A stretch of DNA of 56,763 nucleotides from Alphaproteobacteria bacterium. GTDB taxonomy: Bacteria > Pseudomonadota > Alphaproteobacteria > M2410. The position numbers were made by a program, and so were the translations under genes. Below, piece after piece: positions 1 to 56,763 of the stretch. The notes under the pieces are model-generated. The model did no database searches. It had not been told where the DNA came from and saw only the letters and a program-made list of their open reading frames with translations. Each line of letters opens with the position of its first letter. The stretch's first letter is position 1. Location of the stretch: the NCBI GenBank assembly GCA_030614785.1, contig JAUWTJ010000018.1, forward strand, positions 1-56,763. Direction: 5' to 3'.

Positions 1-1
1 C

Positions 2-805
2 CACGACATTGAGGCGCTCAAGTCCGCTTACCGGGAAAAACTGATCTCGCTCGATGTCGCAAAATCCGATGCTGCCTTCGCCGAACGCGAGTTCAAACGG
101 CAATCAGAGCTGGCCTCGACCCGAGTTGTTTCCGAAGCGCGCTTTGATCGCGTGCGGCACGAAATGGAAGTCGCACGGCAACAAGTCACCATCGTCAGCC
201 AGGATCTGGAGCGACTTCTTGTTTCCCTTGCGGGCAATCCCGACCTGCCCGTGGAGGAGCACCCCGGCGTGATGGAAGAACAGGCCAAGGTCGCTCGGGC
301 AGAGCTTGACCTTGTCCGGACAGAGGTGCGGGCTCCGCTTGGCGGCATTGCCTCCAATGTCCCGAACAGGGGCGACTATATCCGCGCCGGTTTTCCGGCC
401 ATGAGCGTTGTCGGAACCAATGACATCTGGATCGAGGCCAATTTCAAGGAGACCCAGCTCACGTTCGTCGAGCCGGGTCAGCCCGTTACCATCAAGGTGG
501 ATGCTTTCCCGGGTTGGGAATGGGAAGGCTATGTCGAAAGCGTCGCCTCGGCCACCGGGTCGGAATTTTCCATTCTTCCGGCGCTGAATTCGTCCGGCAA
601 CTGGGTGAAGGTGGTTCAGCGCGTGCCGATGCGTATCAGGATCGAGCCGAAAGGCGATGAACCGAAACTCAGAGCAGGCCTCAGCACCCATATTTCGATC
701 GATATCGGCGTGCGGCGCGGCACGTTTGCACCGCGCAGGCAAGCCCGCATCATTCAGACTACCGGTGACCTTTCCGGTGCATCCACCGATGACCTTCAAG
801 ACTGA
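2..805 (+). CDS. HlyD/EmrA-family membrane fusion protein, 5'-truncated
   Basis: The open frame runs in from the window edge, so the start, inner-membrane anchor and first half of the hairpin are missing; 267 codons remain. The first ~100 residues are charged and helical, as in the coiled-coil hairpin of periplasmic adaptors. Then come a lipoyl/barrel segment (APLGGIAS, about residues 102-109) and the family hallmarks IEANFKETQL, FSILPALNSSGNWVKV and QRVPMRI. In this family the adaptor joins an inner-membrane exporter to an outer-membrane channel. The DHA2 exporter begins 21 bp downstream, which fits an EmrAB-type drug or fatty-acid efflux operon. No TolC-like gene is present in the window. 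The family call is firm; the substrate is unknown. Confidence 0.9.
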   Translation, partial: HDIEALKSAYREKLISLDVAKSDAAFAEREFKRQSELASTRVVSEARFDRVRHEMEVARQQVTIVSQDLERLLVSLAGNPDLPVEEHPGVMEEQAKVARAELDLVRTEVRAPLGGIASNVPNRGDYIRAGFPAMSVVGTNDIWIEANFKETQLTFVEPGQPVTIKVDAFPGWEWEGYVESVASATGSEFSILPALNSSGNWVKVVQRVPMRIRIEPKGDEPKLRAGLSTHISIDIGVRRGTFAPRRQARIIQTTGDLSGASTDDLQD

Positions 806-826
806 TTTGCAGGACGGATAGATCTC

Positions 827-2428
827 ATGTCCCTGACGGACGAAGCAGTCATACATCCCAAGAACCGCATGATGATGATGGTCACACTGATGATGGCCAC
901 TGTCATCCACTGGACCGATATGACCATCGCCGTCGTCGCCCTTCCGTCCATGCAAGGATACCTGGGCGCCTCACGGGAACAAATTTCCTGGGTCATTACG
1001 TCCTATGTTGTCGCGGCGGCCATTACGACGCCGCCGGCGGCCTTCCTGGCCTCGCGTTTCGGGCGCAAGAACATCTTCATTTTTGCTGTTGGCCTGTTCA
1101 CAATTGCCTCGATGGCGTGCGGCTTTGCGCAAAGTCTGCATCAACTGGTGTTTTTCCGCATCGTCCAGGGCGCAGCCGGCGGCCTGATATCACCAATAGC
1201 CCAGGCGACGATGCTTGATGCTTACCCGAGGGCAAAAATGGGCAGCGCCATGGCGACGTTCAGTATTGGCACCATGATGGGGCCGATACTGGCGCCAACC
1301 ATCGGGGGCTGGCTCACGGAATATTATGACTGGCGCTGGGTTTTCTTCATCAACCTGCCGATCGGCATTTTGACGCTGGTCGGAGTTTATAAGTATATCC
1401 CGACAATTAAAGACATGGTGCGCATGCGCTTTGATACCTTCGGGTTCATCCTGCTGTGTACCGTGATCATAGCGCTGCAGCTGATGCTGGATCGAGGCGT
1501 CTCAAAGGCCTGGTTTCAATCCCCTGAAATTATTATTGAAGCCGGCCTGGCTGGTCTGTGCCTCTACATGTTCATTGTCCATATCAGGACGGCGAAGGAT
1601 CCCTTTATCTCGCTGGCGATCTTCAGAGACTTCAACTATTCCACAACGATGATATTCGGATTTTTCATGGGTGTGACCATGTTGGCGACCATGACCCTGT
1701 CGCCAAGCTTCCTGCAGGTCCTGCTCGGCATGCCGCCAATGTATACCGGCTTCCTGATGATCCCCCGAACTGTCGCGATGTTGATCTCGATGCAGGTCGT
1801 CGGGCGTCTGGTCAACACGGTTGACCCGCGCCTGCTCATCTTCATTGGGCTGGGCCCGCAGGCCTATGGCTATTGGGGCATGTCGCAGTTCAATCTGGAT
1901 ACCGGCGCCTACGAGATCATCACGACAGGTCTGTGGCAGGGATTTGGCATGGGCCTCACATTTGTACCCATGACAATCATCGCCTTTTCGACCCTTGCGC
2001 CGATGTTCCGCACCGAAGCCTCGGGCATGATGAACCTGACACGCTCTATTGGCTCGAGCATCGGTATTTCCGTGATGGTCACAATTCTCGCCCGAAGGTC
2101 GGTGACCAACCACACCTATCTGCGTGACTTCGTGAACCCTTACGTCGAGCCATTCACAACCCTGAGCCCGGGACTTCTGCTTGAAGAAGGCGCGGGTGTT
2201 GCTGCGGCCATTAACGGTGAGGTCTTGCGCCAGGCCACCATGATCGGCTATGCAAATTGCTTCTATGTACTGGCGTTCCTGACGCTCTTCACCATGCCGT
2301 TTGTCTTCATCATGAGGAAACCGCCACCCCTGCCATTGCAGATGCCGCCTCCTCAAATCGTCAAGCCACAACCGCCTTCTTCTTCCGATATGGCCCCGAA
2401 GTCTGCTATAGATCCGGAACCTGCGTGA
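827..2428 (+). CDS. DHA2-family (EmrB/QacA-like) MFS exporter
   Basis: A 533-residue polytopic membrane protein of the size expected for a 14-helix DHA2 transporter. It shows the N-terminal TDMTIAVVALPSM helix, LASRFGRKN (MFS motif A) after helix 2, and the RIVQGAAGGLISP and IGPTIGGWL-like (ILAPTIGGWLTEYYDWRW) segments typical of EmrB. The ATG at 827 follows an AGGACGGA ribosome-binding site by about 8 nt. It is paired with the EmrA-like adaptor upstream and presumably co-transcribed. The C-terminus carries a proline-rich cytosolic tail (from about residue 495) longer than in typical EmrB. Proton-driven efflux is known for the family; what this one exports cannot be read from sequence. Confidence 0.92.
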   Translation: MSLTDEAVIHPKNRMMMMVTLMMATVIHWTDMTIAVVALPSMQGYLGASREQISWVITSYVVAAAITTPPAAFLASRFGRKNIFIFAVGLFTIASMACGFAQSLHQLVFFRIVQGAAGGLISPIAQATMLDAYPRAKMGSAMATFSIGTMMGPILAPTIGGWLTEYYDWRWVFFINLPIGILTLVGVYKYIPTIKDMVRMRFDTFGFILLCTVIIALQLMLDRGVSKAWFQSPEIIIEAGLAGLCLYMFIVHIRTAKDPFISLAIFRDFNYSTTMIFGFFMGVTMLATMTLSPSFLQVLLGMPPMYTGFLMIPRTVAMLISMQVVGRLVNTVDPRLLIFIGLGPQAYGYWGMSQFNLDTGAYEIITTGLWQGFGMGLTFVPMTIIAFSTLAPMFRTEASGMMNLTRSIGSSIGISVMVTILARRSVTNHTYLRDFVNPYVEPFTTLSPGLLLEEGAGVAAAINGEVLRQATMIGYANCFYVLAFLTLFTMPFVFIMRKPPPLPLQMPPPQIVKPQPPSSSDMAPKSAIDPEPA

Positions 2429-2490
2429 TATGAAAGCCGGCGGGCAGCGCCGGGACAATCCATTAAGACAAGTGTGGCAAGATCCCATCC

Positions 2491-3606
2491 ATGAGCGTGA
2501 TTGAAAAATATCGGGACCTGGCCCGGTCCGGCGAGGTGACGCCCGATCCGGTGCAGGAGCTTGCCATCGAGCAGCTGGAAATCATTGCCCATCGTCTTGC
2601 GAACTACGATCCGGGCAAGAAGCGCTGGCTGTTCGGCAAGGCGGAGCCGGAGCCTCGCGGGCTCTATATTTTCGGGCCCGTTGGCCGCGGCAAATCCATG
2701 TTGATGGACCTGTTCTTTGATGCGGCTCCCCTTGTCGCCAAGCGACGGGTTCACTTCCATGCCTTTATGGCCGAGGTCCACCAGGAGATCTTCAACTGGC
2801 GCAGCCTGAGCGCTACTGAGCGGGCGCGTGAGCCACATTTCCTCAAGGATGCCGGTGATGATCCTATTCGCCCCGTGGCCAGAAAGGTTGCCAGCGGGGC
2901 GTCACTCTTGTGTTTCGACGAGTTTCAGGTCGAGGATGTCGCCGATGCCATGATCCTCGGACGCCTGTTCGAAGCCTTCTTTGAATTCGGCGTTGTCGTC
3001 GTTGCAACATCCAACCGCGCGCCAAAGGACCTCTACCTCGACGGGCTCAATCGCCAACTCTTCCTGCCTTTCATCGACCTTCTGTGCGCCCGCATGGATC
3101 TCTATCAGCTCGATGGTCAGCATGACTATCGCCTCGATCGTCTGCAGGGTGCGAAGGTTTACCACACGCCGCTTGGGCAAAGCGCGACGGCGGCGCTTGA
3201 TGATACCTTCCGCAAGCTGACGGATGAGGGTAAAGGCAAACCACTTGACCTGGAAGTCCTGGGGCGAAAACTTACAATTCCGCAGGCTGCAAAGGGCGTC
3301 GCACGGGCAAGCTTCGATGATCTGTGCGCCAAAGCCCTTGGCGCGCAGGATTACCTGGCGCTCGCGGCAGCCTTTGATACCCTCATCCTTGACGATATTC
3401 CGACACTGGGCCCGGAAAAACGCAATGAAGCCAAACGCTTTGTCACGCTGATCGATACGCTATACGAAAATCACGTGCGCTTGATCGTCTCAGCCGCAGC
3501 TGAACCGTCGCAGCTTTACCCGCAAGGAGACGGCAGCTTCGCATTTGAACGCACAGCTTCGCGTTTGATGGAGATGCAGTCCGAAAGCTGGCTTGCCGGA
3601 CGTTAA
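2491..3606 (+). CDS. zapE: ZapE/AFG1-like cell-division ATPase
   Basis: A 371-residue AAA-type ATPase. The Walker A is GPVGRGKSM (about residues 67-75) and the Walker B is LLCFDEFQVEDVADAM (about 138-153). SNRAP at about 172-176 is the sensor region, and the SFDDLCAKALGAQDYLALA block is characteristic of the AFG1/ZapE family, as is the C-terminal ERTASRLMEMQ. ZapE associates with the Z-ring in E. coli; the mitochondrial homologue Afg1/LACE1 is linked to cytochrome oxidase quality control. It follows the exporter by 62 bp and converges on pepN with only 7 bp between stop codons, so no room remains for a separate terminator. Confidence 0.93.
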   Translation: MSVIEKYRDLARSGEVTPDPVQELAIEQLEIIAHRLANYDPGKKRWLFGKAEPEPRGLYIFGPVGRGKSMLMDLFFDAAPLVAKRRVHFHAFMAEVHQEIFNWRSLSATERAREPHFLKDAGDDPIRPVARKVASGASLLCFDEFQVEDVADAMILGRLFEAFFEFGVVVVATSNRAPKDLYLDGLNRQLFLPFIDLLCARMDLYQLDGQHDYRLDRLQGAKVYHTPLGQSATAALDDTFRKLTDEGKGKPLDLEVLGRKLTIPQAAKGVARASFDDLCAKALGAQDYLALAAAFDTLILDDIPTLGPEKRNEAKRFVTLIDTLYENHVRLIVSAAAEPSQLYPQGDGSFAFERTASRLMEMQSESWLAGR

Positions 3607-3613
3607 CCGATGA

Positions 3614-6271
3614 TCACTCCGACTTACCCAGAAGCTTGCTGGCGATCTCAAAGAGATTGGCCGAGAGTTTATCTGTTGCAAAGATGCGTTCAAGCTGCCG
3701 CTTCATGAGATCTGATTGCGCCGGTTCAAATCGCTTCCAGCTGGAAAAGGCTTCGCAGAGTGTGGCCGCCGTTGCCGGGTTGACTGAGTCGAGCACCAGG
3801 ATCTGATCGCCGATGAAACTGTAGGCTCTGCCTGATGCTTCATGGAAGTGAAGCGGATTGTTGTAGCTAAAAGCGACGAGAAGAGCTCTTACCCGGTTGG
3901 GACTGTCGAGGGAAAAGGCCTCATGCCCCGTGAGCTCCTGAACGCGGGTGAAAGTCTTCGCAACGCTTGAGGTCGCTTCGAGCTGCAGCCACTTGTCGAT
4001 GACGGTCGGCTCGCCTTTCCAGCGTTCATAAAAAGCACCGAGGCAAGCCTCGCGCGCCTCACCCTCTTGATGCGCAATGACCTGAAGGGCGGCCATGGTG
4101 TCGGTCATATTATCCGACATCTCAAACTGGGTGACGGCCAGACCCTGAAAAGCCTCCTGCCCGGTGGCACTCAACCAGGAAAGAGCCTGGTTCCCGAGAG
4201 CCCGCTTGCCTGCTGGCGCGGCATCAGGGCTATAGGGCTCGTTTGACGTCAGAGCGCTGTAGAGCGTTTCAAACTCTGCACTGAGTGAAGTCCCGACGCT
4301 CTTCTGCAAGAGTTTTCGCGCCTTGTGGATCGGCTCGACCCGAATGACTTCCATCTCAAGGCCAATGTCCCGCTCTGCCGGCAAGGCAAGGACCAGCGCC
4401 CGAAACGCCGGATCGAGACTGTCATCGGTCAGTATAGACCGGGTGGCTTCAACGAAGCGCGCAGGGACATGGGGAACTTCACCGCGCGCCAGCGCTTCGG
4501 TCATTTCCAGGAGGATTGACATTGTATAACGGTGTGCGGCCTCCCAGCGATTGAACGGATCACTGTCACTTGCCATGAGGAGAAGGCTGTCATCCTCAGG
4601 CACTTCGTTAATGCTCCTGACAGGTGCAGAAAACCCTCGAAAGAGCGATGGCACGGCATCTTCCTCAACACCGACAAATCGGAAGGTCTTTTCCGCGACA
4701 TCAAACTCCAGAACACGAGTGGTCTCACCGGTTTCAGCTTCACCTTCGAGACACAGCGGCAAATCCTTGCCGCTCTTTCCCACCAGACCCATACGCAGGG
4801 GCATGGCAAGTGGCATCTTCTCCGCCTGACCTGGCGTCGGTTTTGTTTCCTGCGTAAGCTTGAGGTCGAGGGTTTTTGTTTCCGCGTTGAACGTCGTTTC
4901 GGATCTGACATGCGGCGTTCCGGCCTGGGCATACCACTTCAGGAAACCGGTCAGGTCTGTGGCGTTGGCGTCGCCCATGGCGGCGACGAACTGCTCCACC
5001 GTTGCAGCCTCACCGTCGTGGCGTTGTTGATAGAGCGCGATGCCCTTGCGAAACCCTTCGCGGCCAACAAGAGTGTCGATCATGCGGCACAGCTCGGCGC
5101 CTTTTTCATAGACCGTGCTGGTGAAGAAATTATCGATCTCGATGAAACTCTCCGGCCGGACCGCATGTGCCAATGGCCCCGCATCCTCGGCAAACTGGGC
5201 GCGCCTCAAGGCCTGAACATCCTTGATGCGTTTGACGGGTTCGGAGCGCATATCAGAGGAAAACAGTTGATCACGGAAAACCGTCAGGCCTTCTTTCAGA
5301 CACAGCTGGAACCAGTCGCGGCAGGTGATCCGGTTGCCGGTCCAGTTGTGGAAATATTCGTGGGCGACAACACCTTCGATATTTTCATAGTCGAGATCCG
5401 TCGCCGTCTCGGGATCCGCCAAAATGTATTTGTCATTGAAGATATTCAGACCCTTGTTTTCCATCGCGCCGCCATTGAACGCGCTGATCGCAACGATCAT
5501 GAAAATATCGAGATCATATTCAAACCCGAATGTCTCCTCGTCCCAGGTCATGGAGCGCTTCAGCGATGTCATGGCCCAGTCACAGCGGTTCTGCTTGCCC
5601 TTTTCAACGAAGATCTTCAGGGCAACGTCGCGGCCCGAGCGGGTGCGAAAGCTGTCCTCATGAACGGCGAGATCACCGGCCACAAGGGCAAAAAGATAAC
5701 CTGGCTTGGGGTGCGGATCTTCCCAAGCTGCAAAGTGCCGACCAGCATCAAGATCGCCCATTGCGGTACAATTGCCGTTTGACAGGAGCACCGGATATTT
5801 TGCCTTGTCCGCCTCGATGCGGGTGCGAAACGTCGCCATGACATCCGGGCGGTCGAAAGAATACGTAATGCGGCGAAAGCCTTCGGGCTCGCACTGGGTG
5901 ACAAAGAAATCATTGGAGATATAGAGACCAAGAAGCGCGGTATTTTCCTTCGGATTGATCTCGTTTTCAATCTCGAGAGTGAATGTTACTTCCGGCGGCG
6001 GCGATTTCAGCGTCAAACTTTGGTCATCAACACTGTAATCGCCTTCCTTCACTTCAGCGCCGTTAACGCTCACCGAGAGGAGTTTTATTTTCTCCCCTGC
6101 CAGAACCAGCGGGCTGCAAGCAGCAACTCCGTCGCCTCTCTCAATGCCCATACGCGCTCGAACGCGGGTCGCGATCTCGTTAAGGTCGAATGACAGGTCA
6201 ATAAAACTCGCCCTATAGTTGGACGGCTTGTAATCCTTCAGGAAGATTGTCTTTGGTTCTTTGGTGCTCAT
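3614..6271 (-). CDS. pepN: Aminopeptidase N (M1 family)
   Basis: A zinc aminopeptidase of 885 residues, full length for bacterial PepN, acting on N-terminal residues of cytosolic peptides. The exopeptidase motif GGAMEN is followed by the zinc site HEYFHNW (His304, His308) and the third ligand Glu327 in LKEGLTVFRDQ. The open frame continues upstream to 6517, but those 82 residues are Cys/Pro-rich and lack homology character. The ATG at 6271 starts MSTKEPKTIFLKDYKP, the usual PepN N-terminus. It diverges from the PAS_5 gene at 6473, so 6272-6472 must hold both promoters. Identification is very secure. Confidence 0.96.
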   Translation of the reverse strand: MSTKEPKTIFLKDYKPSNYRASFIDLSFDLNEIATRVRARMGIERGDGVAACSPLVLAGEKIKLLSVSVNGAEVKEGDYSVDDQSLTLKSPPPEVTFTLEIENEINPKENTALLGLYISNDFFVTQCEPEGFRRITYSFDRPDVMATFRTRIEADKAKYPVLLSNGNCTAMGDLDAGRHFAAWEDPHPKPGYLFALVAGDLAVHEDSFRTRSGRDVALKIFVEKGKQNRCDWAMTSLKRSMTWDEETFGFEYDLDIFMIVAISAFNGGAMENKGLNIFNDKYILADPETATDLDYENIEGVVAHEYFHNWTGNRITCRDWFQLCLKEGLTVFRDQLFSSDMRSEPVKRIKDVQALRRAQFAEDAGPLAHAVRPESFIEIDNFFTSTVYEKGAELCRMIDTLVGREGFRKGIALYQQRHDGEAATVEQFVAAMGDANATDLTGFLKWYAQAGTPHVRSETTFNAETKTLDLKLTQETKPTPGQAEKMPLAMPLRMGLVGKSGKDLPLCLEGEAETGETTRVLEFDVAEKTFRFVGVEEDAVPSLFRGFSAPVRSINEVPEDDSLLLMASDSDPFNRWEAAHRYTMSILLEMTEALARGEVPHVPARFVEATRSILTDDSLDPAFRALVLALPAERDIGLEMEVIRVEPIHKARKLLQKSVGTSLSAEFETLYSALTSNEPYSPDAAPAGKRALGNQALSWLSATGQEAFQGLAVTQFEMSDNMTDTMAALQVIAHQEGEAREACLGAFYERWKGEPTVIDKWLQLEATSSVAKTFTRVQELTGHEAFSLDSPNRVRALLVAFSYNNPLHFHEASGRAYSFIGDQILVLDSVNPATAATLCEAFSSWKRFEPAQSDLMKRQLERIFATDKLSANLFEIASKLLGKSE

Positions 6272-6472
6272 AAGAGTGCTACATCCTGACGGGGGTGGTG
6301 AATATGTTGCGGAATGTGGACTTGGCGGCGGCAAAATTCCAGAGAAAAATGATGTATGGCACGGGAGAAAACCGGCTGTACTTCTGCGATAATGCCCTGG
6401 TTTGGATTCTGTTAACTTGCATCGTCGTACTGTTGGTAGATAGCATTCTTCTTGTTGCCCAGGAGTATCTTC

Positions 6473-7075
6473 TTGCTTGCACCGCAAACTTACACCACCG
6501 AGAAGCTGGAAGACCATCTCCAGTCTGCGCCTGCTCGCGCCCTCCTGAAAAAGTGGAAAGAATGGCGCGGGACGAAGATTGCGCCGAAGCGATCACAAAT
6601 CCTCATTGAGGAACTGGGTGAGGCCTTGCCACAAGTTGTTATGGTCGAATTTACCTCCCCGGAAGAATGTCATTTTCTTCTCGCTGGATCCGCGCTCGTC
6701 CACCTTCAGGGCCTCGAATTCACTGGTCAGAACTTTTACGATATGGCGCTTCCGGAAGAACGCGAGCTGAGAATGCGGCGTTTGCACGGACTGGAACAAC
6801 AGCCCTGTGGCAGCTACTCAGTTCAGCCAGGAACCCTGTCTCAGGGGTCCGCCGTCTATACTGAATTGCTCGCTCTGCCGATCCTTCCCGATACCGCCGG
6901 CGAGGCCTTGCGAGTTCTCGCTGTCAGTACGCCCCTCAGTGATCCGCTCCACCAGACACCCGTGCAGGAAAACCAGGTCATCCGCGTTGCCGAGGAGTTC
7001 CGCTATATCGACATCGGCGCAGGTCTTCCTGATGAGGATGCGAGGCTTCTTTGCCAGAGACCACTATCCCTCTAG
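6473..7075 (+). CDS. PAS_5-type (PF07310-like) PAS-domain protein
   Basis: A soluble protein of 200 residues with the layout of the alphaproteobacterial PAS_5 family: a helix carrying LLKKWKEWRG, then PKRSQILIEELGEALPQV, a beta strand VVMVEF, and the core segment FLLAGSALVHLQGLEFTGQNFYD. Family members bear a single PAS-like sensory fold, usually without an output domain, and their ligand is generally unknown. I place the start at TTG 6473 because AGGAG (6461-6465) lies 7 nt upstream; the frame is open further upstream but has no better signal. It converges on atpC, with a shared terminator between them. The domain call comes from sequence pattern only. Confidence 0.72.
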   Translation: MLAPQTYTTEKLEDHLQSAPARALLKKWKEWRGTKIAPKRSQILIEELGEALPQVVMVEFTSPEECHFLLAGSALVHLQGLEFTGQNFYDMALPEERELRMRRLHGLEQQPCGSYSVQPGTLSQGSAVYTELLALPILPDTAGEALRVLAVSTPLSDPLHQTPVQENQVIRVAEEFRYIDIGAGLPDEDARLLCQRPLSL

Positions 7076-7106
7076 TCTGGATCGCGACGTTTTCATACCC
7101 GGAACG

Positions 7107-7140
7107 AAAAACGCCCCGCAATGTCTTGCGAGGCGTTTTG
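7107..7140. terminator. Bidirectional intrinsic terminator between the PAS_5 gene and atpC
   Basis: A strong inverted repeat: AAAACGCC pairs with GGCGTTTT around an inner CGCAA/TTGCG stem. It reads as a GC-rich hairpin with a T tract on either strand. It sits between two convergent genes (stops at 7075 and 7160) and so can end transcription from both directions. Confidence 0.85.
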
Positions 7141-7159
7141 ATTTTCAATGTCTCTGGTC

Positions 7160-7570
7160 TCAGACTTCGGCGAGGGCTGCCTTGATGGCTTGCATATGGC
7201 CGATTTCTTCCTCGGCTGCGTGGCGCTCTTCGGGCGTCTTGGCGATGGAAAAATCTTCCTGCGCATCTTTCAGCCGTTTCTCGAGTTCGCCGTTGGCTTT
7301 GAGATCCTCAGCCGGAATGGCTTCTTCTGTCAGCACTGAAAGGCTGGTCGGTGTGACTTCTGCAAAACCTTTGTAGACAAAGATCTTTTGCGGCGCCTCA
7401 CTGCCGTTGTGAACCGTGAGGAAGCCCGGGCGCAGGGTTGCGATCACCGGCGCATGTTGCGCGAGCACACCAAAGTCACCTTCCGTGCCCGGAACAACGA
7501 CCATATCAACGTCACCTGACATCAGCTCGCGCGCCGGAGAGACCAGTGAAAAATGCAATTTGTCAGCCAT
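7160..7570 (-). CDS. atpC: ATP synthase F1 subunit epsilon
   Basis: 136 residues, the usual length. It has the N-terminal beta-sandwich (LHFSLVSPARELMSGDVDMV, then VVPGTEGDFGVLAQHAPVIA) and a C-terminal helical hairpin rich in Glu/Ala. Epsilon is part of the central stalk, and in bacteria its C-terminal helices can inhibit ATP hydrolysis. It is the last gene of the F1 operon, 27 bp after atpD, and is followed by the bidirectional terminator. Confidence 0.97.
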   Translation of the reverse strand: MADKLHFSLVSPARELMSGDVDMVVVPGTEGDFGVLAQHAPVIATLRPGFLTVHNGSEAPQKIFVYKGFAEVTPTSLSVLTEEAIPAEDLKANGELEKRLKDAQEDFSIAKTPEERHAAEEEIGHMQAIKAALAEV

Positions 7571-7597
7571 AGGGTATGCCCTCGTCCTTCAAACGTA

Positions 7598-9022
<1,425 letters not shown>

Positions 9023-9091
9023 TTACTCCTCGTAAAACCACTTATCAGGTCGGCCATGCCGCCAATGGTCAAATTCGTTTTCCCGTGCATT

Positions 9092-9970
9092 TTATAGCGC
9101 TTCTGCGCCCGCAATAATTTCAATCAATTCAGTCGTAATTTGAGCCTGACGGCTGCGGTTATAGGTAATCGTCAGTTTGTCGATCATTTCACCGGCATTG
9201 CGTGTCGCGTTGTCCATAGCTGTCGTACGCGCGCCCTGCTCACTGGCAGCATTTTCAAGCATTGCCTTGAAGATCTGAATGGAGACATTGCGCGGCAACA
9301 GCATATTCAAAATCTCTGTCTCATCCGGCTCGTAGTCATAAACCTCGGCAGATGCTGCAGCGCCCTCTTGCACCTCGATCTTTGCCGGAATGATCTGCTG
9401 CACCGTTGGCACCTGGGTCATGACCGATTCAAACAGAGAATAGAACACCGTGCACACATCAAAGGCACCGTCCTCGAACAGCTGGATGATCTTTTGACCA
9501 ACGCCATCTGCATGGGAAAATTCGATATTCCTGACGTCACCGAACTCGATCAGTTCGATGACGTGACTGCCAAATTCGCGCTTCAGAACATCATGACCCT
9601 TGCGACCGACAAAGATCATTTTTACGGTTTTGCCATCAGCAATAAGGCCGCGCGCATGTCCGCGGGCCAACCTTGCGATAGAGGAGTTAAACCCGCCGCA
9701 CAGGCCGCGCTCGCCAGTGGCGACAACAAGAAGGTGCGTGTCGTCCTTGCCGTTGCCGGCGAGAAGTTCAGGGGCGCCCGGCTTGCCAGCCATGCCTGCA
9801 CCCAGATTAGTCAACACCGCTTCCATGCGCTCTGAATAAGGGCGCGCGGCTTCTGCAGCTTCCTGGGCGCGGCGCAATTTTGCCGCCGCCACCATCTGCA
9901 TCGCCTTCGTGATCTTCTGCGTGTTCTTGACGCTGTCGATCCGGTTGCGGAGGTCTTTGAGACTAGCCAT
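9092..9970 (-). CDS. atpG: ATP synthase F1 subunit gamma
   Basis: 292 residues forming the rotor shaft. The N-terminal coiled-coil helix ([20 protein letters not shown], then [16 protein letters not shown]) and the C-terminal helix ([23 protein letters not shown]) are both diagnostic. The central [13 protein letters not shown] motif is present. It lies 43 bp downstream of atpA. Confidence 0.98.
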
Positions 9971-10013
9971 TCAGCATTTCCTCTTAATCACCTTTCAGCC
10001 TGTCAGGCAGTCC

Positions 10014-11543
10014 TTAAGCGAAATGTGCCGCATAGGCGTCGAGCGCCGCTTTAAGCTTCGCCTCGGTCTCATCAGAAAGCTTTTTCTCGTCTCTGATTGA
10101 CAGAAGGATGTCCGGGTGGCTGTCGTGGAGATTACGCAACAGACCCTCTTCAAACCGGCCAACATCGCGGGCTGGAATTTTATCGAGATAGCCCTTCACA
10201 CCTGAGTAGATCGAAGCCACCTGCTCCTCAACGGAAAGCGGTGAGAACTGACCTTGCTTCAGGAGCTCGGTCAGGCGTTCGCCGCGGTGAAGAAGTTGCT
10301 GCGTTGCGGCATCCAGGTCGGACCCGAACTGGGCAAAGGCGGCCATTTCACGGTACTGGGCAAGCTCACCCTTAACCGGACCGGCAACCTGCTTCATCGC
10401 CTTGACCTGAGCGGCCGAGCCAACCCGGCTAACCGACAGACCGACGTTGAGAGCGGGGCGGATACCCTGATTGAAGAGGTCGGTTTCAAGGAAGATCTGA
10501 CCATCGGTAATCGAAATCACGTTGGTCGGGATATAGGCCGACACATCGTTGGCCTGGGTTTCAATGATCGGCAAAGCGGTCAACGAACCACCACCATTGT
10601 CATCATTCATTTTCGCGGCGCGTTCCAGCAGCCGGGAATGAAGATAGAAAACGTCACCCGGATAGGCTTCGCGTCCAGGAGGACGGCGCAGCAGGAGTGA
10701 CATCTGGCGATAGGCAACGGCTTGTTTGGACAGATCATCATAGACCATCAGGCCGTGCATGCCGTTATCGCGGAAATATTCGCCCATGGTGCAACCGGCG
10801 AAAGGCGCCAGGAACTGCAGCGGAGCAGGCTCGGAGGCCGTCGCGGCCACGACGATGGTATATTCCATCGCGCCGTTTTCTTCCAGCGTCTTGACGATCT
10901 GGGCAACGGTTGAGCGCTTCTGACCGATGGCGACATAGATGCAATAGAGTTTTGCACTTTCGTCATCGGACTGATTGATTTCTTTCTGGTTCAAAATGGT
11001 ATCGATGGCCACAGCGGTCTTGCCGGTCTGACGGTCACCAATGATCAGCTCGCGCTGACCGCGGCCGATGGGGATCAGGGCATCAATGGCCTTGATGCCG
11101 GTCTGCATGGGCTCATGCACTGATTTACGCGGGATGATGCCCGGCGCCTTGACATCAACGCGGCGACGCTCGGTTGCCACGATCGGGCCCTTGCCATCAA
11201 TCGGATTGCCAAGCGGGTCAACAACACGGCCCAGAAGACCCTTGCCAACCGGCACGTCAACGATGGAATTTGTCCGCTTGACGGTGTCGCCTTCCTTGAT
11301 ATCCCGGTCGGACCCGAAGATAACGATACCGACATTGTCCTGCTCGAGGTTCAGGGCCATGCCCTTGACGCCGTTCGGGAATTCAACCATTTCACCGGCT
11401 TCAACATTGTCGAGCCCGTAGACCCGGGCAATACCGTCACCGACGGAAAGCACCTGTCCAATTTCGGAAACCTGTGCGTCTGCACCAAAGTCCTTGATCT
11501 GCTCTTTCAGGATGGCAGAAATTTCAGCGGCTTTGATATCCAT
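10014..11543 (-). CDS. atpA: ATP synthase F1 subunit alpha
   Basis: 509 residues with the non-catalytic nucleotide-binding sites. Walker A is GDRQTGKTA, with [12 protein letters not shown] just before it and [19 protein letters not shown] after it. The N-terminal [16 protein letters not shown] helix and the [10 protein letters not shown] beta-barrel motif are intact. Its start codon overlaps the atpH stop by one base (TGATG), suggesting translational coupling with the delta subunit. Confidence 0.99.
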
Positions 11544-12157
11544 CAGCCTACCTCTTTCATAGCAATTTTGAGATTTGTGAGTTTTGTCTTGAGTGATGAG
11601 TCGATCATACGGCTGCCGACTTTGACAACCAGCCCGGCTATCAGGCTTTCATCGACATTCAATTCGAGTTTTACGTCCTGACCCAGGGTCGCCTTGAGGG
11701 TCGCCTTGAGCGCTTCGACGTGCGCGTCACCGAGGGTGGTGGCGCTGGTAACGGACGCTGTCATTTCACCGCGATGGCTGGCGGCGAGCGCGCGGAAATT
11801 CCGGATCATGTCTTCGAGGACAACAAGTCGACCATTTGTTGCGACCAGCGAGACAAAGTTACGGGTCATTGTCGTGACGCCGGCTTTTTGCATGACAGCG
11901 GTCATGGCCTTCGTCTGGTCGTCCCGGCCAAAGATCGGGCTGCGAACGAGACGGCGCAGGTCGTCGCTTTCGCTCAGCAGGTCCTGCAGACCGCACAGGT
12001 CCGCTTCGACCGCATTGATGGCTCCGCGATCGGAAACCTCTGCGGCGAGCGCTGCGAGGCCCTCGGCCTTGCCGGTTTCCACATCAAGGGCCAGTTCAAA
12101 AAGTGCGGATGCGTAGCGACCGGCTACACCTGACAAAACTGGTTGTTGGCTCGACAC
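11543..12157 (-). CDS. atpH: ATP synthase F1 subunit delta
   Basis: 204 residues with the OSCP/delta fold: an N-terminal helical domain ([15 protein letters not shown]), conserved ARNFVSL-like ([15 protein letters not shown]) in the middle, and the C-terminal [26 protein letters not shown] signature. Delta ties F1 to the peripheral stalk. As the first gene of the operon, its promoter should lie in 12158-12443. No Fo genes (a, b, c) are in the window; a separate Fo operon is normal in alphaproteobacteria. Confidence 0.96.
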
Positions 12158-12272
12158 TGATTTTTGCCCTCAGATGATCTAACAGTAAAAGCTGACCCGC
12201 TCGCCCTGATCCAACCGCGGGGGCGATTGAAAAAGCTTGGAAATCAGCTGAAAATACTTACTTTCCGGTGAC

Positions 12273-12299
12273 AGGGGACGACCGCGACGATAGTCCCCT
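12273..12299. promoter_or_regulatory. Inverted repeat in the leader region of the atp operon
   Basis: AGGGGAC (12273-12279) and GTCCCCT (12293-12299) form a perfect 7-bp inverted repeat with a 13-nt loop, 116 bp upstream of atpH. There is no T tract on either side, so it is not a simple terminator. It could be an RNA hairpin in the atp leader or a protein-binding site; neither is demonstrated. The 286-bp gap (12158-12443) shows no convincing gene. Confidence 0.35.
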
Positions 12300-12363
12300 C
12301 CGAATTGCGGGTGCTTGGTATCATACAAGATTGTGCGTTGCAACCAGCCAAAAGACTCCAAAA

Positions 12364-12378
12364 CCGGAAAGAATCCGG
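12364..12378 (-). terminator. Possible weak intrinsic terminator after priA
   Basis: Read on the minus strand, CCGGA-TTCTT-TCCGG forms a 5-bp stem followed by a T-rich run (TTTTGGAGTCTTTT). It lies 66 bp past the priA stop and ahead of atpH, where a terminator would separate priA from the F1 operon. The stem is short, so confidence is low. Confidence 0.35.
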
Positions 12379-12443
12379 AGAATCAAATGAAGTGCAAATG
12401 ACGTCCCATGCAATCGCCGAAATCGAGGACGAACAAGCAGAAA

Positions 12444-14663
12444 TCAGAGAAAGCTGTAGGGATCGATATCGACAGTGACCCGCACGGATGACGGCGGTTT
12501 GAAGCCTTCAAACCAGGCCCCGAGGTAAGCCTGCACATTCATGGATTTGGGCGCCTTGAGGAGCAGGCGGTAACGATGTCGTCCGCGCAGGAGGGCCAGC
12601 ACCGCCGGAGTGGGACCAAGCAGCAATGCATCGGACTGCGGCGCCTTGCGCGCCAGCGCCCGGGCGGTGTCTGTGACCTGGACTTCAACGTGACCCGACA
12701 CGACAATGGCGACAAGACGCCCATAGGGCGGCATGGCCATCATTTCCCTCTCGGCGGCCTCGCGAGCCAGGAAGACATCGCGGTCCCCGGACTCAAGGGC
12801 GGCCATGATCGGATGATCCGGCATGAAGGTTTGCAGCAGCACGCGCCCCTTTTCCTCGGCCCGGCCGGCCCGCCCCGAGACCTGATGCAGCACTTGATAC
12901 GTGCGCTCCGAAGCGCGCAGGTCGCCGCCTTTCAGTCCCAGGTCCGCATCGACAACGCCGACCAGCGTGAGGCCTGGAAAGTTGTGCCCCTTGGCGACAA
13001 TCTGCGTGCCGATCAGAATATCAATGTCGCCATCTTCCATGCGTTTGAACAGGGCGCGCGCCTCGTCGGAGCCAAACACCGCATCTGACGACAGGACTTC
13101 AACTCTGGCGTCAGGAAAGCGCGCGCGGGCTTCCTCGGCTATGCGTTCAACACCGGGGCCGCAAGCGGCCAGGGACCCTTTGGTGCCGCACTCCGGACAG
13201 GCATCGGGCTTGGGTATGGAATAGCCTGAGTGGTGGCACACCAGACGATTACGAAACCGATGCTCGACCAGCCAGCTTGAGCTGTCCGGCGACATCATGC
13301 GGTGACCGCAGGCGCGGCACAGGGTGAGCGGCGCATAGCCCCGGCGGTTAAGATAAAGCAGCGCCTGATGACCCCGGGCGAGGTTATCGACCAGCGCACT
13401 GACGAGCCGGGGCGACAGGAACCTGTCGGTCTCAAGCTCCTCAGCGCGCATGTCGATGGCGGCAATATCAGGCAGCGTCGCCGCCCCGTGGCGCGCGGGC
13501 AGAACAAGCCGCCGGTATTTGCCGGTTTCGGCATTGACGTTGGTCTCAAGGGACGGCGTGGCGGAGGCGAGGATCACCGGAAATTTGCCAAGGGAAGCGC
13601 GCGCGACACCCATGTCCCGGGCATGATAGATGACCCCGTCTTCCTGCTTGTAGCTGCCATCATGCTCTTCATCGATGATCAGAAGTCCGAGATCCGGAAA
13701 TGGCAGAAACAGCGCCGAGCGCGCGCCAACAACGACCCGGGCCTCGCCGCTCTGGATGCCGGCAAACATGCGGCGGCGTTCCGGCGGCGTGAGTCCGGAG
13801 TGCCAGGACGCTGGCGCACAGCCAAAGCGTTCTTCAAAGCGCTGCAAGATCTGGTGGGTGAGCGCGATTTCCGGCAGCAACACCAGCGCCTGGCGGCCTG
13901 CCTTCAAGGCCGCCGCAATGGCCTCGAAATAAACCAGCGTCTTGCCAGAGCCCGTGACCCCGTCAAGCAGCACCGCGTCATAGTCCTGCGCCTCTACCGT
14001 CGCCACAAGATCATCGGCAGCACGCTGTTGATCGTCTCCCAGCGTGACCGTCATATGATCCGGGTCGGGCACGCCAAAGGGCGCATCGGCGCGAACCTCG
14101 ATTGTCCTGAGTGCGCCCTTGTCGATCAGCCCCTTGATGACAGAGGTCGACGTGCCGGAGGCCTCGGCGAGCTCGGCTGGCGTGCGGGCAAAATCATCGG
14201 AGGCCGCTTCGAGAACCCGGGCGCGCGCCGGCGTCAGGGGCGACGGCAGAGCGCCTGTTGCCAACACCAGCCGCTTCATTTTTGGCGGTTCAAAGGCGTC
14301 CCTTGAGCGCATGGTGAGCCCGAGGATGGTGCCCGGCGGCCTGAAATTCCACGCGGCGGCAAAGTCGATGAACCGGCGCATGACCTCGCTCAGCGGCGGC
14401 GCATCCATCACCTGGATCACATCCTTGAGTTTCTTTTCATCGACGTCACCCGGAGCATCATCCCAGACAACCCCGATGACCCGGCGCGACCCCAGCGGCA
14501 CCTCGACAAAACTGCCGGGCGGGGCCCCGCCGTCCTTGATCTCATCCGGCAGGCGGTAGGTCCAGGGCGTGGCAACGGGCAGCGGCAGCAGGACGCTGAC
14601 AAGGCGAGGCTCAGTAAGGCGATCCGCCACACTCACTGTCTCATCACTGTCCGGGGTGCTCAT
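12444..14663 (-). CDS. priA: Primosomal replication-restart helicase PriA
   Basis: A 739-residue superfamily-2 helicase that reloads the replisome at stalled forks. Walker A is [15 protein letters not shown], the DEAD-box equivalent is [14 protein letters not shown], and [10 protein letters not shown] and [19 protein letters not shown] are PriA hallmarks. The zinc-binding region has CRACGH, CHHSGY and CPECG. One expected Cys-rich stretch is enlarged ([15 protein letters not shown] insert between CRACGH and CHHSGY), as is common in alphaproteobacteria. It diverges from the transaldolase gene at 14835. Confidence 0.97.
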
Positions 14664-14834
14664 TGGGTGCCGTCCATATTCTCGCTCTTGGCTTTCTACC
14701 TTCGCCGCCGGAGCTTCACCACCGAGGCTTGGCCGCGGGTCTTCACCTCTGGCGGTCAGATACGATCTGCCCTAAGGTCCGCGCAGATTTACCGATTCTC
14801 ACGATTCTCCGCCAAATACCAATGGGACCACACC

Positions 14835-15491
14835 ATGAAGTTTTTTATTGATACTGCTGACATTAACGACATCCGTGAACTGGCCGCAACCGGTATGGCC
14901 GACGGCGTCACCACCAACCCGTCGCTGGTGGCCAAATCGGGCCGGGACTTTTTTGAAGTGCTGGCGGAAATCTGGTATGTGGTGGACGGTCCAGTCAGTG
15001 CCGAGGTCACGGCCATGGAAACGGACGGCATGCTGGTCGAAGCCAAAAAACTGCGCGATGTAGCCTCCAACGTCTGTATCAAACTGCCGCTGACATGGGA
15101 CGGTTTGAAAGCCTGCCGCGTGCTCACCGACGATGGCTGCCTCGTCAATGTGACGCTGTGCTTCTCCGCCAACCAGGCACTGCTGGCGGCCAAGGCGGGC
15201 GCGACGTTCATATCGCCTTTTGTCGGGCGGCTTGATGATATCGCCGTTGATGGCATGGACCTCATCAGCGACATTCGCCAAATCTATGACAATTATGAGG
15301 GGCTCAATACCGAGATCCTGGTGGCCTCAATCCGCTCACCGGAACATGTGCGCCAGGCCGCCCTCATCGGCGCCGATGTCTCGACCATCCCGCCGAAGGT
15401 CGTGCGCAGCCTGATCAACCATCCTCTCACGGACAAAGGCCTCGCGGACTTCCTTGCCGACTGGAAGAAGACCGGGCAGAAGATCGTTTGA
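14835..15491 (+). CDS. Transaldolase / fructose-6-phosphate aldolase (small TalC/MipB type)
   Basis: A 218-residue TIM-barrel enzyme of the short transaldolase family. It starts [17 protein letters not shown], with the phosphate/substrate loop [13 protein letters not shown]. The Schiff-base lysine is Lys83 in [13 protein letters not shown], and [10 protein letters not shown] is the conserved late-barrel loop. The enzyme transfers a dihydroxyacetone unit between sugar phosphates, or acts as an F6P aldolase; the two cannot be separated by sequence here. The open frame extends upstream to 14667, but the ATG at 14835 gives the conserved N-terminus. Its last 243 bp are duplicated at 16831-17073. 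Confidence 0.93.
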
Positions 15492-15492
15492 G
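15250..15492 (+). repeat. Direct repeat copy 1: 3' end of the transaldolase gene
   Basis: These 243 bp are repeated in the same orientation at 16831-17073, offset 1581 bp. By eye the copies differ at 7 positions (about 97% identical). Similarity begins abruptly at ATGGCATGG and ends one base after the stop codon. This copy is part of the intact gene. Confidence 0.95.
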
Positions 15493-15538
15493 CGAGGCTC
15501 TCCTGTGTGGCCGCGCGTAATTCAGACCTTCAATTACG

Positions 15539-16597
15539 CTATTTGACTCGTTCGGTGTCCTGGCGACAGAACTTTTCCCAGGCCACTTCCGCCTCATCAC
15601 GGCCAATGCCCGAGTACATGTCGTCGCTATAAAGGTATTGAAGAAGTGAACGATCGAGAGCCGCAAGCCGTGTGCGAGACCTGATCTCGCCTTCCGACAA
15701 TGGTGCCACTAATGCTGAGGTGAACGATCCGGGTAAGGTGCCGAAAATACCTGTGAGACGAAGGCCGCATTCGGCAAGGAGGCCCAGTTGCAATGGCTGA
15801 TCAAACACCGCATTGATATAGCAAACGGCATGGTTGACATTTCCATCCGGCCCGATTTCCACGCCGCCCCAGACCTGTCGGTCATCAAGCCCCGGCGTAA
15901 AAGGGATGAAGTTTTGATAAAACTCGGGCCGGCTTTCAAGGGAGACTTTGCGCCCGGCCACGGGGCCTCTGACATGACTTCTCAATTCAGCCTCCTTGTA
16001 GCAATGATCTTTGCTCCCCTTTACGGCTTCGCACAAATATTTTGACGGGAAATACCCTGGTCCAAAGAAGGCAAAGGCATTGTCACCTACCGGACCAAAG
16101 TAATTGATTTCAATATTAATTCGATCGTGAGGAAATACAATATTATGCATCACCGCAGCTTCTTCAATAAGCTCGAAATTCGCGACCCCAGACGCCTCTC
16201 TAATATAACTCTCGATTTGGAGTAATATATTATATGGCGCATTGCGTATTCGCATGAACTGTGGACTTTCCCACCGTGTAATGCGCCGGACATCAGGCGT
16301 CTTGTTCGCAAGCTCCAGAATTTTTTGCTGATGACCTGTCGGCGGCCTCCCCGACTCACGAGACTTTTCTCTGATTTCATCTGCGAGCAAATGAACCATG
16401 GACCTTCCAGCCAGGGCATCATAGACGCTGCCGAAATCCGCCACCTTACAAATGGAAGCGTGCTCTTCCGGAGAACCTTGATCGCCGCCTCGTTTGACAC
16501 CTTCCGATGGACTGCTGCCAGCACAGCCGCCAAGGAACGCGGCGCTGGCGATCACAGCCGCACAGGCCAATGCTGTCTTTGAACCTGCCATAGTCAT
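15539..16597 (-). CDS. Secreted lipoprotein, possibly DUF2927-like
   Basis: 352 residues with a clear lipoprotein signal peptide: hydrophobic ALACAAVIASAAF then lipobox LGGC with Cys25. The mature C-terminal part (AVCYINAVFDQPLQLGLLAE, then CGLRLTGIFGTLPGSF, LAALDRSLLQYLYSDDMYSG) resembles the E-containing helix and 'LTPLDRALLRALYD'-like ending of DUF2927 proteins. This is pattern recognition and not a database hit. Function is unknown. The gene lies alone, opposite in direction to its neighbours, between two copies of the transaldolase 3' end. The stretch around 16080-16260 is visibly richer in A/T than neighbouring genes. Both facts suggest acquired DNA. The start follows GGGGGAG; an ATG two codons later is possible. 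Confidence 0.82.
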   Translation of the reverse strand: MTMAGSKTALACAAVIASAAFLGGCAGSSPSEGVKRGGDQGSPEEHASICKVADFGSVYDALAGRSMVHLLADEIREKSRESGRPPTGHQQKILELANKTPDVRRITRWESPQFMRIRNAPYNILLQIESYIREASGVANFELIEEAAVMHNIVFPHDRINIEINYFGPVGDNAFAFFGPGYFPSKYLCEAVKGSKDHCYKEAELRSHVRGPVAGRKVSLESRPEFYQNFIPFTPGLDDRQVWGGVEIGPDGNVNHAVCYINAVFDQPLQLGLLAECGLRLTGIFGTLPGSFTSALVAPLSEGEIRSRTRLAALDRSLLQYLYSDDMYSGIGRDEAEVAWEKFCRQDTERVK

Positions 16598-16765
16598 TTC
16601 ACTCCCCCAAACTCAAAGGACATGGCTGCCCCTCAAGCCCTAATCTTCGGTTGTGCAGGATAGTAGAGTTGCGCCTGGTGAGCAAGTGCATGAGACCAGT
16701 TGCTGTGCGTCGCAAGCGGCTTTGGGGGTGTTTGAGCCGGGAGCTTGCGGGCGACGATTTGTGTA

Positions 16766-16828
16766 AAGTATACTGAAATTGGTCATTGTATACTTAAATG
16801 CTGATATACTCGGGTAAACTTGATATAC
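16766..16828. promoter_or_regulatory. Cluster of four TATAC motifs next to the repeat boundary
   Basis: TATAC occurs at 16769, 16789, 16805 and 16824. The first two form an 8-bp inverted repeat (AAGTATAC at 16766-16773, GTATACTT at 16788-16795, 14-nt spacer). The last two form direct TGATATAC repeats (16802, 16821). The cluster ends two bases before the duplicated transaldolase segment. It lies upstream of the lipoprotein gene (start 16597) and xerC, and could be a regulator-binding region or a remnant of a mobile DNA end. The region 16598-16765 holds no gene I can support. Confidence 0.45.
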
Positions 16829-16830
16829 AC

Positions 16831-17073
16831 ATGGCATGGACCTCATCGGCGACATTCGCCAAATCTATGACAATTATGACGGGCTCAATACCGAGATCCT
16901 GGTGGCCTCAATCCGCTCACCGGAACATGTGCGTCAGGCTGCCCTCATCGGCGCCGATGTCTCGACCATCCCGCCGAAGGTCGTGCGCAGCCTGATCAAC
17001 CATCCTCTCACGGATAAAGGCCTCGCAGACTTCCTCGCCGACTGGAAGAAGACCGGGCAGAAGATCGTTTGAG
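16831..17073 (+). pseudogene. Direct repeat copy 2: transaldolase C-terminal fragment
   Basis: A second, truncated copy of the transaldolase 3' end. An in-frame ATG at 16836 would give 78 residues, but there is no ribosome-binding site and the barrel strands with the catalytic Lys83 are missing, so it cannot be an active enzyme. Of 7 base differences from the intact copy, 5 are synonymous; the other two give Ser-to-Gly and Glu-to-Asp. This is more like divergence of a functional allele than decay of a pseudogene. It suggests that the fragment came with DNA from a related strain, or that copy 1 was overwritten. Confidence 0.85.
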
Positions 17074-17127
17074 GGGTCGGATTGCAACCGATTTTACTGG
17101 TTGGTCAAACAGTGATAGCCTTTGGCC

Positions 17128-18117
17128 ATGTCAGAAGTGGAATCAAAGACGAAAAATCCGGGAGAGCTGCGCGCCGCGTGGGAGATCTATCTGGTCTCCG
17201 AGCGCAGGGTGGCGGCGCGGACGCTGGCGATCTACACGGCGGCGCTGGATGACCTGCTTGCCTTTTTGCCCGAGCATCTGGGCGGGGGCCTGTCGCTGGA
17301 GGATCTGGGCACGCTCAGGATTACTGATTTTCGCAGCTACCTCGCACATCTGCGGCGCACGCGCGGGCTTTCCAATGCCTCCATCGCGCAGCAACTTTCG
17401 GCGGTCCGGTCGTTCTATCGCTACCTTGAAAAACTGAACCTGGTGGACAATCCCGCGATCCATGCGCTGCAAGCCCCCAAGATCCCGCACCGCATTCCCA
17501 AGCCTTTATCCGAGGGCGGAGCAAAAGATCTGATCGGTCTGGCAGGCGGCAAACATCCGCATGATGGCGCGGGGGGCAGCGAAGATGAAGACGACACTCT
17601 CGCCGCCACCGCAAAGCCTTCCTGGATCGCGGCACGCGATACCGCCCTTGTGGTGCTGCTCTACGGTGCGGGTCTGCGCGTGAGTGAAGCTCTGGCGCTG
17701 ACGCCAGCGGCCTTTGATCGCGGCGACAGCTTTCGCATCAAGGGCAAGGGCGGCAAGGAGCGAATTGTGCCCGTGCTCGAGGCGGTGCGCGAGGCGGTCG
17801 CGGACTACCTGGAACAATCACCGCACTCGATGGCCAAAGACGAGCCGCTGTTTCGCGCCATTCGAGGCGGGGCGATGGGCGCGCGCGCAGTGCAAAAACT
17901 TGTCGCCTCCCTGCGCGGACAACTCGGTCTTTCGGACACCGCGACGCCGCATGCGCTGCGCCACTCGTTCGCGACCCATCTGCTGGATAACGGCGGCGAC
18001 CTCAGAAGCATCCAGGAACTGCTCGGCCACGCGTCGCTCTCGACCACGCAGATCTATACGGAAGTCGAGACGCGGCAGCTGCACAAGATCTACAAGGCCG
18101 CAATGCCGCGCCGCTGA
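17128..18117 (+). CDS. xerC: Site-specific tyrosine recombinase XerC
   Basis: 329 residues, full length for Xer. It has an N-terminal SAM-like DNA-binding domain (YTAALDDLLAFLPEHLGG, then SNASIAQQLSAVRSFYRYL). The catalytic residues are all visible: Arg184 in YGAGLRVSEAL, Lys in KGKGGKERIVPV, His275 and Arg278 in HALRHSFATHLL, His301 in LLGHASLSTT, and the nucleophile Tyr310 in QIYTEV. An acidic insertion (GGSEDEDDT) before the catalytic domain is common in alphaproteobacterial XerC. It resolves chromosome dimers at dif. ATG 17128 is preferred over TTG 17122. XerC versus XerD is decided by context and is not certain. Confidence 0.92.
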   Translation: MSEVESKTKNPGELRAAWEIYLVSERRVAARTLAIYTAALDDLLAFLPEHLGGGLSLEDLGTLRITDFRSYLAHLRRTRGLSNASIAQQLSAVRSFYRYLEKLNLVDNPAIHALQAPKIPHRIPKPLSEGGAKDLIGLAGGKHPHDGAGGSEDEDDTLAATAKPSWIAARDTALVVLLYGAGLRVSEALALTPAAFDRGDSFRIKGKGGKERIVPVLEAVREAVADYLEQSPHSMAKDEPLFRAIRGGAMGARAVQKLVASLRGQLGLSDTATPHALRHSFATHLLDNGGDLRSIQELLGHASLSTTQIYTEVETRQLHKIYKAAMPRR

Positions 18118-18268
18118 AACGCCAGCACCTTGCGTTCGGATCAAACGAGATAACTGCAAGTTGCGCGTAGTTGTAAGCCTATTCTTGTTAGCAAACTCGT
18201 AAGTTGTTTCTGTCAGGGTCGCTGCGGGGTCGCCTTTGTTCTTTCTTTTGAAACAGGGCGAAAGTTTG

Positions 18269-18742
18269 ATGTCGCAGCGGTTCGCAAGGTTGGCCAAAAA
18301 TTCGGCCAGAAAACCAACCAAACAATCGGCCAAAAATCCGGCCAAAGGCCTGTCAGCCCACGAGGAAATGCTCCTCGCCAGGGCCGAAACGGCGCTCGAG
18401 GATCTCGGGGGCGACTATCAGGCAACGGTCCAGAAGCAATTTCTGGAGATCTGCGCGCACGTCGCTGACCAGCGCTGGCTCGATGCCAGCCACATTGCCC
18501 ATTCGATCCACGGCGAGGCCGGCTCCTTCCATCGACCTGACATGGCGAGGGTTGCGGCTATGTTGCGCGATATTCTCATGGCGCCAAATCCAGCGAGCCT
18601 GATGCAGTCAATCGAGGTTCTGCAAGACGGACTGACTTTTTTCATAAATCTGGACGTTGAGACCAATTGCGACACAACGAATAAACTGCTGGAGGGGCTA
18701 GTAACAGTAGCCGCCAACTCCGGCATTGAGGTTTCTTCATGA
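18269..18742 (+). CDS. HPt-like histidine phosphotransfer protein
   Basis: 157 residues. The first ~28 are a basic, low-complexity tail (SARKPTKQSAKNPAKG) encoded by short CGGCCAAAAAT-type repeats. The rest is predicted helical and has an HPt-like motif AHSIHGEAGSF, where His78 would be the phosphorylated residue; His81 stands where many HPt proteins have Lys. The stop overlaps the start of the response regulator (ATGA at 18739-18742), so the two are translationally coupled and very likely partners. No histidine kinase is adjacent. The frame is open from TTG 18236, but ATG 18269 is the more natural start. The HPt assignment is by motif only. Confidence 0.68.
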   Translation: MSQRFARLAKNSARKPTKQSAKNPAKGLSAHEEMLLARAETALEDLGGDYQATVQKQFLEICAHVADQRWLDASHIAHSIHGEAGSFHRPDMARVAAMLRDILMAPNPASLMQSIEVLQDGLTFFINLDVETNCDTTNKLLEGLVTVAANSGIEVSS

Positions 18743-19269
18743 CACGAGACACAAACCCCAACGCCCACTCTGCCCTGGCCGAGACCCACATCCTCATTGT
18801 TGAGGACAGCGCCCTGATGCGAGATCTTCTCTACACCTGCCTGAAAGCCTTTGATGTCCCAAAAGTCGTCGCCGTCGAAACGCCGATGGAATGCCTCGGC
18901 GAACTTCAAAATCAGTTCTTCGATGCCTTGATTATCGACTGGCGTCTCAAGGATCATGACGGGCTGGCTCTCATTCGCCAGATCAGACGAGAGATGCCGG
19001 ATCCGCTGTGCCGAGTCCCGATCGTGCTTTGTACAGGATATTCGGAAATGGCCCGTGTGATGGAAGCACGAGACGCCGGCATCCACGAAATGCTGTGCAA
19101 GCCGGTGGCACCCAAGGCGCTCTATTCAAAGCTCAAAGCAGCCCTCTCGTGTGATCGTGTGTTTATGACGACAGAGAGCTACATTGGGCCAGAGCGGCGC
19201 ACACTCCCATGCGGCCTTGTCGGGGGCACCGGCGACGCGGCGACAAAGATTAGTGACGCCTTTGTCTAG
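18739..19269 (+). CDS. Single-domain response regulator (receiver protein)
   Basis: 176 residues with one CheY-like receiver domain and no DNA-binding output. The acidic pair is in ILIVEDSALMRDLL, the phospho-acceptor is Asp67 in ALIIDWRLKDHDGL, the switch Thr is in VLCTGYSE, and the conserved Lys is in EMLCKPVAP. A ~35-residue tail after the receiver contains YIGPERRT, a short motif seen after many alphaproteobacterial receiver domains. The overlap with the HPt gene implies a phosphorelay pair fed by a kinase elsewhere. The physiological output is unknown. Confidence 0.88.
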   Translation: MTRDTNPNAHSALAETHILIVEDSALMRDLLYTCLKAFDVPKVVAVETPMECLGELQNQFFDALIIDWRLKDHDGLALIRQIRREMPDPLCRVPIVLCTGYSEMARVMEARDAGIHEMLCKPVAPKALYSKLKAALSCDRVFMTTESYIGPERRTLPCGLVGGTGDAATKISDAFV

Positions 19270-19319
19270 GGGTCATCACAACATTGAGGTGGTGATGTCT
19301 ATGACTTTCAATCAGTCAC

Positions 19320-20723
19320 TTACATCTGGGTAATGCGGTCATCGACGCCAAGAGCCGCCTGACGGAAGACCTCGCTCAGGGTCGGATGGGCGTGACAGGT
19401 GCGCGCGATGTCTTCAGCCGAGGCGCTGAATTCCATGGCGAGGGCGGCTTCGGCAATCATGGTGCCTGCATCAGGGCCGACAATGTGAACGCCCAGCACC
19501 TCGTCAGTCACAGCATCTGCCAGCACCTTGACGAAACCGTCGGTCATGCCGCCGACTTTGGCCTTGGCATTGGCCATGAAGGGGAATTTACCTGATTTGT
19601 AGGCGATGCTTTCGGCTTTCAGCTCTTCCTCGGAGAGGCCAACCCAGGCAAATTCCGGTGAGGTGTAGATCACCGAAGGTATGACGTCGTAATTCACGTG
19701 GCCGGGTTTTTCCGCCAGAATTTCTGCGACCGCCATGGCTTCATCTTCGGCCTTGTGCGCCAGCATCGGGCCCTCGATGACATCGCCGACGGCATAGATG
19801 CCAGGGATGTTTGTGTGATAGCGGCTGTCGACATGTATACGGCCGCGCTCGTCGCGCTCGACACCCACTTCATCAAGCCCCAATCCGTCCGTATAGGGAC
19901 GCCGGCCAATGGAAACCAGAACCGTGTCGCACTCGATTGCCTCTTCAGCTCCGCCCGCAGCGGGTTCAACGGATACCTTGAGGGAGGTTTTTTGTTTTTC
20001 CACGCCGGTGACTTTGGAAGAGAGTTTAAATTTGATACCCTGCTTCTTGAGCGCGCGCTGAAAGGTCTTGCGGGCATCCGCGTCGGTGCCCGGGACAATG
20101 TGGTCAAGGAATTCAACAACGGTGACGTCGGCGCCGAGCCGCCGCCAGACGGAGCCAAGCTCAAGCCCGATGACGCCGCCGCCAACGACGACCAGCGCTT
20201 TGGGAACTTCGGCAAGTGCGAGGGCGCCGGTCGAGGATACGATACGTTCCTCGTCAATCTCGACGCCGGGCAAGGGCATCACTTCAGAACCTGTAGCGAC
20301 CACAATGTTGCGGCATTCCAGAACATCGGTGGCACCGTTGTGCCGCGCAACCTCGACTTTGCCAGGAGACAGAATTTTTGCCGCACCCTTGATGCCGGTG
20401 ATCTTGTTTTTCTTGAGCAGGAATTCAACCCCTGCCGTCAACTCGCTAACAATATTGTCCTTGTGGGACATCATCGCGGGTAGGTCGAGCTTTGCCTTGC
20501 CGACAATAATGCCGAGGCGATCCAAATGAGAGGTTTCTTCAAACAGTTCGGAGGAGTGAAGCAGAGCCTTTGAGGGAATGCAGCCAACATTAAGGCAGGT
20601 ACCGCCAAAGGTGCCCCGCTTGTCGATGCAGGCGACACTCATTCCAAGCTGGGCGGCGCGGATGGCGCAATTATAGCCCCCCGGTCCGCCGCCAATAACG
20701 ACAAGATCAAAAGTATCGGACAT
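19320..20723 (-). CDS. lpdA: Dihydrolipoyl dehydrogenase (E3)
   Basis: 467 residues. The FAD-binding motif is VIGGGPGGYNCAIRAAQLG and the redox disulfide is GGTCLNVGCIPSKALLHS. The NAD-binding VVVGGGVIGLELGSVWRRLG and the C-terminal catalytic HAHPTLSE are present. E3 reoxidises the lipoyl arm of the 2-oxo acid dehydrogenases. It lies directly downstream of sucB, so it most likely serves the oxoglutarate dehydrogenase complex. The frame is open to 20759, but the ATG at 20723 (MSDTFDLVV) gives the normal N-terminus. Confidence 0.97.
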   Translation of the reverse strand: MSDTFDLVVIGGGPGGYNCAIRAAQLGMSVACIDKRGTFGGTCLNVGCIPSKALLHSSELFEETSHLDRLGIIVGKAKLDLPAMMSHKDNIVSELTAGVEFLLKKNKITGIKGAAKILSPGKVEVARHNGATDVLECRNIVVATGSEVMPLPGVEIDEERIVSSTGALALAEVPKALVVVGGGVIGLELGSVWRRLGADVTVVEFLDHIVPGTDADARKTFQRALKKQGIKFKLSSKVTGVEKQKTSLKVSVEPAAGGAEEAIECDTVLVSIGRRPYTDGLGLDEVGVERDERGRIHVDSRYHTNIPGIYAVGDVIEGPMLAHKAEDEAMAVAEILAEKPGHVNYDVIPSVIYTSPEFAWVGLSEEELKAESIAYKSGKFPFMANAKAKVGGMTDGFVKVLADAVTDEVLGVHIVGPDAGTMIAEAALAMEFSASAEDIARTCHAHPTLSEVFRQAALGVDDRITQM

Positions 20724-20759
20724 AAAGCCGCCTGTCTTTTTCGGTTTTCGGGGACGCAC

Positions 20760-21992
20760 CTAGAGGTCGAGCAGGAGACGCTCCGGCCCTTCCAGGCACT
20801 CTTTTACGCGGACGAGGAAGGTAACAGCTTCCTTGCCGTCTACAATACGGTGATCATACGAGAGTGCCAAGTACATCATTGGTCGCACCTCGATCTGGCC
20901 ATCCACCACAACCGGGCGCTGCTGGATCTTGTGCATCCCCAAAATGCCGGACTGGGGAGCGTTGAGGATTGGCGTCGACATCAGTGAGCCATAGACACCG
21001 CCATTTGAAATGGTGAAAGTCCCACCCTGCAGGTCGTTGAGGCTGATTTTGCCATCGCGCGCCTTGCGGCCAAACTCATTGATCGCGAGTTCAACACCGC
21101 CAAGGCTCAAGCGATCCGCGTCCCGCACCACCGGCACAACAAGGCCGCGGTCCGTGCCGACTGCAACACCGATATTGTAGAAATTCTTGTAAACCAGATC
21201 AGTACCCTCAACCTCGGCGTTGACCGCCGGAATGTCTTTCAGGGCCGTAATGCAGGCCTTGACGAAGAAGCCCATGAAACCGAGGCGCACGCCGTGCTTC
21301 TTTTCAAAGAGATCCTTGTACTCGCTGCGCAGCGCCATCACGGCAGTCATGTCGACTTCGTTGAACGTCGTCAGCATGGCGGCGGTGTTTTGGGCTTCCT
21401 TGAGCCGGGTTGCGATTGTCCGGCGCAGACGTGTCATCGGAACACGTTCTTCACGGTCGGCCTGATCGCGCGGGCCTGCCGGAGCGTTTGCCGGAGCAGG
21501 TGCTTTTGCCGCCACCGGGGCAGCGCCTTCCAGTGCCTTCAACGCATCGCCTTTGGTGATCCGGCCACCCTTGCCGGTTCCCTCGATGGATGTGGCATCA
21601 AGATTGTTTTCAGTAACAACCCGGCGTGCGGCAGGCGCCAGCGCGTCGGATTTGTGGTCAGCCTCGGCGGCTTTGGCAACCGGCGCCGGTGCGGCAGCCA
21701 GAGCTTCAGGAGCTTCAGGGGTGGCCGGCTTTGCTTCAGCCTTGACGGGCTGAGCCGCGCCGCCTTCGCCGATCGACCCCAGGAGGGTGCCGACTTCAAC
21801 GGTCTCGCCGTCCTTGACGAGAATTTCTGACAAGGTGCCAGCCGATGGGGCGGAGATCTCGACGGTCACCTTGTCGGTTTCCAGCTCAACAATGGGCTCG
21901 TCCATGGCGACCGTGTCACCTTCGGCTTTGAACCATTGAGCAATCGTGGCTTCGGTAACCGATTCACCGAGGGTTGGGACCCGAATTTCCAT
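20760..21992 (-). CDS. sucB: Dihydrolipoamide succinyltransferase (E2 of oxoglutarate dehydrogenase)
   Basis: 410 residues with three parts: an N-terminal lipoyl domain with the lipoylated lysine in [12 protein letters not shown] (about residue 43), an Ala/Pro-rich linker containing the E3/E1-binding domain ([20 protein letters not shown]), and the C-terminal catalytic domain with [14 protein letters not shown], where His and Asp are the active-site pair. [20 protein letters not shown] is the SucB-type start. It forms the core of the complex with SucA and Lpd, its immediate neighbours. Confidence 0.97.
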
Positions 21993-22039
21993 GTCTTAAT
22001 CTCCTGTGCCAGGCAGGCACGTTTGACTGGCGCGGATTT

Positions 22040-25012
22040 CTAATCCAGCGTCAGCGCTTCATCGAGGAATAATTCCAGTTCGTGCAAATGTCGTTTCATG
22101 AGCCCGGTTGCGGTCGATGCAGAAGCATGGCGACCGACATATCGGGGTCTTTTGTGTGTTGCGTCAATCCGGTTCAGAACCCATTCGATATTGGGCTCAA
22201 TAAAGGACCAGGCGCCCATGTTCTTGGGCTCTTCCTGACACCAGACAAAGTCTGCGTTCTTGAAGCGGCTGAGCTCCTTGACCAGCGACAGGGCCGGGAA
22301 TGGATAGAGCTGTTCGACGCGGATAATCTGGATGTTGTCGAGCCCGCGCTTTTCGCGCTCTTCAAACAGATCATAGTAGACCTTGCCGGAACACAGGATC
22401 ACCCGTTTGATCTGGTCATCAAGCTGAAGGATGACCGACGAACCGGGGGCTTGTTCCGCATCATCCCAAAGGATCCGGTGGAACGACGAATGAGGCCCCA
22501 TTTCGCCAAGAGTTGAAACGCAGCGCTTGTGACGCAAGAGGCTCTTGGGCGACATCATGATGAGCGGCTTGCGGAACTTGCGATGAATCTGACGGCGCAA
22601 AATATGGAAGTAGTTGGCCGGGGTCGTGCAATTTGCAATCTGGATATTGTCGTCTGCGCAAGCCTGAAGATAGCGCTCAAGGCGAGCCGATGAATGCTCC
22701 GGACCCTGACCTTCATAGCCATGCGGCAGTAACAGCACAAGACCGGACATGCGCAGCCATTTGCGCTCACCCGAAGTAATGAACTGGTCGATGATGACCT
22801 GGGCACCATTGGCAAAGTCACCAAATTGCGCTTCCCAGAGGACGAGCGCATTGGGCTCGGTCAGGGAATAGCCATACTCAAATCCGAGCACAGCAAACTC
22901 GGACAACAGGCTGTCGATCACTTCATACTGCGCCTGGCCGCCCTCAATATGATTGAGGGGGAAGTACCGCTCTTCGGTATCCTGATCAGTAATTCCGGAA
23001 TGACGATGCGAGAAGGTGCCGCGGATGGAATCCTGGCCCACAAGGCGCACCGCGTGGCCTTCTGTCAGGAGGGTTCCGAACGCCAGCGCCTCGCCGGTCG
23101 CCCAGTCAATACCGGCACCGGTGGCGATGGCTTCTTTCTTGGTCGCCAACAGACGACGGATCGTGCGATGAGCGGCAAAGCCTTCGGGAATGGTCGAGAG
23201 AACATCGCCAACCTTTTGCAGATCTGAAATGGAGACAGGCGTGGCACCGCGGCGATCATCGTCAGGGGCTGTCTCGAACCCCGACCAGCGACCATCAAGC
23301 CAGTCAGCCTTGTTGGGCTTGTAGGCACGAGCCGCTTCGAATTCTACTTCGAGGAAATCGTGGAATTTTTTAATCTCGCCAGCAACATCCTCTTCGGTGA
23401 AGAGACCCTCGCCTATCAGCTGATTGGCGTAGATCTTCAGCGTTGTCTGATGCGCCTTGATCTTCTTGTACATCAGCGGCTGGGTGAACATCGGCTCGTC
23501 ACCCTCGTTATGGCCGTGGCGGCGATAACAGAAGATGTCGATGACTACATCCTTGTTGAACTTCTGGCGAAACTCGGTCGCAACCTTTGCAACGTAAGTG
23601 ACCGCTTCCGGGTCGTCGCCGTTGACGTGGAAGATCGGCGTCTGAACCACGAGGGCCATATCACTCGGATAGGGCGATGTGCGGGTATGTTTCGGGGCGG
23701 TCGTAAAGCCGATCTGGTTGTTGACGATGAGATGAACCGTGCCACCGCTTCTGTGGCCGACCGATCCTGACAGCCCGAAACACTCGGCGATGATCCCCTG
23801 ACCGGCAAAGGCCGCATCGCCGTGCAGAAGAACCGGCATGACCCGCTTGCGATCATGGTCATCGATCTGCTTTTGCTTGGCCCTGACCTTGCCGAGCACA
23901 ACCGGGTTTACCGCTTCAAGATGAGACGGGTTGGCGGTCAGCGACAGGTGAACATTGTTGCCATCAAATTCGCGGTCCGAGGACGCACCGAGGTGATATT
24001 TCACGTCGCCGGAGCCGTCGATATCCTCAGGGTGAGCCGAGCCGCCGAGAAATTCATTGAATATTGCGCGATAGGGTTTGCCCATCACGGCGGCCAGCAC
24101 ATTGAGGCGGCCACGGTGCGGCATGCCGAGCACAATGTCGGAAAGGCCAAGATTACCGCCGCGTTTGATGATTTGCTCCATGGCCGGGACAAGCGCCTCG
24201 CCGCCATCAAGGCCGAAGCGCTTGGTGCCGGTGAACTTTACATGGAGGAATTTTTCAAAACCCTCGGATTCCACCAGCTTGTGGAAGATGGCGCGTTTGC
24301 CCATCTCGGTGAACGTGATTTCCTTGCCCTGACCTTCGATGCGCTCCTGCAGCCAGGCTTTTTCTTCCGGCTCGGTGATATGCATGAATTCATAACCGAT
24401 GGTCGAGCAGTAGGTTCGGCGCAGGATGGCCATGATCTCGCGGACCGTCGCGTACTCCAGGCCCAGCACATGATCGATGAAAATCGGACGATCCCAGTCT
24501 GCCTCGTTGAATCCGTATCTGGCCGGGTCAAGCTCCGGATGGGGCGCCTGGTCGTCCAGTTGGAGCGGATCGAGGTTGGCACCGAGATGGCCGCGAATAC
24601 GGTAGGCCCGGATCATCATGATGGCGCGAACCGAATCGAGGGTCGCCGCCTTGATCTGATCTTCTGTTACACCTGCAACACCGCTTGCCTGCCCTGCAAC
24701 CGAAGCAGCAATTGCCTTTTCCTCATCACCCCAATTGGTGTCAAGGACAGCAGTCATTTCGCCGTTGATGCGCGGCGGCCAGTCGGCGCGTTCCCAGGAC
24801 GGACGTTCTGAAACTTGTGGCCGATCGTCCATGGAGGCAAAAAAATCACGCCAGCTGGGATCAACGGATGCGGGGTTCTCGGAGAACCGTTCGAACATTT
24901 CCTCGATATAAGGCGCGTTGGAGCCGTAAAGAAACGAGGTTTCCTCTAGGACCTGATTAGATGCGGCGCTGGCCGCCTGAGGAGCTGAACTGGATTTCTT
25001 CTGATCTGACAT
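22040..25012 (-). CDS. sucA: 2-oxoglutarate dehydrogenase E1 component
   Basis: 990 residues, thiamine-diphosphate dependent, converting 2-oxoglutarate to a succinyl-lipoyl intermediate. Landmarks: the N-terminal SFLYGSNAPYIEEMFERF E2-binding segment, MPHRGRLNVL, the ThDP/Mg region HGDAAFAGQGIIAECF with NNQIGFTT, SHRHSGITDQDTEERYFPL, and EAQFGDFANGAQVIIDQFI. The ATG at 25012 (MSDQKKSS) is preferred over the TTG at 25018. It is the first gene of sucA-sucB-lpd and is separated from sucD by a terminator, so it should have its own promoter in 25013-25190. Confidence 0.98.
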   Translation of the reverse strand: MSDQKKSSSAPQAASAASNQVLEETSFLYGSNAPYIEEMFERFSENPASVDPSWRDFFASMDDRPQVSERPSWERADWPPRINGEMTAVLDTNWGDEEKAIAASVAGQASGVAGVTEDQIKAATLDSVRAIMMIRAYRIRGHLGANLDPLQLDDQAPHPELDPARYGFNEADWDRPIFIDHVLGLEYATVREIMAILRRTYCSTIGYEFMHITEPEEKAWLQERIEGQGKEITFTEMGKRAIFHKLVESEGFEKFLHVKFTGTKRFGLDGGEALVPAMEQIIKRGGNLGLSDIVLGMPHRGRLNVLAAVMGKPYRAIFNEFLGGSAHPEDIDGSGDVKYHLGASSDREFDGNNVHLSLTANPSHLEAVNPVVLGKVRAKQKQIDDHDRKRVMPVLLHGDAAFAGQGIIAECFGLSGSVGHRSGGTVHLIVNNQIGFTTAPKHTRTSPYPSDMALVVQTPIFHVNGDDPEAVTYVAKVATEFRQKFNKDVVIDIFCYRRHGHNEGDEPMFTQPLMYKKIKAHQTTLKIYANQLIGEGLFTEEDVAGEIKKFHDFLEVEFEAARAYKPNKADWLDGRWSGFETAPDDDRRGATPVSISDLQKVGDVLSTIPEGFAAHRTIRRLLATKKEAIATGAGIDWATGEALAFGTLLTEGHAVRLVGQDSIRGTFSHRHSGITDQDTEERYFPLNHIEGGQAQYEVIDSLLSEFAVLGFEYGYSLTEPNALVLWEAQFGDFANGAQVIIDQFITSGERKWLRMSGLVLLLPHGYEGQGPEHSSARLERYLQACADDNIQIANCTTPANYFHILRRQIHRKFRKPLIMMSPKSLLRHKRCVSTLGEMGPHSSFHRILWDDAEQAPGSSVILQLDDQIKRVILCSGKVYYDLFEEREKRGLDNIQIIRVEQLYPFPALSLVKELSRFKNADFVWCQEEPKNMGAWSFIEPNIEWVLNRIDATHKRPRYVGRHASASTATGLMKRHLHELELFLDEALTLD

Positions 25013-25194
25013 TTTCAAAAGGCACGGCGCGAGGGCCAGGCCTCCTTCGGTTGGTTTCGACTCACTTCAGCGCATTCAACCGCAATATGATTAAGAATTG
25101 TTATTAATTTCGATCTCGCGCGCCGGTTTCATTGGCCTTTTTGTATGCAGCTCGCTGAGGTCTCTCAAGATACTTACGGGATCGCAAAAGAAAA

Positions 25195-25241
25195 CCGGCC
25201 CCTTCGCTCTATCCCTGAAAGGACATTCCCGAAGGGACCGG
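25195..25241 (-). terminator. Intrinsic terminator after sucCD
   Basis: On the minus strand, CCGGTCCCTTCG pairs with CGAAGGGGCCGG around a ~23-nt loop, followed at once by TTTTCTTTT. It sits 29 bp beyond the sucD stop and before sucA, so mdh-sucCD and sucAB-lpd are probably separate units with some read-through. One base in the stem is bulged or mismatched. Confidence 0.75.
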
Positions 25242-25269
25242 ACTCGTTTTGTTAACCAAGGCCTTAGCC

Positions 25270-26145
25270 CTATGCTTTCAAAAGATCAACCAGAGTTGTT
25301 CCAAGCGCAGCAGGAGAATCTGAAACAGCAATCCCGGCGGAATTCATGGCTTCGATTTTCGCCTCTGCCGTGCCTTGACCACCGGAAATGATCGCACCGG
25401 CATGACCCATGCGGCGTCCCGGAGGCGCTGTGACACCGGCGATGAAGCCGACGGTCGGTTTCTTGATCTTGCTCGCCTTGAGGAATTCGGCAGCTTCTTC
25501 TTCTGCGGTGCCGCCAATCTCGCCGATCATGATGATCGATTTGGTCTCGTCATCGCCGAGGAACAGCTCGAGGCAATCGATAAAGTTGGTGCCGTTGACC
25601 GGATCGCCGCCAATACCGATGCAGGTTGTCTGGCCAAGGCCGGTGGCGGTTGTCTGCCAGACGGCTTCGTAGGTCAGCGTGCCGGAGCGCGAGACAATAC
25701 CGACAGAACCGCGCTTGTGAATGTGTCCCGGCATGATACCGATCTTGCATTCGTCAGGCGTGATCACGCCGGGGCAATTGGGACCGACCAGGCGCGTATT
25801 CGAGCCCTGAAGCGCGCGCTTGACGCGGACCATGTCGAGCACCGGAATGCCTTCGGTGATACAAACGGCAAGCTCGATGCCGGCGTCGATGGCTTCGATG
25901 ATGGCATCAGCTGCGAAGGGCGGCGGCACATAGATGGCCGTTGCCGTGGCACCGGTGGCTTCAACGGCATCGTAGACCGTGTCATAGACCGGCAGATCGA
26001 GGTGTTGCGAGCCGCCCTTGCCCGGCGAAACACCGCCAACCATTTGCGTGCCATAGGCAATGGCTTGTTCGGAATGGAACGTGCCCTGTTTGCCAGTGAA
26101 CCCCTGGCAGATTACTTTTGTGTCTTTGTTAACCAGAACAGCCAT
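25270..26145 (-). CDS. sucD: Succinyl-CoA ligase, alpha subunit
   Basis: 291 residues. The CoA-binding domain starts [20 protein letters not shown] and includes [17 protein letters not shown]. The phosphorylated histidine lies in [18 protein letters not shown]. With SucC it converts succinyl-CoA to succinate with nucleoside triphosphate formation. It starts 3 bp after the sucC stop, an operon arrangement that favours equal production. Confidence 0.98.
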
Positions 26146-26148
26146 GGA

Positions 26149-27315
26149 TCAGGCCTCCCTTACGGCTTTGACGACCTTTTGGGCAGCATCGCCCAGGTCG
26201 CTGCCTGAAATAATCGGCAGGCCGGAGTTGGCCATGATTTCCTTACCCATCTCGACGTTGGTGCCTTCAAGGCGAACCACCAGCGGAACGGACAGATTGA
26301 CTTCTTTTGCCGCAGCGACCACGCCTTCAGCCACAATATCGCAGCGCATGATACCGCCGAAGATGTTGACCAGAATGCCCTTCACATTGGGATCGGACAG
26401 GATGATCTTGAAGGCTTCGGTGACCTTTTCCTTGGTCGCGCCGCCGCCGACATCAAGGAAGTTGGCAGGCTCTGAGCCGTAGAGCTTGATGATATCCATG
26501 GTCGCCATGGCAAGGCCTGCGCCGTTGACCATGCAGCCAATTTCACCGTCGAGCTTGACGTAGTTGAGATCGTGTTTGGAGGCTTCGATTTCAGCCGGGT
26601 CTTCTTCGGTCAGATCGCGCAGCTCGATGATGTCCTGATGACGGTAGAGCGCATTGGGATCGAACCCGATCTTGGCGTCGAGGCAGATGAGGTTACCCTC
26701 TTCAGTGACAACCAGCGGATTGATCTCCAGCATGGACATGTCTTTTTCAGTGAATGCCTGGTAGATCTGGCCAATCAGCTTTGTACACTGTTTGACCTGG
26801 TCGCCCTTGAGGCCGAGAGCGAAAGCAATGCGGCGCCCGTGTGAGGCCTGATAACCGGTGGCCGGATCAATACCCAGAGTGAGGATCTTTTCCGGAGTTT
26901 CGGCGGCAACCGTTTCGATGTCCATGCCGCCTTCGGTCGAGGCGATGAACGAAATCTTCGAGGTTGCGCGATCGACGAGGCACGAGAGGTAGAGCTCTGT
27001 TGCAATCGAGGAGCCTTCCTCGATATAGACGCGGCCAACTTTTTTACCTTCAGGGCCGGTCTGGTGTGTCACCAGGGTCATGCCCAGCATGCGTTCGGCC
27101 TCGGCCGAGACTTCGTCCTGAGATTTGACGACCTTGACGCCGCCGCCCTTGCCACGGCCACCGGCGTGAATTTGTGATTTGACCACATAGACAGGTCCGG
27201 ACAGGGTTTGCGCGACCTTGACCGCATCATCGGGTGTGAAGGCAATGCCGCCAGCGGGGACCGCGACGCCGTAATCCTTCAGGATGGCTTTCGCCTGATA
27301 TTCATGGATATTCAT
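26149..27315 (-). CDS. sucC: Succinyl-CoA ligase, beta subunit
   Basis: 388 residues of the ATP-grasp fold. Landmarks: [37 protein letters not shown] in the nucleotide-binding domain, [14 protein letters not shown] for metal binding, and the CoA-ligase domain with [14 protein letters not shown]. It precedes sucD and follows mdh by 122 bp. Confidence 0.98.
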
Positions 27316-27437
27316 GAGATGTTCATTCCGATAGGGAGGGAAATTGCGGGTCCGGTTATAACACCCGATCCGTTCAGTTCAACATGTTTGGGCAACGGCT
27401 TTGTCTGCCGCGCGGGACCCGTTCGAGCATTCGAGGA

Positions 27438-28529
<1,092 letters not shown>

Positions 28530-28620
28530 CTATCAGGAGGTGGTGGGTTGCAATGAGATGCTATCCTTGTTTGAATTGAGCATCCAATCCAACAGGTCCA
28601 CGCGGAGTTCCATTCTCTCA

Positions 28621-29877
28621 ATGCCGACAAATTCGACACTAACAGAAAACGAGGGCCCTGCCTATTCGCCGAAAGAGATCCTTGATCAGCTGATCCGCGC
28701 GATCTATGCGTCCGACGAGGCCCGATACGTTGAAACATACCGACAGGCCCTCAATAACGAGGGGATGGTCGAGGAACTATCAAACTTCATTCTCAAAGAT
28801 GACTATAGCTCCATTGAAGGTCGCTTGATTGTGCAACGATTTGGGTCACTCTTTAACCTGCTTCACGATCTTGATGAGGCTGCATCCTTGCGAATTGGTG
28901 AAGAGCTCATTGCCAAGCCTTGTAATCCCGCCATAGCCTCCGAGATCCGCCTCGTGACCTCTCGTCTGGCAAGCCACTATGACCGGGAAGATATCTGCAG
29001 TATTGAAATCTTTTTCTCCAAAGATCTGCCATCTTCGAACTTTGCAAAACGCAAGGTCAGGCGATGGATTGCCGCCCTTCCCGCAGATCATCTACACGGC
29101 CTCCAACGCATTTATGTATTGCCTGAAGGGGGCTCGGGAGATGACCGAATCGGGGCCTACTTCAGCACTTTTCGTCGGATCTGTTTTGACTGGGACGAAA
29201 CCTTTCATCCTCTGAACCCACTAGCTTGGGTCCTCGGACCTCTTCTCCTGCCACAAACCCTTCTTCACGAGGTCGGGCATCATGTCCTCGGGCACAATGG
29301 TGGCCCGAGGGATCCGCGAAAGGAAAGGGCCGCTGATAATTACGCCGCGATGATGTGGGGCACATGGCACCCAGCGGTTATCGCTGTTGTCAAACTGGTG
29401 AGTACATGCCTCCGGCTATTGCTACGGAAACTGCCGTGGACCGAGAGGTTTCGCAGCAAGCTTCTGCAACGTAAAGCTCTGCTCAGGGATGGTGTTGAAG
29501 AGACTCGCCTCATTGAGTTTGAACGATCAAATAGAGTGGTTCTTTCTGATGACCTCAAGAAGTTACTTTTTATGGCAGACGGAATGAACTCAGACTCATT
29601 CTGTGAAAACGGATTTCGTTTCAGAGGCCTCGCGGAACTTGAAACCACACATGTGAACGACAAATTTGAAGACGGCGACGGGTCACAGTGCATCGTCTTT
29701 GCCGACTACCTGCCCACGGGAGTGAAATATCTCATCAAGACAAACAAGGACGATAAAGATTTCGGATCTGTCTTGAGGGATAACTGTCGGACAAGATCAG
29801 GCCATTTGAAGGTAGCTTCATCATTTCAGCAGTTTGCCAATCAATATTGCCGAAACCGTGCCCTCTTGTCTGGCTAA
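28621..29877 (+). CDS. Unrecognised HExxH metallopeptidase-like protein
   Basis: I do not recognise this gene as a named family. From ATG 28621 it has 418 residues. A zinc motif LLHEVGHHVLGH (His216-Glu217, His220) is followed by KERAADNYAAMMW (Glu235, Asp239), the spacing seen in ImmA/DUF955-like and other gluzincin-type proteins. The N-terminal ~180 residues are helical with no motif I know. A hydrophobic, basic stretch after the zinc site (VIAVVKLVSTCLRLLLRKL) could be membrane-associated. There is no signal peptide. The start is unsure: the frame is open from GTG 28540, with AGGAGG at 28535-28540 but no well-spaced start codon. It stands alone between the suc cluster and lldD, with composition less GC-rich than its neighbours. 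Confidence 0.75.
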   Translation: MPTNSTLTENEGPAYSPKEILDQLIRAIYASDEARYVETYRQALNNEGMVEELSNFILKDDYSSIEGRLIVQRFGSLFNLLHDLDEAASLRIGEELIAKPCNPAIASEIRLVTSRLASHYDREDICSIEIFFSKDLPSSNFAKRKVRRWIAALPADHLHGLQRIYVLPEGGSGDDRIGAYFSTFRRICFDWDETFHPLNPLAWVLGPLLLPQTLLHEVGHHVLGHNGGPRDPRKERAADNYAAMMWGTWHPAVIAVVKLVSTCLRLLLRKLPWTERFRSKLLQRKALLRDGVEETRLIEFERSNRVVLSDDLKKLLFMADGMNSDSFCENGFRFRGLAELETTHVNDKFEDGDGSQCIVFADYLPTGVKYLIKTNKDDKDFGSVLRDNCRTRSGHLKVASSFQQFANQYCRNRALLSG

Positions 29878-29983
29878 AGCTCATCAACGTTTGAGCAAAC
29901 CAATCTCGACGGACCTTCACTGTGGCCTCCATCGACCGACTTGTAGACATCACCAATCAAGATGCCGATCTAAGAAGACTTGA

Positions 29984-31153
29984 TCAGCGCAACGCCCTGA
30001 CGTGGTCTTCTGTAATCTCATCCACGCTCGTGACCCCCGTCAGCGCCATGGCGCGGCGGACTTCGAGGCGGAGGAGTTCGAGCATGCGGTCTACTCCGGG
30101 CTCGCCGCCTGCGGCGAGGGCGTAGAGATAGGGGCGGCCGATGGCGACGGCTTTGGCGCCGCGCGCGAGGGCTTTGACGACATGGGTGCCGCGGCGAACG
30201 CCTGAGTCCATGATGACTTCGATGCGGTCACCCACCGCATCGGCGACATCGGCAATGAGATCGATGGGCGCGGGCACGCCGTCGAGCTGGCGCCCGCCGT
30301 GGTTTGAGATCATCACCGCCGTGGCGCCGATCTCGACGGCGCGTCTTGCGTCCTCGACGGAGAGAATGCCCTTGATGGCGAAGGGGCCGTTCCACTTCTT
30401 GATCATGTCGGCGGCGCGGTCCCAATCAACAGACGGGTCGAAGGCAGCACCGACATAAGCTTGCGTTGACATGGGGGCCTGCGTTGACATGGGTTTGTGT
30501 TCCTGCCCGGCCATCCAGTCCTTGATGTTGGCAAAGGAAAGATCCGGCTTTTTTGCAAAGCCTGCGAGCCAGCGCGGATGCGCGGCGATGGACGCCAGCG
30601 TCCTGGCGGTCAGTTTTGGCGGCGAGGAAAAACCGTTGCGCAGATCGCGCTCGCGGTTGCCAAGATTGGGCACATCGACGGTGAGACAGAGCGCGGCGAA
30701 GTTTGCCGCCTTGCAGCGCTCGATGAGATGCTCATTGAGCCCCTTGTCCCTGAGCACATAGATCTGGAACATTTTCGAGCCGTCGCTCGCAGCGGCCACA
30801 TCTTCAATACTCGTGGTGGCCACAGTGGAGAGTGTATAAAGCGTGCCGGATTTTGCGGCGGCGCGCGCGGCGGCAGGCTCAGCGCCCGGATGCCACATGC
30901 GCGAGGCCCCGGTTGGCGCAAGAAAAACCGGCCAGTCGAGCGTCTGGCCCAAGACCTTGGTGGTCATATCTATTTTGGCGACATCGACGAGATAGCGCGG
31001 CATCAGCTCATAATCATCAAACGCCGCCATGTTGCGATCGAACGTATAGCCGTCGTCCGCCGAGCCCTCGAGATAATCCCAGAACGGCCGCGGCAGGCGG
31101 CGCTTCGCCTTCGCGCGAAAGTCCCAGACGTTGAAGCAGTTGTTGATCGACAT
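29984..31153 (-). CDS. lldD: FMN-dependent alpha-hydroxy-acid (L-lactate) dehydrogenase
   Basis: 389 residues of the flavocytochrome b2/glycolate oxidase family. The flavin-site segment LAPTGASRMWHPGAEPAAAR, the TVDVPNLGNRERDLRNGF loop, KGILSVEDARRAVE, and the catalytic ISNHGGRQLDG (His as base, Arg for substrate) are all present. MDSGVRRGTHVVKALARGA is the FMN phosphate site. It oxidises L-lactate or a similar hydroxy acid and passes electrons to the membrane chain. An 18-bp tandem duplication gives PMSTQA twice in the mobile loop before YVGAAFDPS. Substrate preference (lactate versus mandelate or glycolate) is not certain. Confidence 0.92.
   Translation of the reverse strand: MSINNCFNVWDFRAKAKRRLPRPFWDYLEGSADDGYTFDRNMAAFDDYELMPRYLVDVAKIDMTTKVLGQTLDWPVFLAPTGASRMWHPGAEPAAARAAAKSGTLYTLSTVATTSIEDVAAASDGSKMFQIYVLRDKGLNEHLIERCKAANFAALCLTVDVPNLGNRERDLRNGFSSPPKLTARTLASIAAHPRWLAGFAKKPDLSFANIKDWMAGQEHKPMSTQAPMSTQAYVGAAFDPSVDWDRAADMIKKWNGPFAIKGILSVEDARRAVEIGATAVMISNHGGRQLDGVPAPIDLIADVADAVGDRIEVIMDSGVRRGTHVVKALARGAKAVAIGRPYLYALAAGGEPGVDRMLELLRLEVRRAMALTGVTSVDEITEDHVRALR
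30462..30493 (-). repeat. 18-bp in-frame tandem duplication inside lldD
   Basis: The 14-mer TGCGTTGACATGGG occurs at 30462-30475 and again at 30480-30493, a period of 18 bp. It adds six residues (PMSTQA repeated) without breaking the frame. The duplicated residues lie in a region that is usually a flexible surface loop in this family. Confidence 0.9.
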
Positions 31154-31256
31154 GGGCGTGTTCCTGATCCGACTAAATCAGCCCAACGTTGGCAGAGTTG
31201 CCAGCATGTTGCAATCAGGACAGGCGCGACCCAGACGGACGCGGCAGATCTCACCC

Positions 31257-31280
31257 CAGTCTTTATGCCAGTCTTTATGC
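31257..31280 (-). repeat. 12-bp tandem repeat across the csaA stop codon
   Basis: CAGTCTTTATGC is repeated exactly at 31257-31268 and 31269-31280, with a related GAGTCTGGC following. On the coding strand this yields two in-frame TAA stops 12 bases apart. Confidence 0.85.
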
Positions 31281-31646
31281 GAGTCTGGCACCATTGGGTA
31301 AGGGATGGTCCGGCTGCAGCAGGACGATTGCGCCGTCCGCAGCCGCAAAGCCCAGCGTCAGGACTTCGGACATGAAGGGGCCGATCTGGCGAGACGGGAA
31401 GTTGACTACCGCCATGACCTGACGGCCAAGCAGCGCGCCGGGCTCATAGTGCTCGGTGATCTGCGCCGAGGATTTTTTGATGCCGACACCGGGTCCGAAA
31501 TCGATGCGCAGTTTGAGCGCGGGCTTGCGCGCTTCGGGAAAGGGTGTGGCCTCGATCACCGTGCCAATGCGAATGTCGAGCTTGAGAAAATCATCAAAAC
31601 CGATTTCATCCGCAGGGGGACTGGCTGGATCCTGCGTCTGATGCAT
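31275..31646 (-). CDS. csaA: CsaA-like tRNA-binding-domain protein
   Basis: 123 residues consisting of a single OB-fold tRNA-binding domain. LKLDIRIGTVIEATPFPEA, KLRIDFGPGVGIKKSSAQIT, GRQVMAVVNFP, and LTLGFAAADG with PNGARLA at the end are the standard signature. In Bacillus, CsaA is described as a secretion chaperone and in other species the fold binds tRNA; which role applies here is not known. The gene ends inside a 12-bp tandem repeat. It is 6 bp downstream of the NnrU-like gene on the same strand. Confidence 0.92.
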   Translation of the reverse strand: MHQTQDPASPPADEIGFDDFLKLDIRIGTVIEATPFPEARKPALKLRIDFGPGVGIKKSSAQITEHYEPGALLGRQVMAVVNFPSRQIGPFMSEVLTLGFAAADGAIVLLQPDHPLPNGARLA

Positions 31647-31652
31647 TTTTGG

Positions 31653-32231
31653 TCAGAGCCCCCTGTCAAGTACCAGCGGCGTGACTCCGGCAAAGTAAGG
31701 ATGCGCGATGACCAGGACGATGAAGATGATCGCGGAAATGGCAAAGAGTTTGATGTCGCCAGCAGGCGGGACCTTTTCGGGTTTTTGCCACGCGCCGTCA
31801 CGCTTGTTGATGAAGACAATCATGACAATCGCCCACAGGCCAAGGCCGCCGAAAAGGACAGCCGTACGATCATCGCCATTGGTCATGAGATGGGCTGCGG
31901 TCCAGACAATGATACCGGTGAGCATCGGATGACGTATGTAGCGTTTAATATTGGTTTTGGCGTTGGCCGCGCCGAGAAGGACAACGGCGAGGATCATCAG
32001 CGGCGTCATCAACACGATGCCGATGCCAGGCGGTGCGTAGACCGGCGCCGGAACAATGCTGCGCCATCCCATGACGATCAGCGCGATGGACAAAATGAGC
32101 GAGAGCGTGACGAGGCCCTTCCAGGGGCCCTCCCCGATGACGCCAGCCATGTTGCCGCGCAAGCCCGCCGCCCCGGCGGGCAGAAAATGCACCACGCTCC
32201 ACAATATCACGCCTGCCAAAAGCAATCCCAT
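31653..32231 (-). CDS. NnrU-family membrane protein
   Basis: 193 residues with about five or six hydrophobic segments. GLLLAGVILWSVVHFLPA at the start, RYIRHPMLTGIIVWTAAHLM in the middle (the RHPM motif is typical of NnrU and related isoprenylcysteine-methyltransferase-like proteins) and FAISAIIFIVLVIAHPYFAG at the end match the family. NnrU was named from nitrite-reductase clusters but is widespread with unclear function. Start ATG 32231 (MGLLL) is chosen over an upstream open frame reaching 32282. Confidence 0.88.
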   Translation of the reverse strand: MGLLLAGVILWSVVHFLPAGAAGLRGNMAGVIGEGPWKGLVTLSLILSIALIVMGWRSIVPAPVYAPPGIGIVLMTPLMILAVVLLGAANAKTNIKRYIRHPMLTGIIVWTAAHLMTNGDDRTAVLFGGLGLWAIVMIVFINKRDGAWQKPEKVPPAGDIKLFAISAIIFIVLVIAHPYFAGVTPLVLDRGL

Positions 32232-32387
32232 TTCGCTCTCCCTGTTTTCGCACCGCCGAATTAAACCGCCAGCCAGATTCATCTACGCAGAGTCTAGGGA
32301 GATTTGCGGGTCTTGCCCAGAGGTTTGACAGGATGACGTGGCGGGGATGTCAGGACATCACGGCATTATGAAAAATGCAGCCATCCT

Positions 32388-33668
32388 CTATGAAAAATGC
32401 AAGCCGGGAATACGGATCCAGGGCAGGGCTTCCGAGCCCGTATCAAGCCGCTCGCGGGAGACACCGCTGATGTCTTTGAGCATCTGCGCCATGTTGCCGG
32501 AGATCATGGTCTCGGACAGCGCCGGACCAACAGCGCCGCCTTCAATGATGAAGCTGTTCTTGATGACGCCGGAGAAATCACCGTTGGCGCCGGGAGAACC
32601 CATGGACAATCGGTTGACCAGGGCGCCCTTTTTGACGCTGCCAATGAGGTCCGCCTTTGCACTGTCACCGGCGTCCACCGTCCAGCCGGAACCGACAGGC
32701 GTGTGAGTAAGACCGGTTTTTCGGCTGCCATAATAACTTGGCAGCAGGGCGTTGAGCCTGCCCTCGCTCATCAGCTCAAGAGCCGGGGCCAAAAATGCAT
32801 CATTGGTATAGGCGGCATGGCCCGGCGCATCAAAGCGACTGCGGATGGTCAGGAGGTTTGAGGCAATGATCTCGCCGACACTGCCTTTGAAGACCGAACC
32901 ATCGGAAATCAGGGCATAGTCGCTCAGCTGTCCGAAGAGCCAGCCGAGGAGATCTGTCACGGCGGTTGGCGCAAGGATCACCTCGCCGACAAAGTTCTCC
33001 CCGAGGGGTTTTGTATGAATCTGGTTTTCGGTGTCCTTCAGCATATCACCGATGCCGAAGAGCTGTGAGGCATGGGCCGTAGACAGATCATTGGCGCTGC
33101 CACCGGTGTAGTTAAAGGAGCTGGACTGGTCGCCTTCCACCGCCGTGCCCATGACAGAAAGTCCGTAGCAGCCGACCGAACACGACAGCGCACTGCCCTC
33201 GCTGGTCAGAACCTGCTCGCGAGCCAGATAGTAAGCCGCAGCCCCTTCGTCGATGTTCATTTTGGACGCCTCGGCGGCCCGGTATTCCAGCAGCTCCTCA
33301 ACCTTTATGGCGAGCAGATCGAGGCTGGATTCCTGCGGGCCTTGCACAATATGGCCGGTTTGGCTCGCGGACACGCCGTTGGCCTCATCTTGCGGCGCCA
33401 TCTTTGCGCGCTCAAACAGGTCCGCCACGCCATGTTCAATGGCGTGGTCACCCAGGTCCGTCAGGGCCGCGCTGGCCTTGCGACCGTCCAGCAGCCCCAT
33501 AAGGGAAAGGCTGTAATCCTCGGTGCTGCGCAGCAAGCTCGCCTCATTGTGGGCGATGTTAAGCTCATCCTGCTCGGAGACCGACAGGCTGACCTGGGCG
33601 GTGTCAAAGCCGGCCGCCGTCATCTTTTCGAGCGTTGATGATGCGATATCTTCTATGTTGATTGTCAT
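32388..33668 (-). CDS. pmbA: TldE/PmbA subunit of the TldD-TldE protease
   Basis: 426 residues of the TldD/PmbA family lacking the zinc motif. The features are an N-terminal domain (AQVSLSVSEQDELNIAHNEASL), GCYGLSVMGTAVEGD, LIGSVKKGALVNRLSMGSPGANGDFSG and SGNMAQMLKDISGVSRERLDTGSEALPWIRI. In E. coli the TldD-TldE heterodimer cleaves unstructured peptides and matures microcin B17. ATG 33668 (MTINIEDIA) is the start; the open frame upstream overlaps tldD and is not coding. A 22-bp-spaced repeat of TATGAAAAATGCA (32367 and 32389) straddles the stop codon. Confidence 0.93.
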   Translation of the reverse strand: MTINIEDIASSTLEKMTAAGFDTAQVSLSVSEQDELNIAHNEASLLRSTEDYSLSLMGLLDGRKASAALTDLGDHAIEHGVADLFERAKMAPQDEANGVSASQTGHIVQGPQESSLDLLAIKVEELLEYRAAEASKMNIDEGAAAYYLAREQVLTSEGSALSCSVGCYGLSVMGTAVEGDQSSSFNYTGGSANDLSTAHASQLFGIGDMLKDTENQIHTKPLGENFVGEVILAPTAVTDLLGWLFGQLSDYALISDGSVFKGSVGEIIASNLLTIRSRFDAPGHAAYTNDAFLAPALELMSEGRLNALLPSYYGSRKTGLTHTPVGSGWTVDAGDSAKADLIGSVKKGALVNRLSMGSPGANGDFSGVIKNSFIIEGGAVGPALSETMISGNMAQMLKDISGVSRERLDTGSEALPWIRIPGLHFS

Positions 33669-33693
33669 CTTCCTTAACTCCTGCAAGATCTTG

Positions 33694-35067
33694 TTATTGT
33701 CCGCCCATGTGCACTTTGGCGCGCAGCGCCGGGCCGCCCATGGACACCACCATCGGCTGCTTCTTGCCGCAATAACCGTTGCATTCCCAGTACATGTCAT
33801 CGGAGACCGCATCGACGGTTTTGAGCATATCAATGGCCTTGCCGGACACCGTTGTGTCGGTGATAGCACTGCCGAGCTTGCCGTTCTTGATCTCGTAGGC
33901 CAGCGTAATGCCGAACATGAACTCGGTTGTTGAATCGGCCTGGCCGTTGCCGGTCTTCATCAGGTAATAGCCATTTTCCACACCGGCGATCATGTCGGCC
34001 AGCTTGCTTGTGCCTGGCAGAATGCCGGTATTCCGCATACGCACGAGGGGCTCATCGTTGAAGGCGTAGGCGCGCGCGTTGCCTGTCGACTTGATACCAA
34101 GCTTGGCCGCGGTTTCCCGGCTGGTCATGAAGTCCTTCATGATGCCGTTTTCAATGAGAACCGCATCGGTTGCCTCGGTGCCTTCATCATCGGCGTAGAC
34201 CGGGATCATCAGTTCCTCGCCCTTATAGCTGTGGGCAAAGTCGACCATGGTGATGAGCTCGCTGGCAACCGGCTTACCGACCAGATTGCCGGTGACCGCG
34301 CCGCCCAGCACAAGGTCCGCCTCGCACGGATGCCCCATGGCTTCATGAGCCAGCATTCCGGCCAGTTCGGGGGACAGAACAATAGTCTGTTCGCCGCCCC
34401 GGGGCGCTACCGCAACCCGCTTGGCCTGGAGATGTTGATAGAGCTCTTCCAGTTGCGGCTCCAGCGCGCCGAGGGAAAGATCAAGGTTGGCCAGATTACC
34501 CTTCGCGGACATGGGCTGCATCAGCTCGATGGGCTGGCCGTTCTGATCCTCGGCTGTGAGAATTATGTAGAAGGCGGCGCGGTTGATACAATTGAGCCCG
34601 CGCCCGCCATTCGAGGTGGCAAAGTGCTTGGCATGGGCTTCCTCGGCAAGGATGAAGGACGCCGACTTGAGGCTGGGATATTTTGTGGTGCAAATCCCGT
34701 TCAGCTCTTCGAGAAGCTCGATATTCTCCTTTTGCGAGCGCGGTGTCCTGGCATTATAGCCATGTTCGCCGACATGGGCGTCAAGCGGCAGGTCGAGGGT
34801 GGGCCGGTCGCCAAACCGGTGCATGGCAGCGGCATTGTCCGCAGCCTTGCGGGCGACCTTGCCGGCGCTCGCCTTGTCCATGGCAGGCACCGAGGCAAAA
34901 CCCCAATAGCCCTTGTCGAAGACCCGGGCGCTGACGCCGCCAGCGCTCGATTGGGTGTTTGATGTAAGATTGCCGTCAATCATCGCCATGTGCGTCTTGC
35001 GCACTTCGTGCTGACGCGTCTCGGCATAGTCAACGCCCGCAGGCGCTTCCAGGTCACTGTTGCTCAT
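33694..35067 (-). CDS. tldD: TldD catalytic subunit of the TldD-TldE protease
   Basis: 457 residues. The metalloprotease motif HEAMGHPCEADLV sits mid-protein (HExxxH type, as in TldD), followed by DDEGTEATDAVLIENG and AYAFNDEPLVRMRNTGILPG. It lies 25 bp upstream of pmbA, and the two form one unit. Expected to pair with TldE/PmbA for peptide degradation or maturation of a modified peptide; no precursor-peptide or RiPP gene is visible nearby. It is closer to the archaeal/bacterial short TldD form than to E. coli TldD in length. Confidence 0.93.
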   Translation of the reverse strand: MSNSDLEAPAGVDYAETRQHEVRKTHMAMIDGNLTSNTQSSAGGVSARVFDKGYWGFASVPAMDKASAGKVARKAADNAAAMHRFGDRPTLDLPLDAHVGEHGYNARTPRSQKENIELLEELNGICTTKYPSLKSASFILAEEAHAKHFATSNGGRGLNCINRAAFYIILTAEDQNGQPIELMQPMSAKGNLANLDLSLGALEPQLEELYQHLQAKRVAVAPRGGEQTIVLSPELAGMLAHEAMGHPCEADLVLGGAVTGNLVGKPVASELITMVDFAHSYKGEELMIPVYADDEGTEATDAVLIENGIMKDFMTSRETAAKLGIKSTGNARAYAFNDEPLVRMRNTGILPGTSKLADMIAGVENGYYLMKTGNGQADSTTEFMFGITLAYEIKNGKLGSAITDTTVSGKAIDMLKTVDAVSDDMYWECNGYCGKKQPMVVSMGGPALRAKVHMGGQ

Positions 35068-35195
35068 CTGAAATCCTTTCAGCTTATCCTGGCGCGCTCA
35101 TGCATATGGCGCCGGATTTCTTGCGAGTGGTTCTAGCACCCGGGCGGGGCGAAGGCACGTAAAATCGCCGGGCGGCCTGTTGTTCGCTGCGCACC

Positions 35196-35228
35196 AAAAG
35201 GCCGGAACACGCGCTGCGTGCCCCGGCC
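35196..35228 (-). terminator. Intrinsic terminator after the MAPEG gene
   Basis: On the minus strand GGCCGG-GGCACGC pairs with GCGTGTTCCGGCC, followed by TTTT. It lies 27 bp past the MAPEG stop and ahead of tldD. Confidence 0.75.
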
Positions 35229-35254
35229 CTGATATAATATCAATGTAAAGCCTA

Positions 35255-35662
35255 TTATCCGTATACGCTCATGGCCGCCATGACGAGACCGATGAAGCTG
35301 CCGATGAGAAGAACAGCGGTCGACAGGAAACCGATCATGAAGCCGGTGCTGCGCTTGCCCGCCTCGGCGTAATAGCCCTTTGCATAAAGCAGGCGCCCGA
35401 TCGGATAGACCACACCGATCAGCCCGGCGAGGAGATCACCCCACAGAAAGGCAAAGATCCATAGCGCCGGCAGAAACATCATCAGACCTTCTATGGTATT
35501 GCCATGCACCCGCATCACCCGCATGAGCTCATCGGGGCCTTGCATGGCCGGAGCCGGGGTTTCATGTTTCATGCGAGACTGGCCAGTCTTGAGACCCATC
35601 CAGAGAAAGATGAACAAGCAGATGATTGTAACAAGGCCTGTCAGCGGAAATACAAAAGTCAT
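35255..35662 (-). CDS. MAPEG-family membrane protein
   Basis: 135 residues with four predicted transmembrane helices. RVHGNTIEGLMMFLPALW (family motif around the glutathione-binding helix), GVVYPIGRLLYAKGYY and RSTGFMIGFLSTAVL are clear MAPEG signatures. Bacterial members are often glutathione-dependent detoxification enzymes, but the substrate here is unknown. The gene has its own terminator downstream and an intergenic 12-bp tandem array upstream. Confidence 0.9.
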   Translation of the reverse strand: MTFVFPLTGLVTIICLFIFLWMGLKTGQSRMKHETPAPAMQGPDELMRVMRVHGNTIEGLMMFLPALWIFAFLWGDLLAGLIGVVYPIGRLLYAKGYYAEAGKRSTGFMIGFLSTAVLLIGSFIGLVMAAMSVYG

Positions 35663-35740
35663 AATGTTCTTGTCCTTTGGAATGATTTCAAATCAGGACG
35701 CCGAGACGAAACCGGTTCGCGTCCCGGGTCAAGGTCATTC

Positions 35741-35788
35741 GTCACATCGGGCGTCACATCGGGCGTCACATCGGGCGTCACATCGGGA
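35741..35788. repeat. 12-bp tandem repeat, four units
   Basis: GTCACATCGGGC occurs three times in exact tandem and a fourth time with a final A instead of C. It lies in the 254-bp gap between the divergent MAPEG gene and thioredoxin-fold gene, where both promoters should be. It could be a neutral minisatellite or a set of phased sites; nothing in the sequence decides this. Confidence 0.9.
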
Positions 35789-35916
35789 GGTTATGACGAA
35801 GGGAACCGGTGAAATTACCTCCAGATTGCGAAATTCTCGCAAATATGGTTATTCTGGCGCCTGAAGGGCTGCCTGATGGTGATCGTTAGCGACCCGAAAT
35901 GAATGAGGGGAAGACC

Positions 35917-37491
35917 ATGAACAAGCTTGTTTTGGCGGCGGTCGCCGTGCTGGCACTTGGCGGCGGGCTGTTTTTCTCCGGTGCCTTTGATCGCACGGGA
36001 GGCGACAGTGGTGCGGGGAGTAAAGCCACGCAGGCGCAACACGCCGCTGAAGAGGCCCATATCGCATGGTATGATGGCACCGTGGACGAGGCCTTCGCCC
36101 TTGCCAAAGCTGAGGACAAGCCGATCCTGCTTTATTGGGGCGCTGTGTGGTGCCCGCCGTGCAATCAGCTCAAGGCAACGATCTTTAAGCGCCCCGATTT
36201 TATCGCCAGGACGGACAGCTTTGTTGCGGTTTATCTCGACGGTGATACGGACCGGGCGCAGAAATATGGCGAGACATTCGGCGCTTCGGGATATCCGACA
36301 CTGATCGCCCTTAACCCGCAGGGCGAAGAGGTCACGCGGATCCCCGGCGGCATGAACCTTGAGGCCTATGTTACCGTGCTGGATTTGGCACTGGCGAGGA
36401 CACAGCCCGCTGCCCGGCTGCTGGCCGAGATCCTTGACGAAGGTCGCGAGGCGAGCCCGGACGAGCTCATTCTGCTGGCGCATTATTCATGGGGGCAGGA
36501 TAGCGGCAAGGCTCTGGGTGAGCGGGACAAGGCAGATGTCTTCCGCCGTCTGAGCGATATGACCCCGGATATAATGGTGGAGGAACAGGCACGGTTTGAT
36601 GCCGACTATCTTGCTGAACTGTCCGACCAGGAAGGCGATCTTGACGAGGCTACGCGCGCCGACGCCATTGCCAGGGCAGTGCTAATTTTCAGGGATCCGG
36701 TGCGGGCACGCGCACAGCCCTATTTTCCGACTTTCGATGCTGCGGATCTGATCAAGAAAGTGAGCGCCGAGGGCGCGCCCGAGCGCGGCGCCCTTTTGGC
36801 CGATCTTGCAAGCTGCCTCGCCACCATGGGAGACGATGAAAGCTATTCACCGGCCGGGCGCCTGCGTGTCCTTTTCGGGGAGGCCCGGCTTGCAAAACTG
36901 GCGAGCGAAGAGATCCCCGACGCGCTCAAGGCGCGGGCCCGTGCCAGTGTTGACCGGGAACGCGCCGGTGCGGTCACGCAATATGAGCGCTCGGCGGTGA
37001 CCAATATGGCGGTGGGCGTCCTCTTCGAGACCGATCAGAACGATTATGCCGGTCAGATCATGAAAGATGAAATCGAAGGCTCGACCAACGCCTACTACTG
37101 GATGCTCGATCTTGCAGGCCTGGCGGAGGAAGCCGAAGGCGCGGCGACACGCATCCAGTGGGGTGCATACTATGTCGATGGTCTGACCCGTATGGCCGCA
37201 GACGACGCCCCCGGCATAGCGGCAGCGGCTGTAACCGTTCTTGGCGAACTTGCCGCCCAGGATGATCCTGTCTATGGGCGCAACAAGGGCGCCGTCAAAC
37301 GCATCGCCAGGGCGCTTAACAAGTGGGCAGTCGGCGGTGAAGATGAGGACAGCACCGAGGTGGATCGCACCGGTCGCCCGGAAGTTATGGCCGCTATTAC
37401 CGACCGCTTCGACGCTATATGCACCACTCATTTTGAGTCCGGTGACAAGCTTGACGCCTGTGTCTCGCTGTTTCGTCCTGCCGAGGCCTGA
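35917..37491 (+). CDS. Exported thioredoxin-fold protein with long C-terminal extension
   Basis: 524 residues. An N-terminal hydrophobic signal (LVLAAVAVLALGGGLFF) leads to a thioredoxin_7-like domain with VWCPPCNQLKATIF (Cys-Pro-Pro-Cys at about residues 79-82) and the cis-Pro region SGYPTLIALNP. About 360 further residues are helical, Ala/Glu-rich and have no motif I recognise. The domain implies a periplasmic thiol oxidoreductase. It is next to a DUF2189 gene and upstream of the cbb3 maturation genes, so a role in envelope or cytochrome biogenesis is possible but only inferred. ATG 35917 follows GAGGGGAAG; the frame is open from 35899. Confidence 0.85.
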   Translation: MNKLVLAAVAVLALGGGLFFSGAFDRTGGDSGAGSKATQAQHAAEEAHIAWYDGTVDEAFALAKAEDKPILLYWGAVWCPPCNQLKATIFKRPDFIARTDSFVAVYLDGDTDRAQKYGETFGASGYPTLIALNPQGEEVTRIPGGMNLEAYVTVLDLALARTQPAARLLAEILDEGREASPDELILLAHYSWGQDSGKALGERDKADVFRRLSDMTPDIMVEEQARFDADYLAELSDQEGDLDEATRADAIARAVLIFRDPVRARAQPYFPTFDAADLIKKVSAEGAPERGALLADLASCLATMGDDESYSPAGRLRVLFGEARLAKLASEEIPDALKARARASVDRERAGAVTQYERSAVTNMAVGVLFETDQNDYAGQIMKDEIEGSTNAYYWMLDLAGLAEEAEGAATRIQWGAYYVDGLTRMAADDAPGIAAAAVTVLGELAAQDDPVYGRNKGAVKRIARALNKWAVGGEDEDSTEVDRTGRPEVMAAITDRFDAICTTHFESGDKLDACVSLFRPAEA

Positions 37492-37580
37492 GGCTTAAGG
37501 TTCAGCGGTCAATTTCGTACGGTTATTGTCTTTCCTATCGCAAATCTGATGATAGACTCGTGGTTTGAGGATGATGTCTT

Positions 37581-38384
37581 ATGACCATGACTGAAAAGCA
37601 TGTCGAGAGCCTGCACCCTGACCCGCTGCCGCGGGTCCGGCAGATATCGAAGGACGCGCCGTGGGAGTGGCTGGCTGCCGGATGGCGTGATATGTGGCGT
37701 TCCTCGTCACTCAGTCTTGCCTACGGCCTTGCCTTTGCAGTGATCTCGTCCCTGATGACCCTTGCCATTACTGCGCTTGGTCTGTCATCGCTGGTCCTGA
37801 CCCTTGCCGCAGGCTTCATTCTGCTCGGGCCCATCCTTGCCGTCGGGCTCTATGAAATTTCCCGGCGCCTTGAAGCTGGCGAGCCGGTCCGGATGAAGGA
37901 AGTTTTCCTCGTGCGCACGAAGGCACCGGCGCAGCTCATGTTCCTCGGCGTTTGTTTGATGATCGCCTTTTTGATCTGGGTTCGGGTCGCAACGCTGCTG
38001 TTCGCACTATTCTACGGGATGCAGGGCTTTCCGCCGCTGGCGCAATTTGTCAATGAGCTGCTCTTCACAGCGCGCGGCCTCACACTCCTCTCGATTGGCA
38101 GTGTGGTCGGCGGCTTTCTGGCGCTTGGCGTCTTTGCAATCTCTGCTGTCTCGGTGCCGCTTTTGATGGTGCGCAATGTGGACGCGGTTTCCGCCATGCT
38201 CTTGAGCCTCGAAGCAGTGCGCAAGAATCTCATCCCGATGATCCTGTGGGCGTGGCTCATTGCCCTCATGATCGGCTTCGGCATTGCAACGCTTTTTGGC
38301 GGTCTGGTGATCACGTTTCCGCTGATCGGTCACGCCACCTGGCACGCCTTCCGAGCGGTGATTGATACCGACGGCGATGACTAG
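37581..38384 (+). CDS. DUF2189 integral membrane protein
   Basis: 267 residues with about six transmembrane helices. RQISKDAPWEWLAAGWRDMW at the N-terminus, LGPILAVGLYEISRRLEAGE, VPLLMVRNVDAVSAMLLSLE and LIGHATWHAFRAVI are typical of DUF2189 proteins, which are sometimes annotated as cytochrome c oxidase subunit I-like although they lack haem ligands. Function is unknown. It converges with ccoS: the stop codons overlap by 4 bp (38381-38384). Confidence 0.88.
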   Translation: MTMTEKHVESLHPDPLPRVRQISKDAPWEWLAAGWRDMWRSSSLSLAYGLAFAVISSLMTLAITALGLSSLVLTLAAGFILLGPILAVGLYEISRRLEAGEPVRMKEVFLVRTKAPAQLMFLGVCLMIAFLIWVRVATLLFALFYGMQGFPPLAQFVNELLFTARGLTLLSIGSVVGGFLALGVFAISAVSVPLLMVRNVDAVSAMLLSLEAVRKNLIPMILWAWLIALMIGFGIATLFGGLVITFPLIGHATWHAFRAVIDTDGDD

Positions 38385-38548
38385 GGTTTTTCCCCGTCAT
38401 CATCCATGACATCATCATCCATGAGAATGCGCTCGGCAGCGCCGTCGAGATCCTCGAACTGACCCACCCTGACCGCCCACAAAAAGCCGGCAAGGCCAAG
38501 CAGACCCAAAAAAAGCGCGGCGGGGATGAGGATGATGAGGACGTTCAT
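38381..38548 (-). CDS. ccoS: CcoS, cbb3 oxidase assembly protein
   Basis: 55 residues: one transmembrane helix (IILIPAALFLGLLGLAGFLW) followed by RVGQFEDLDGAAERIL, the conserved CcoS motif. CcoS is needed to insert cofactors into the cbb3 oxidase. The Asp-rich tail MDDDVMDDD comes from a 15-bp tandem repeat at 38398-38424. It overlaps the end of ccoI by 4 bp, so it is the last gene of ccoGHIS. Confidence 0.93.
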   Translation of the reverse strand: MNVLIILIPAALFLGLLGLAGFLWAVRVGQFEDLDGAAERILMDDDVMDDDGEKP

Positions 38549-40782
38549 GATTTTTCCGGTACGGTTTTTTTCCAATCAGTCAGGCGCATGGCGTTGAACG
38601 TCACCAATATGGACGACGACGACATGGCAATCGCCGCGATGAGCGGCGTGACCACACCGGCGAATGCGAGCGGAATGGCGATGGAATTGTAGAGCGCCGC
38701 GAGGGCGAAGTTTTGCAGGACAAGGCGGCGGGACTTGCGCGCCACATCAATGGCCTCCAGAACCGGCATCAACGAGCGCCCCTGAAAGATAAAGTCAGCG
38801 GCAACCTGCGAGACATCTGCCGCTGTCGACGGCGACATGGAGACACTGGCAGCCTTGAGAGCCGGGGCATCGTTGAGGCCATCGCCGACCATCAGGGTCC
38901 TTGCACCACCCAGGGCGAGCGCCTCAAGCGCCGCAATCTTGTCGGCGGGCCTGTGAGCCCCTCTGGCATCATCAATGTTGAGCTCCGACGCGATGCGAGC
39001 CACTTCATCCTCTACGTCTCCTGACAGCAGCGTCAAACCAAACCCGCGTTTGGCCAGCGCATCTGTCACGTCTGCGGCATCTGGCCTTGGCTCATCGCGG
39101 AAAGAAAATCTTCGAGCGCCGACGCCGTCAATCGAGACCCAAAGCTGCGTACCCGTTGCGTTTTCCACCTCATCAGCGGACGCACCAACAAAGTCAGCCC
39201 GGCCCAGACGCACCCGCTTGCCGCTGACAAGACCTTGCATGCCTGACCCGGCAACCTCTGAAACCTCTTCGGCCTCGGGCAGCACGAGCCCCCTGGCCTC
39301 ACGAACAAGAGCCATGGCGAGAGGATGGCGGCTACCGCGAGCAAGGGCGGCACCCATCTCGAGGAATTCGGAGGGGATCTCTTCACCTTCGATGAGATGT
39401 GGCTCGCCCAGGGTCAGGGTCCCGGTCTTGTCAAAGACGACGTGATCCACATCGGCGAGGCGTTCCAGCCCGTCGGCAGATTTCAGCAGCACACCGAGAC
39501 GCATGAGACGCCCCGAGGCCACGACCTGAACGACCGGCACGGCAAGGCCAAGCGCGCAAGGACAGGTGACAATGAGGACCGCGATGGCGACCATGAGCGC
39601 GCCGTGCCAGCCTGCGCCAAGCACCATCCACAGGACGAAGGCAGCAAGGGCAAGAATATGAACTGCCGGCGCATAGAATTGCGCGATCCGGTCAGCCAGG
39701 CGCACGAACCCGGCGCGGCCCTGTTCGGCGGCTTCCATGAGGTGCACGATTTCTGCCAGTAAGGTTTCATGCTCGAGCTTTGTGATTTCTATCTGCAGCG
39801 GGCCGGACATGTTGAGGGTTCCGGCAAAGACATCCATTCCGACACCGGCACTGACCGGCAGACTTTCACCGGTCACCAGGGACATGTCGATGTCACTTGC
39901 GCCTTTTACCACAATGCCGTCGACAGGCAGCCGGGCGCCGGCGGCAACCGCGACGCACATGCCCGGGCGGATGGCTTCAATCGGGATCTGACTATGCGTC
40001 CCGTCCGCCTCAACTTTCGTTACCGCGCTGGCGCGCAGTCCCAGAAGATTTTGTGCAGCAGAACACGCCCGCGCACGCATCGACAGATCAAGATAACGAC
40101 CGATGAGCAGGAAGAACAGCAGCGTCACAGAGGCATCGAAGTAAACATCCTCGCCGCCGCGCATGGTCTCAAAGAGGCTCATGCCCGTTGCAAGGATCAC
40201 TGCAAGCGAGATCGGCACATCCATATTCATGGACCGCGCCTTGAGCGCCCTGGCCGCAGATGTAAAAAACGGCGCACCGGAATAAGCCAGGGTCGGCAGG
40301 GCAATCAAGGCAGAAATCCAGTGAAACAGCTCGCGCGTCGCCGGTTCCATATCGCCGGCACGTCCGGACCAGACCGAAACCGACAAAAGCATGATATTGG
40401 CGGCGGCAAACCCGGCAACCGCCATGGCGCGCAACAATCGCTTGCGTGCGGCGTCGTCGACGCCTGTCGCGAGGCCCGGGCTGAACGGCACCGCGTCAAA
40501 ACCAATGCGTTCGAGATGGCCAACGATATCATCGGCGCAAAAATCCTCGCCCTGCCAGCGGACGGTCACCCGTTTGGTCGAAAGATTGGTCCGCGCGTAA
40601 GTGACACCGGGAACCGCGCCAAGACCATTTTCAATTTTTCGCATACAGCCGCCGCAATGCATGCCGGCCACAATGAGACAGAGTTCGCGGCTGTCACCAG
40701 CCTGAGTCAGAAACGGGCCCGCCGGAGCAGCGTCTGGAACACTGTCTAAAACCGGGTCAGGAGCTGGGGCTGCGAGGCTCAT
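38545..40782 (-). CDS. ccoI: CcoI/FixI copper-transporting P-type ATPase
   Basis: 745 residues. It has an N-terminal metal-binding domain with CGGCMRKIENGL, the transmembrane copper site TCPCALGLAVP, the phosphorylated Asp in FDKTGTLTLGEP, the HP motif in RGSRHPLAMA, and GDGLNDAPALKAA. This P1B subclass supplies copper for the CuB site of cbb3 oxidase and does not serve general copper resistance. Context (ccoH upstream, ccoS downstream, both overlapping) supports this. Confidence 0.96.
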   Translation of the reverse strand: MSLAAPAPDPVLDSVPDAAPAGPFLTQAGDSRELCLIVAGMHCGGCMRKIENGLGAVPGVTYARTNLSTKRVTVRWQGEDFCADDIVGHLERIGFDAVPFSPGLATGVDDAARKRLLRAMAVAGFAAANIMLLSVSVWSGRAGDMEPATRELFHWISALIALPTLAYSGAPFFTSAARALKARSMNMDVPISLAVILATGMSLFETMRGGEDVYFDASVTLLFFLLIGRYLDLSMRARACSAAQNLLGLRASAVTKVEADGTHSQIPIEAIRPGMCVAVAAGARLPVDGIVVKGASDIDMSLVTGESLPVSAGVGMDVFAGTLNMSGPLQIEITKLEHETLLAEIVHLMEAAEQGRAGFVRLADRIAQFYAPAVHILALAAFVLWMVLGAGWHGALMVAIAVLIVTCPCALGLAVPVVQVVASGRLMRLGVLLKSADGLERLADVDHVVFDKTGTLTLGEPHLIEGEEIPSEFLEMGAALARGSRHPLAMALVREARGLVLPEAEEVSEVAGSGMQGLVSGKRVRLGRADFVGASADEVENATGTQLWVSIDGVGARRFSFRDEPRPDAADVTDALAKRGFGLTLLSGDVEDEVARIASELNIDDARGAHRPADKIAALEALALGGARTLMVGDGLNDAPALKAASVSMSPSTAADVSQVAADFIFQGRSLMPVLEAIDVARKSRRLVLQNFALAALYNSIAIPLAFAGVVTPLIAAIAMSSSSILVTFNAMRLTDWKKTVPEKS

Positions 40783-41282
40783 GAGCGCACCAGGATGTCA
40801 TGGATAATCTTGCGCTCTTGTCCGGCTGCATCTTTCACTGTGGCCTGCAGCTGCCACTTCCCCTGCAGAGGCAGCTGAGACGCACCGGCGTATTTCCCGT
40901 CGCCCAGGGAGGCAAAGGCGATCTTCTGGTCGATGCCATCATGAACCGACCTGACAAGCAGGCCTTCAATCTCCATTGCATCGAGCGGCCCACCTGCCTC
41001 GTTCTTTATGGTCAGGACAAGGAAGACCTCGTCTTTCGACAGGTTTTGCGTCTCGACGGCGATGGTCCATCCGAGCGCTTTCTGCTCTTCGGCCCTGGCA
41101 ATTTCGACATTATAATCCCGGCCCTTGACGTAGGCATCTTTGGTTTCAACACCTGAAAACGTGGTGATGGCAAACCATGACATTGTGAAATTGGCCCCGA
41201 ACACAATCAGGAAAAATCCGAGGAACCAGACCAGCACCTTGCGACCTGTAAGCGGTTTGACGGGGCGGCGGGTGGTCATCAT
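40779..41282 (-). CDS. ccoH: CcoH/FixH family protein
   Basis: 167 residues: one N-terminal helix (VLVWFLGFFLIVFGANFTMS, then WFAITTFSGVETKDAYVKGRDYN) and a periplasmic beta-rich domain. The YVKGRDYN-type motif is characteristic of FixH. Overlaps of 4 bp with ccoG and ccoI show tight coupling. It is required for cbb3 assembly in the species studied. Confidence 0.94.
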   Translation of the reverse strand: MMTTRRPVKPLTGRKVLVWFLGFFLIVFGANFTMSWFAITTFSGVETKDAYVKGRDYNVEIARAEEQKALGWTIAVETQNLSKDEVFLVLTIKNEAGGPLDAMEIEGLLVRSVHDGIDQKIAFASLGDGKYAGASQLPLQGKWQLQATVKDAAGQERKIIHDILVRS

Positions 41283-42820
41283 TCAGGCCCTCTGAAGGAA
41301 GTTTTTTCGGTGATGGTCTGGCCGGTCACCGGGTCTTGTATCACAAAAACGAGGTTGGCGGCACCGCCCTTGAGCGTGCCTGCAAGGGCCGCGCGCGGCA
41401 GGGAAACATAGAACTTCTCGGCCTTTGTCGCATCGGGACCGACGACGATGGTCAGATCATCCGGAGATCCATGGGTGGCACCTCGGGTCATGATCGCACC
41501 CTCAAGTCCGGTGATAGAAATAGTGAGCTGTCTTGTTTCATGGAGTTTGTTGATGGCGCGCACTGTAAAGCCATTGCGGACAGAACCATCCGAAAGGCGA
41601 ACAAAAACCGGGTTGCGATCGCGTATCAGGTTGGCATCAAGGGTCGAGCGGGTGAAGAGTGTGAGGCTCATAAGAGCCGCGACGCCGATAATGAGGGCAG
41701 CATAGAGAAGGGTTCTTGGACGCAGAATATGGCTTTGGCGCGGCTCGCCCTTCGCCAGTCTTTCCAGATTGGCCTCACTCTCATAGTCTATGAGCCCACG
41801 CGGGCGCCCGACCTTTGCCATGATGGCATCACAGGCATCGATGCACAGCGCGCACTGAATGCATTCAAGCTGGAACCCGTCGCGAATATCAATCCCCATG
41901 GGGCAGGCCGCAACGCACTGGCGACAGTCGATGCAATCACCGCGCCCCTCCCAGCCCGTGCCCGCCTTGTGAGGGCCACGCGACTCGCCGCGATAGTCCC
42001 GGTAGGAGATCGCCATGCTGTCTTCATCGAACATGGCGCCCTGAATCCGCGGCCAGGGGCACATGTAAATGCAGACCTGCTCGCGGGCGAAACCGCCGAG
42101 GAGATAGGTCGTGAAAGTGAAGATCCCCATCGAGAAATAAGCCGTAACCGGCGCTTCAAGAACAACAAGCTCTCGTGCAAGGGTCGGCGCATCGGCAAAA
42201 TAGAAGATCCAGGCGCCGCCTGTTGAAACCGCAATCGCCAGCCAGACAGCGTGCTTGATGAACCGTTTGATGAATTTCGAAGCGCTCAATGGGGCCTTGT
42301 CAAGACGGAGGCGAGCATTGCGGTCACCCTCAACAAAGCGCTCGACATAGATGAAGAGGTCCGTCCACACGGTTTGCGGGCACATGTAGCCACACCAAAT
42401 CCGTCCGGCAACGGAGTTAATCAGGAAGAGCCCGAAGGCTGCGAGGATCAAGAGCCCCGTGATGTAATAGAATTCCTGCGGCCAGATTTCGATGAAGAAA
42501 AAATAGAACCGTTGGGTCTGGAAATCGATCAGCACCGCCTGATCGGGTGCATCGCCCGGCCTCGTCCAGCGCAGCCACGGCGTTACATAGTAGATCAGGA
42601 GGGTGGCGATCATCACCGCCCATTTGATCGATCGGAACCGGCCACTGACTCTTTTGGGGTGGATCTTGACTCGCGCAGCATAGCCTGACCGTTTCGCCTT
42701 GGCGTTGACGGCATCGACTTCAATACGGTGCGGCGCGCCCTTTCTGTCAGCAGGAACGCCAGAGGATTGCAGCGAAGATGGCGTTTCGGTGCCGTCGCCG
42801 CCTGCTGCACTGGTACTCAT
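41279..42820 (-). CDS. ccoG: CcoG/FixG (RdxA) polyferredoxin
   Basis: 513 residues with about five transmembrane helices and a cytosolic ferredoxin domain containing two 4Fe-4S motifs: CIDCRQCVAACPMG and CIQCALCIDACD. Another hallmark is GRIWCGYMCPQTVWTDLF in the membrane region. CcoG acts as a cupric reductase during cbb3 assembly in the systems examined. The C-terminal part is the usual IG-like FixG domain. It precedes ccoH with a 4-bp overlap. Confidence 0.96.
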   Translation of the reverse strand: MSTSAAGGDGTETPSSLQSSGVPADRKGAPHRIEVDAVNAKAKRSGYAARVKIHPKRVSGRFRSIKWAVMIATLLIYYVTPWLRWTRPGDAPDQAVLIDFQTQRFYFFFIEIWPQEFYYITGLLILAAFGLFLINSVAGRIWCGYMCPQTVWTDLFIYVERFVEGDRNARLRLDKAPLSASKFIKRFIKHAVWLAIAVSTGGAWIFYFADAPTLARELVVLEAPVTAYFSMGIFTFTTYLLGGFAREQVCIYMCPWPRIQGAMFDEDSMAISYRDYRGESRGPHKAGTGWEGRGDCIDCRQCVAACPMGIDIRDGFQLECIQCALCIDACDAIMAKVGRPRGLIDYESEANLERLAKGEPRQSHILRPRTLLYAALIIGVAALMSLTLFTRSTLDANLIRDRNPVFVRLSDGSVRNGFTVRAINKLHETRQLTISITGLEGAIMTRGATHGSPDDLTIVVGPDATKAEKFYVSLPRAALAGTLKGGAANLVFVIQDPVTGQTITEKTSFRGPE

Positions 42821-42850
42821 GCTCTCTCCTCGAGCAACGTGTGCGAAATT

Positions 42851-43747
42851 CTATTCACCGCCTCCGAGCGCATGAACGTAAAGCGCCAGCTCCTTGACCG
42901 TCGCATCACCGAGACGCCCCTGCCAGGCTGGCATGACACCGTAGCGCGCTTGCGTAACCGTTTGGGTGATCGCGGCTTCATCGCCGCCATAGAGCCACAG
43001 GGCGTCATTCAGGTTGGGCGCGCCCATAGTCCGGTCGCCCTGGCCGCTTTCGCCATGACAGGCGCTGCACTGATCTTCAAAAACCACGGCGCCGCGCACA
43101 GCCTGCTCGGCGTTGTGCTCACTGGCACTCAGGGACAGGACAAACTGAACCACATCAGAAATATCGGCGGGTTCGAGGATTTCGTCGACACCAAACTTCG
43201 GCATTTCCGAGTACCTTGTGTCATCGTCCTCTTCCCAGCGGATACCGTGAGCGATGGTCTGATAAATGTCGTCGAGGGAGCCACCCCAGATCCAGTCATC
43301 GTCATTGAGATTGGGGAAACCGGTAAAGCCCTGTGCGCCTGAGCCATGGCACGGGGCGCAGTTATCGCCAAAGGCGGCCGCGCCGCCAGCGAGAGAAACC
43401 GCCAGCAGGTCTTCATCGTTCCTGATCTCGGCAAGATCGGCGGATGCAATCCGGTTTTCAAAAATCGCGCGCGAGGCCTCGCTTTTGGCGACTTCGCCGC
43501 GAACCACATCGCGCTGGGAATAGCCGGCAAGGCCTTTGGTGTAGTCCCAGCCATCGCTGGTTGGGAACGGCACAGCTGGCATGACAATCATATAGCCTAC
43601 GGCCCAGATGATGCAGGCATAGAGCGTCCATAGCCACCAGCGCGGCAGCGGCGTATTGAGTTCTTCAATGCCGTCCCAGACGTGACCGGTCGTTTCCATA
43701 CCGCCTGAACCGGAGGCCGCGTCCTTGCTCTTGATTTCATCGGTCAT
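42851..43747 (-). CDS. ccoP: CcoP, dihaem cytochrome c subunit of cbb3 oxidase
   Basis: 298 residues. It has an N-terminal membrane helix (WWLWTLYACIIWAVGYMIV) and two c-type haem sites, CAPCHGSGAQG and CSACHGESGQG, in a tandem cytochrome domain. It carries electrons toward CcoN. The start codon overlaps the ccoQ stop (ATGA). Confidence 0.97.
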   Translation of the reverse strand: MTDEIKSKDAASGSGGMETTGHVWDGIEELNTPLPRWWLWTLYACIIWAVGYMIVMPAVPFPTSDGWDYTKGLAGYSQRDVVRGEVAKSEASRAIFENRIASADLAEIRNDEDLLAVSLAGGAAAFGDNCAPCHGSGAQGFTGFPNLNDDDWIWGGSLDDIYQTIAHGIRWEEDDDTRYSEMPKFGVDEILEPADISDVVQFVLSLSASEHNAEQAVRGAVVFEDQCSACHGESGQGDRTMGAPNLNDALWLYGGDEAAITQTVTQARYGVMPAWQGRLGDATVKELALYVHALGGGE

Positions 43748-43908
43748 TGGATATGGTCCTCATCTTCTTTGAGAGGTAATTGAGCGGCATCCTCAAATCG
43801 CTGTTTGTTGGACGGCCAGAGCGCCCAGGCAACCGCCGACAAAAAGATGGCGACAAGGAGGACGAGTCCCCAAGTCTGAGAAAAGTGTGCAAGGCTATGA
43901 TAGGTCAT
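43744..43908 (-). CDS. ccoQ: CcoQ, small cbb3 oxidase subunit
   Basis: 54 residues, below the size usually listed. Translating the gap between ccoO and ccoP on the minus strand gives MTYHSLAHFSQTWGLVLL, then a single membrane helix ending SAVAWALWPSNKQRFEDAA and an acidic tail. This is the CcoQ/FixQ pattern. The stop overlaps the ccoP start by 4 bp, and it begins 8 bp after the ccoO stop. It stabilises the oxidase in characterised species. Confidence 0.94.
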   Translation of the reverse strand: MTYHSLAHFSQTWGLVLLVAIFLSAVAWALWPSNKQRFEDAAQLPLKEDEDHIQ

Positions 43909-43916
43909 ATTTCACC

Positions 43917-44651
43917 TCACCGATTGTTGCCGTCTTCGTCGGCCCGGTAGAGGTCGAAGTCGACCAGAGTTCCGAGCATCTGAAGATAGGCAATAAGAGC
44001 ATCAAGTTCGGTAACGACATCGGGATTGCCATCAAAATCGCGCATGATAACGCCGGGGTACCGTGCTTCCAGACCTTCGGTGTCGCTGTCGGGATTGGCC
44101 TGTGCGGCAAGATCATCAAGCGCTGCAGCCACCATTTCATCCGAATAGGGAACACCGACAATTCTACTGGCTTTGAGCCGCGCCGTTATCTCCCGGGTGT
44201 CCAGCGCCTTTTTACCAAGGAAGGGATAGCCGGGCATGATGGACTCCGGCACGACCTCGCGCGGATTGCCCAGATGGATGGCATGCCATTCATCGGAATA
44301 CTTACCGCCGACACGCGCCAAATCCGGACCGGCACGGCGCGAGCCCCACTGGAAGGGATGGTCATACATGCTTTCTGCGGCGAGGGAATAATGGCCGTAG
44401 CGCTCGACTTCGGAGCGTAGCGAGCGGATCATCTGCGAGTGACAGACATAGCAACCCTCACGCACATAGACCTGACGGCCTTCGAGCTCGAGGGGCGTAT
44501 AGGGCCGCATGCCATCGACCTTTTCAATCGTACTCTTGATCAAAAAGAGCGGCACGATTTCCACAAGTCCGCCGATCGACACAACGAGGAGGATCCCGAT
44601 GAGGAAAAGGAACGGGCTTTTTTCAAATCTGGTGTGGTCAAATTTTGCCAT
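43917..44651 (-). CDS. ccoO: CcoO, monohaem cytochrome c subunit of cbb3 oxidase
   Basis: 244 residues. An N-terminal membrane anchor ([20 protein letters not shown]) precedes the haem c site [29 protein letters not shown] and [14 protein letters not shown] are strongly conserved CcoO motifs. It lies 13 bp after ccoN. Confidence 0.97.
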
Positions 44652-44664
44652 TGTGATGCCTCCC

Positions 44665-46335
44665 TTACGCCGTGGCCGCTGCGGCAGAAACTGTTACAGA
44701 CTCTGGCAGGGGTTCACCCTCACGGATGTCACCGCGGATGGTTCGCCAGACGTTGTAGGCCATGATCAAGGAACCTGCGACGAAAAGGCCGCCGCCAAAA
44801 GCCCGGATAATGTAATAGGGGTTCATGGCCTCGACGGTTTCGACGAACGAATACTCAAGGAACCCGAGGCTGTCATAGGCGCGCCACATCAGGCCCTGCA
44901 TGATACCGGCAACCCACATCGACGTGATGTAGAAGACGATCCCCGCAGTTGCGATCCAGAAGTGCCACGAGACAAGCTGCAGTGAATAGAGCCGCTTGCG
45001 CTCCCAGAGCCACGGCACGAGACAGTAAATCGCGCCAAAGGAAACGAAGCCAACCCAGCCGAGCGCCCCTGAATGCACATGACCGATGGTCCAGTCCGTA
45101 TAGTGGCTAAGAGAATTCACAGCCTTGATCGACATGACCGGCCCTTCAAAGGTCGACATGCCGTAGAAGGCAATTGAAACCACAAGCATGCGGATCACCG
45201 GATCGGTCCTGAGTTTGTCCCAGGCCCCGGACAGGGTCATGAGACCATTGATCATGCCGCCCCAGGATGGCATCCACAGCATGATCGAGAAGGCCATACC
45301 AACGGTTTGCGCCCAGTCCGGCAGCGCCGTGTAATGAAGATGGTGCGGTCCGGCCCAGATATAAAGAAAGATAATCGACCAGAAATGCACGATCGACAGC
45401 CGGTAGGAGTAGATCGGCCGGTCCGCCTGTTTGGGCACAAAGTAATACATGATGCCCAGAAATCCGGCGGTGAGGAAGAAGCCTACCGCGTTGTGACCGT
45501 ACCACCACTGGATCATGGCATCCTGAACGCCGGACCACATGATCACGCTGTGTGGACTTGACCACGATAGCGGAACGGCAGCGTTATTGATCAGATGTAA
45601 CATGGCAATGGTAATGATGAAGGCCAGATAGAACCAGTTCGCCACATAGATATGCGGTTCGGCGCGGCGCCACAGAGTGCCAAGAAAGATCAGAAGATAG
45701 GTCACCCAGACGATGGTCAGCCAGAGATCCACATACCATTCCGGTTCAGCATATTCCTTGCTCTGGGTGACGCCGAGCACGTAGCCCGTGGCGGCCAGCA
45801 CGATGAAAAGCTGGTAACCCCAGAACACGAACCACGGCGCAATGTCACCGGCGAGGCGGGCCCGACCGGTGCGCTGAACGACATAGAACGATGTCGCGAT
45901 CAGTACATTGCCGCCAAAGGCAAAGATCACTGCCGACGTATGTAACGGCCGGATGCGTCCGAAGCTGAGAAACGAGACGTCAAAATTAAGTGCGGGAAAG
46001 GCCAGCTGCAAAGCCGCCAAAAGCCCGACAGAAAACCCGATAACCCCCCAAAAGACCGAGGCGATGGTGCCGTATTTGACCACATCCATATTGTAAACAA
46101 CGCCGGGCCCGGACAGGACCGTGCCCTGAGGCCGGGCCTTGAAGCGAGCGAGGCCCCACAAGGCCAGCACGCTGGCCAGTGTGAAAACCAGGCCATGAAA
46201 CGCCATGACGGACGACGTCGTGGCATTGGCCAGAGCCAAACCATAAAGGGCGGCGAGAACCGCAAGGCCCATTGCCGCAATCTGCAAGGGGGGTTTTGCT
46301 CCACCGGAACCGGGGTTTTGAGTATTTGTAGTCAT
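44665..46335 (-). CDS. ccoN: CcoN, catalytic subunit I of cbb3 cytochrome oxidase
   Basis: 556 residues with about 12 to 14 transmembrane helices of the haem-copper oxidase superfamily, C-type. [20 protein letters not shown] holds a haem ligand His, [18 protein letters not shown] the CuB His region, [15 protein letters not shown] further CuB ligands, and [12 protein letters not shown] the haem ligands near the end. It is a high-affinity oxygen-reducing proton pump used at low oxygen. ATG 46335 (MTTNTQNP) is chosen; a TTG at 46350 is also open. Confidence 0.97.
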
Positions 46336-46350
46336 CAGGCCGAGCCTCAA

Positions 46351-46766
46351 TGAGATGATCCCTTCTCCGGACCAATGCTATTTTTGAGAAGACCACACGT
46401 CTGCTCTGCATTGCCCTCGCAAGAAGGAAGCCTCCAGTTTATATCTTGTCCAATCTGAGCTAACAGATCTGCCCTGCCAGGCAGATGCGACCAATCAGCA
46501 CGTCATGATCCGCGGAAACGCTTACCTTTGTATGATTCGTTTTATAGCACAAAGAGCCACATCGGATACAATCCAAAGCCGCCGCCGGTTAACCATTGGA
46601 CGATTTCGTCACGAGGAAGAGATTGTGTAATGGAGAGGGGCCACTTATGATGCGATGCAACAACAATAAAGCGCCATACCTCATCGCTGGCCTCGCCGCC
46701 AGCTGTAAAGACCGAAAAACGAGGATGGCCAATAACCTGAAATGCCAGGGAGGCTTTTGATTACCG
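46351..46766. promoter_or_regulatory. 416-bp divergent intergenic region between ccoN and the MoxR gene
   Basis: No gene is supported here. It must carry the ccoNOQP promoter and that of the moxR unit. I looked for the FNR/FixK consensus TTGAT-N4-ATCAA on both strands and saw no good match. The only clear symmetry is ATCTGCC (46467-46473) with GGCAGAT (46480-46486), a 7-bp inverted repeat with a 6-nt spacer, 132 bp upstream of ccoN; it may be an operator or a hairpin. Confidence 0.5.
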
Positions 46767-47723
46767 ATGCTGCCAGAACAGGAAAACAAACTTAAATCCG
46801 TTAAAGACATTACCGATAACCTCGGCTCCGTCGGATATATAAGTACAGACCAGATTTCGACAGCGGTCTATATCGCCCATCACCTGCGCAAGCCCATTCT
46901 CATCGAAGGCCCGGCCGGGGTCGGCAAGACGGATCTCGCGGCCTCGACCGCCAAGTTCCTCAACCTGCCGCTCATTCGCCTGCAATGCTATGAAGGCCTC
47001 GACGAGGGCAAAGCGCTGTATGAATGGAAATATGGCAAGCAGCTGCTTTACACCCAGGTGTTGAAGGAAAAACTGCACGACATTCTGGACGAAGTGGACA
47101 CCATGGATCAGTCCATGGAAAAGCTGCACGACTTTGATGATCTATTCTTTTCCGAGGGTTTCCTGGAGCCACGCCCGCTGCTGACCGCCCTGCGCCAGGA
47201 AAACGGTGCGGTCCTGCTGATTGACGAGATCGACAAGTCGGACGAGGAGTTCGAAGCCTTCCTGCTGGAGATCCTGTCCGACTATCAGGTCACCATTCCT
47301 GAAATCGGCACCATATCAAGCCCGGTGCCGCCGATTGTCATGCTGACGTCCAACAATGTACGGGAAATTGGCGATGCGCTGAAGCGGCGCTGTCTGCATC
47401 TTTATATCTCGTTCCCGGAAGCGGATCGGGAACGGGCGATTGTCGAGGCCCGGGTGCCTGGCATTTCCGACGATCTTCTCAAGCAGCTGGTCAGCTTTGT
47501 TCAGCAGCTCAGGGAACAGGACCTGAAGAAGCTGCCTTCAATCAGCGAGACCGTTGACTGGGCCAAGGTTCTCTTGCTGATGCATGCGGACCGGATCGAT
47601 CCGGAGTTTGTCCGCTCGACGCTCAATGTGCTGCTCAAGTTCGAGACCGACATTGAAGCGGTTGACAACAAGATCATCGAGATGACCCGCAAGGCGAATG
47701 ATCCATCTCCTCTGAGGCGTTAG
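46767..47723 (+). CDS. MoxR-family AAA ATPase (CoxD-like)
   Basis: 318 residues. Walker A is EGPAGVGKTDLAAS, Walker B is AVLLIDEIDKSDEEFEAFLLE, and sensor regions SNNVREIGDALKRRCLHLYI and SETVDWAKVLL match MoxR ATPases. Such ATPases work with von Willebrand factor A partners to assemble or insert cofactors into large enzymes. The VWA partner follows 10 bp later. The CoxD subgroup is best known from CO dehydrogenase clusters, but no molybdenum enzyme is in this window. Confidence 0.93.
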   Translation: MLPEQENKLKSVKDITDNLGSVGYISTDQISTAVYIAHHLRKPILIEGPAGVGKTDLAASTAKFLNLPLIRLQCYEGLDEGKALYEWKYGKQLLYTQVLKEKLHDILDEVDTMDQSMEKLHDFDDLFFSEGFLEPRPLLTALRQENGAVLLIDEIDKSDEEFEAFLLEILSDYQVTIPEIGTISSPVPPIVMLTSNNVREIGDALKRRCLHLYISFPEADRERAIVEARVPGISDDLLKQLVSFVQQLREQDLKKLPSISETVDWAKVLLLMHADRIDPEFVRSTLNVLLKFETDIEAVDNKIIEMTRKANDPSPLRR

Positions 47724-47733
47724 GTACTCTGCG

Positions 47734-49110
47734 ATGGAACGCACGCTGACCAATTTCATCAAGGCTCTGCGGGCCGCCGATATTCCGGTTTCGATCGGGG
47801 AAAGTATCGACGCGCTCAAGACGGTGTCTGTCACCGGCTATGATGACCGCACCTTCATGAAGGATGCGCTGTCGTGCGTGGTCGCCAAGACGCCGGAGGA
47901 AAAGGCGATCTATAATGATCTCTTTGATCTCTATTTCTCCCGCGACACATCGAAGACGGCAATGTCGAATTTCGGTGACGAGGCCAGTGAGGATAGCGAG
48001 GGCGGCGAACCCTCTGAAGGAGAGCCCTCCGAAGGCGGCAATACTGTTGACCAGTTGCGCGAGATGATCGAAGGCAGCGATGCTTCGGCGCTCGCCCGGG
48101 CCATGGAAGTTGCCGCCGAACAGGTCGGCACGGAAAACATCCGGTTTTCCACCCAGCGCGGGATTATGGCGCGGCGGATGCTTGACCAGATGGGCATGCG
48201 CGAGCTGGAAGCCCGCATGATCGAGATGCGCTCCAGTGGAGGCGGCGGCGACAAGGAAGAAGCCGAGGCCCTGTCCCAGATCCGCGATGAGCTGATCCAA
48301 AAGGCCCGCGAATACGTCGAGCAACAATATGCAATCTACGGCGAAGCGGCGACCGAACGCTTCATGGAAGATTATATCCAGCGCGCGCGCCTGACCGAAA
48401 TCGGGCCACACGATATGGACCGGCTGCAAACCATTATTCGCAAGATCGCCAAGCGCCTCGCGGCAAAACATTCGCGGCGACGCAAGCGGCGCAATCGCGG
48501 CCAGCTCAACATTCGCAAGACGATGCGCGAGAACGCCTCGACTGAAGGCATTCCGTTCAAAACAGTGTGGAAGCAGAAGAAGCGCGAACGGGCGAAAGTT
48601 GTTGTCATCTGCGATGTCTCGGGCTCGGTTGCCGCCTACGCACGCTTTCTCCTGATGCTGATTTACGGACTCAACGAAGTGATCCCCGACATCAAGTCGT
48701 TTGCCTTCTCCCACAAGCTGGTCGACATCTCCAGCAAACTGGAAGACAACGAAGTCAAGGAAGCGGTCAAGGAAGTCATCAAGGAAGTCGGCCAGGGTTC
48801 AACCGACTATGGCGCGGCGCTCGGCGCTCTGCAGACGGAGCACTGGAACTGTATTGACCGGCGCACCACTGTGATGATCCTCGGCGATGGCCGCTCCAAC
48901 TACGGCAACCCGCGTATTGATGTGTTGCGCGAAGTACAGGCCCAGGCCAAGAAGGTTATCTGGCTGTGCCCGGAACATCCCTCGATGTGGGGCACCGGCG
49001 ACAGCGAAATCCCGCGCTACAAGCCGTTTACCGACCTGATGCAGCAATGCCGGACGGTGAAGGATCTGGAGCGGGTGGTCGATATGATTTTGGCGAGTTA
49101 TACCGGGTAG
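47734..49110 (+). CDS. VWA-domain (CoxE-like) protein
   Basis: 458 residues. The N-terminal half is a helical CoxE-type domain (FIKALRAADIPVSIGESIDAL at the start) with an acidic low-complexity segment (about residues 85-108, Glu/Ser/Gly-rich). The C-terminal half is a VWA domain with the metal-ion site VICDVSGSVAAYARFLL, and further on TDYGAALGAL and ILGDGRSNYGNPRID. It is the partner of the MoxR ATPase directly upstream. This pair is common in alphaproteobacteria, often away from CO dehydrogenase, with a poorly defined client. Confidence 0.92.
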   Translation: MERTLTNFIKALRAADIPVSIGESIDALKTVSVTGYDDRTFMKDALSCVVAKTPEEKAIYNDLFDLYFSRDTSKTAMSNFGDEASEDSEGGEPSEGEPSEGGNTVDQLREMIEGSDASALARAMEVAAEQVGTENIRFSTQRGIMARRMLDQMGMRELEARMIEMRSSGGGGDKEEAEALSQIRDELIQKAREYVEQQYAIYGEAATERFMEDYIQRARLTEIGPHDMDRLQTIIRKIAKRLAAKHSRRRKRRNRGQLNIRKTMRENASTEGIPFKTVWKQKKRERAKVVVICDVSGSVAAYARFLLMLIYGLNEVIPDIKSFAFSHKLVDISSKLEDNEVKEAVKEVIKEVGQGSTDYGAALGALQTEHWNCIDRRTTVMILGDGRSNYGNPRIDVLREVQAQAKKVIWLCPEHPSMWGTGDSEIPRYKPFTDLMQQCRTVKDLERVVDMILASYTG

Positions 49111-49202
49111 ATCTGCTCCCAGGGGGCAGAACGCCTGAAACATCTTGTGACGGCCAGGGAAAATCGCCAGGATGCGCGCTGTTTCACGTCAACGAGGACA
49201 CC

Positions 49203-50606
49203 ATGACCGCAGCCATTTCTCCCGTTCTTGACCACCTTGACGCCGGCTTTGAGGGCGCGCTGGAGCGCCTTTTCCGGCTGCTGGAAATCCCCTCGATCTC
49301 GACCGACCCGGCTCATGCATCAGATTGCACCCGCGCGGCTGAGTGGCTGGCCGCAGATCTTCAGGGCATCGGGTTTGACGCACAGGTTTGCGCGACCGAG
49401 GGACATCCCATGGTCATGGGACATCTGGCGGCGGCCAATCCCTCGGCGCCTCACATCCTTTTTTATGGCCACTATGATGTGCAGCCGCCGGACCCGCTGG
49501 AGCTGTGGACCACGCCGCCGTTTGAGCCGCGTATCGACAAGACAAGCGCGGATGACGAGGGGCGGATCTATGCGCGCGGTGCGATGGACGACAAGGGCCA
49601 GTTGATGACTTTTGTGGAAGCCTGCCGGGCGACCATGGCGGTCCACGGCGCGCTGCCAATTTCTGTCACGGTGCTGTTTGAGGGCGAGGAAGAATCCGGT
49701 AGCGCCAGCCTGCAGCCGTTTCTTGAAGCCAATGCAGAGACGCTCAGGGCCGATCAGGTTTTGGTGTGCGACACGTTGATGTGGGACAAGCAGACGCCCG
49801 CCGTTACATCGATGCTGCGCGGTATGGTTTCGGGAGAACTGACCATCAAGGCGGCGAGCCGCGATCTTCACTCCGGGCTCTACGGCAATGCAGCGCAGAA
49901 CCCGAACAACATACTGGCGCGCATCCTGGCCAGTCTCAAGGATGAGAACGGCCATGTTAACGTGCCGGGATTCTATGACGGTGTTAAGGATCTTGATCCG
50001 GATGTGCTGGGTCAGTGGAAAGATCTTGGCTTCAACGAGGCGACCTTCCTTGGCGACATCGGTCTGAAAAAATCCGCCGGCGAGCCGGGCCGCCACATCC
50101 TGGAGCACCTGTGGTCGCGCCCGTCGTGCGACGTCAACGGCATGTGGGGCGGCTATATTGACGAAGGTTTCAAGACGGTAATCCCGGCGGAAGCTTCGGC
50201 CAAAATTTCCTTTCGCCTGGTGGCGGGACAGGACCCGCAGGGTGTTTATGACAGCTTCAAGGCCTTCGTTGCGGCCCAGATACCGGAGGATTGCTCGGTC
50301 ACCTTTAAGGATCACGGCTGTAATCCGGCGGTGACCTGCGACACGTCGAGCGACTTTGTCAAAACCGCGCTGGGGGAACTGACCAATGAGTTCGACAGAC
50401 AGGCGACGTTTGTCGGCTGCGGCGGCTCGATCCCCATCGTGGAGAATTTCGCCGATACGCTTGGCATGGAAAGTGTGCTTATCGGCTTTGGTCTTGAAGA
50501 CGATTGCGCGCACAGTCCGAACGAGAAATATGAAATCTCCAGCTTTCGCCATGGCGCACGCTTCTGGGCGCGGCTCCTTCAGGCGCTCGGCCAAAAAGAC
50601 AGATAA
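49203..50606 (+). CDS. M20-family metallopeptidase (dipeptidase type)
   Basis: 467 residues. The zinc site HYDVQPPDPLELW is followed by ARGAMDDKGQL and the catalytic/metal EGEEESGS, all M20 landmarks, and SRDLHSGLYGNAAQNP of the dimerisation domain marks the dipeptidase/CNDP-like branch. It is expected to cleave dipeptides or acylated amino acids in the cytosol, with no signal peptide. ATG 49203 is chosen; the open frame upstream overlaps the VWA gene. It lies 63 bp before a second M20 gene, so the two are likely co-transcribed. Confidence 0.92.
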   Translation: MTAAISPVLDHLDAGFEGALERLFRLLEIPSISTDPAHASDCTRAAEWLAADLQGIGFDAQVCATEGHPMVMGHLAAANPSAPHILFYGHYDVQPPDPLELWTTPPFEPRIDKTSADDEGRIYARGAMDDKGQLMTFVEACRATMAVHGALPISVTVLFEGEEESGSASLQPFLEANAETLRADQVLVCDTLMWDKQTPAVTSMLRGMVSGELTIKAASRDLHSGLYGNAAQNPNNILARILASLKDENGHVNVPGFYDGVKDLDPDVLGQWKDLGFNEATFLGDIGLKKSAGEPGRHILEHLWSRPSCDVNGMWGGYIDEGFKTVIPAEASAKISFRLVAGQDPQGVYDSFKAFVAAQIPEDCSVTFKDHGCNPAVTCDTSSDFVKTALGELTNEFDRQATFVGCGGSIPIVENFADTLGMESVLIGFGLEDDCAHSPNEKYEISSFRHGARFWARLLQALGQKDR

Positions 50607-50617
50607 GAGCGACCAAT

Positions 50618-50645
50618 AAAAACAAAAACAAAAACAAAAACAAAA
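50618..50645 (+). repeat. AAAAAC hexamer tandem repeat
   Basis: Four exact AAAAAC units plus a partial fifth, in the 63-bp gap between two M20 genes and ending 24 bp before the second start codon. It stands out in this GC-rich DNA. A length change here would alter the spacing and leader of the second gene but not its reading frame. Confidence 0.9.
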
Positions 50646-50669
50646 TGACTCTAAAGGGATGGAACAACA

Positions 50670-51971
50670 ATGAACACTCGGCCGGAAATTGACGCGGCAC
50701 TCGCAAGGAAAATTCAGGGGGCCGTCCGTGACGGCATGGCGGATCAGATCGCCTTTACCGAGGAGCTGGTGCGCAAGCCGTCGGTCCGCGGTCAGGAACA
50801 CACCGCGCAGGACTTCCTTTTTCAGGAACTCAAGGCGCGCGGTTATGCCATGGATCGCTGGGCGATAGACCCCGCCGAGATTGAAAACCATCCAGGGTTC
50901 TCACCGGTCGCGGTGCCCTATGACAATGCGATCAACGTTGTCGGCACGCACCGGCCGCGCGATGAGCAAGGGCGCTCGCTTATTCTCAACGGCCATGTGG
51001 ATGTGGTGCCGACCGGGCCGCTGGATATGTGGGAGCGCGCGCCGTTCGAACCGCACATTGAGGGCGACTGGCTCTATGGCCGCGGCAGCGCCGATATGAA
51101 AGCCGGGCTTGTCGCCAACATCTTTGCACTCGATGCGCTGAAGAGGCTCGGATACCAACCAGCGGCCACGGTTCATGTTCAATCTGTCACCGAAGAGGAA
51201 TGTACCGGCAATGGCGCACTGTCGGCACTGGCGCGCGGCTACAAGGCCGAGGCCGCGATAATCCCCGAGCCGATGGGCGAGGGTTTTGCCCGGGCCTCGG
51301 TTGGTGTCATCTGGTTCCGCGTTCATGTGAAGGGCCATCCGGTTCATGTGGCCGACGCGAGCACCGGAGAAAACGCCATCGATGCCGCGATCTTTTTGAT
51401 CGGTGAGTTGAAAACCTATGAAAAGCAGCGCAATGCACTGAAGAAGGATCATCCGCACTTTGCCGAACTGGAAAAGCCGATCAACGTCAATATTGGCAAG
51501 ATCGAAGGCGGCGACTGGGCTTCGTCGGTTCCGGCGTGGTGCAGCTTTGATGTCAGGACGGCGCTTTATCCCGGCGAGAATGCGAAAGAGGCCGCGCGCG
51601 AGATCGAAACCTTCCTGCGCGGTGCATCGGGCAAACATTCCTTCCTCGGCAACAACCCGCCCGAGATCGAATTCAACGGCTTCATGGCCGAAGGCTTTGA
51701 ACTTGAAGCGGGCAGCGATGCGGAAAAAACCCTCGCCGCAGCTCACACCACAGCGACCTCAAAAGAGCTGGAAAGCTTCACATCGCTGGCCTATCTCGAT
51801 GCGCGCGTCTTTGTGCTCTATGATGGCACACCGTGTCTCGTTTATGGTCCGGTCTCGAAGGGTATTCATGGATTCAATGAGGCTGTGAGCATTAAATCGA
51901 CAGAAAATGTCACCAATACGATCGCACTTTTTATCGCCCTGTGGTGCGGTCTTGAGCCGATTTCCGGGTGA
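50670..51971 (+). CDS. M20-family deacylase/peptidase (ArgE/DapE type)
   Basis: 433 residues. Metal and catalytic motifs are NGHVDVVPTGPLDMW, YGRGSADMKAG and VTEEECTGNGAL, with VKGHPVHVADASTGENAIDA in the dimerisation domain. It belongs to the ArgE/DapE/ACY1 group and probably removes an acyl or peptide group from an amino acid; it is unlikely to be the biosynthetic ArgE or DapE because it is longer and not with arg/dap genes. It carries no signal peptide. Confidence 0.92.
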   Translation: MNTRPEIDAALARKIQGAVRDGMADQIAFTEELVRKPSVRGQEHTAQDFLFQELKARGYAMDRWAIDPAEIENHPGFSPVAVPYDNAINVVGTHRPRDEQGRSLILNGHVDVVPTGPLDMWERAPFEPHIEGDWLYGRGSADMKAGLVANIFALDALKRLGYQPAATVHVQSVTEEECTGNGALSALARGYKAEAAIIPEPMGEGFARASVGVIWFRVHVKGHPVHVADASTGENAIDAAIFLIGELKTYEKQRNALKKDHPHFAELEKPINVNIGKIEGGDWASSVPAWCSFDVRTALYPGENAKEAAREIETFLRGASGKHSFLGNNPPEIEFNGFMAEGFELEAGSDAEKTLAAAHTTATSKELESFTSLAYLDARVFVLYDGTPCLVYGPVSKGIHGFNEAVSIKSTENVTNTIALFIALWCGLEPISG

Positions 51972-52120
51972 CGGATCGAATTTTAGGAAATTACCCTTCG
52001 AGATTTATGGGCCGGCTTCAGACCTTCTTAGGGCGCGGCTCGATAGTCTTGACCTCACGCAATGGACCCTGTGCCGGTCCTTTTATTCAAGGCGGCGTGG
52101 CAAGATAAGGAGACACTGAC

Positions 52121-52210
52121 ATGAGCCCTTCAATTTCTCGTTCGGCAACCCTCGTCCTGATCTTTTTCTTTGGCTCAGCTGTGCTCGTGAGTTCAGCAAT
52201 CGGCCTGTGA
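52121..52210 (+). CDS. 29-residue small membrane protein (candidate)
   Basis: A short ORF with a good ribosome-binding site: AAGGAG 8 nt before ATG 52121. The product is MSPSISRSATLVLIFFFG followed by SAVLVSSAIGL, one hydrophobic helix with an N-terminal Ser/Arg patch, much like other short single-pass membrane proteins. A 19-bp hairpin follows the stop (52263-52306), as expected for the end of a small transcript. It lies 149 bp after the M20 gene. No homologue comes to mind, so the function is unknown. The ribosome-binding site and hydrophobic product are observed; translation is inferred. Confidence 0.55.
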   Translation: MSPSISRSATLVLIFFFGSAVLVSSAIGL

Positions 52211-52262
52211 GCCTGCGGTTCTGAGTAGCCCCGCAACCTTTCGACACCCCCAGGGTTCCAAA

Positions 52263-52306
52263 CCGGGTCATGTCTGCTGATGCAGAAATCAGCAGGCATG
52301 GCCCGG
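52263..52306 (+). terminator. 19-bp hairpin between the small ORF and the PAS_5 gene
   Basis: CCGGGTCATGTCTGCTGAT pairs with ATCAGCAGGCATGGCCCGG around the loop GCAGAA. In plus-strand RNA all 19 positions pair (two as G-U); in minus-strand RNA those two would be A-C mismatches. There is no strong T tract, so it may be a terminator, an RNA stability element or part of a small RNA. It begins 52 bp past the 29-residue ORF and abuts the stop of the convergent PAS_5 gene. Confidence 0.7.
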
Positions 52307-52795
52307 CTACTGTTCGGCATAGTCGAACACCGAGAGCGTTCGGGTGACGTCACGGTCATTGGAAGACAAGGGTAGACACAATACCTCAATTACCCTGAAC
52401 TCGTGTCCGACATAAACACTCTTGATCGGACCAAGATGGACGGGCTTTTTGCTGTCGATGACCATCTTCAGTATGGCCAGTGTTCTTTCTCTGAAAGGGG
52501 TCTGCTTGATGGACCTGACCCTGTCGCCTTTCCGCAGGGCGGCTGTCTCGCCACCAAAGAAGTTGCCGTTGAAGACCACACTGTGGTCCGCGCCGCCGTC
52601 TACCGTATCAAATATATAGATCTTGCGCAGATGGGGTGCCAGTTTCAGCAGGTCCACACTGTCCGGATGTGGCATATTCCTCCCGCCCCGGAGTTCAGCC
52701 CAGTAGTCATAGACCTCGCGCAATCCCGCGTTCGTCAGATCTTTCGATTCTGGCGCCACAAGTATCGGAAAGTTCCGCTTTCTCGCCTTCCACAT
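52307..52795 (-). CDS. PAS_5-type (PF07310-like) PAS-domain protein
   Basis: 162 residues with the same architecture as the PAS_5 protein at 6473: LREVYDYWAELRGGRNMPHP, DSVDLLKLAPHLRKIYIFD, SVVFNGNFFGGETAALRKGDRV, and a C-terminal VIEVLCLPLSSNDRDVTRTL strand pair. The YW...RGG.xMP and 'LLKLAPHL' pattern is the family signature. It has no output domain. Its start is 225 bp from the divergent acyl-CoA carboxylase gene. Confidence 0.82.
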   Translation of the reverse strand: MWKARKRNFPILVAPESKDLTNAGLREVYDYWAELRGGRNMPHPDSVDLLKLAPHLRKIYIFDTVDGGADHSVVFNGNFFGGETAALRKGDRVRSIKQTPFRERTLAILKMVIDSKKPVHLGPIKSVYVGHEFRVIEVLCLPLSSNDRDVTRTLSVFDYAEQ

Positions 52796-53020
52796 CTCGA
52801 CTCCGAGCGCACTCCATCATTAGCCACGGAACAGGCGCAAGCACGCAGCAAGAGTATTCACGTAGCCCTGTCAATAGACAAGCCCCCAAAAACTCCGTCG
52901 AATATCAGTCGCACTATTGTTTTTGCCGTGGTTTTCAATACCCGCTCACTAATGCTAGTCTGGCCAAAAGACAATCAAGAAAGTCGGCGGAATTTTCCGG
53001 ACGGCTCTTCGGGAGGAAAT

Positions 53021-56000
53021 ATGACACTCAAGAACATCCTGGTCGCCAACAGGGGCGAGATTGCTGTGCGTATTATGCGGGCGGCGGCGGAACTGGGGAT
53101 CAAATCAACTGGCGTGCACGCCCAGGATGACGCCCTGTCGCTTCATACGAGGAAATGTGACCTCAGTGTCGGCCTGAACGGGCGCGGCCCGGCGGCTTAT
53201 CTGGACGGCGCATCGATTATTGCTGCGGCGCTGGAAGCGGGCTGTGATGCGGTCCACCCGGGATACGGCTTTCTCAGCGAAAACGCCGGGTTTGCCCGGG
53301 CTTGCCAAAAGGCAGGCCTCACCTTCATCGGGCCACAGCCCTCGGTGCTTGAACTGTTCGGCGACAAGGCGGCCGCCCGGCAACTTGCAGAGAAATGCAA
53401 CGTGCCGCTTTTGCCGGGCATCAATCACGCTGCCACCCTTGAAGAGGCACGTGGCTTCTTCGAGGGGCTTGGCGACGGGGAGGCCATGGTCATCAAGGCT
53501 ATCCACGGCGGCGGCGGGCGCGGCATGCGCATCGTTGCAAGCCTTGAAGAACTGGACGATGCCTATGAGCGCTGCCAATCGGAAGCCAGGCTGGCCTTTG
53601 GCAACGGCGATGTCTACGTGGAGCGGCGCATTACACGGGCGCGCCATATCGAAATCCAGATTGTCGGCGATGGCTCCGGTGATGTCATTGCCCTGGGTGA
53701 GCGCGAATGCTCCCTGCAACGGCGCCACCAGAAGCTGGTCGAGATCGCGCCCGCCCCGTTCCTGCCGGAAGCGCTGCGCCAACGACTAACTGCATCGGCG
53801 CTTGAGATGGCCAAAGCCATCAAATACGTCAGCCTGGGAACCTTCGAATTTCTTGTCGATGCTGAAGACCTGTCGGAGGAAAGCCCCTTTGCCTTTATTG
53901 AAGCCAATGCGCGCCTGCAGGTCGAGCATACCGTGACCGAGGAAGTCATGGGGGTGGATCTGGTCCAGACGCAGATCCTGATCGCCGGCGGGGCCGCTCT
54001 CGCTGACGTCGGGCTGAACAGTGACAAGCCACTCAGCCCGCGCGGCTTCGCCATCCAGACCCGGATCAACATGGAAGTCATGAAGGCTGATGGCACGACA
54101 AAGCCGACCGGCGGTGTGCTGACTACGTTCGAGCCCTCCAGCGGGCCCGGTATTCGTGTCGATACTTTTGGCTATGCCGGATATCAGACCAGCCCGAGCT
54201 ACGATTCGCTACTGGCCAAGCAGATTGTTCATTCACACAGCGCAGATTTTTCCGTCGCGCTTGCCAAAGCCTACCGCGCCTTGTGCGAATTTCGCATCGA
54301 AGGTCTTCAGACAAACCTCTCGTTTCTGCAAAACCTCTTGCAGCACGAGGCGCTGACAACGGGCGCGCTCTATACACGCTTTGTTGATGATCACGCAGCC
54401 GAGCTGGCGGAAGACGATACTGACCACGAACGGCTGTTCTTTTCGCAGGAGATGAAAGCGGCAGCGGGCGGTGAGAAACGCACGACGGGAGCCACGATCG
54501 ATGCGAGCGATCCCCTCGCCGTCCTTGCCCACGGCAAGGCAGAGGACGGCGCACCGGCGACTGTTCACGCTGCAGAACCCGTTTCATCCGTCGCCGCCGC
54601 GCGGGGGCCGGACGGATCTTTCCCGATTGAAGCGCCCATTCAGGGCACCATTGTCAGTGTCGATGTGGCGGAAGGTGACCTTGTGCAAAAAGGTGCCTCG
54701 CTCATCGTCATGGAAGCCATGAAGATGGAGCATGTTATTCATGCTCCTGAAAGCGGCTATGTCCGCTTGCTGGGCGTCGAGGCGGGTGACACGATCTTTG
54801 AAGGTCATCCGCTCATCTTTCTCGAACCAGCGGAGGGCGACAAGGAGACCGCGCATGCGGAAATAGACGTTGATCTTGATTTCGTTCGTCCGGATCTTCA
54901 GGACGTCATTGACCGCCACGCCTTTGGGCTCGACGAAAACAGACCCGAGGCGGTTGCCAAGCGCAAGAAAATCGGTCATCGCACCGCGCGGGCGAACATC
55001 ATGGACCTGTGCGACGAGGGCAGCTTTGCCGAATACGGATCGCTGGCGCTGGCGGCCCAACGCCGACGCCGGTCCATGGAGGACTTGATTAAAAATACGC
55101 CGGGAGACGGCATGGTCGCCGGTATCGGCAGCGTCAACGGCGACCTGTTCGATGACAAGGCGGCCCAGGTTGTCGCCATGTCCTATGACTACACGGTGCT
55201 TGCCGGAACGCAGGGCAAGAATAATCACACCAAGAAAGACCGCATGTTCGAAATCGCCGAGAAGCAGAAGCTGCCGGTTGTTTTCTTCACTGAGGGCGGG
55301 GGCGGCAGACCTGGCGATACAGACGGAACCGGCGTTGCCGGCCTTGATTGCCTCGCCTTCCACTACTTCGGACGCCTCTCCGGCCTGGTGCCTCTGGTCG
55401 GTGTCAATGCCGGGCGTTGTTTTGCCGGTAACGCCTCCCTGCTGGGCTGCTGCGATGTCATTATCGCGACGGAAGACTCCACCATTGGCATGGGCGGACC
55501 GGCGATGATCGAGGGCGGCAACCTGGGCATTTATCGTCCCGAGGAGGTTGGCCCGATGTCGGTCCAGGTCCCGAACGGTGTCGTCGACATCGCGGTCAAG
55601 GATGAAGAAGAAGCTGTGGTTGTGGCGAAGAAATATCTTTCCTACTTCCAGGGCACGACCCGCGACTATGCAGTCCATGACCAACGCAAGCTTCGGACCA
55701 TCATTCCAGAGAATCGCCTGCGCATTTATGACGTGCGCGAAGTTATTGAGACCATCTGCGACGTCGATTCGGTGCTTGAGATTCGCCGCGGATTTGGCCC
55801 GGGCATGGTCACCGCCCTTGGCCGCATCGAGGGGCGGCCGATGGGTGTTATCGCCAACAACCCGGAACATCTGGCAGGCGCGGTCACCTCTGACGGCGCG
55901 GACAAGGCGGCGCGTTTCATGCAGCTGTGCGACGCCTTTGATATTCCGATCCTGATGCTGTGCGACACGCCCGGCATCATGGTCGGGCCGGAGGCAGAAA

Positions 56001-56440
56001 AGACCGGGCTGGTGCGTCACGCCAATCGGCTGTTTGTCACCGGCGGCAGTCTCACGGTGCCGTTCTTCACCATCATCTTGCGCAAGGCCTACGGGCTGGG
56101 TGCCCAGGCCATGGCGGGGGGCAGTTTCCGCGCGCCGATCTTTTCCATTGCGTGGCCAACCGGCGAGGTCGGCGGCATGGGGCTCGAGGGTGCCGTGAAG
56201 CTTGGTTATCGCAACGAATTGGCGGCTATCGAAGATCCGGAGGAACGCAAGAAGACCTTCGACGATATGGTGGCCGCTTCCTATGAGCGCGGCAAGGCGA
56301 TCAATGCGGCCTCGCATCTGGAGTTTGACGATGTTATCGACCCGCATGACTCGCGCCACTGGATCCTCAGCGCCTTGAAATCCGCGCCGCCAATTCTACC
56401 GCGCGCCGGCAAGAAGCGGCCCATGGTAGATACATGGTGA
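53021..56440 (+). CDS. Single-chain acyl-CoA carboxylase (BC-BCCP-CT fusion)
   Basis: 1139 residues uniting three functions. Residues 1 to ~455 are biotin carboxylase (ILVANRGEIAVRIMRAA, HPGYGFLSENAGF, ATP-grasp loop HGGGGRGMRI, ERECSLQRRHQK, FIEANARLQVEHTVTEE). A biotinyl domain around residues 535-605 has EAMKMEH with the biotinylated Lys568. The rest is a carboxyltransferase with FFTEGGGGRPGDTDGTG, GGPAMIEGGNLG and AMAGGSFRAPIFSIAWPTGE. This layout matches single-chain acyl-CoA carboxylases such as the mycobacterial LCC type, which accept short to long acyl-CoAs. GGGAGGAAAT precedes ATG 53021; the frame is open to 52403 but that part is antisense to the PAS_5 gene. Substrate chain length is unknown. 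Confidence 0.93.
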   Translation: MTLKNILVANRGEIAVRIMRAAAELGIKSTGVHAQDDALSLHTRKCDLSVGLNGRGPAAYLDGASIIAAALEAGCDAVHPGYGFLSENAGFARACQKAGLTFIGPQPSVLELFGDKAAARQLAEKCNVPLLPGINHAATLEEARGFFEGLGDGEAMVIKAIHGGGGRGMRIVASLEELDDAYERCQSEARLAFGNGDVYVERRITRARHIEIQIVGDGSGDVIALGERECSLQRRHQKLVEIAPAPFLPEALRQRLTASALEMAKAIKYVSLGTFEFLVDAEDLSEESPFAFIEANARLQVEHTVTEEVMGVDLVQTQILIAGGAALADVGLNSDKPLSPRGFAIQTRINMEVMKADGTTKPTGGVLTTFEPSSGPGIRVDTFGYAGYQTSPSYDSLLAKQIVHSHSADFSVALAKAYRALCEFRIEGLQTNLSFLQNLLQHEALTTGALYTRFVDDHAAELAEDDTDHERLFFSQEMKAAAGGEKRTTGATIDASDPLAVLAHGKAEDGAPATVHAAEPVSSVAAARGPDGSFPIEAPIQGTIVSVDVAEGDLVQKGASLIVMEAMKMEHVIHAPESGYVRLLGVEAGDTIFEGHPLIFLEPAEGDKETAHAEIDVDLDFVRPDLQDVIDRHAFGLDENRPEAVAKRKKIGHRTARANIMDLCDEGSFAEYGSLALAAQRRRRSMEDLIKNTPGDGMVAGIGSVNGDLFDDKAAQVVAMSYDYTVLAGTQGKNNHTKKDRMFEIAEKQKLPVVFFTEGGGGRPGDTDGTGVAGLDCLAFHYFGRLSGLVPLVGVNAGRCFAGNASLLGCCDVIIATEDSTIGMGGPAMIEGGNLGIYRPEEVGPMSVQVPNGVVDIAVKDEEEAVVVAKKYLSYFQGTTRDYAVHDQRKLRTIIPENRLRIYDVREVIETICDVDSVLEIRRGFGPGMVTALGRIEGRPMGVIANNPEHLAGAVTSDGADKAARFMQLCDAFDIPILMLCDTPGIMVGPEAEKTGLVRHANRLFVTGGSLTVPFFTIILRKAYGLGAQAMAGGSFRAPIFSIAWPTGEVGGMGLEGAVKLGYRNELAAIEDPEERKKTFDDMVAASYERGKAINAASHLEFDDVIDPHDSRHWILSALKSAPPILPRAGKKRPMVDTW

Positions 56441-56529
56441 CTGGCCAATTCCACCTGACTGCCGGTCATTGACTATTAACGAAAAGGGGGCACGATGGGG
56501 TTCTTCCTGATCCTTTGAGAAGCCTCGTC

Positions 56530-56763
56530 ATGCAAGAGAAAGAACTGAGACTGGCGCTGGTATGTTATGGCGGCGTTTCGCTGGCCATCTACATGTCCGG
56601 TGTTACCAGTGAAGTTCTCAAAGTCGTGCGCGCCAGCCGCGCCTATCACGGCGTCATTGATCCGGATGAGCGGCGCGGCATCACCTATGATGATGTGGCC
56701 GACACCTCGGCCTATGAAACCGATACAGAGCGGCTCTACTTCGAACTTCTGCAATCGCTCGCG
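56530..56763 (+). CDS. Patatin-like protein, 3'-truncated by the window
   Basis: 78 codons at the window edge. The start MQEKELRLALVCYGGVSLAI followed by YMSGVTSEVLKVVRASRAY matches the N-terminus of large patatin-related proteins (the GGVSLAIYM oxyanion-hole motif and the SGVTxELxKLVRASR helix). The Gly-X-Ser-X-Gly nucleophile should lie beyond the window. Patatins hydrolyse acyl lipids. It is 89 bp downstream of the acyl-CoA carboxylase, on the same strand. ATG 56530 is the first good start after an in-frame stop. Confidence 0.8.
   Translation, partial: MQEKELRLALVCYGGVSLAIYMSGVTSEVLKVVRASRAYHGVIDPDERRGITYDDVADTSAYETDTERLYFELLQSLA

Follow-up and report, generated by a model that had tools for sequence, protein, structure and literature searches.

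A gap of about 335-338 nt between a plus-strand gene of the M20 family and a convergent, minus-strand PAS_5 gene, in the 56,763-nt stretch of alphaproteobacterial DNA analyzed here in its entirety (the window), contains a short plus-strand ORF that we are somewhat inclined to regard as encoding a translated, lineage-restricted, single-span membrane protein. A real small gene at this position is plausible because the pairing of a Shine-Dalgarno (SD) sequence with a hydrophobic helix is rare by chance, and because the filter that detects this pairing otherwise returned, from the intergenic DNA sampled, only real genes. The ORF, seen in one genome only, consists of an ATG, 28 further codons and a TGA, and its 29-residue product, as read from the window sequence, is MSPSISRSATLVLIFFFGSAVLVSSAIGL. 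Coordinates of the ORF and of associated features are collected in Table 1.

Table 1. Positions and properties of the candidate small gene, its surroundings, and frames recovered elsewhere in the same genome by the small-ORF filter
Feature	Position	Strand	Properties
M20-family ArgE/DapE-like deacylase, upstream neighbor	50670-51971	+	433 aa
Weak terminator-like stem	52064-52090	+	5 pairs, then TTTTATT; -7.5 kcal/mol
Shine-Dalgarno match	52106-52112	+	TAAGGAG; 8 nt 5' of the ATG
Candidate small gene	52121-52210	+	29 aa; single transmembrane helix predicted at residues 9-29, with Arg7 on its N-terminal side
Hairpin between small ORF and convergent PAS gene	52263-52306		19 pairs (17 Watson-Crick, 2 U-G), 6-nt loop
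PAS_5-domain protein, convergent downstream neighbor	52307-52795	-	162 aa; PF07310, 3.5e-07
Flp/Fap pilin frame	L131 18416-19324		PF04964
Flp/Fap pilin frame	L132 4765-5019		PF04964

Inspection of the ORF confirmed the well-spaced AAGGAG and ATG of a preliminary description, which had also portrayed the product as a purely hydrophobic helix in 29 codons; that portrayal holds for residues 9-29, a single strongly hydrophobic stretch, and fails for residues 2-8, which are polar and include one Arg. On the Kyte-Doolittle scale the best 17 residues average 2.48 and the last 21 average 2.22. A start codon, an SD sequence and a stop codon bound a short helix-bearing frame, as in a small membrane protein, and the product is a small hydrophobic peptide with a predicted membrane helix, as are the toxins of type I toxin-antitoxin systems. 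The SD sequence is only partly unpaired (0.36), a point against the small gene. In a sample of 180 long ORFs from the source genome, only 13 have an SD match of at least 6 nt. Searched as TAAGGAG-N8-ATG with at most one mismatch, the signal has a single match in the window, the one preceding the small ORF; since 1.89 matches are expected by chance, the SD sequence alone is not significant.

The combination of SD sequence and helix is another matter. We estimated its chance frequency in 6 Mb of random sequence from each of two models of the genome's intergenic DNA (order-1 and order-3), scoring, on both strands, frames of 18-60 codons under a strict filter (SD of at least 6 nt, hydropathy of at least 2.2) and a loose one (SD of at least 5 nt, hydropathy of at least 1.8, any start), both with thresholds picked when the values of the small ORF were already known, and scaling rates to 490 kb, the estimated intergenic total of the source genome. 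With an ATG start, the strict filter is expected to return 0.16 frames per 490 kb (order-1 model), or 0.0001 per 338-nt gap; with any start the expectation is 0.16 per 490 kb under either model. Overall, the whole of the genome's intergenic DNA should contain some 0.1-0.2 such frames by chance. The loose filter is far more permissive (5.1-7.0 chance frames expected per 490 kb), and when applied to 33,743 nt of real gaps in a 308,608-base sample of the genome it returned three frames, against 0.35-0.48 expected after scaling: the small ORF and two Flp/Fap pilins, whose recovery shows that genuine small genes pass the filter. For this comparison the minimum length in the gene model was raised from 90 to 120 codons after a spurious 100-codon antisense frame had masked the small ORF.

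These frequencies bear on the main rival explanation, that the gap is noncoding DNA in which a heptamer resembling an SD sequence happens to coincide with an ATG and with a stretch whose richness in T yields a hydrophobic translation. We consider this possible, if rather doubtful. It accords with the chance expectation of the SD sequence alone, with the five to seven frames per genome predicted under the loose filter, and with the choice of the ORF as the best-looking case out of the whole window; against it stand the low expectation for the strict combination and the identity, as real genes, of the other two frames passing the loose filter. Codon usage, a further point on which this explanation draws, gives a weak signal. 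Relative to base composition, the log-odds of the small ORF frame are +3.8 bits, of which the synonymous part is +2.7, compared with -34.7 and -1.5 for the other forward frames and -33.6, +2.0 and -6.8 for the reverse frames; the single positive antisense value counts against a coding interpretation, as does the terminator-like stem just upstream, which together with its T-run probably marks the end of the upstream M20 transcript. The total score falls at the 14th percentile when ranked among 28-codon pieces of the genome's genes and at the 3rd when ranked among 88 hydrophobic pieces, and its synonymous part at the 36th and 20th percentiles, respectively. Codon usage thus weakly favors the frame and cannot decide the matter.

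Coincidence would also explain why conservation was not found in the class and phylum genomes searched. Queries with the peptide returned nothing besides itself in its own genome, no match at E<=0.01 in 397 other genomes of the phylum, and no match in plasmid and phage records; the peptide was likewise absent from three genomes of the same family. Among 384 other genomes of the class, a draw that overlaps in part with that of the phylum, no relative was found, and the sole match (E 0.018, in L032) lay antisense within a 161-codon frame and was dismissed as chance. The relatives drawn for comparison included no genome of the same genus. DNA of the gap matched the 384 class genomes merely in chance pieces of 22-34 nt, in five genomes. 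No family among Pfam, NCBIfam and PHROG profiles matched the peptide, although such profiles detect short peptides poorly, and the two longer antisense frames across the ORF also lacked family matches.

Examination of the corresponding locus in other genomes gave a similar picture. A search with the M20 protein yielded 80 named loci, to which loci from the other searches for relatives were added; 92 had a usable M20 match and 91 extended at least 60 nt past the M20 stop, three of these being the window itself and a few others being duplicates of one place. A matching frame within 500 nt past the M20 gene was absent from all 88 other loci; seven of them had hydrophobic frames of 18-60 codons that were unrelated to it, an SD sequence not being required. 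In the nearest relative (L035), a metagenome-assembled genome (MAG) labelled Cellvibrionales, whose M20 protein is 82% identical to the deacylase, the gene following M20 differs and gene order breaks at that point. The M20 gene itself is absent, at E<=1e-60, from the three genomes of the same family, a distribution that, taken with the match in the Cellvibrionales-labelled MAG, suggests either horizontal transfer or mislabelled bins. Relatives of the PAS protein at E<=1e-10 occur in only two of the 384 other class genomes, with 29-30% identity. Beyond the PAS gene, positions 53021-56440 (plus strand) encode an 1139-residue protein that joins biotin carboxylase, biotin carrier and carboxyltransferase domains, with 25 NCBIfam models among the matches listed, all below cut-offs.

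Data from the literature suggest that genuinely translated frames of this length often lack relatives. Ribosome profiling of Sinorhizobium meliloti, as described in PMC10117765, identified 14 novel small proteins of fewer than 30 residues, four of which are conserved beyond the species; the small proteins described there (SEPs) were unannotated, some had fewer than 30 codons, some carried a predicted membrane helix, and those below 30 residues were mostly species-limited (PMC10117765). Because most of these 14 proteins are not conserved beyond the species, missing homologues do not exclude a real gene here. The small ORF resembles the S. meliloti SEPs in being unannotated, in having fewer than 30 codons and in its predicted membrane helix, but differs in that they are documented by footprints or peptides, whereas it is known from sequence alone.

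The preliminary description had also counted a strong hairpin after the ORF as an argument for a gene. The hairpin is real and begins 52 nt 3' of the ORF's stop codon. With 19 pairs it is the longest stem that a simple scan for hairpins detected in the 308,608-base sample (33 hairpins listed with at least 14 pairs, the runner-up one pair shorter), and the 131-nt segment around it has a folding energy of -62.1 kcal/mol (z -5.2). It directly adjoins the PAS stop codon (52307-52309, minus strand), however, and is therefore poor evidence for the small gene, suiting the convergent gene at least as well. A role as a canonical terminator of either gene was rejected because no real U-tract follows the hairpin on either strand, and a role as a dispersed repeat was rejected because the hairpin occurs as a single copy in the genome. 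Because each of its two U-G pairs corresponds to an A-C mismatch on the minus strand, the stem is unbroken only in plus-strand RNA, a slight hint that the plus strand is the functional RNA; with two differences, chance would produce this in an estimated 1 in 4 cases. A more specific form of the coding interpretation, to which we give limited credence, would make the ORF a young, genus-specific small membrane protein, born in the convergent gap and made from a transcript of its own that ends at this hairpin.

For two further explanations the only positive support is the shape of the peptide. The ORF could be what is left of a once longer protein, secreted or membrane-bound, that has lost all but its N-terminal signal sequence: residues 1-26 have the form of a signal peptide (polar n-region, hydrophobic core, an S-S-A resembling a cleavage site), the frame stops shortly afterward, and the ORF is isolated between unrelated genes. 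We judge this improbable, in view of the failure of the peptide and of the two antisense frames to match any family and of the gap to find homologues in the class genomes beyond the chance pieces noted. Still less probable is a type I membrane toxin restrained by an antisense RNA; the 29-residue peptide has the size and helix of such toxins, which are generally shorter than 60 residues, hydrophobic, endowed with a putative membrane helix and little alike in sequence (PMC8309996), and it resembles TisB, IbsC and ShoB in length and hydrophobicity, but it differs from them in that neither a signal of an antisense RNA nor repeat copies nor a C-terminal charge was detected. A sigma-70-like scan, limited to that one promoter type, found no site in 51800-53100 on either strand, and hence none antisense to the ORF, a result that also weighs against the coding interpretation; no Rfam family matched this interval at E<=1; and no second copy was found in the genome. 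Most type I toxins carry positive C-terminal charges, IbsC, ShoB and DinQ being exceptions (PMC8309996), and the peptide has none.

If the small ORF is transcribed and translated, as we infer together with the topology, partner and function of its product, the protein would sit in the inner membrane through one helix. The positive-inside rule, the basis for placing the Arg-bearing N-terminus in the cytoplasm, predicts that the polar N-terminus with Arg7 stays cytoplasmic, that the helix spans the membrane and that the C-terminus lies at the outer face. Judged from its anatomy, and since it has almost no soluble part, the protein would most likely act, if at all, by packing against a larger membrane protein. 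CydX, YnhF/CydH, KdpF and CcoQ are single-helix accessory subunits of about 30 residues or little more, conserved and mostly encoded beside their complex; the 29-residue peptide is like them in length and in its one helix, and unlike them in its soluble-enzyme neighbors and in that our searches found no homologue. For the suggestion that it regulates a membrane complex, size is the whole basis. The small ORF by itself opens no new mechanism and would otherwise represent an ordinary, common kind of small gene. If translated, it would add another unannotated single-helix protein of fewer than 30 residues, of the kind that gene finders skip, and may be a recently born gene.
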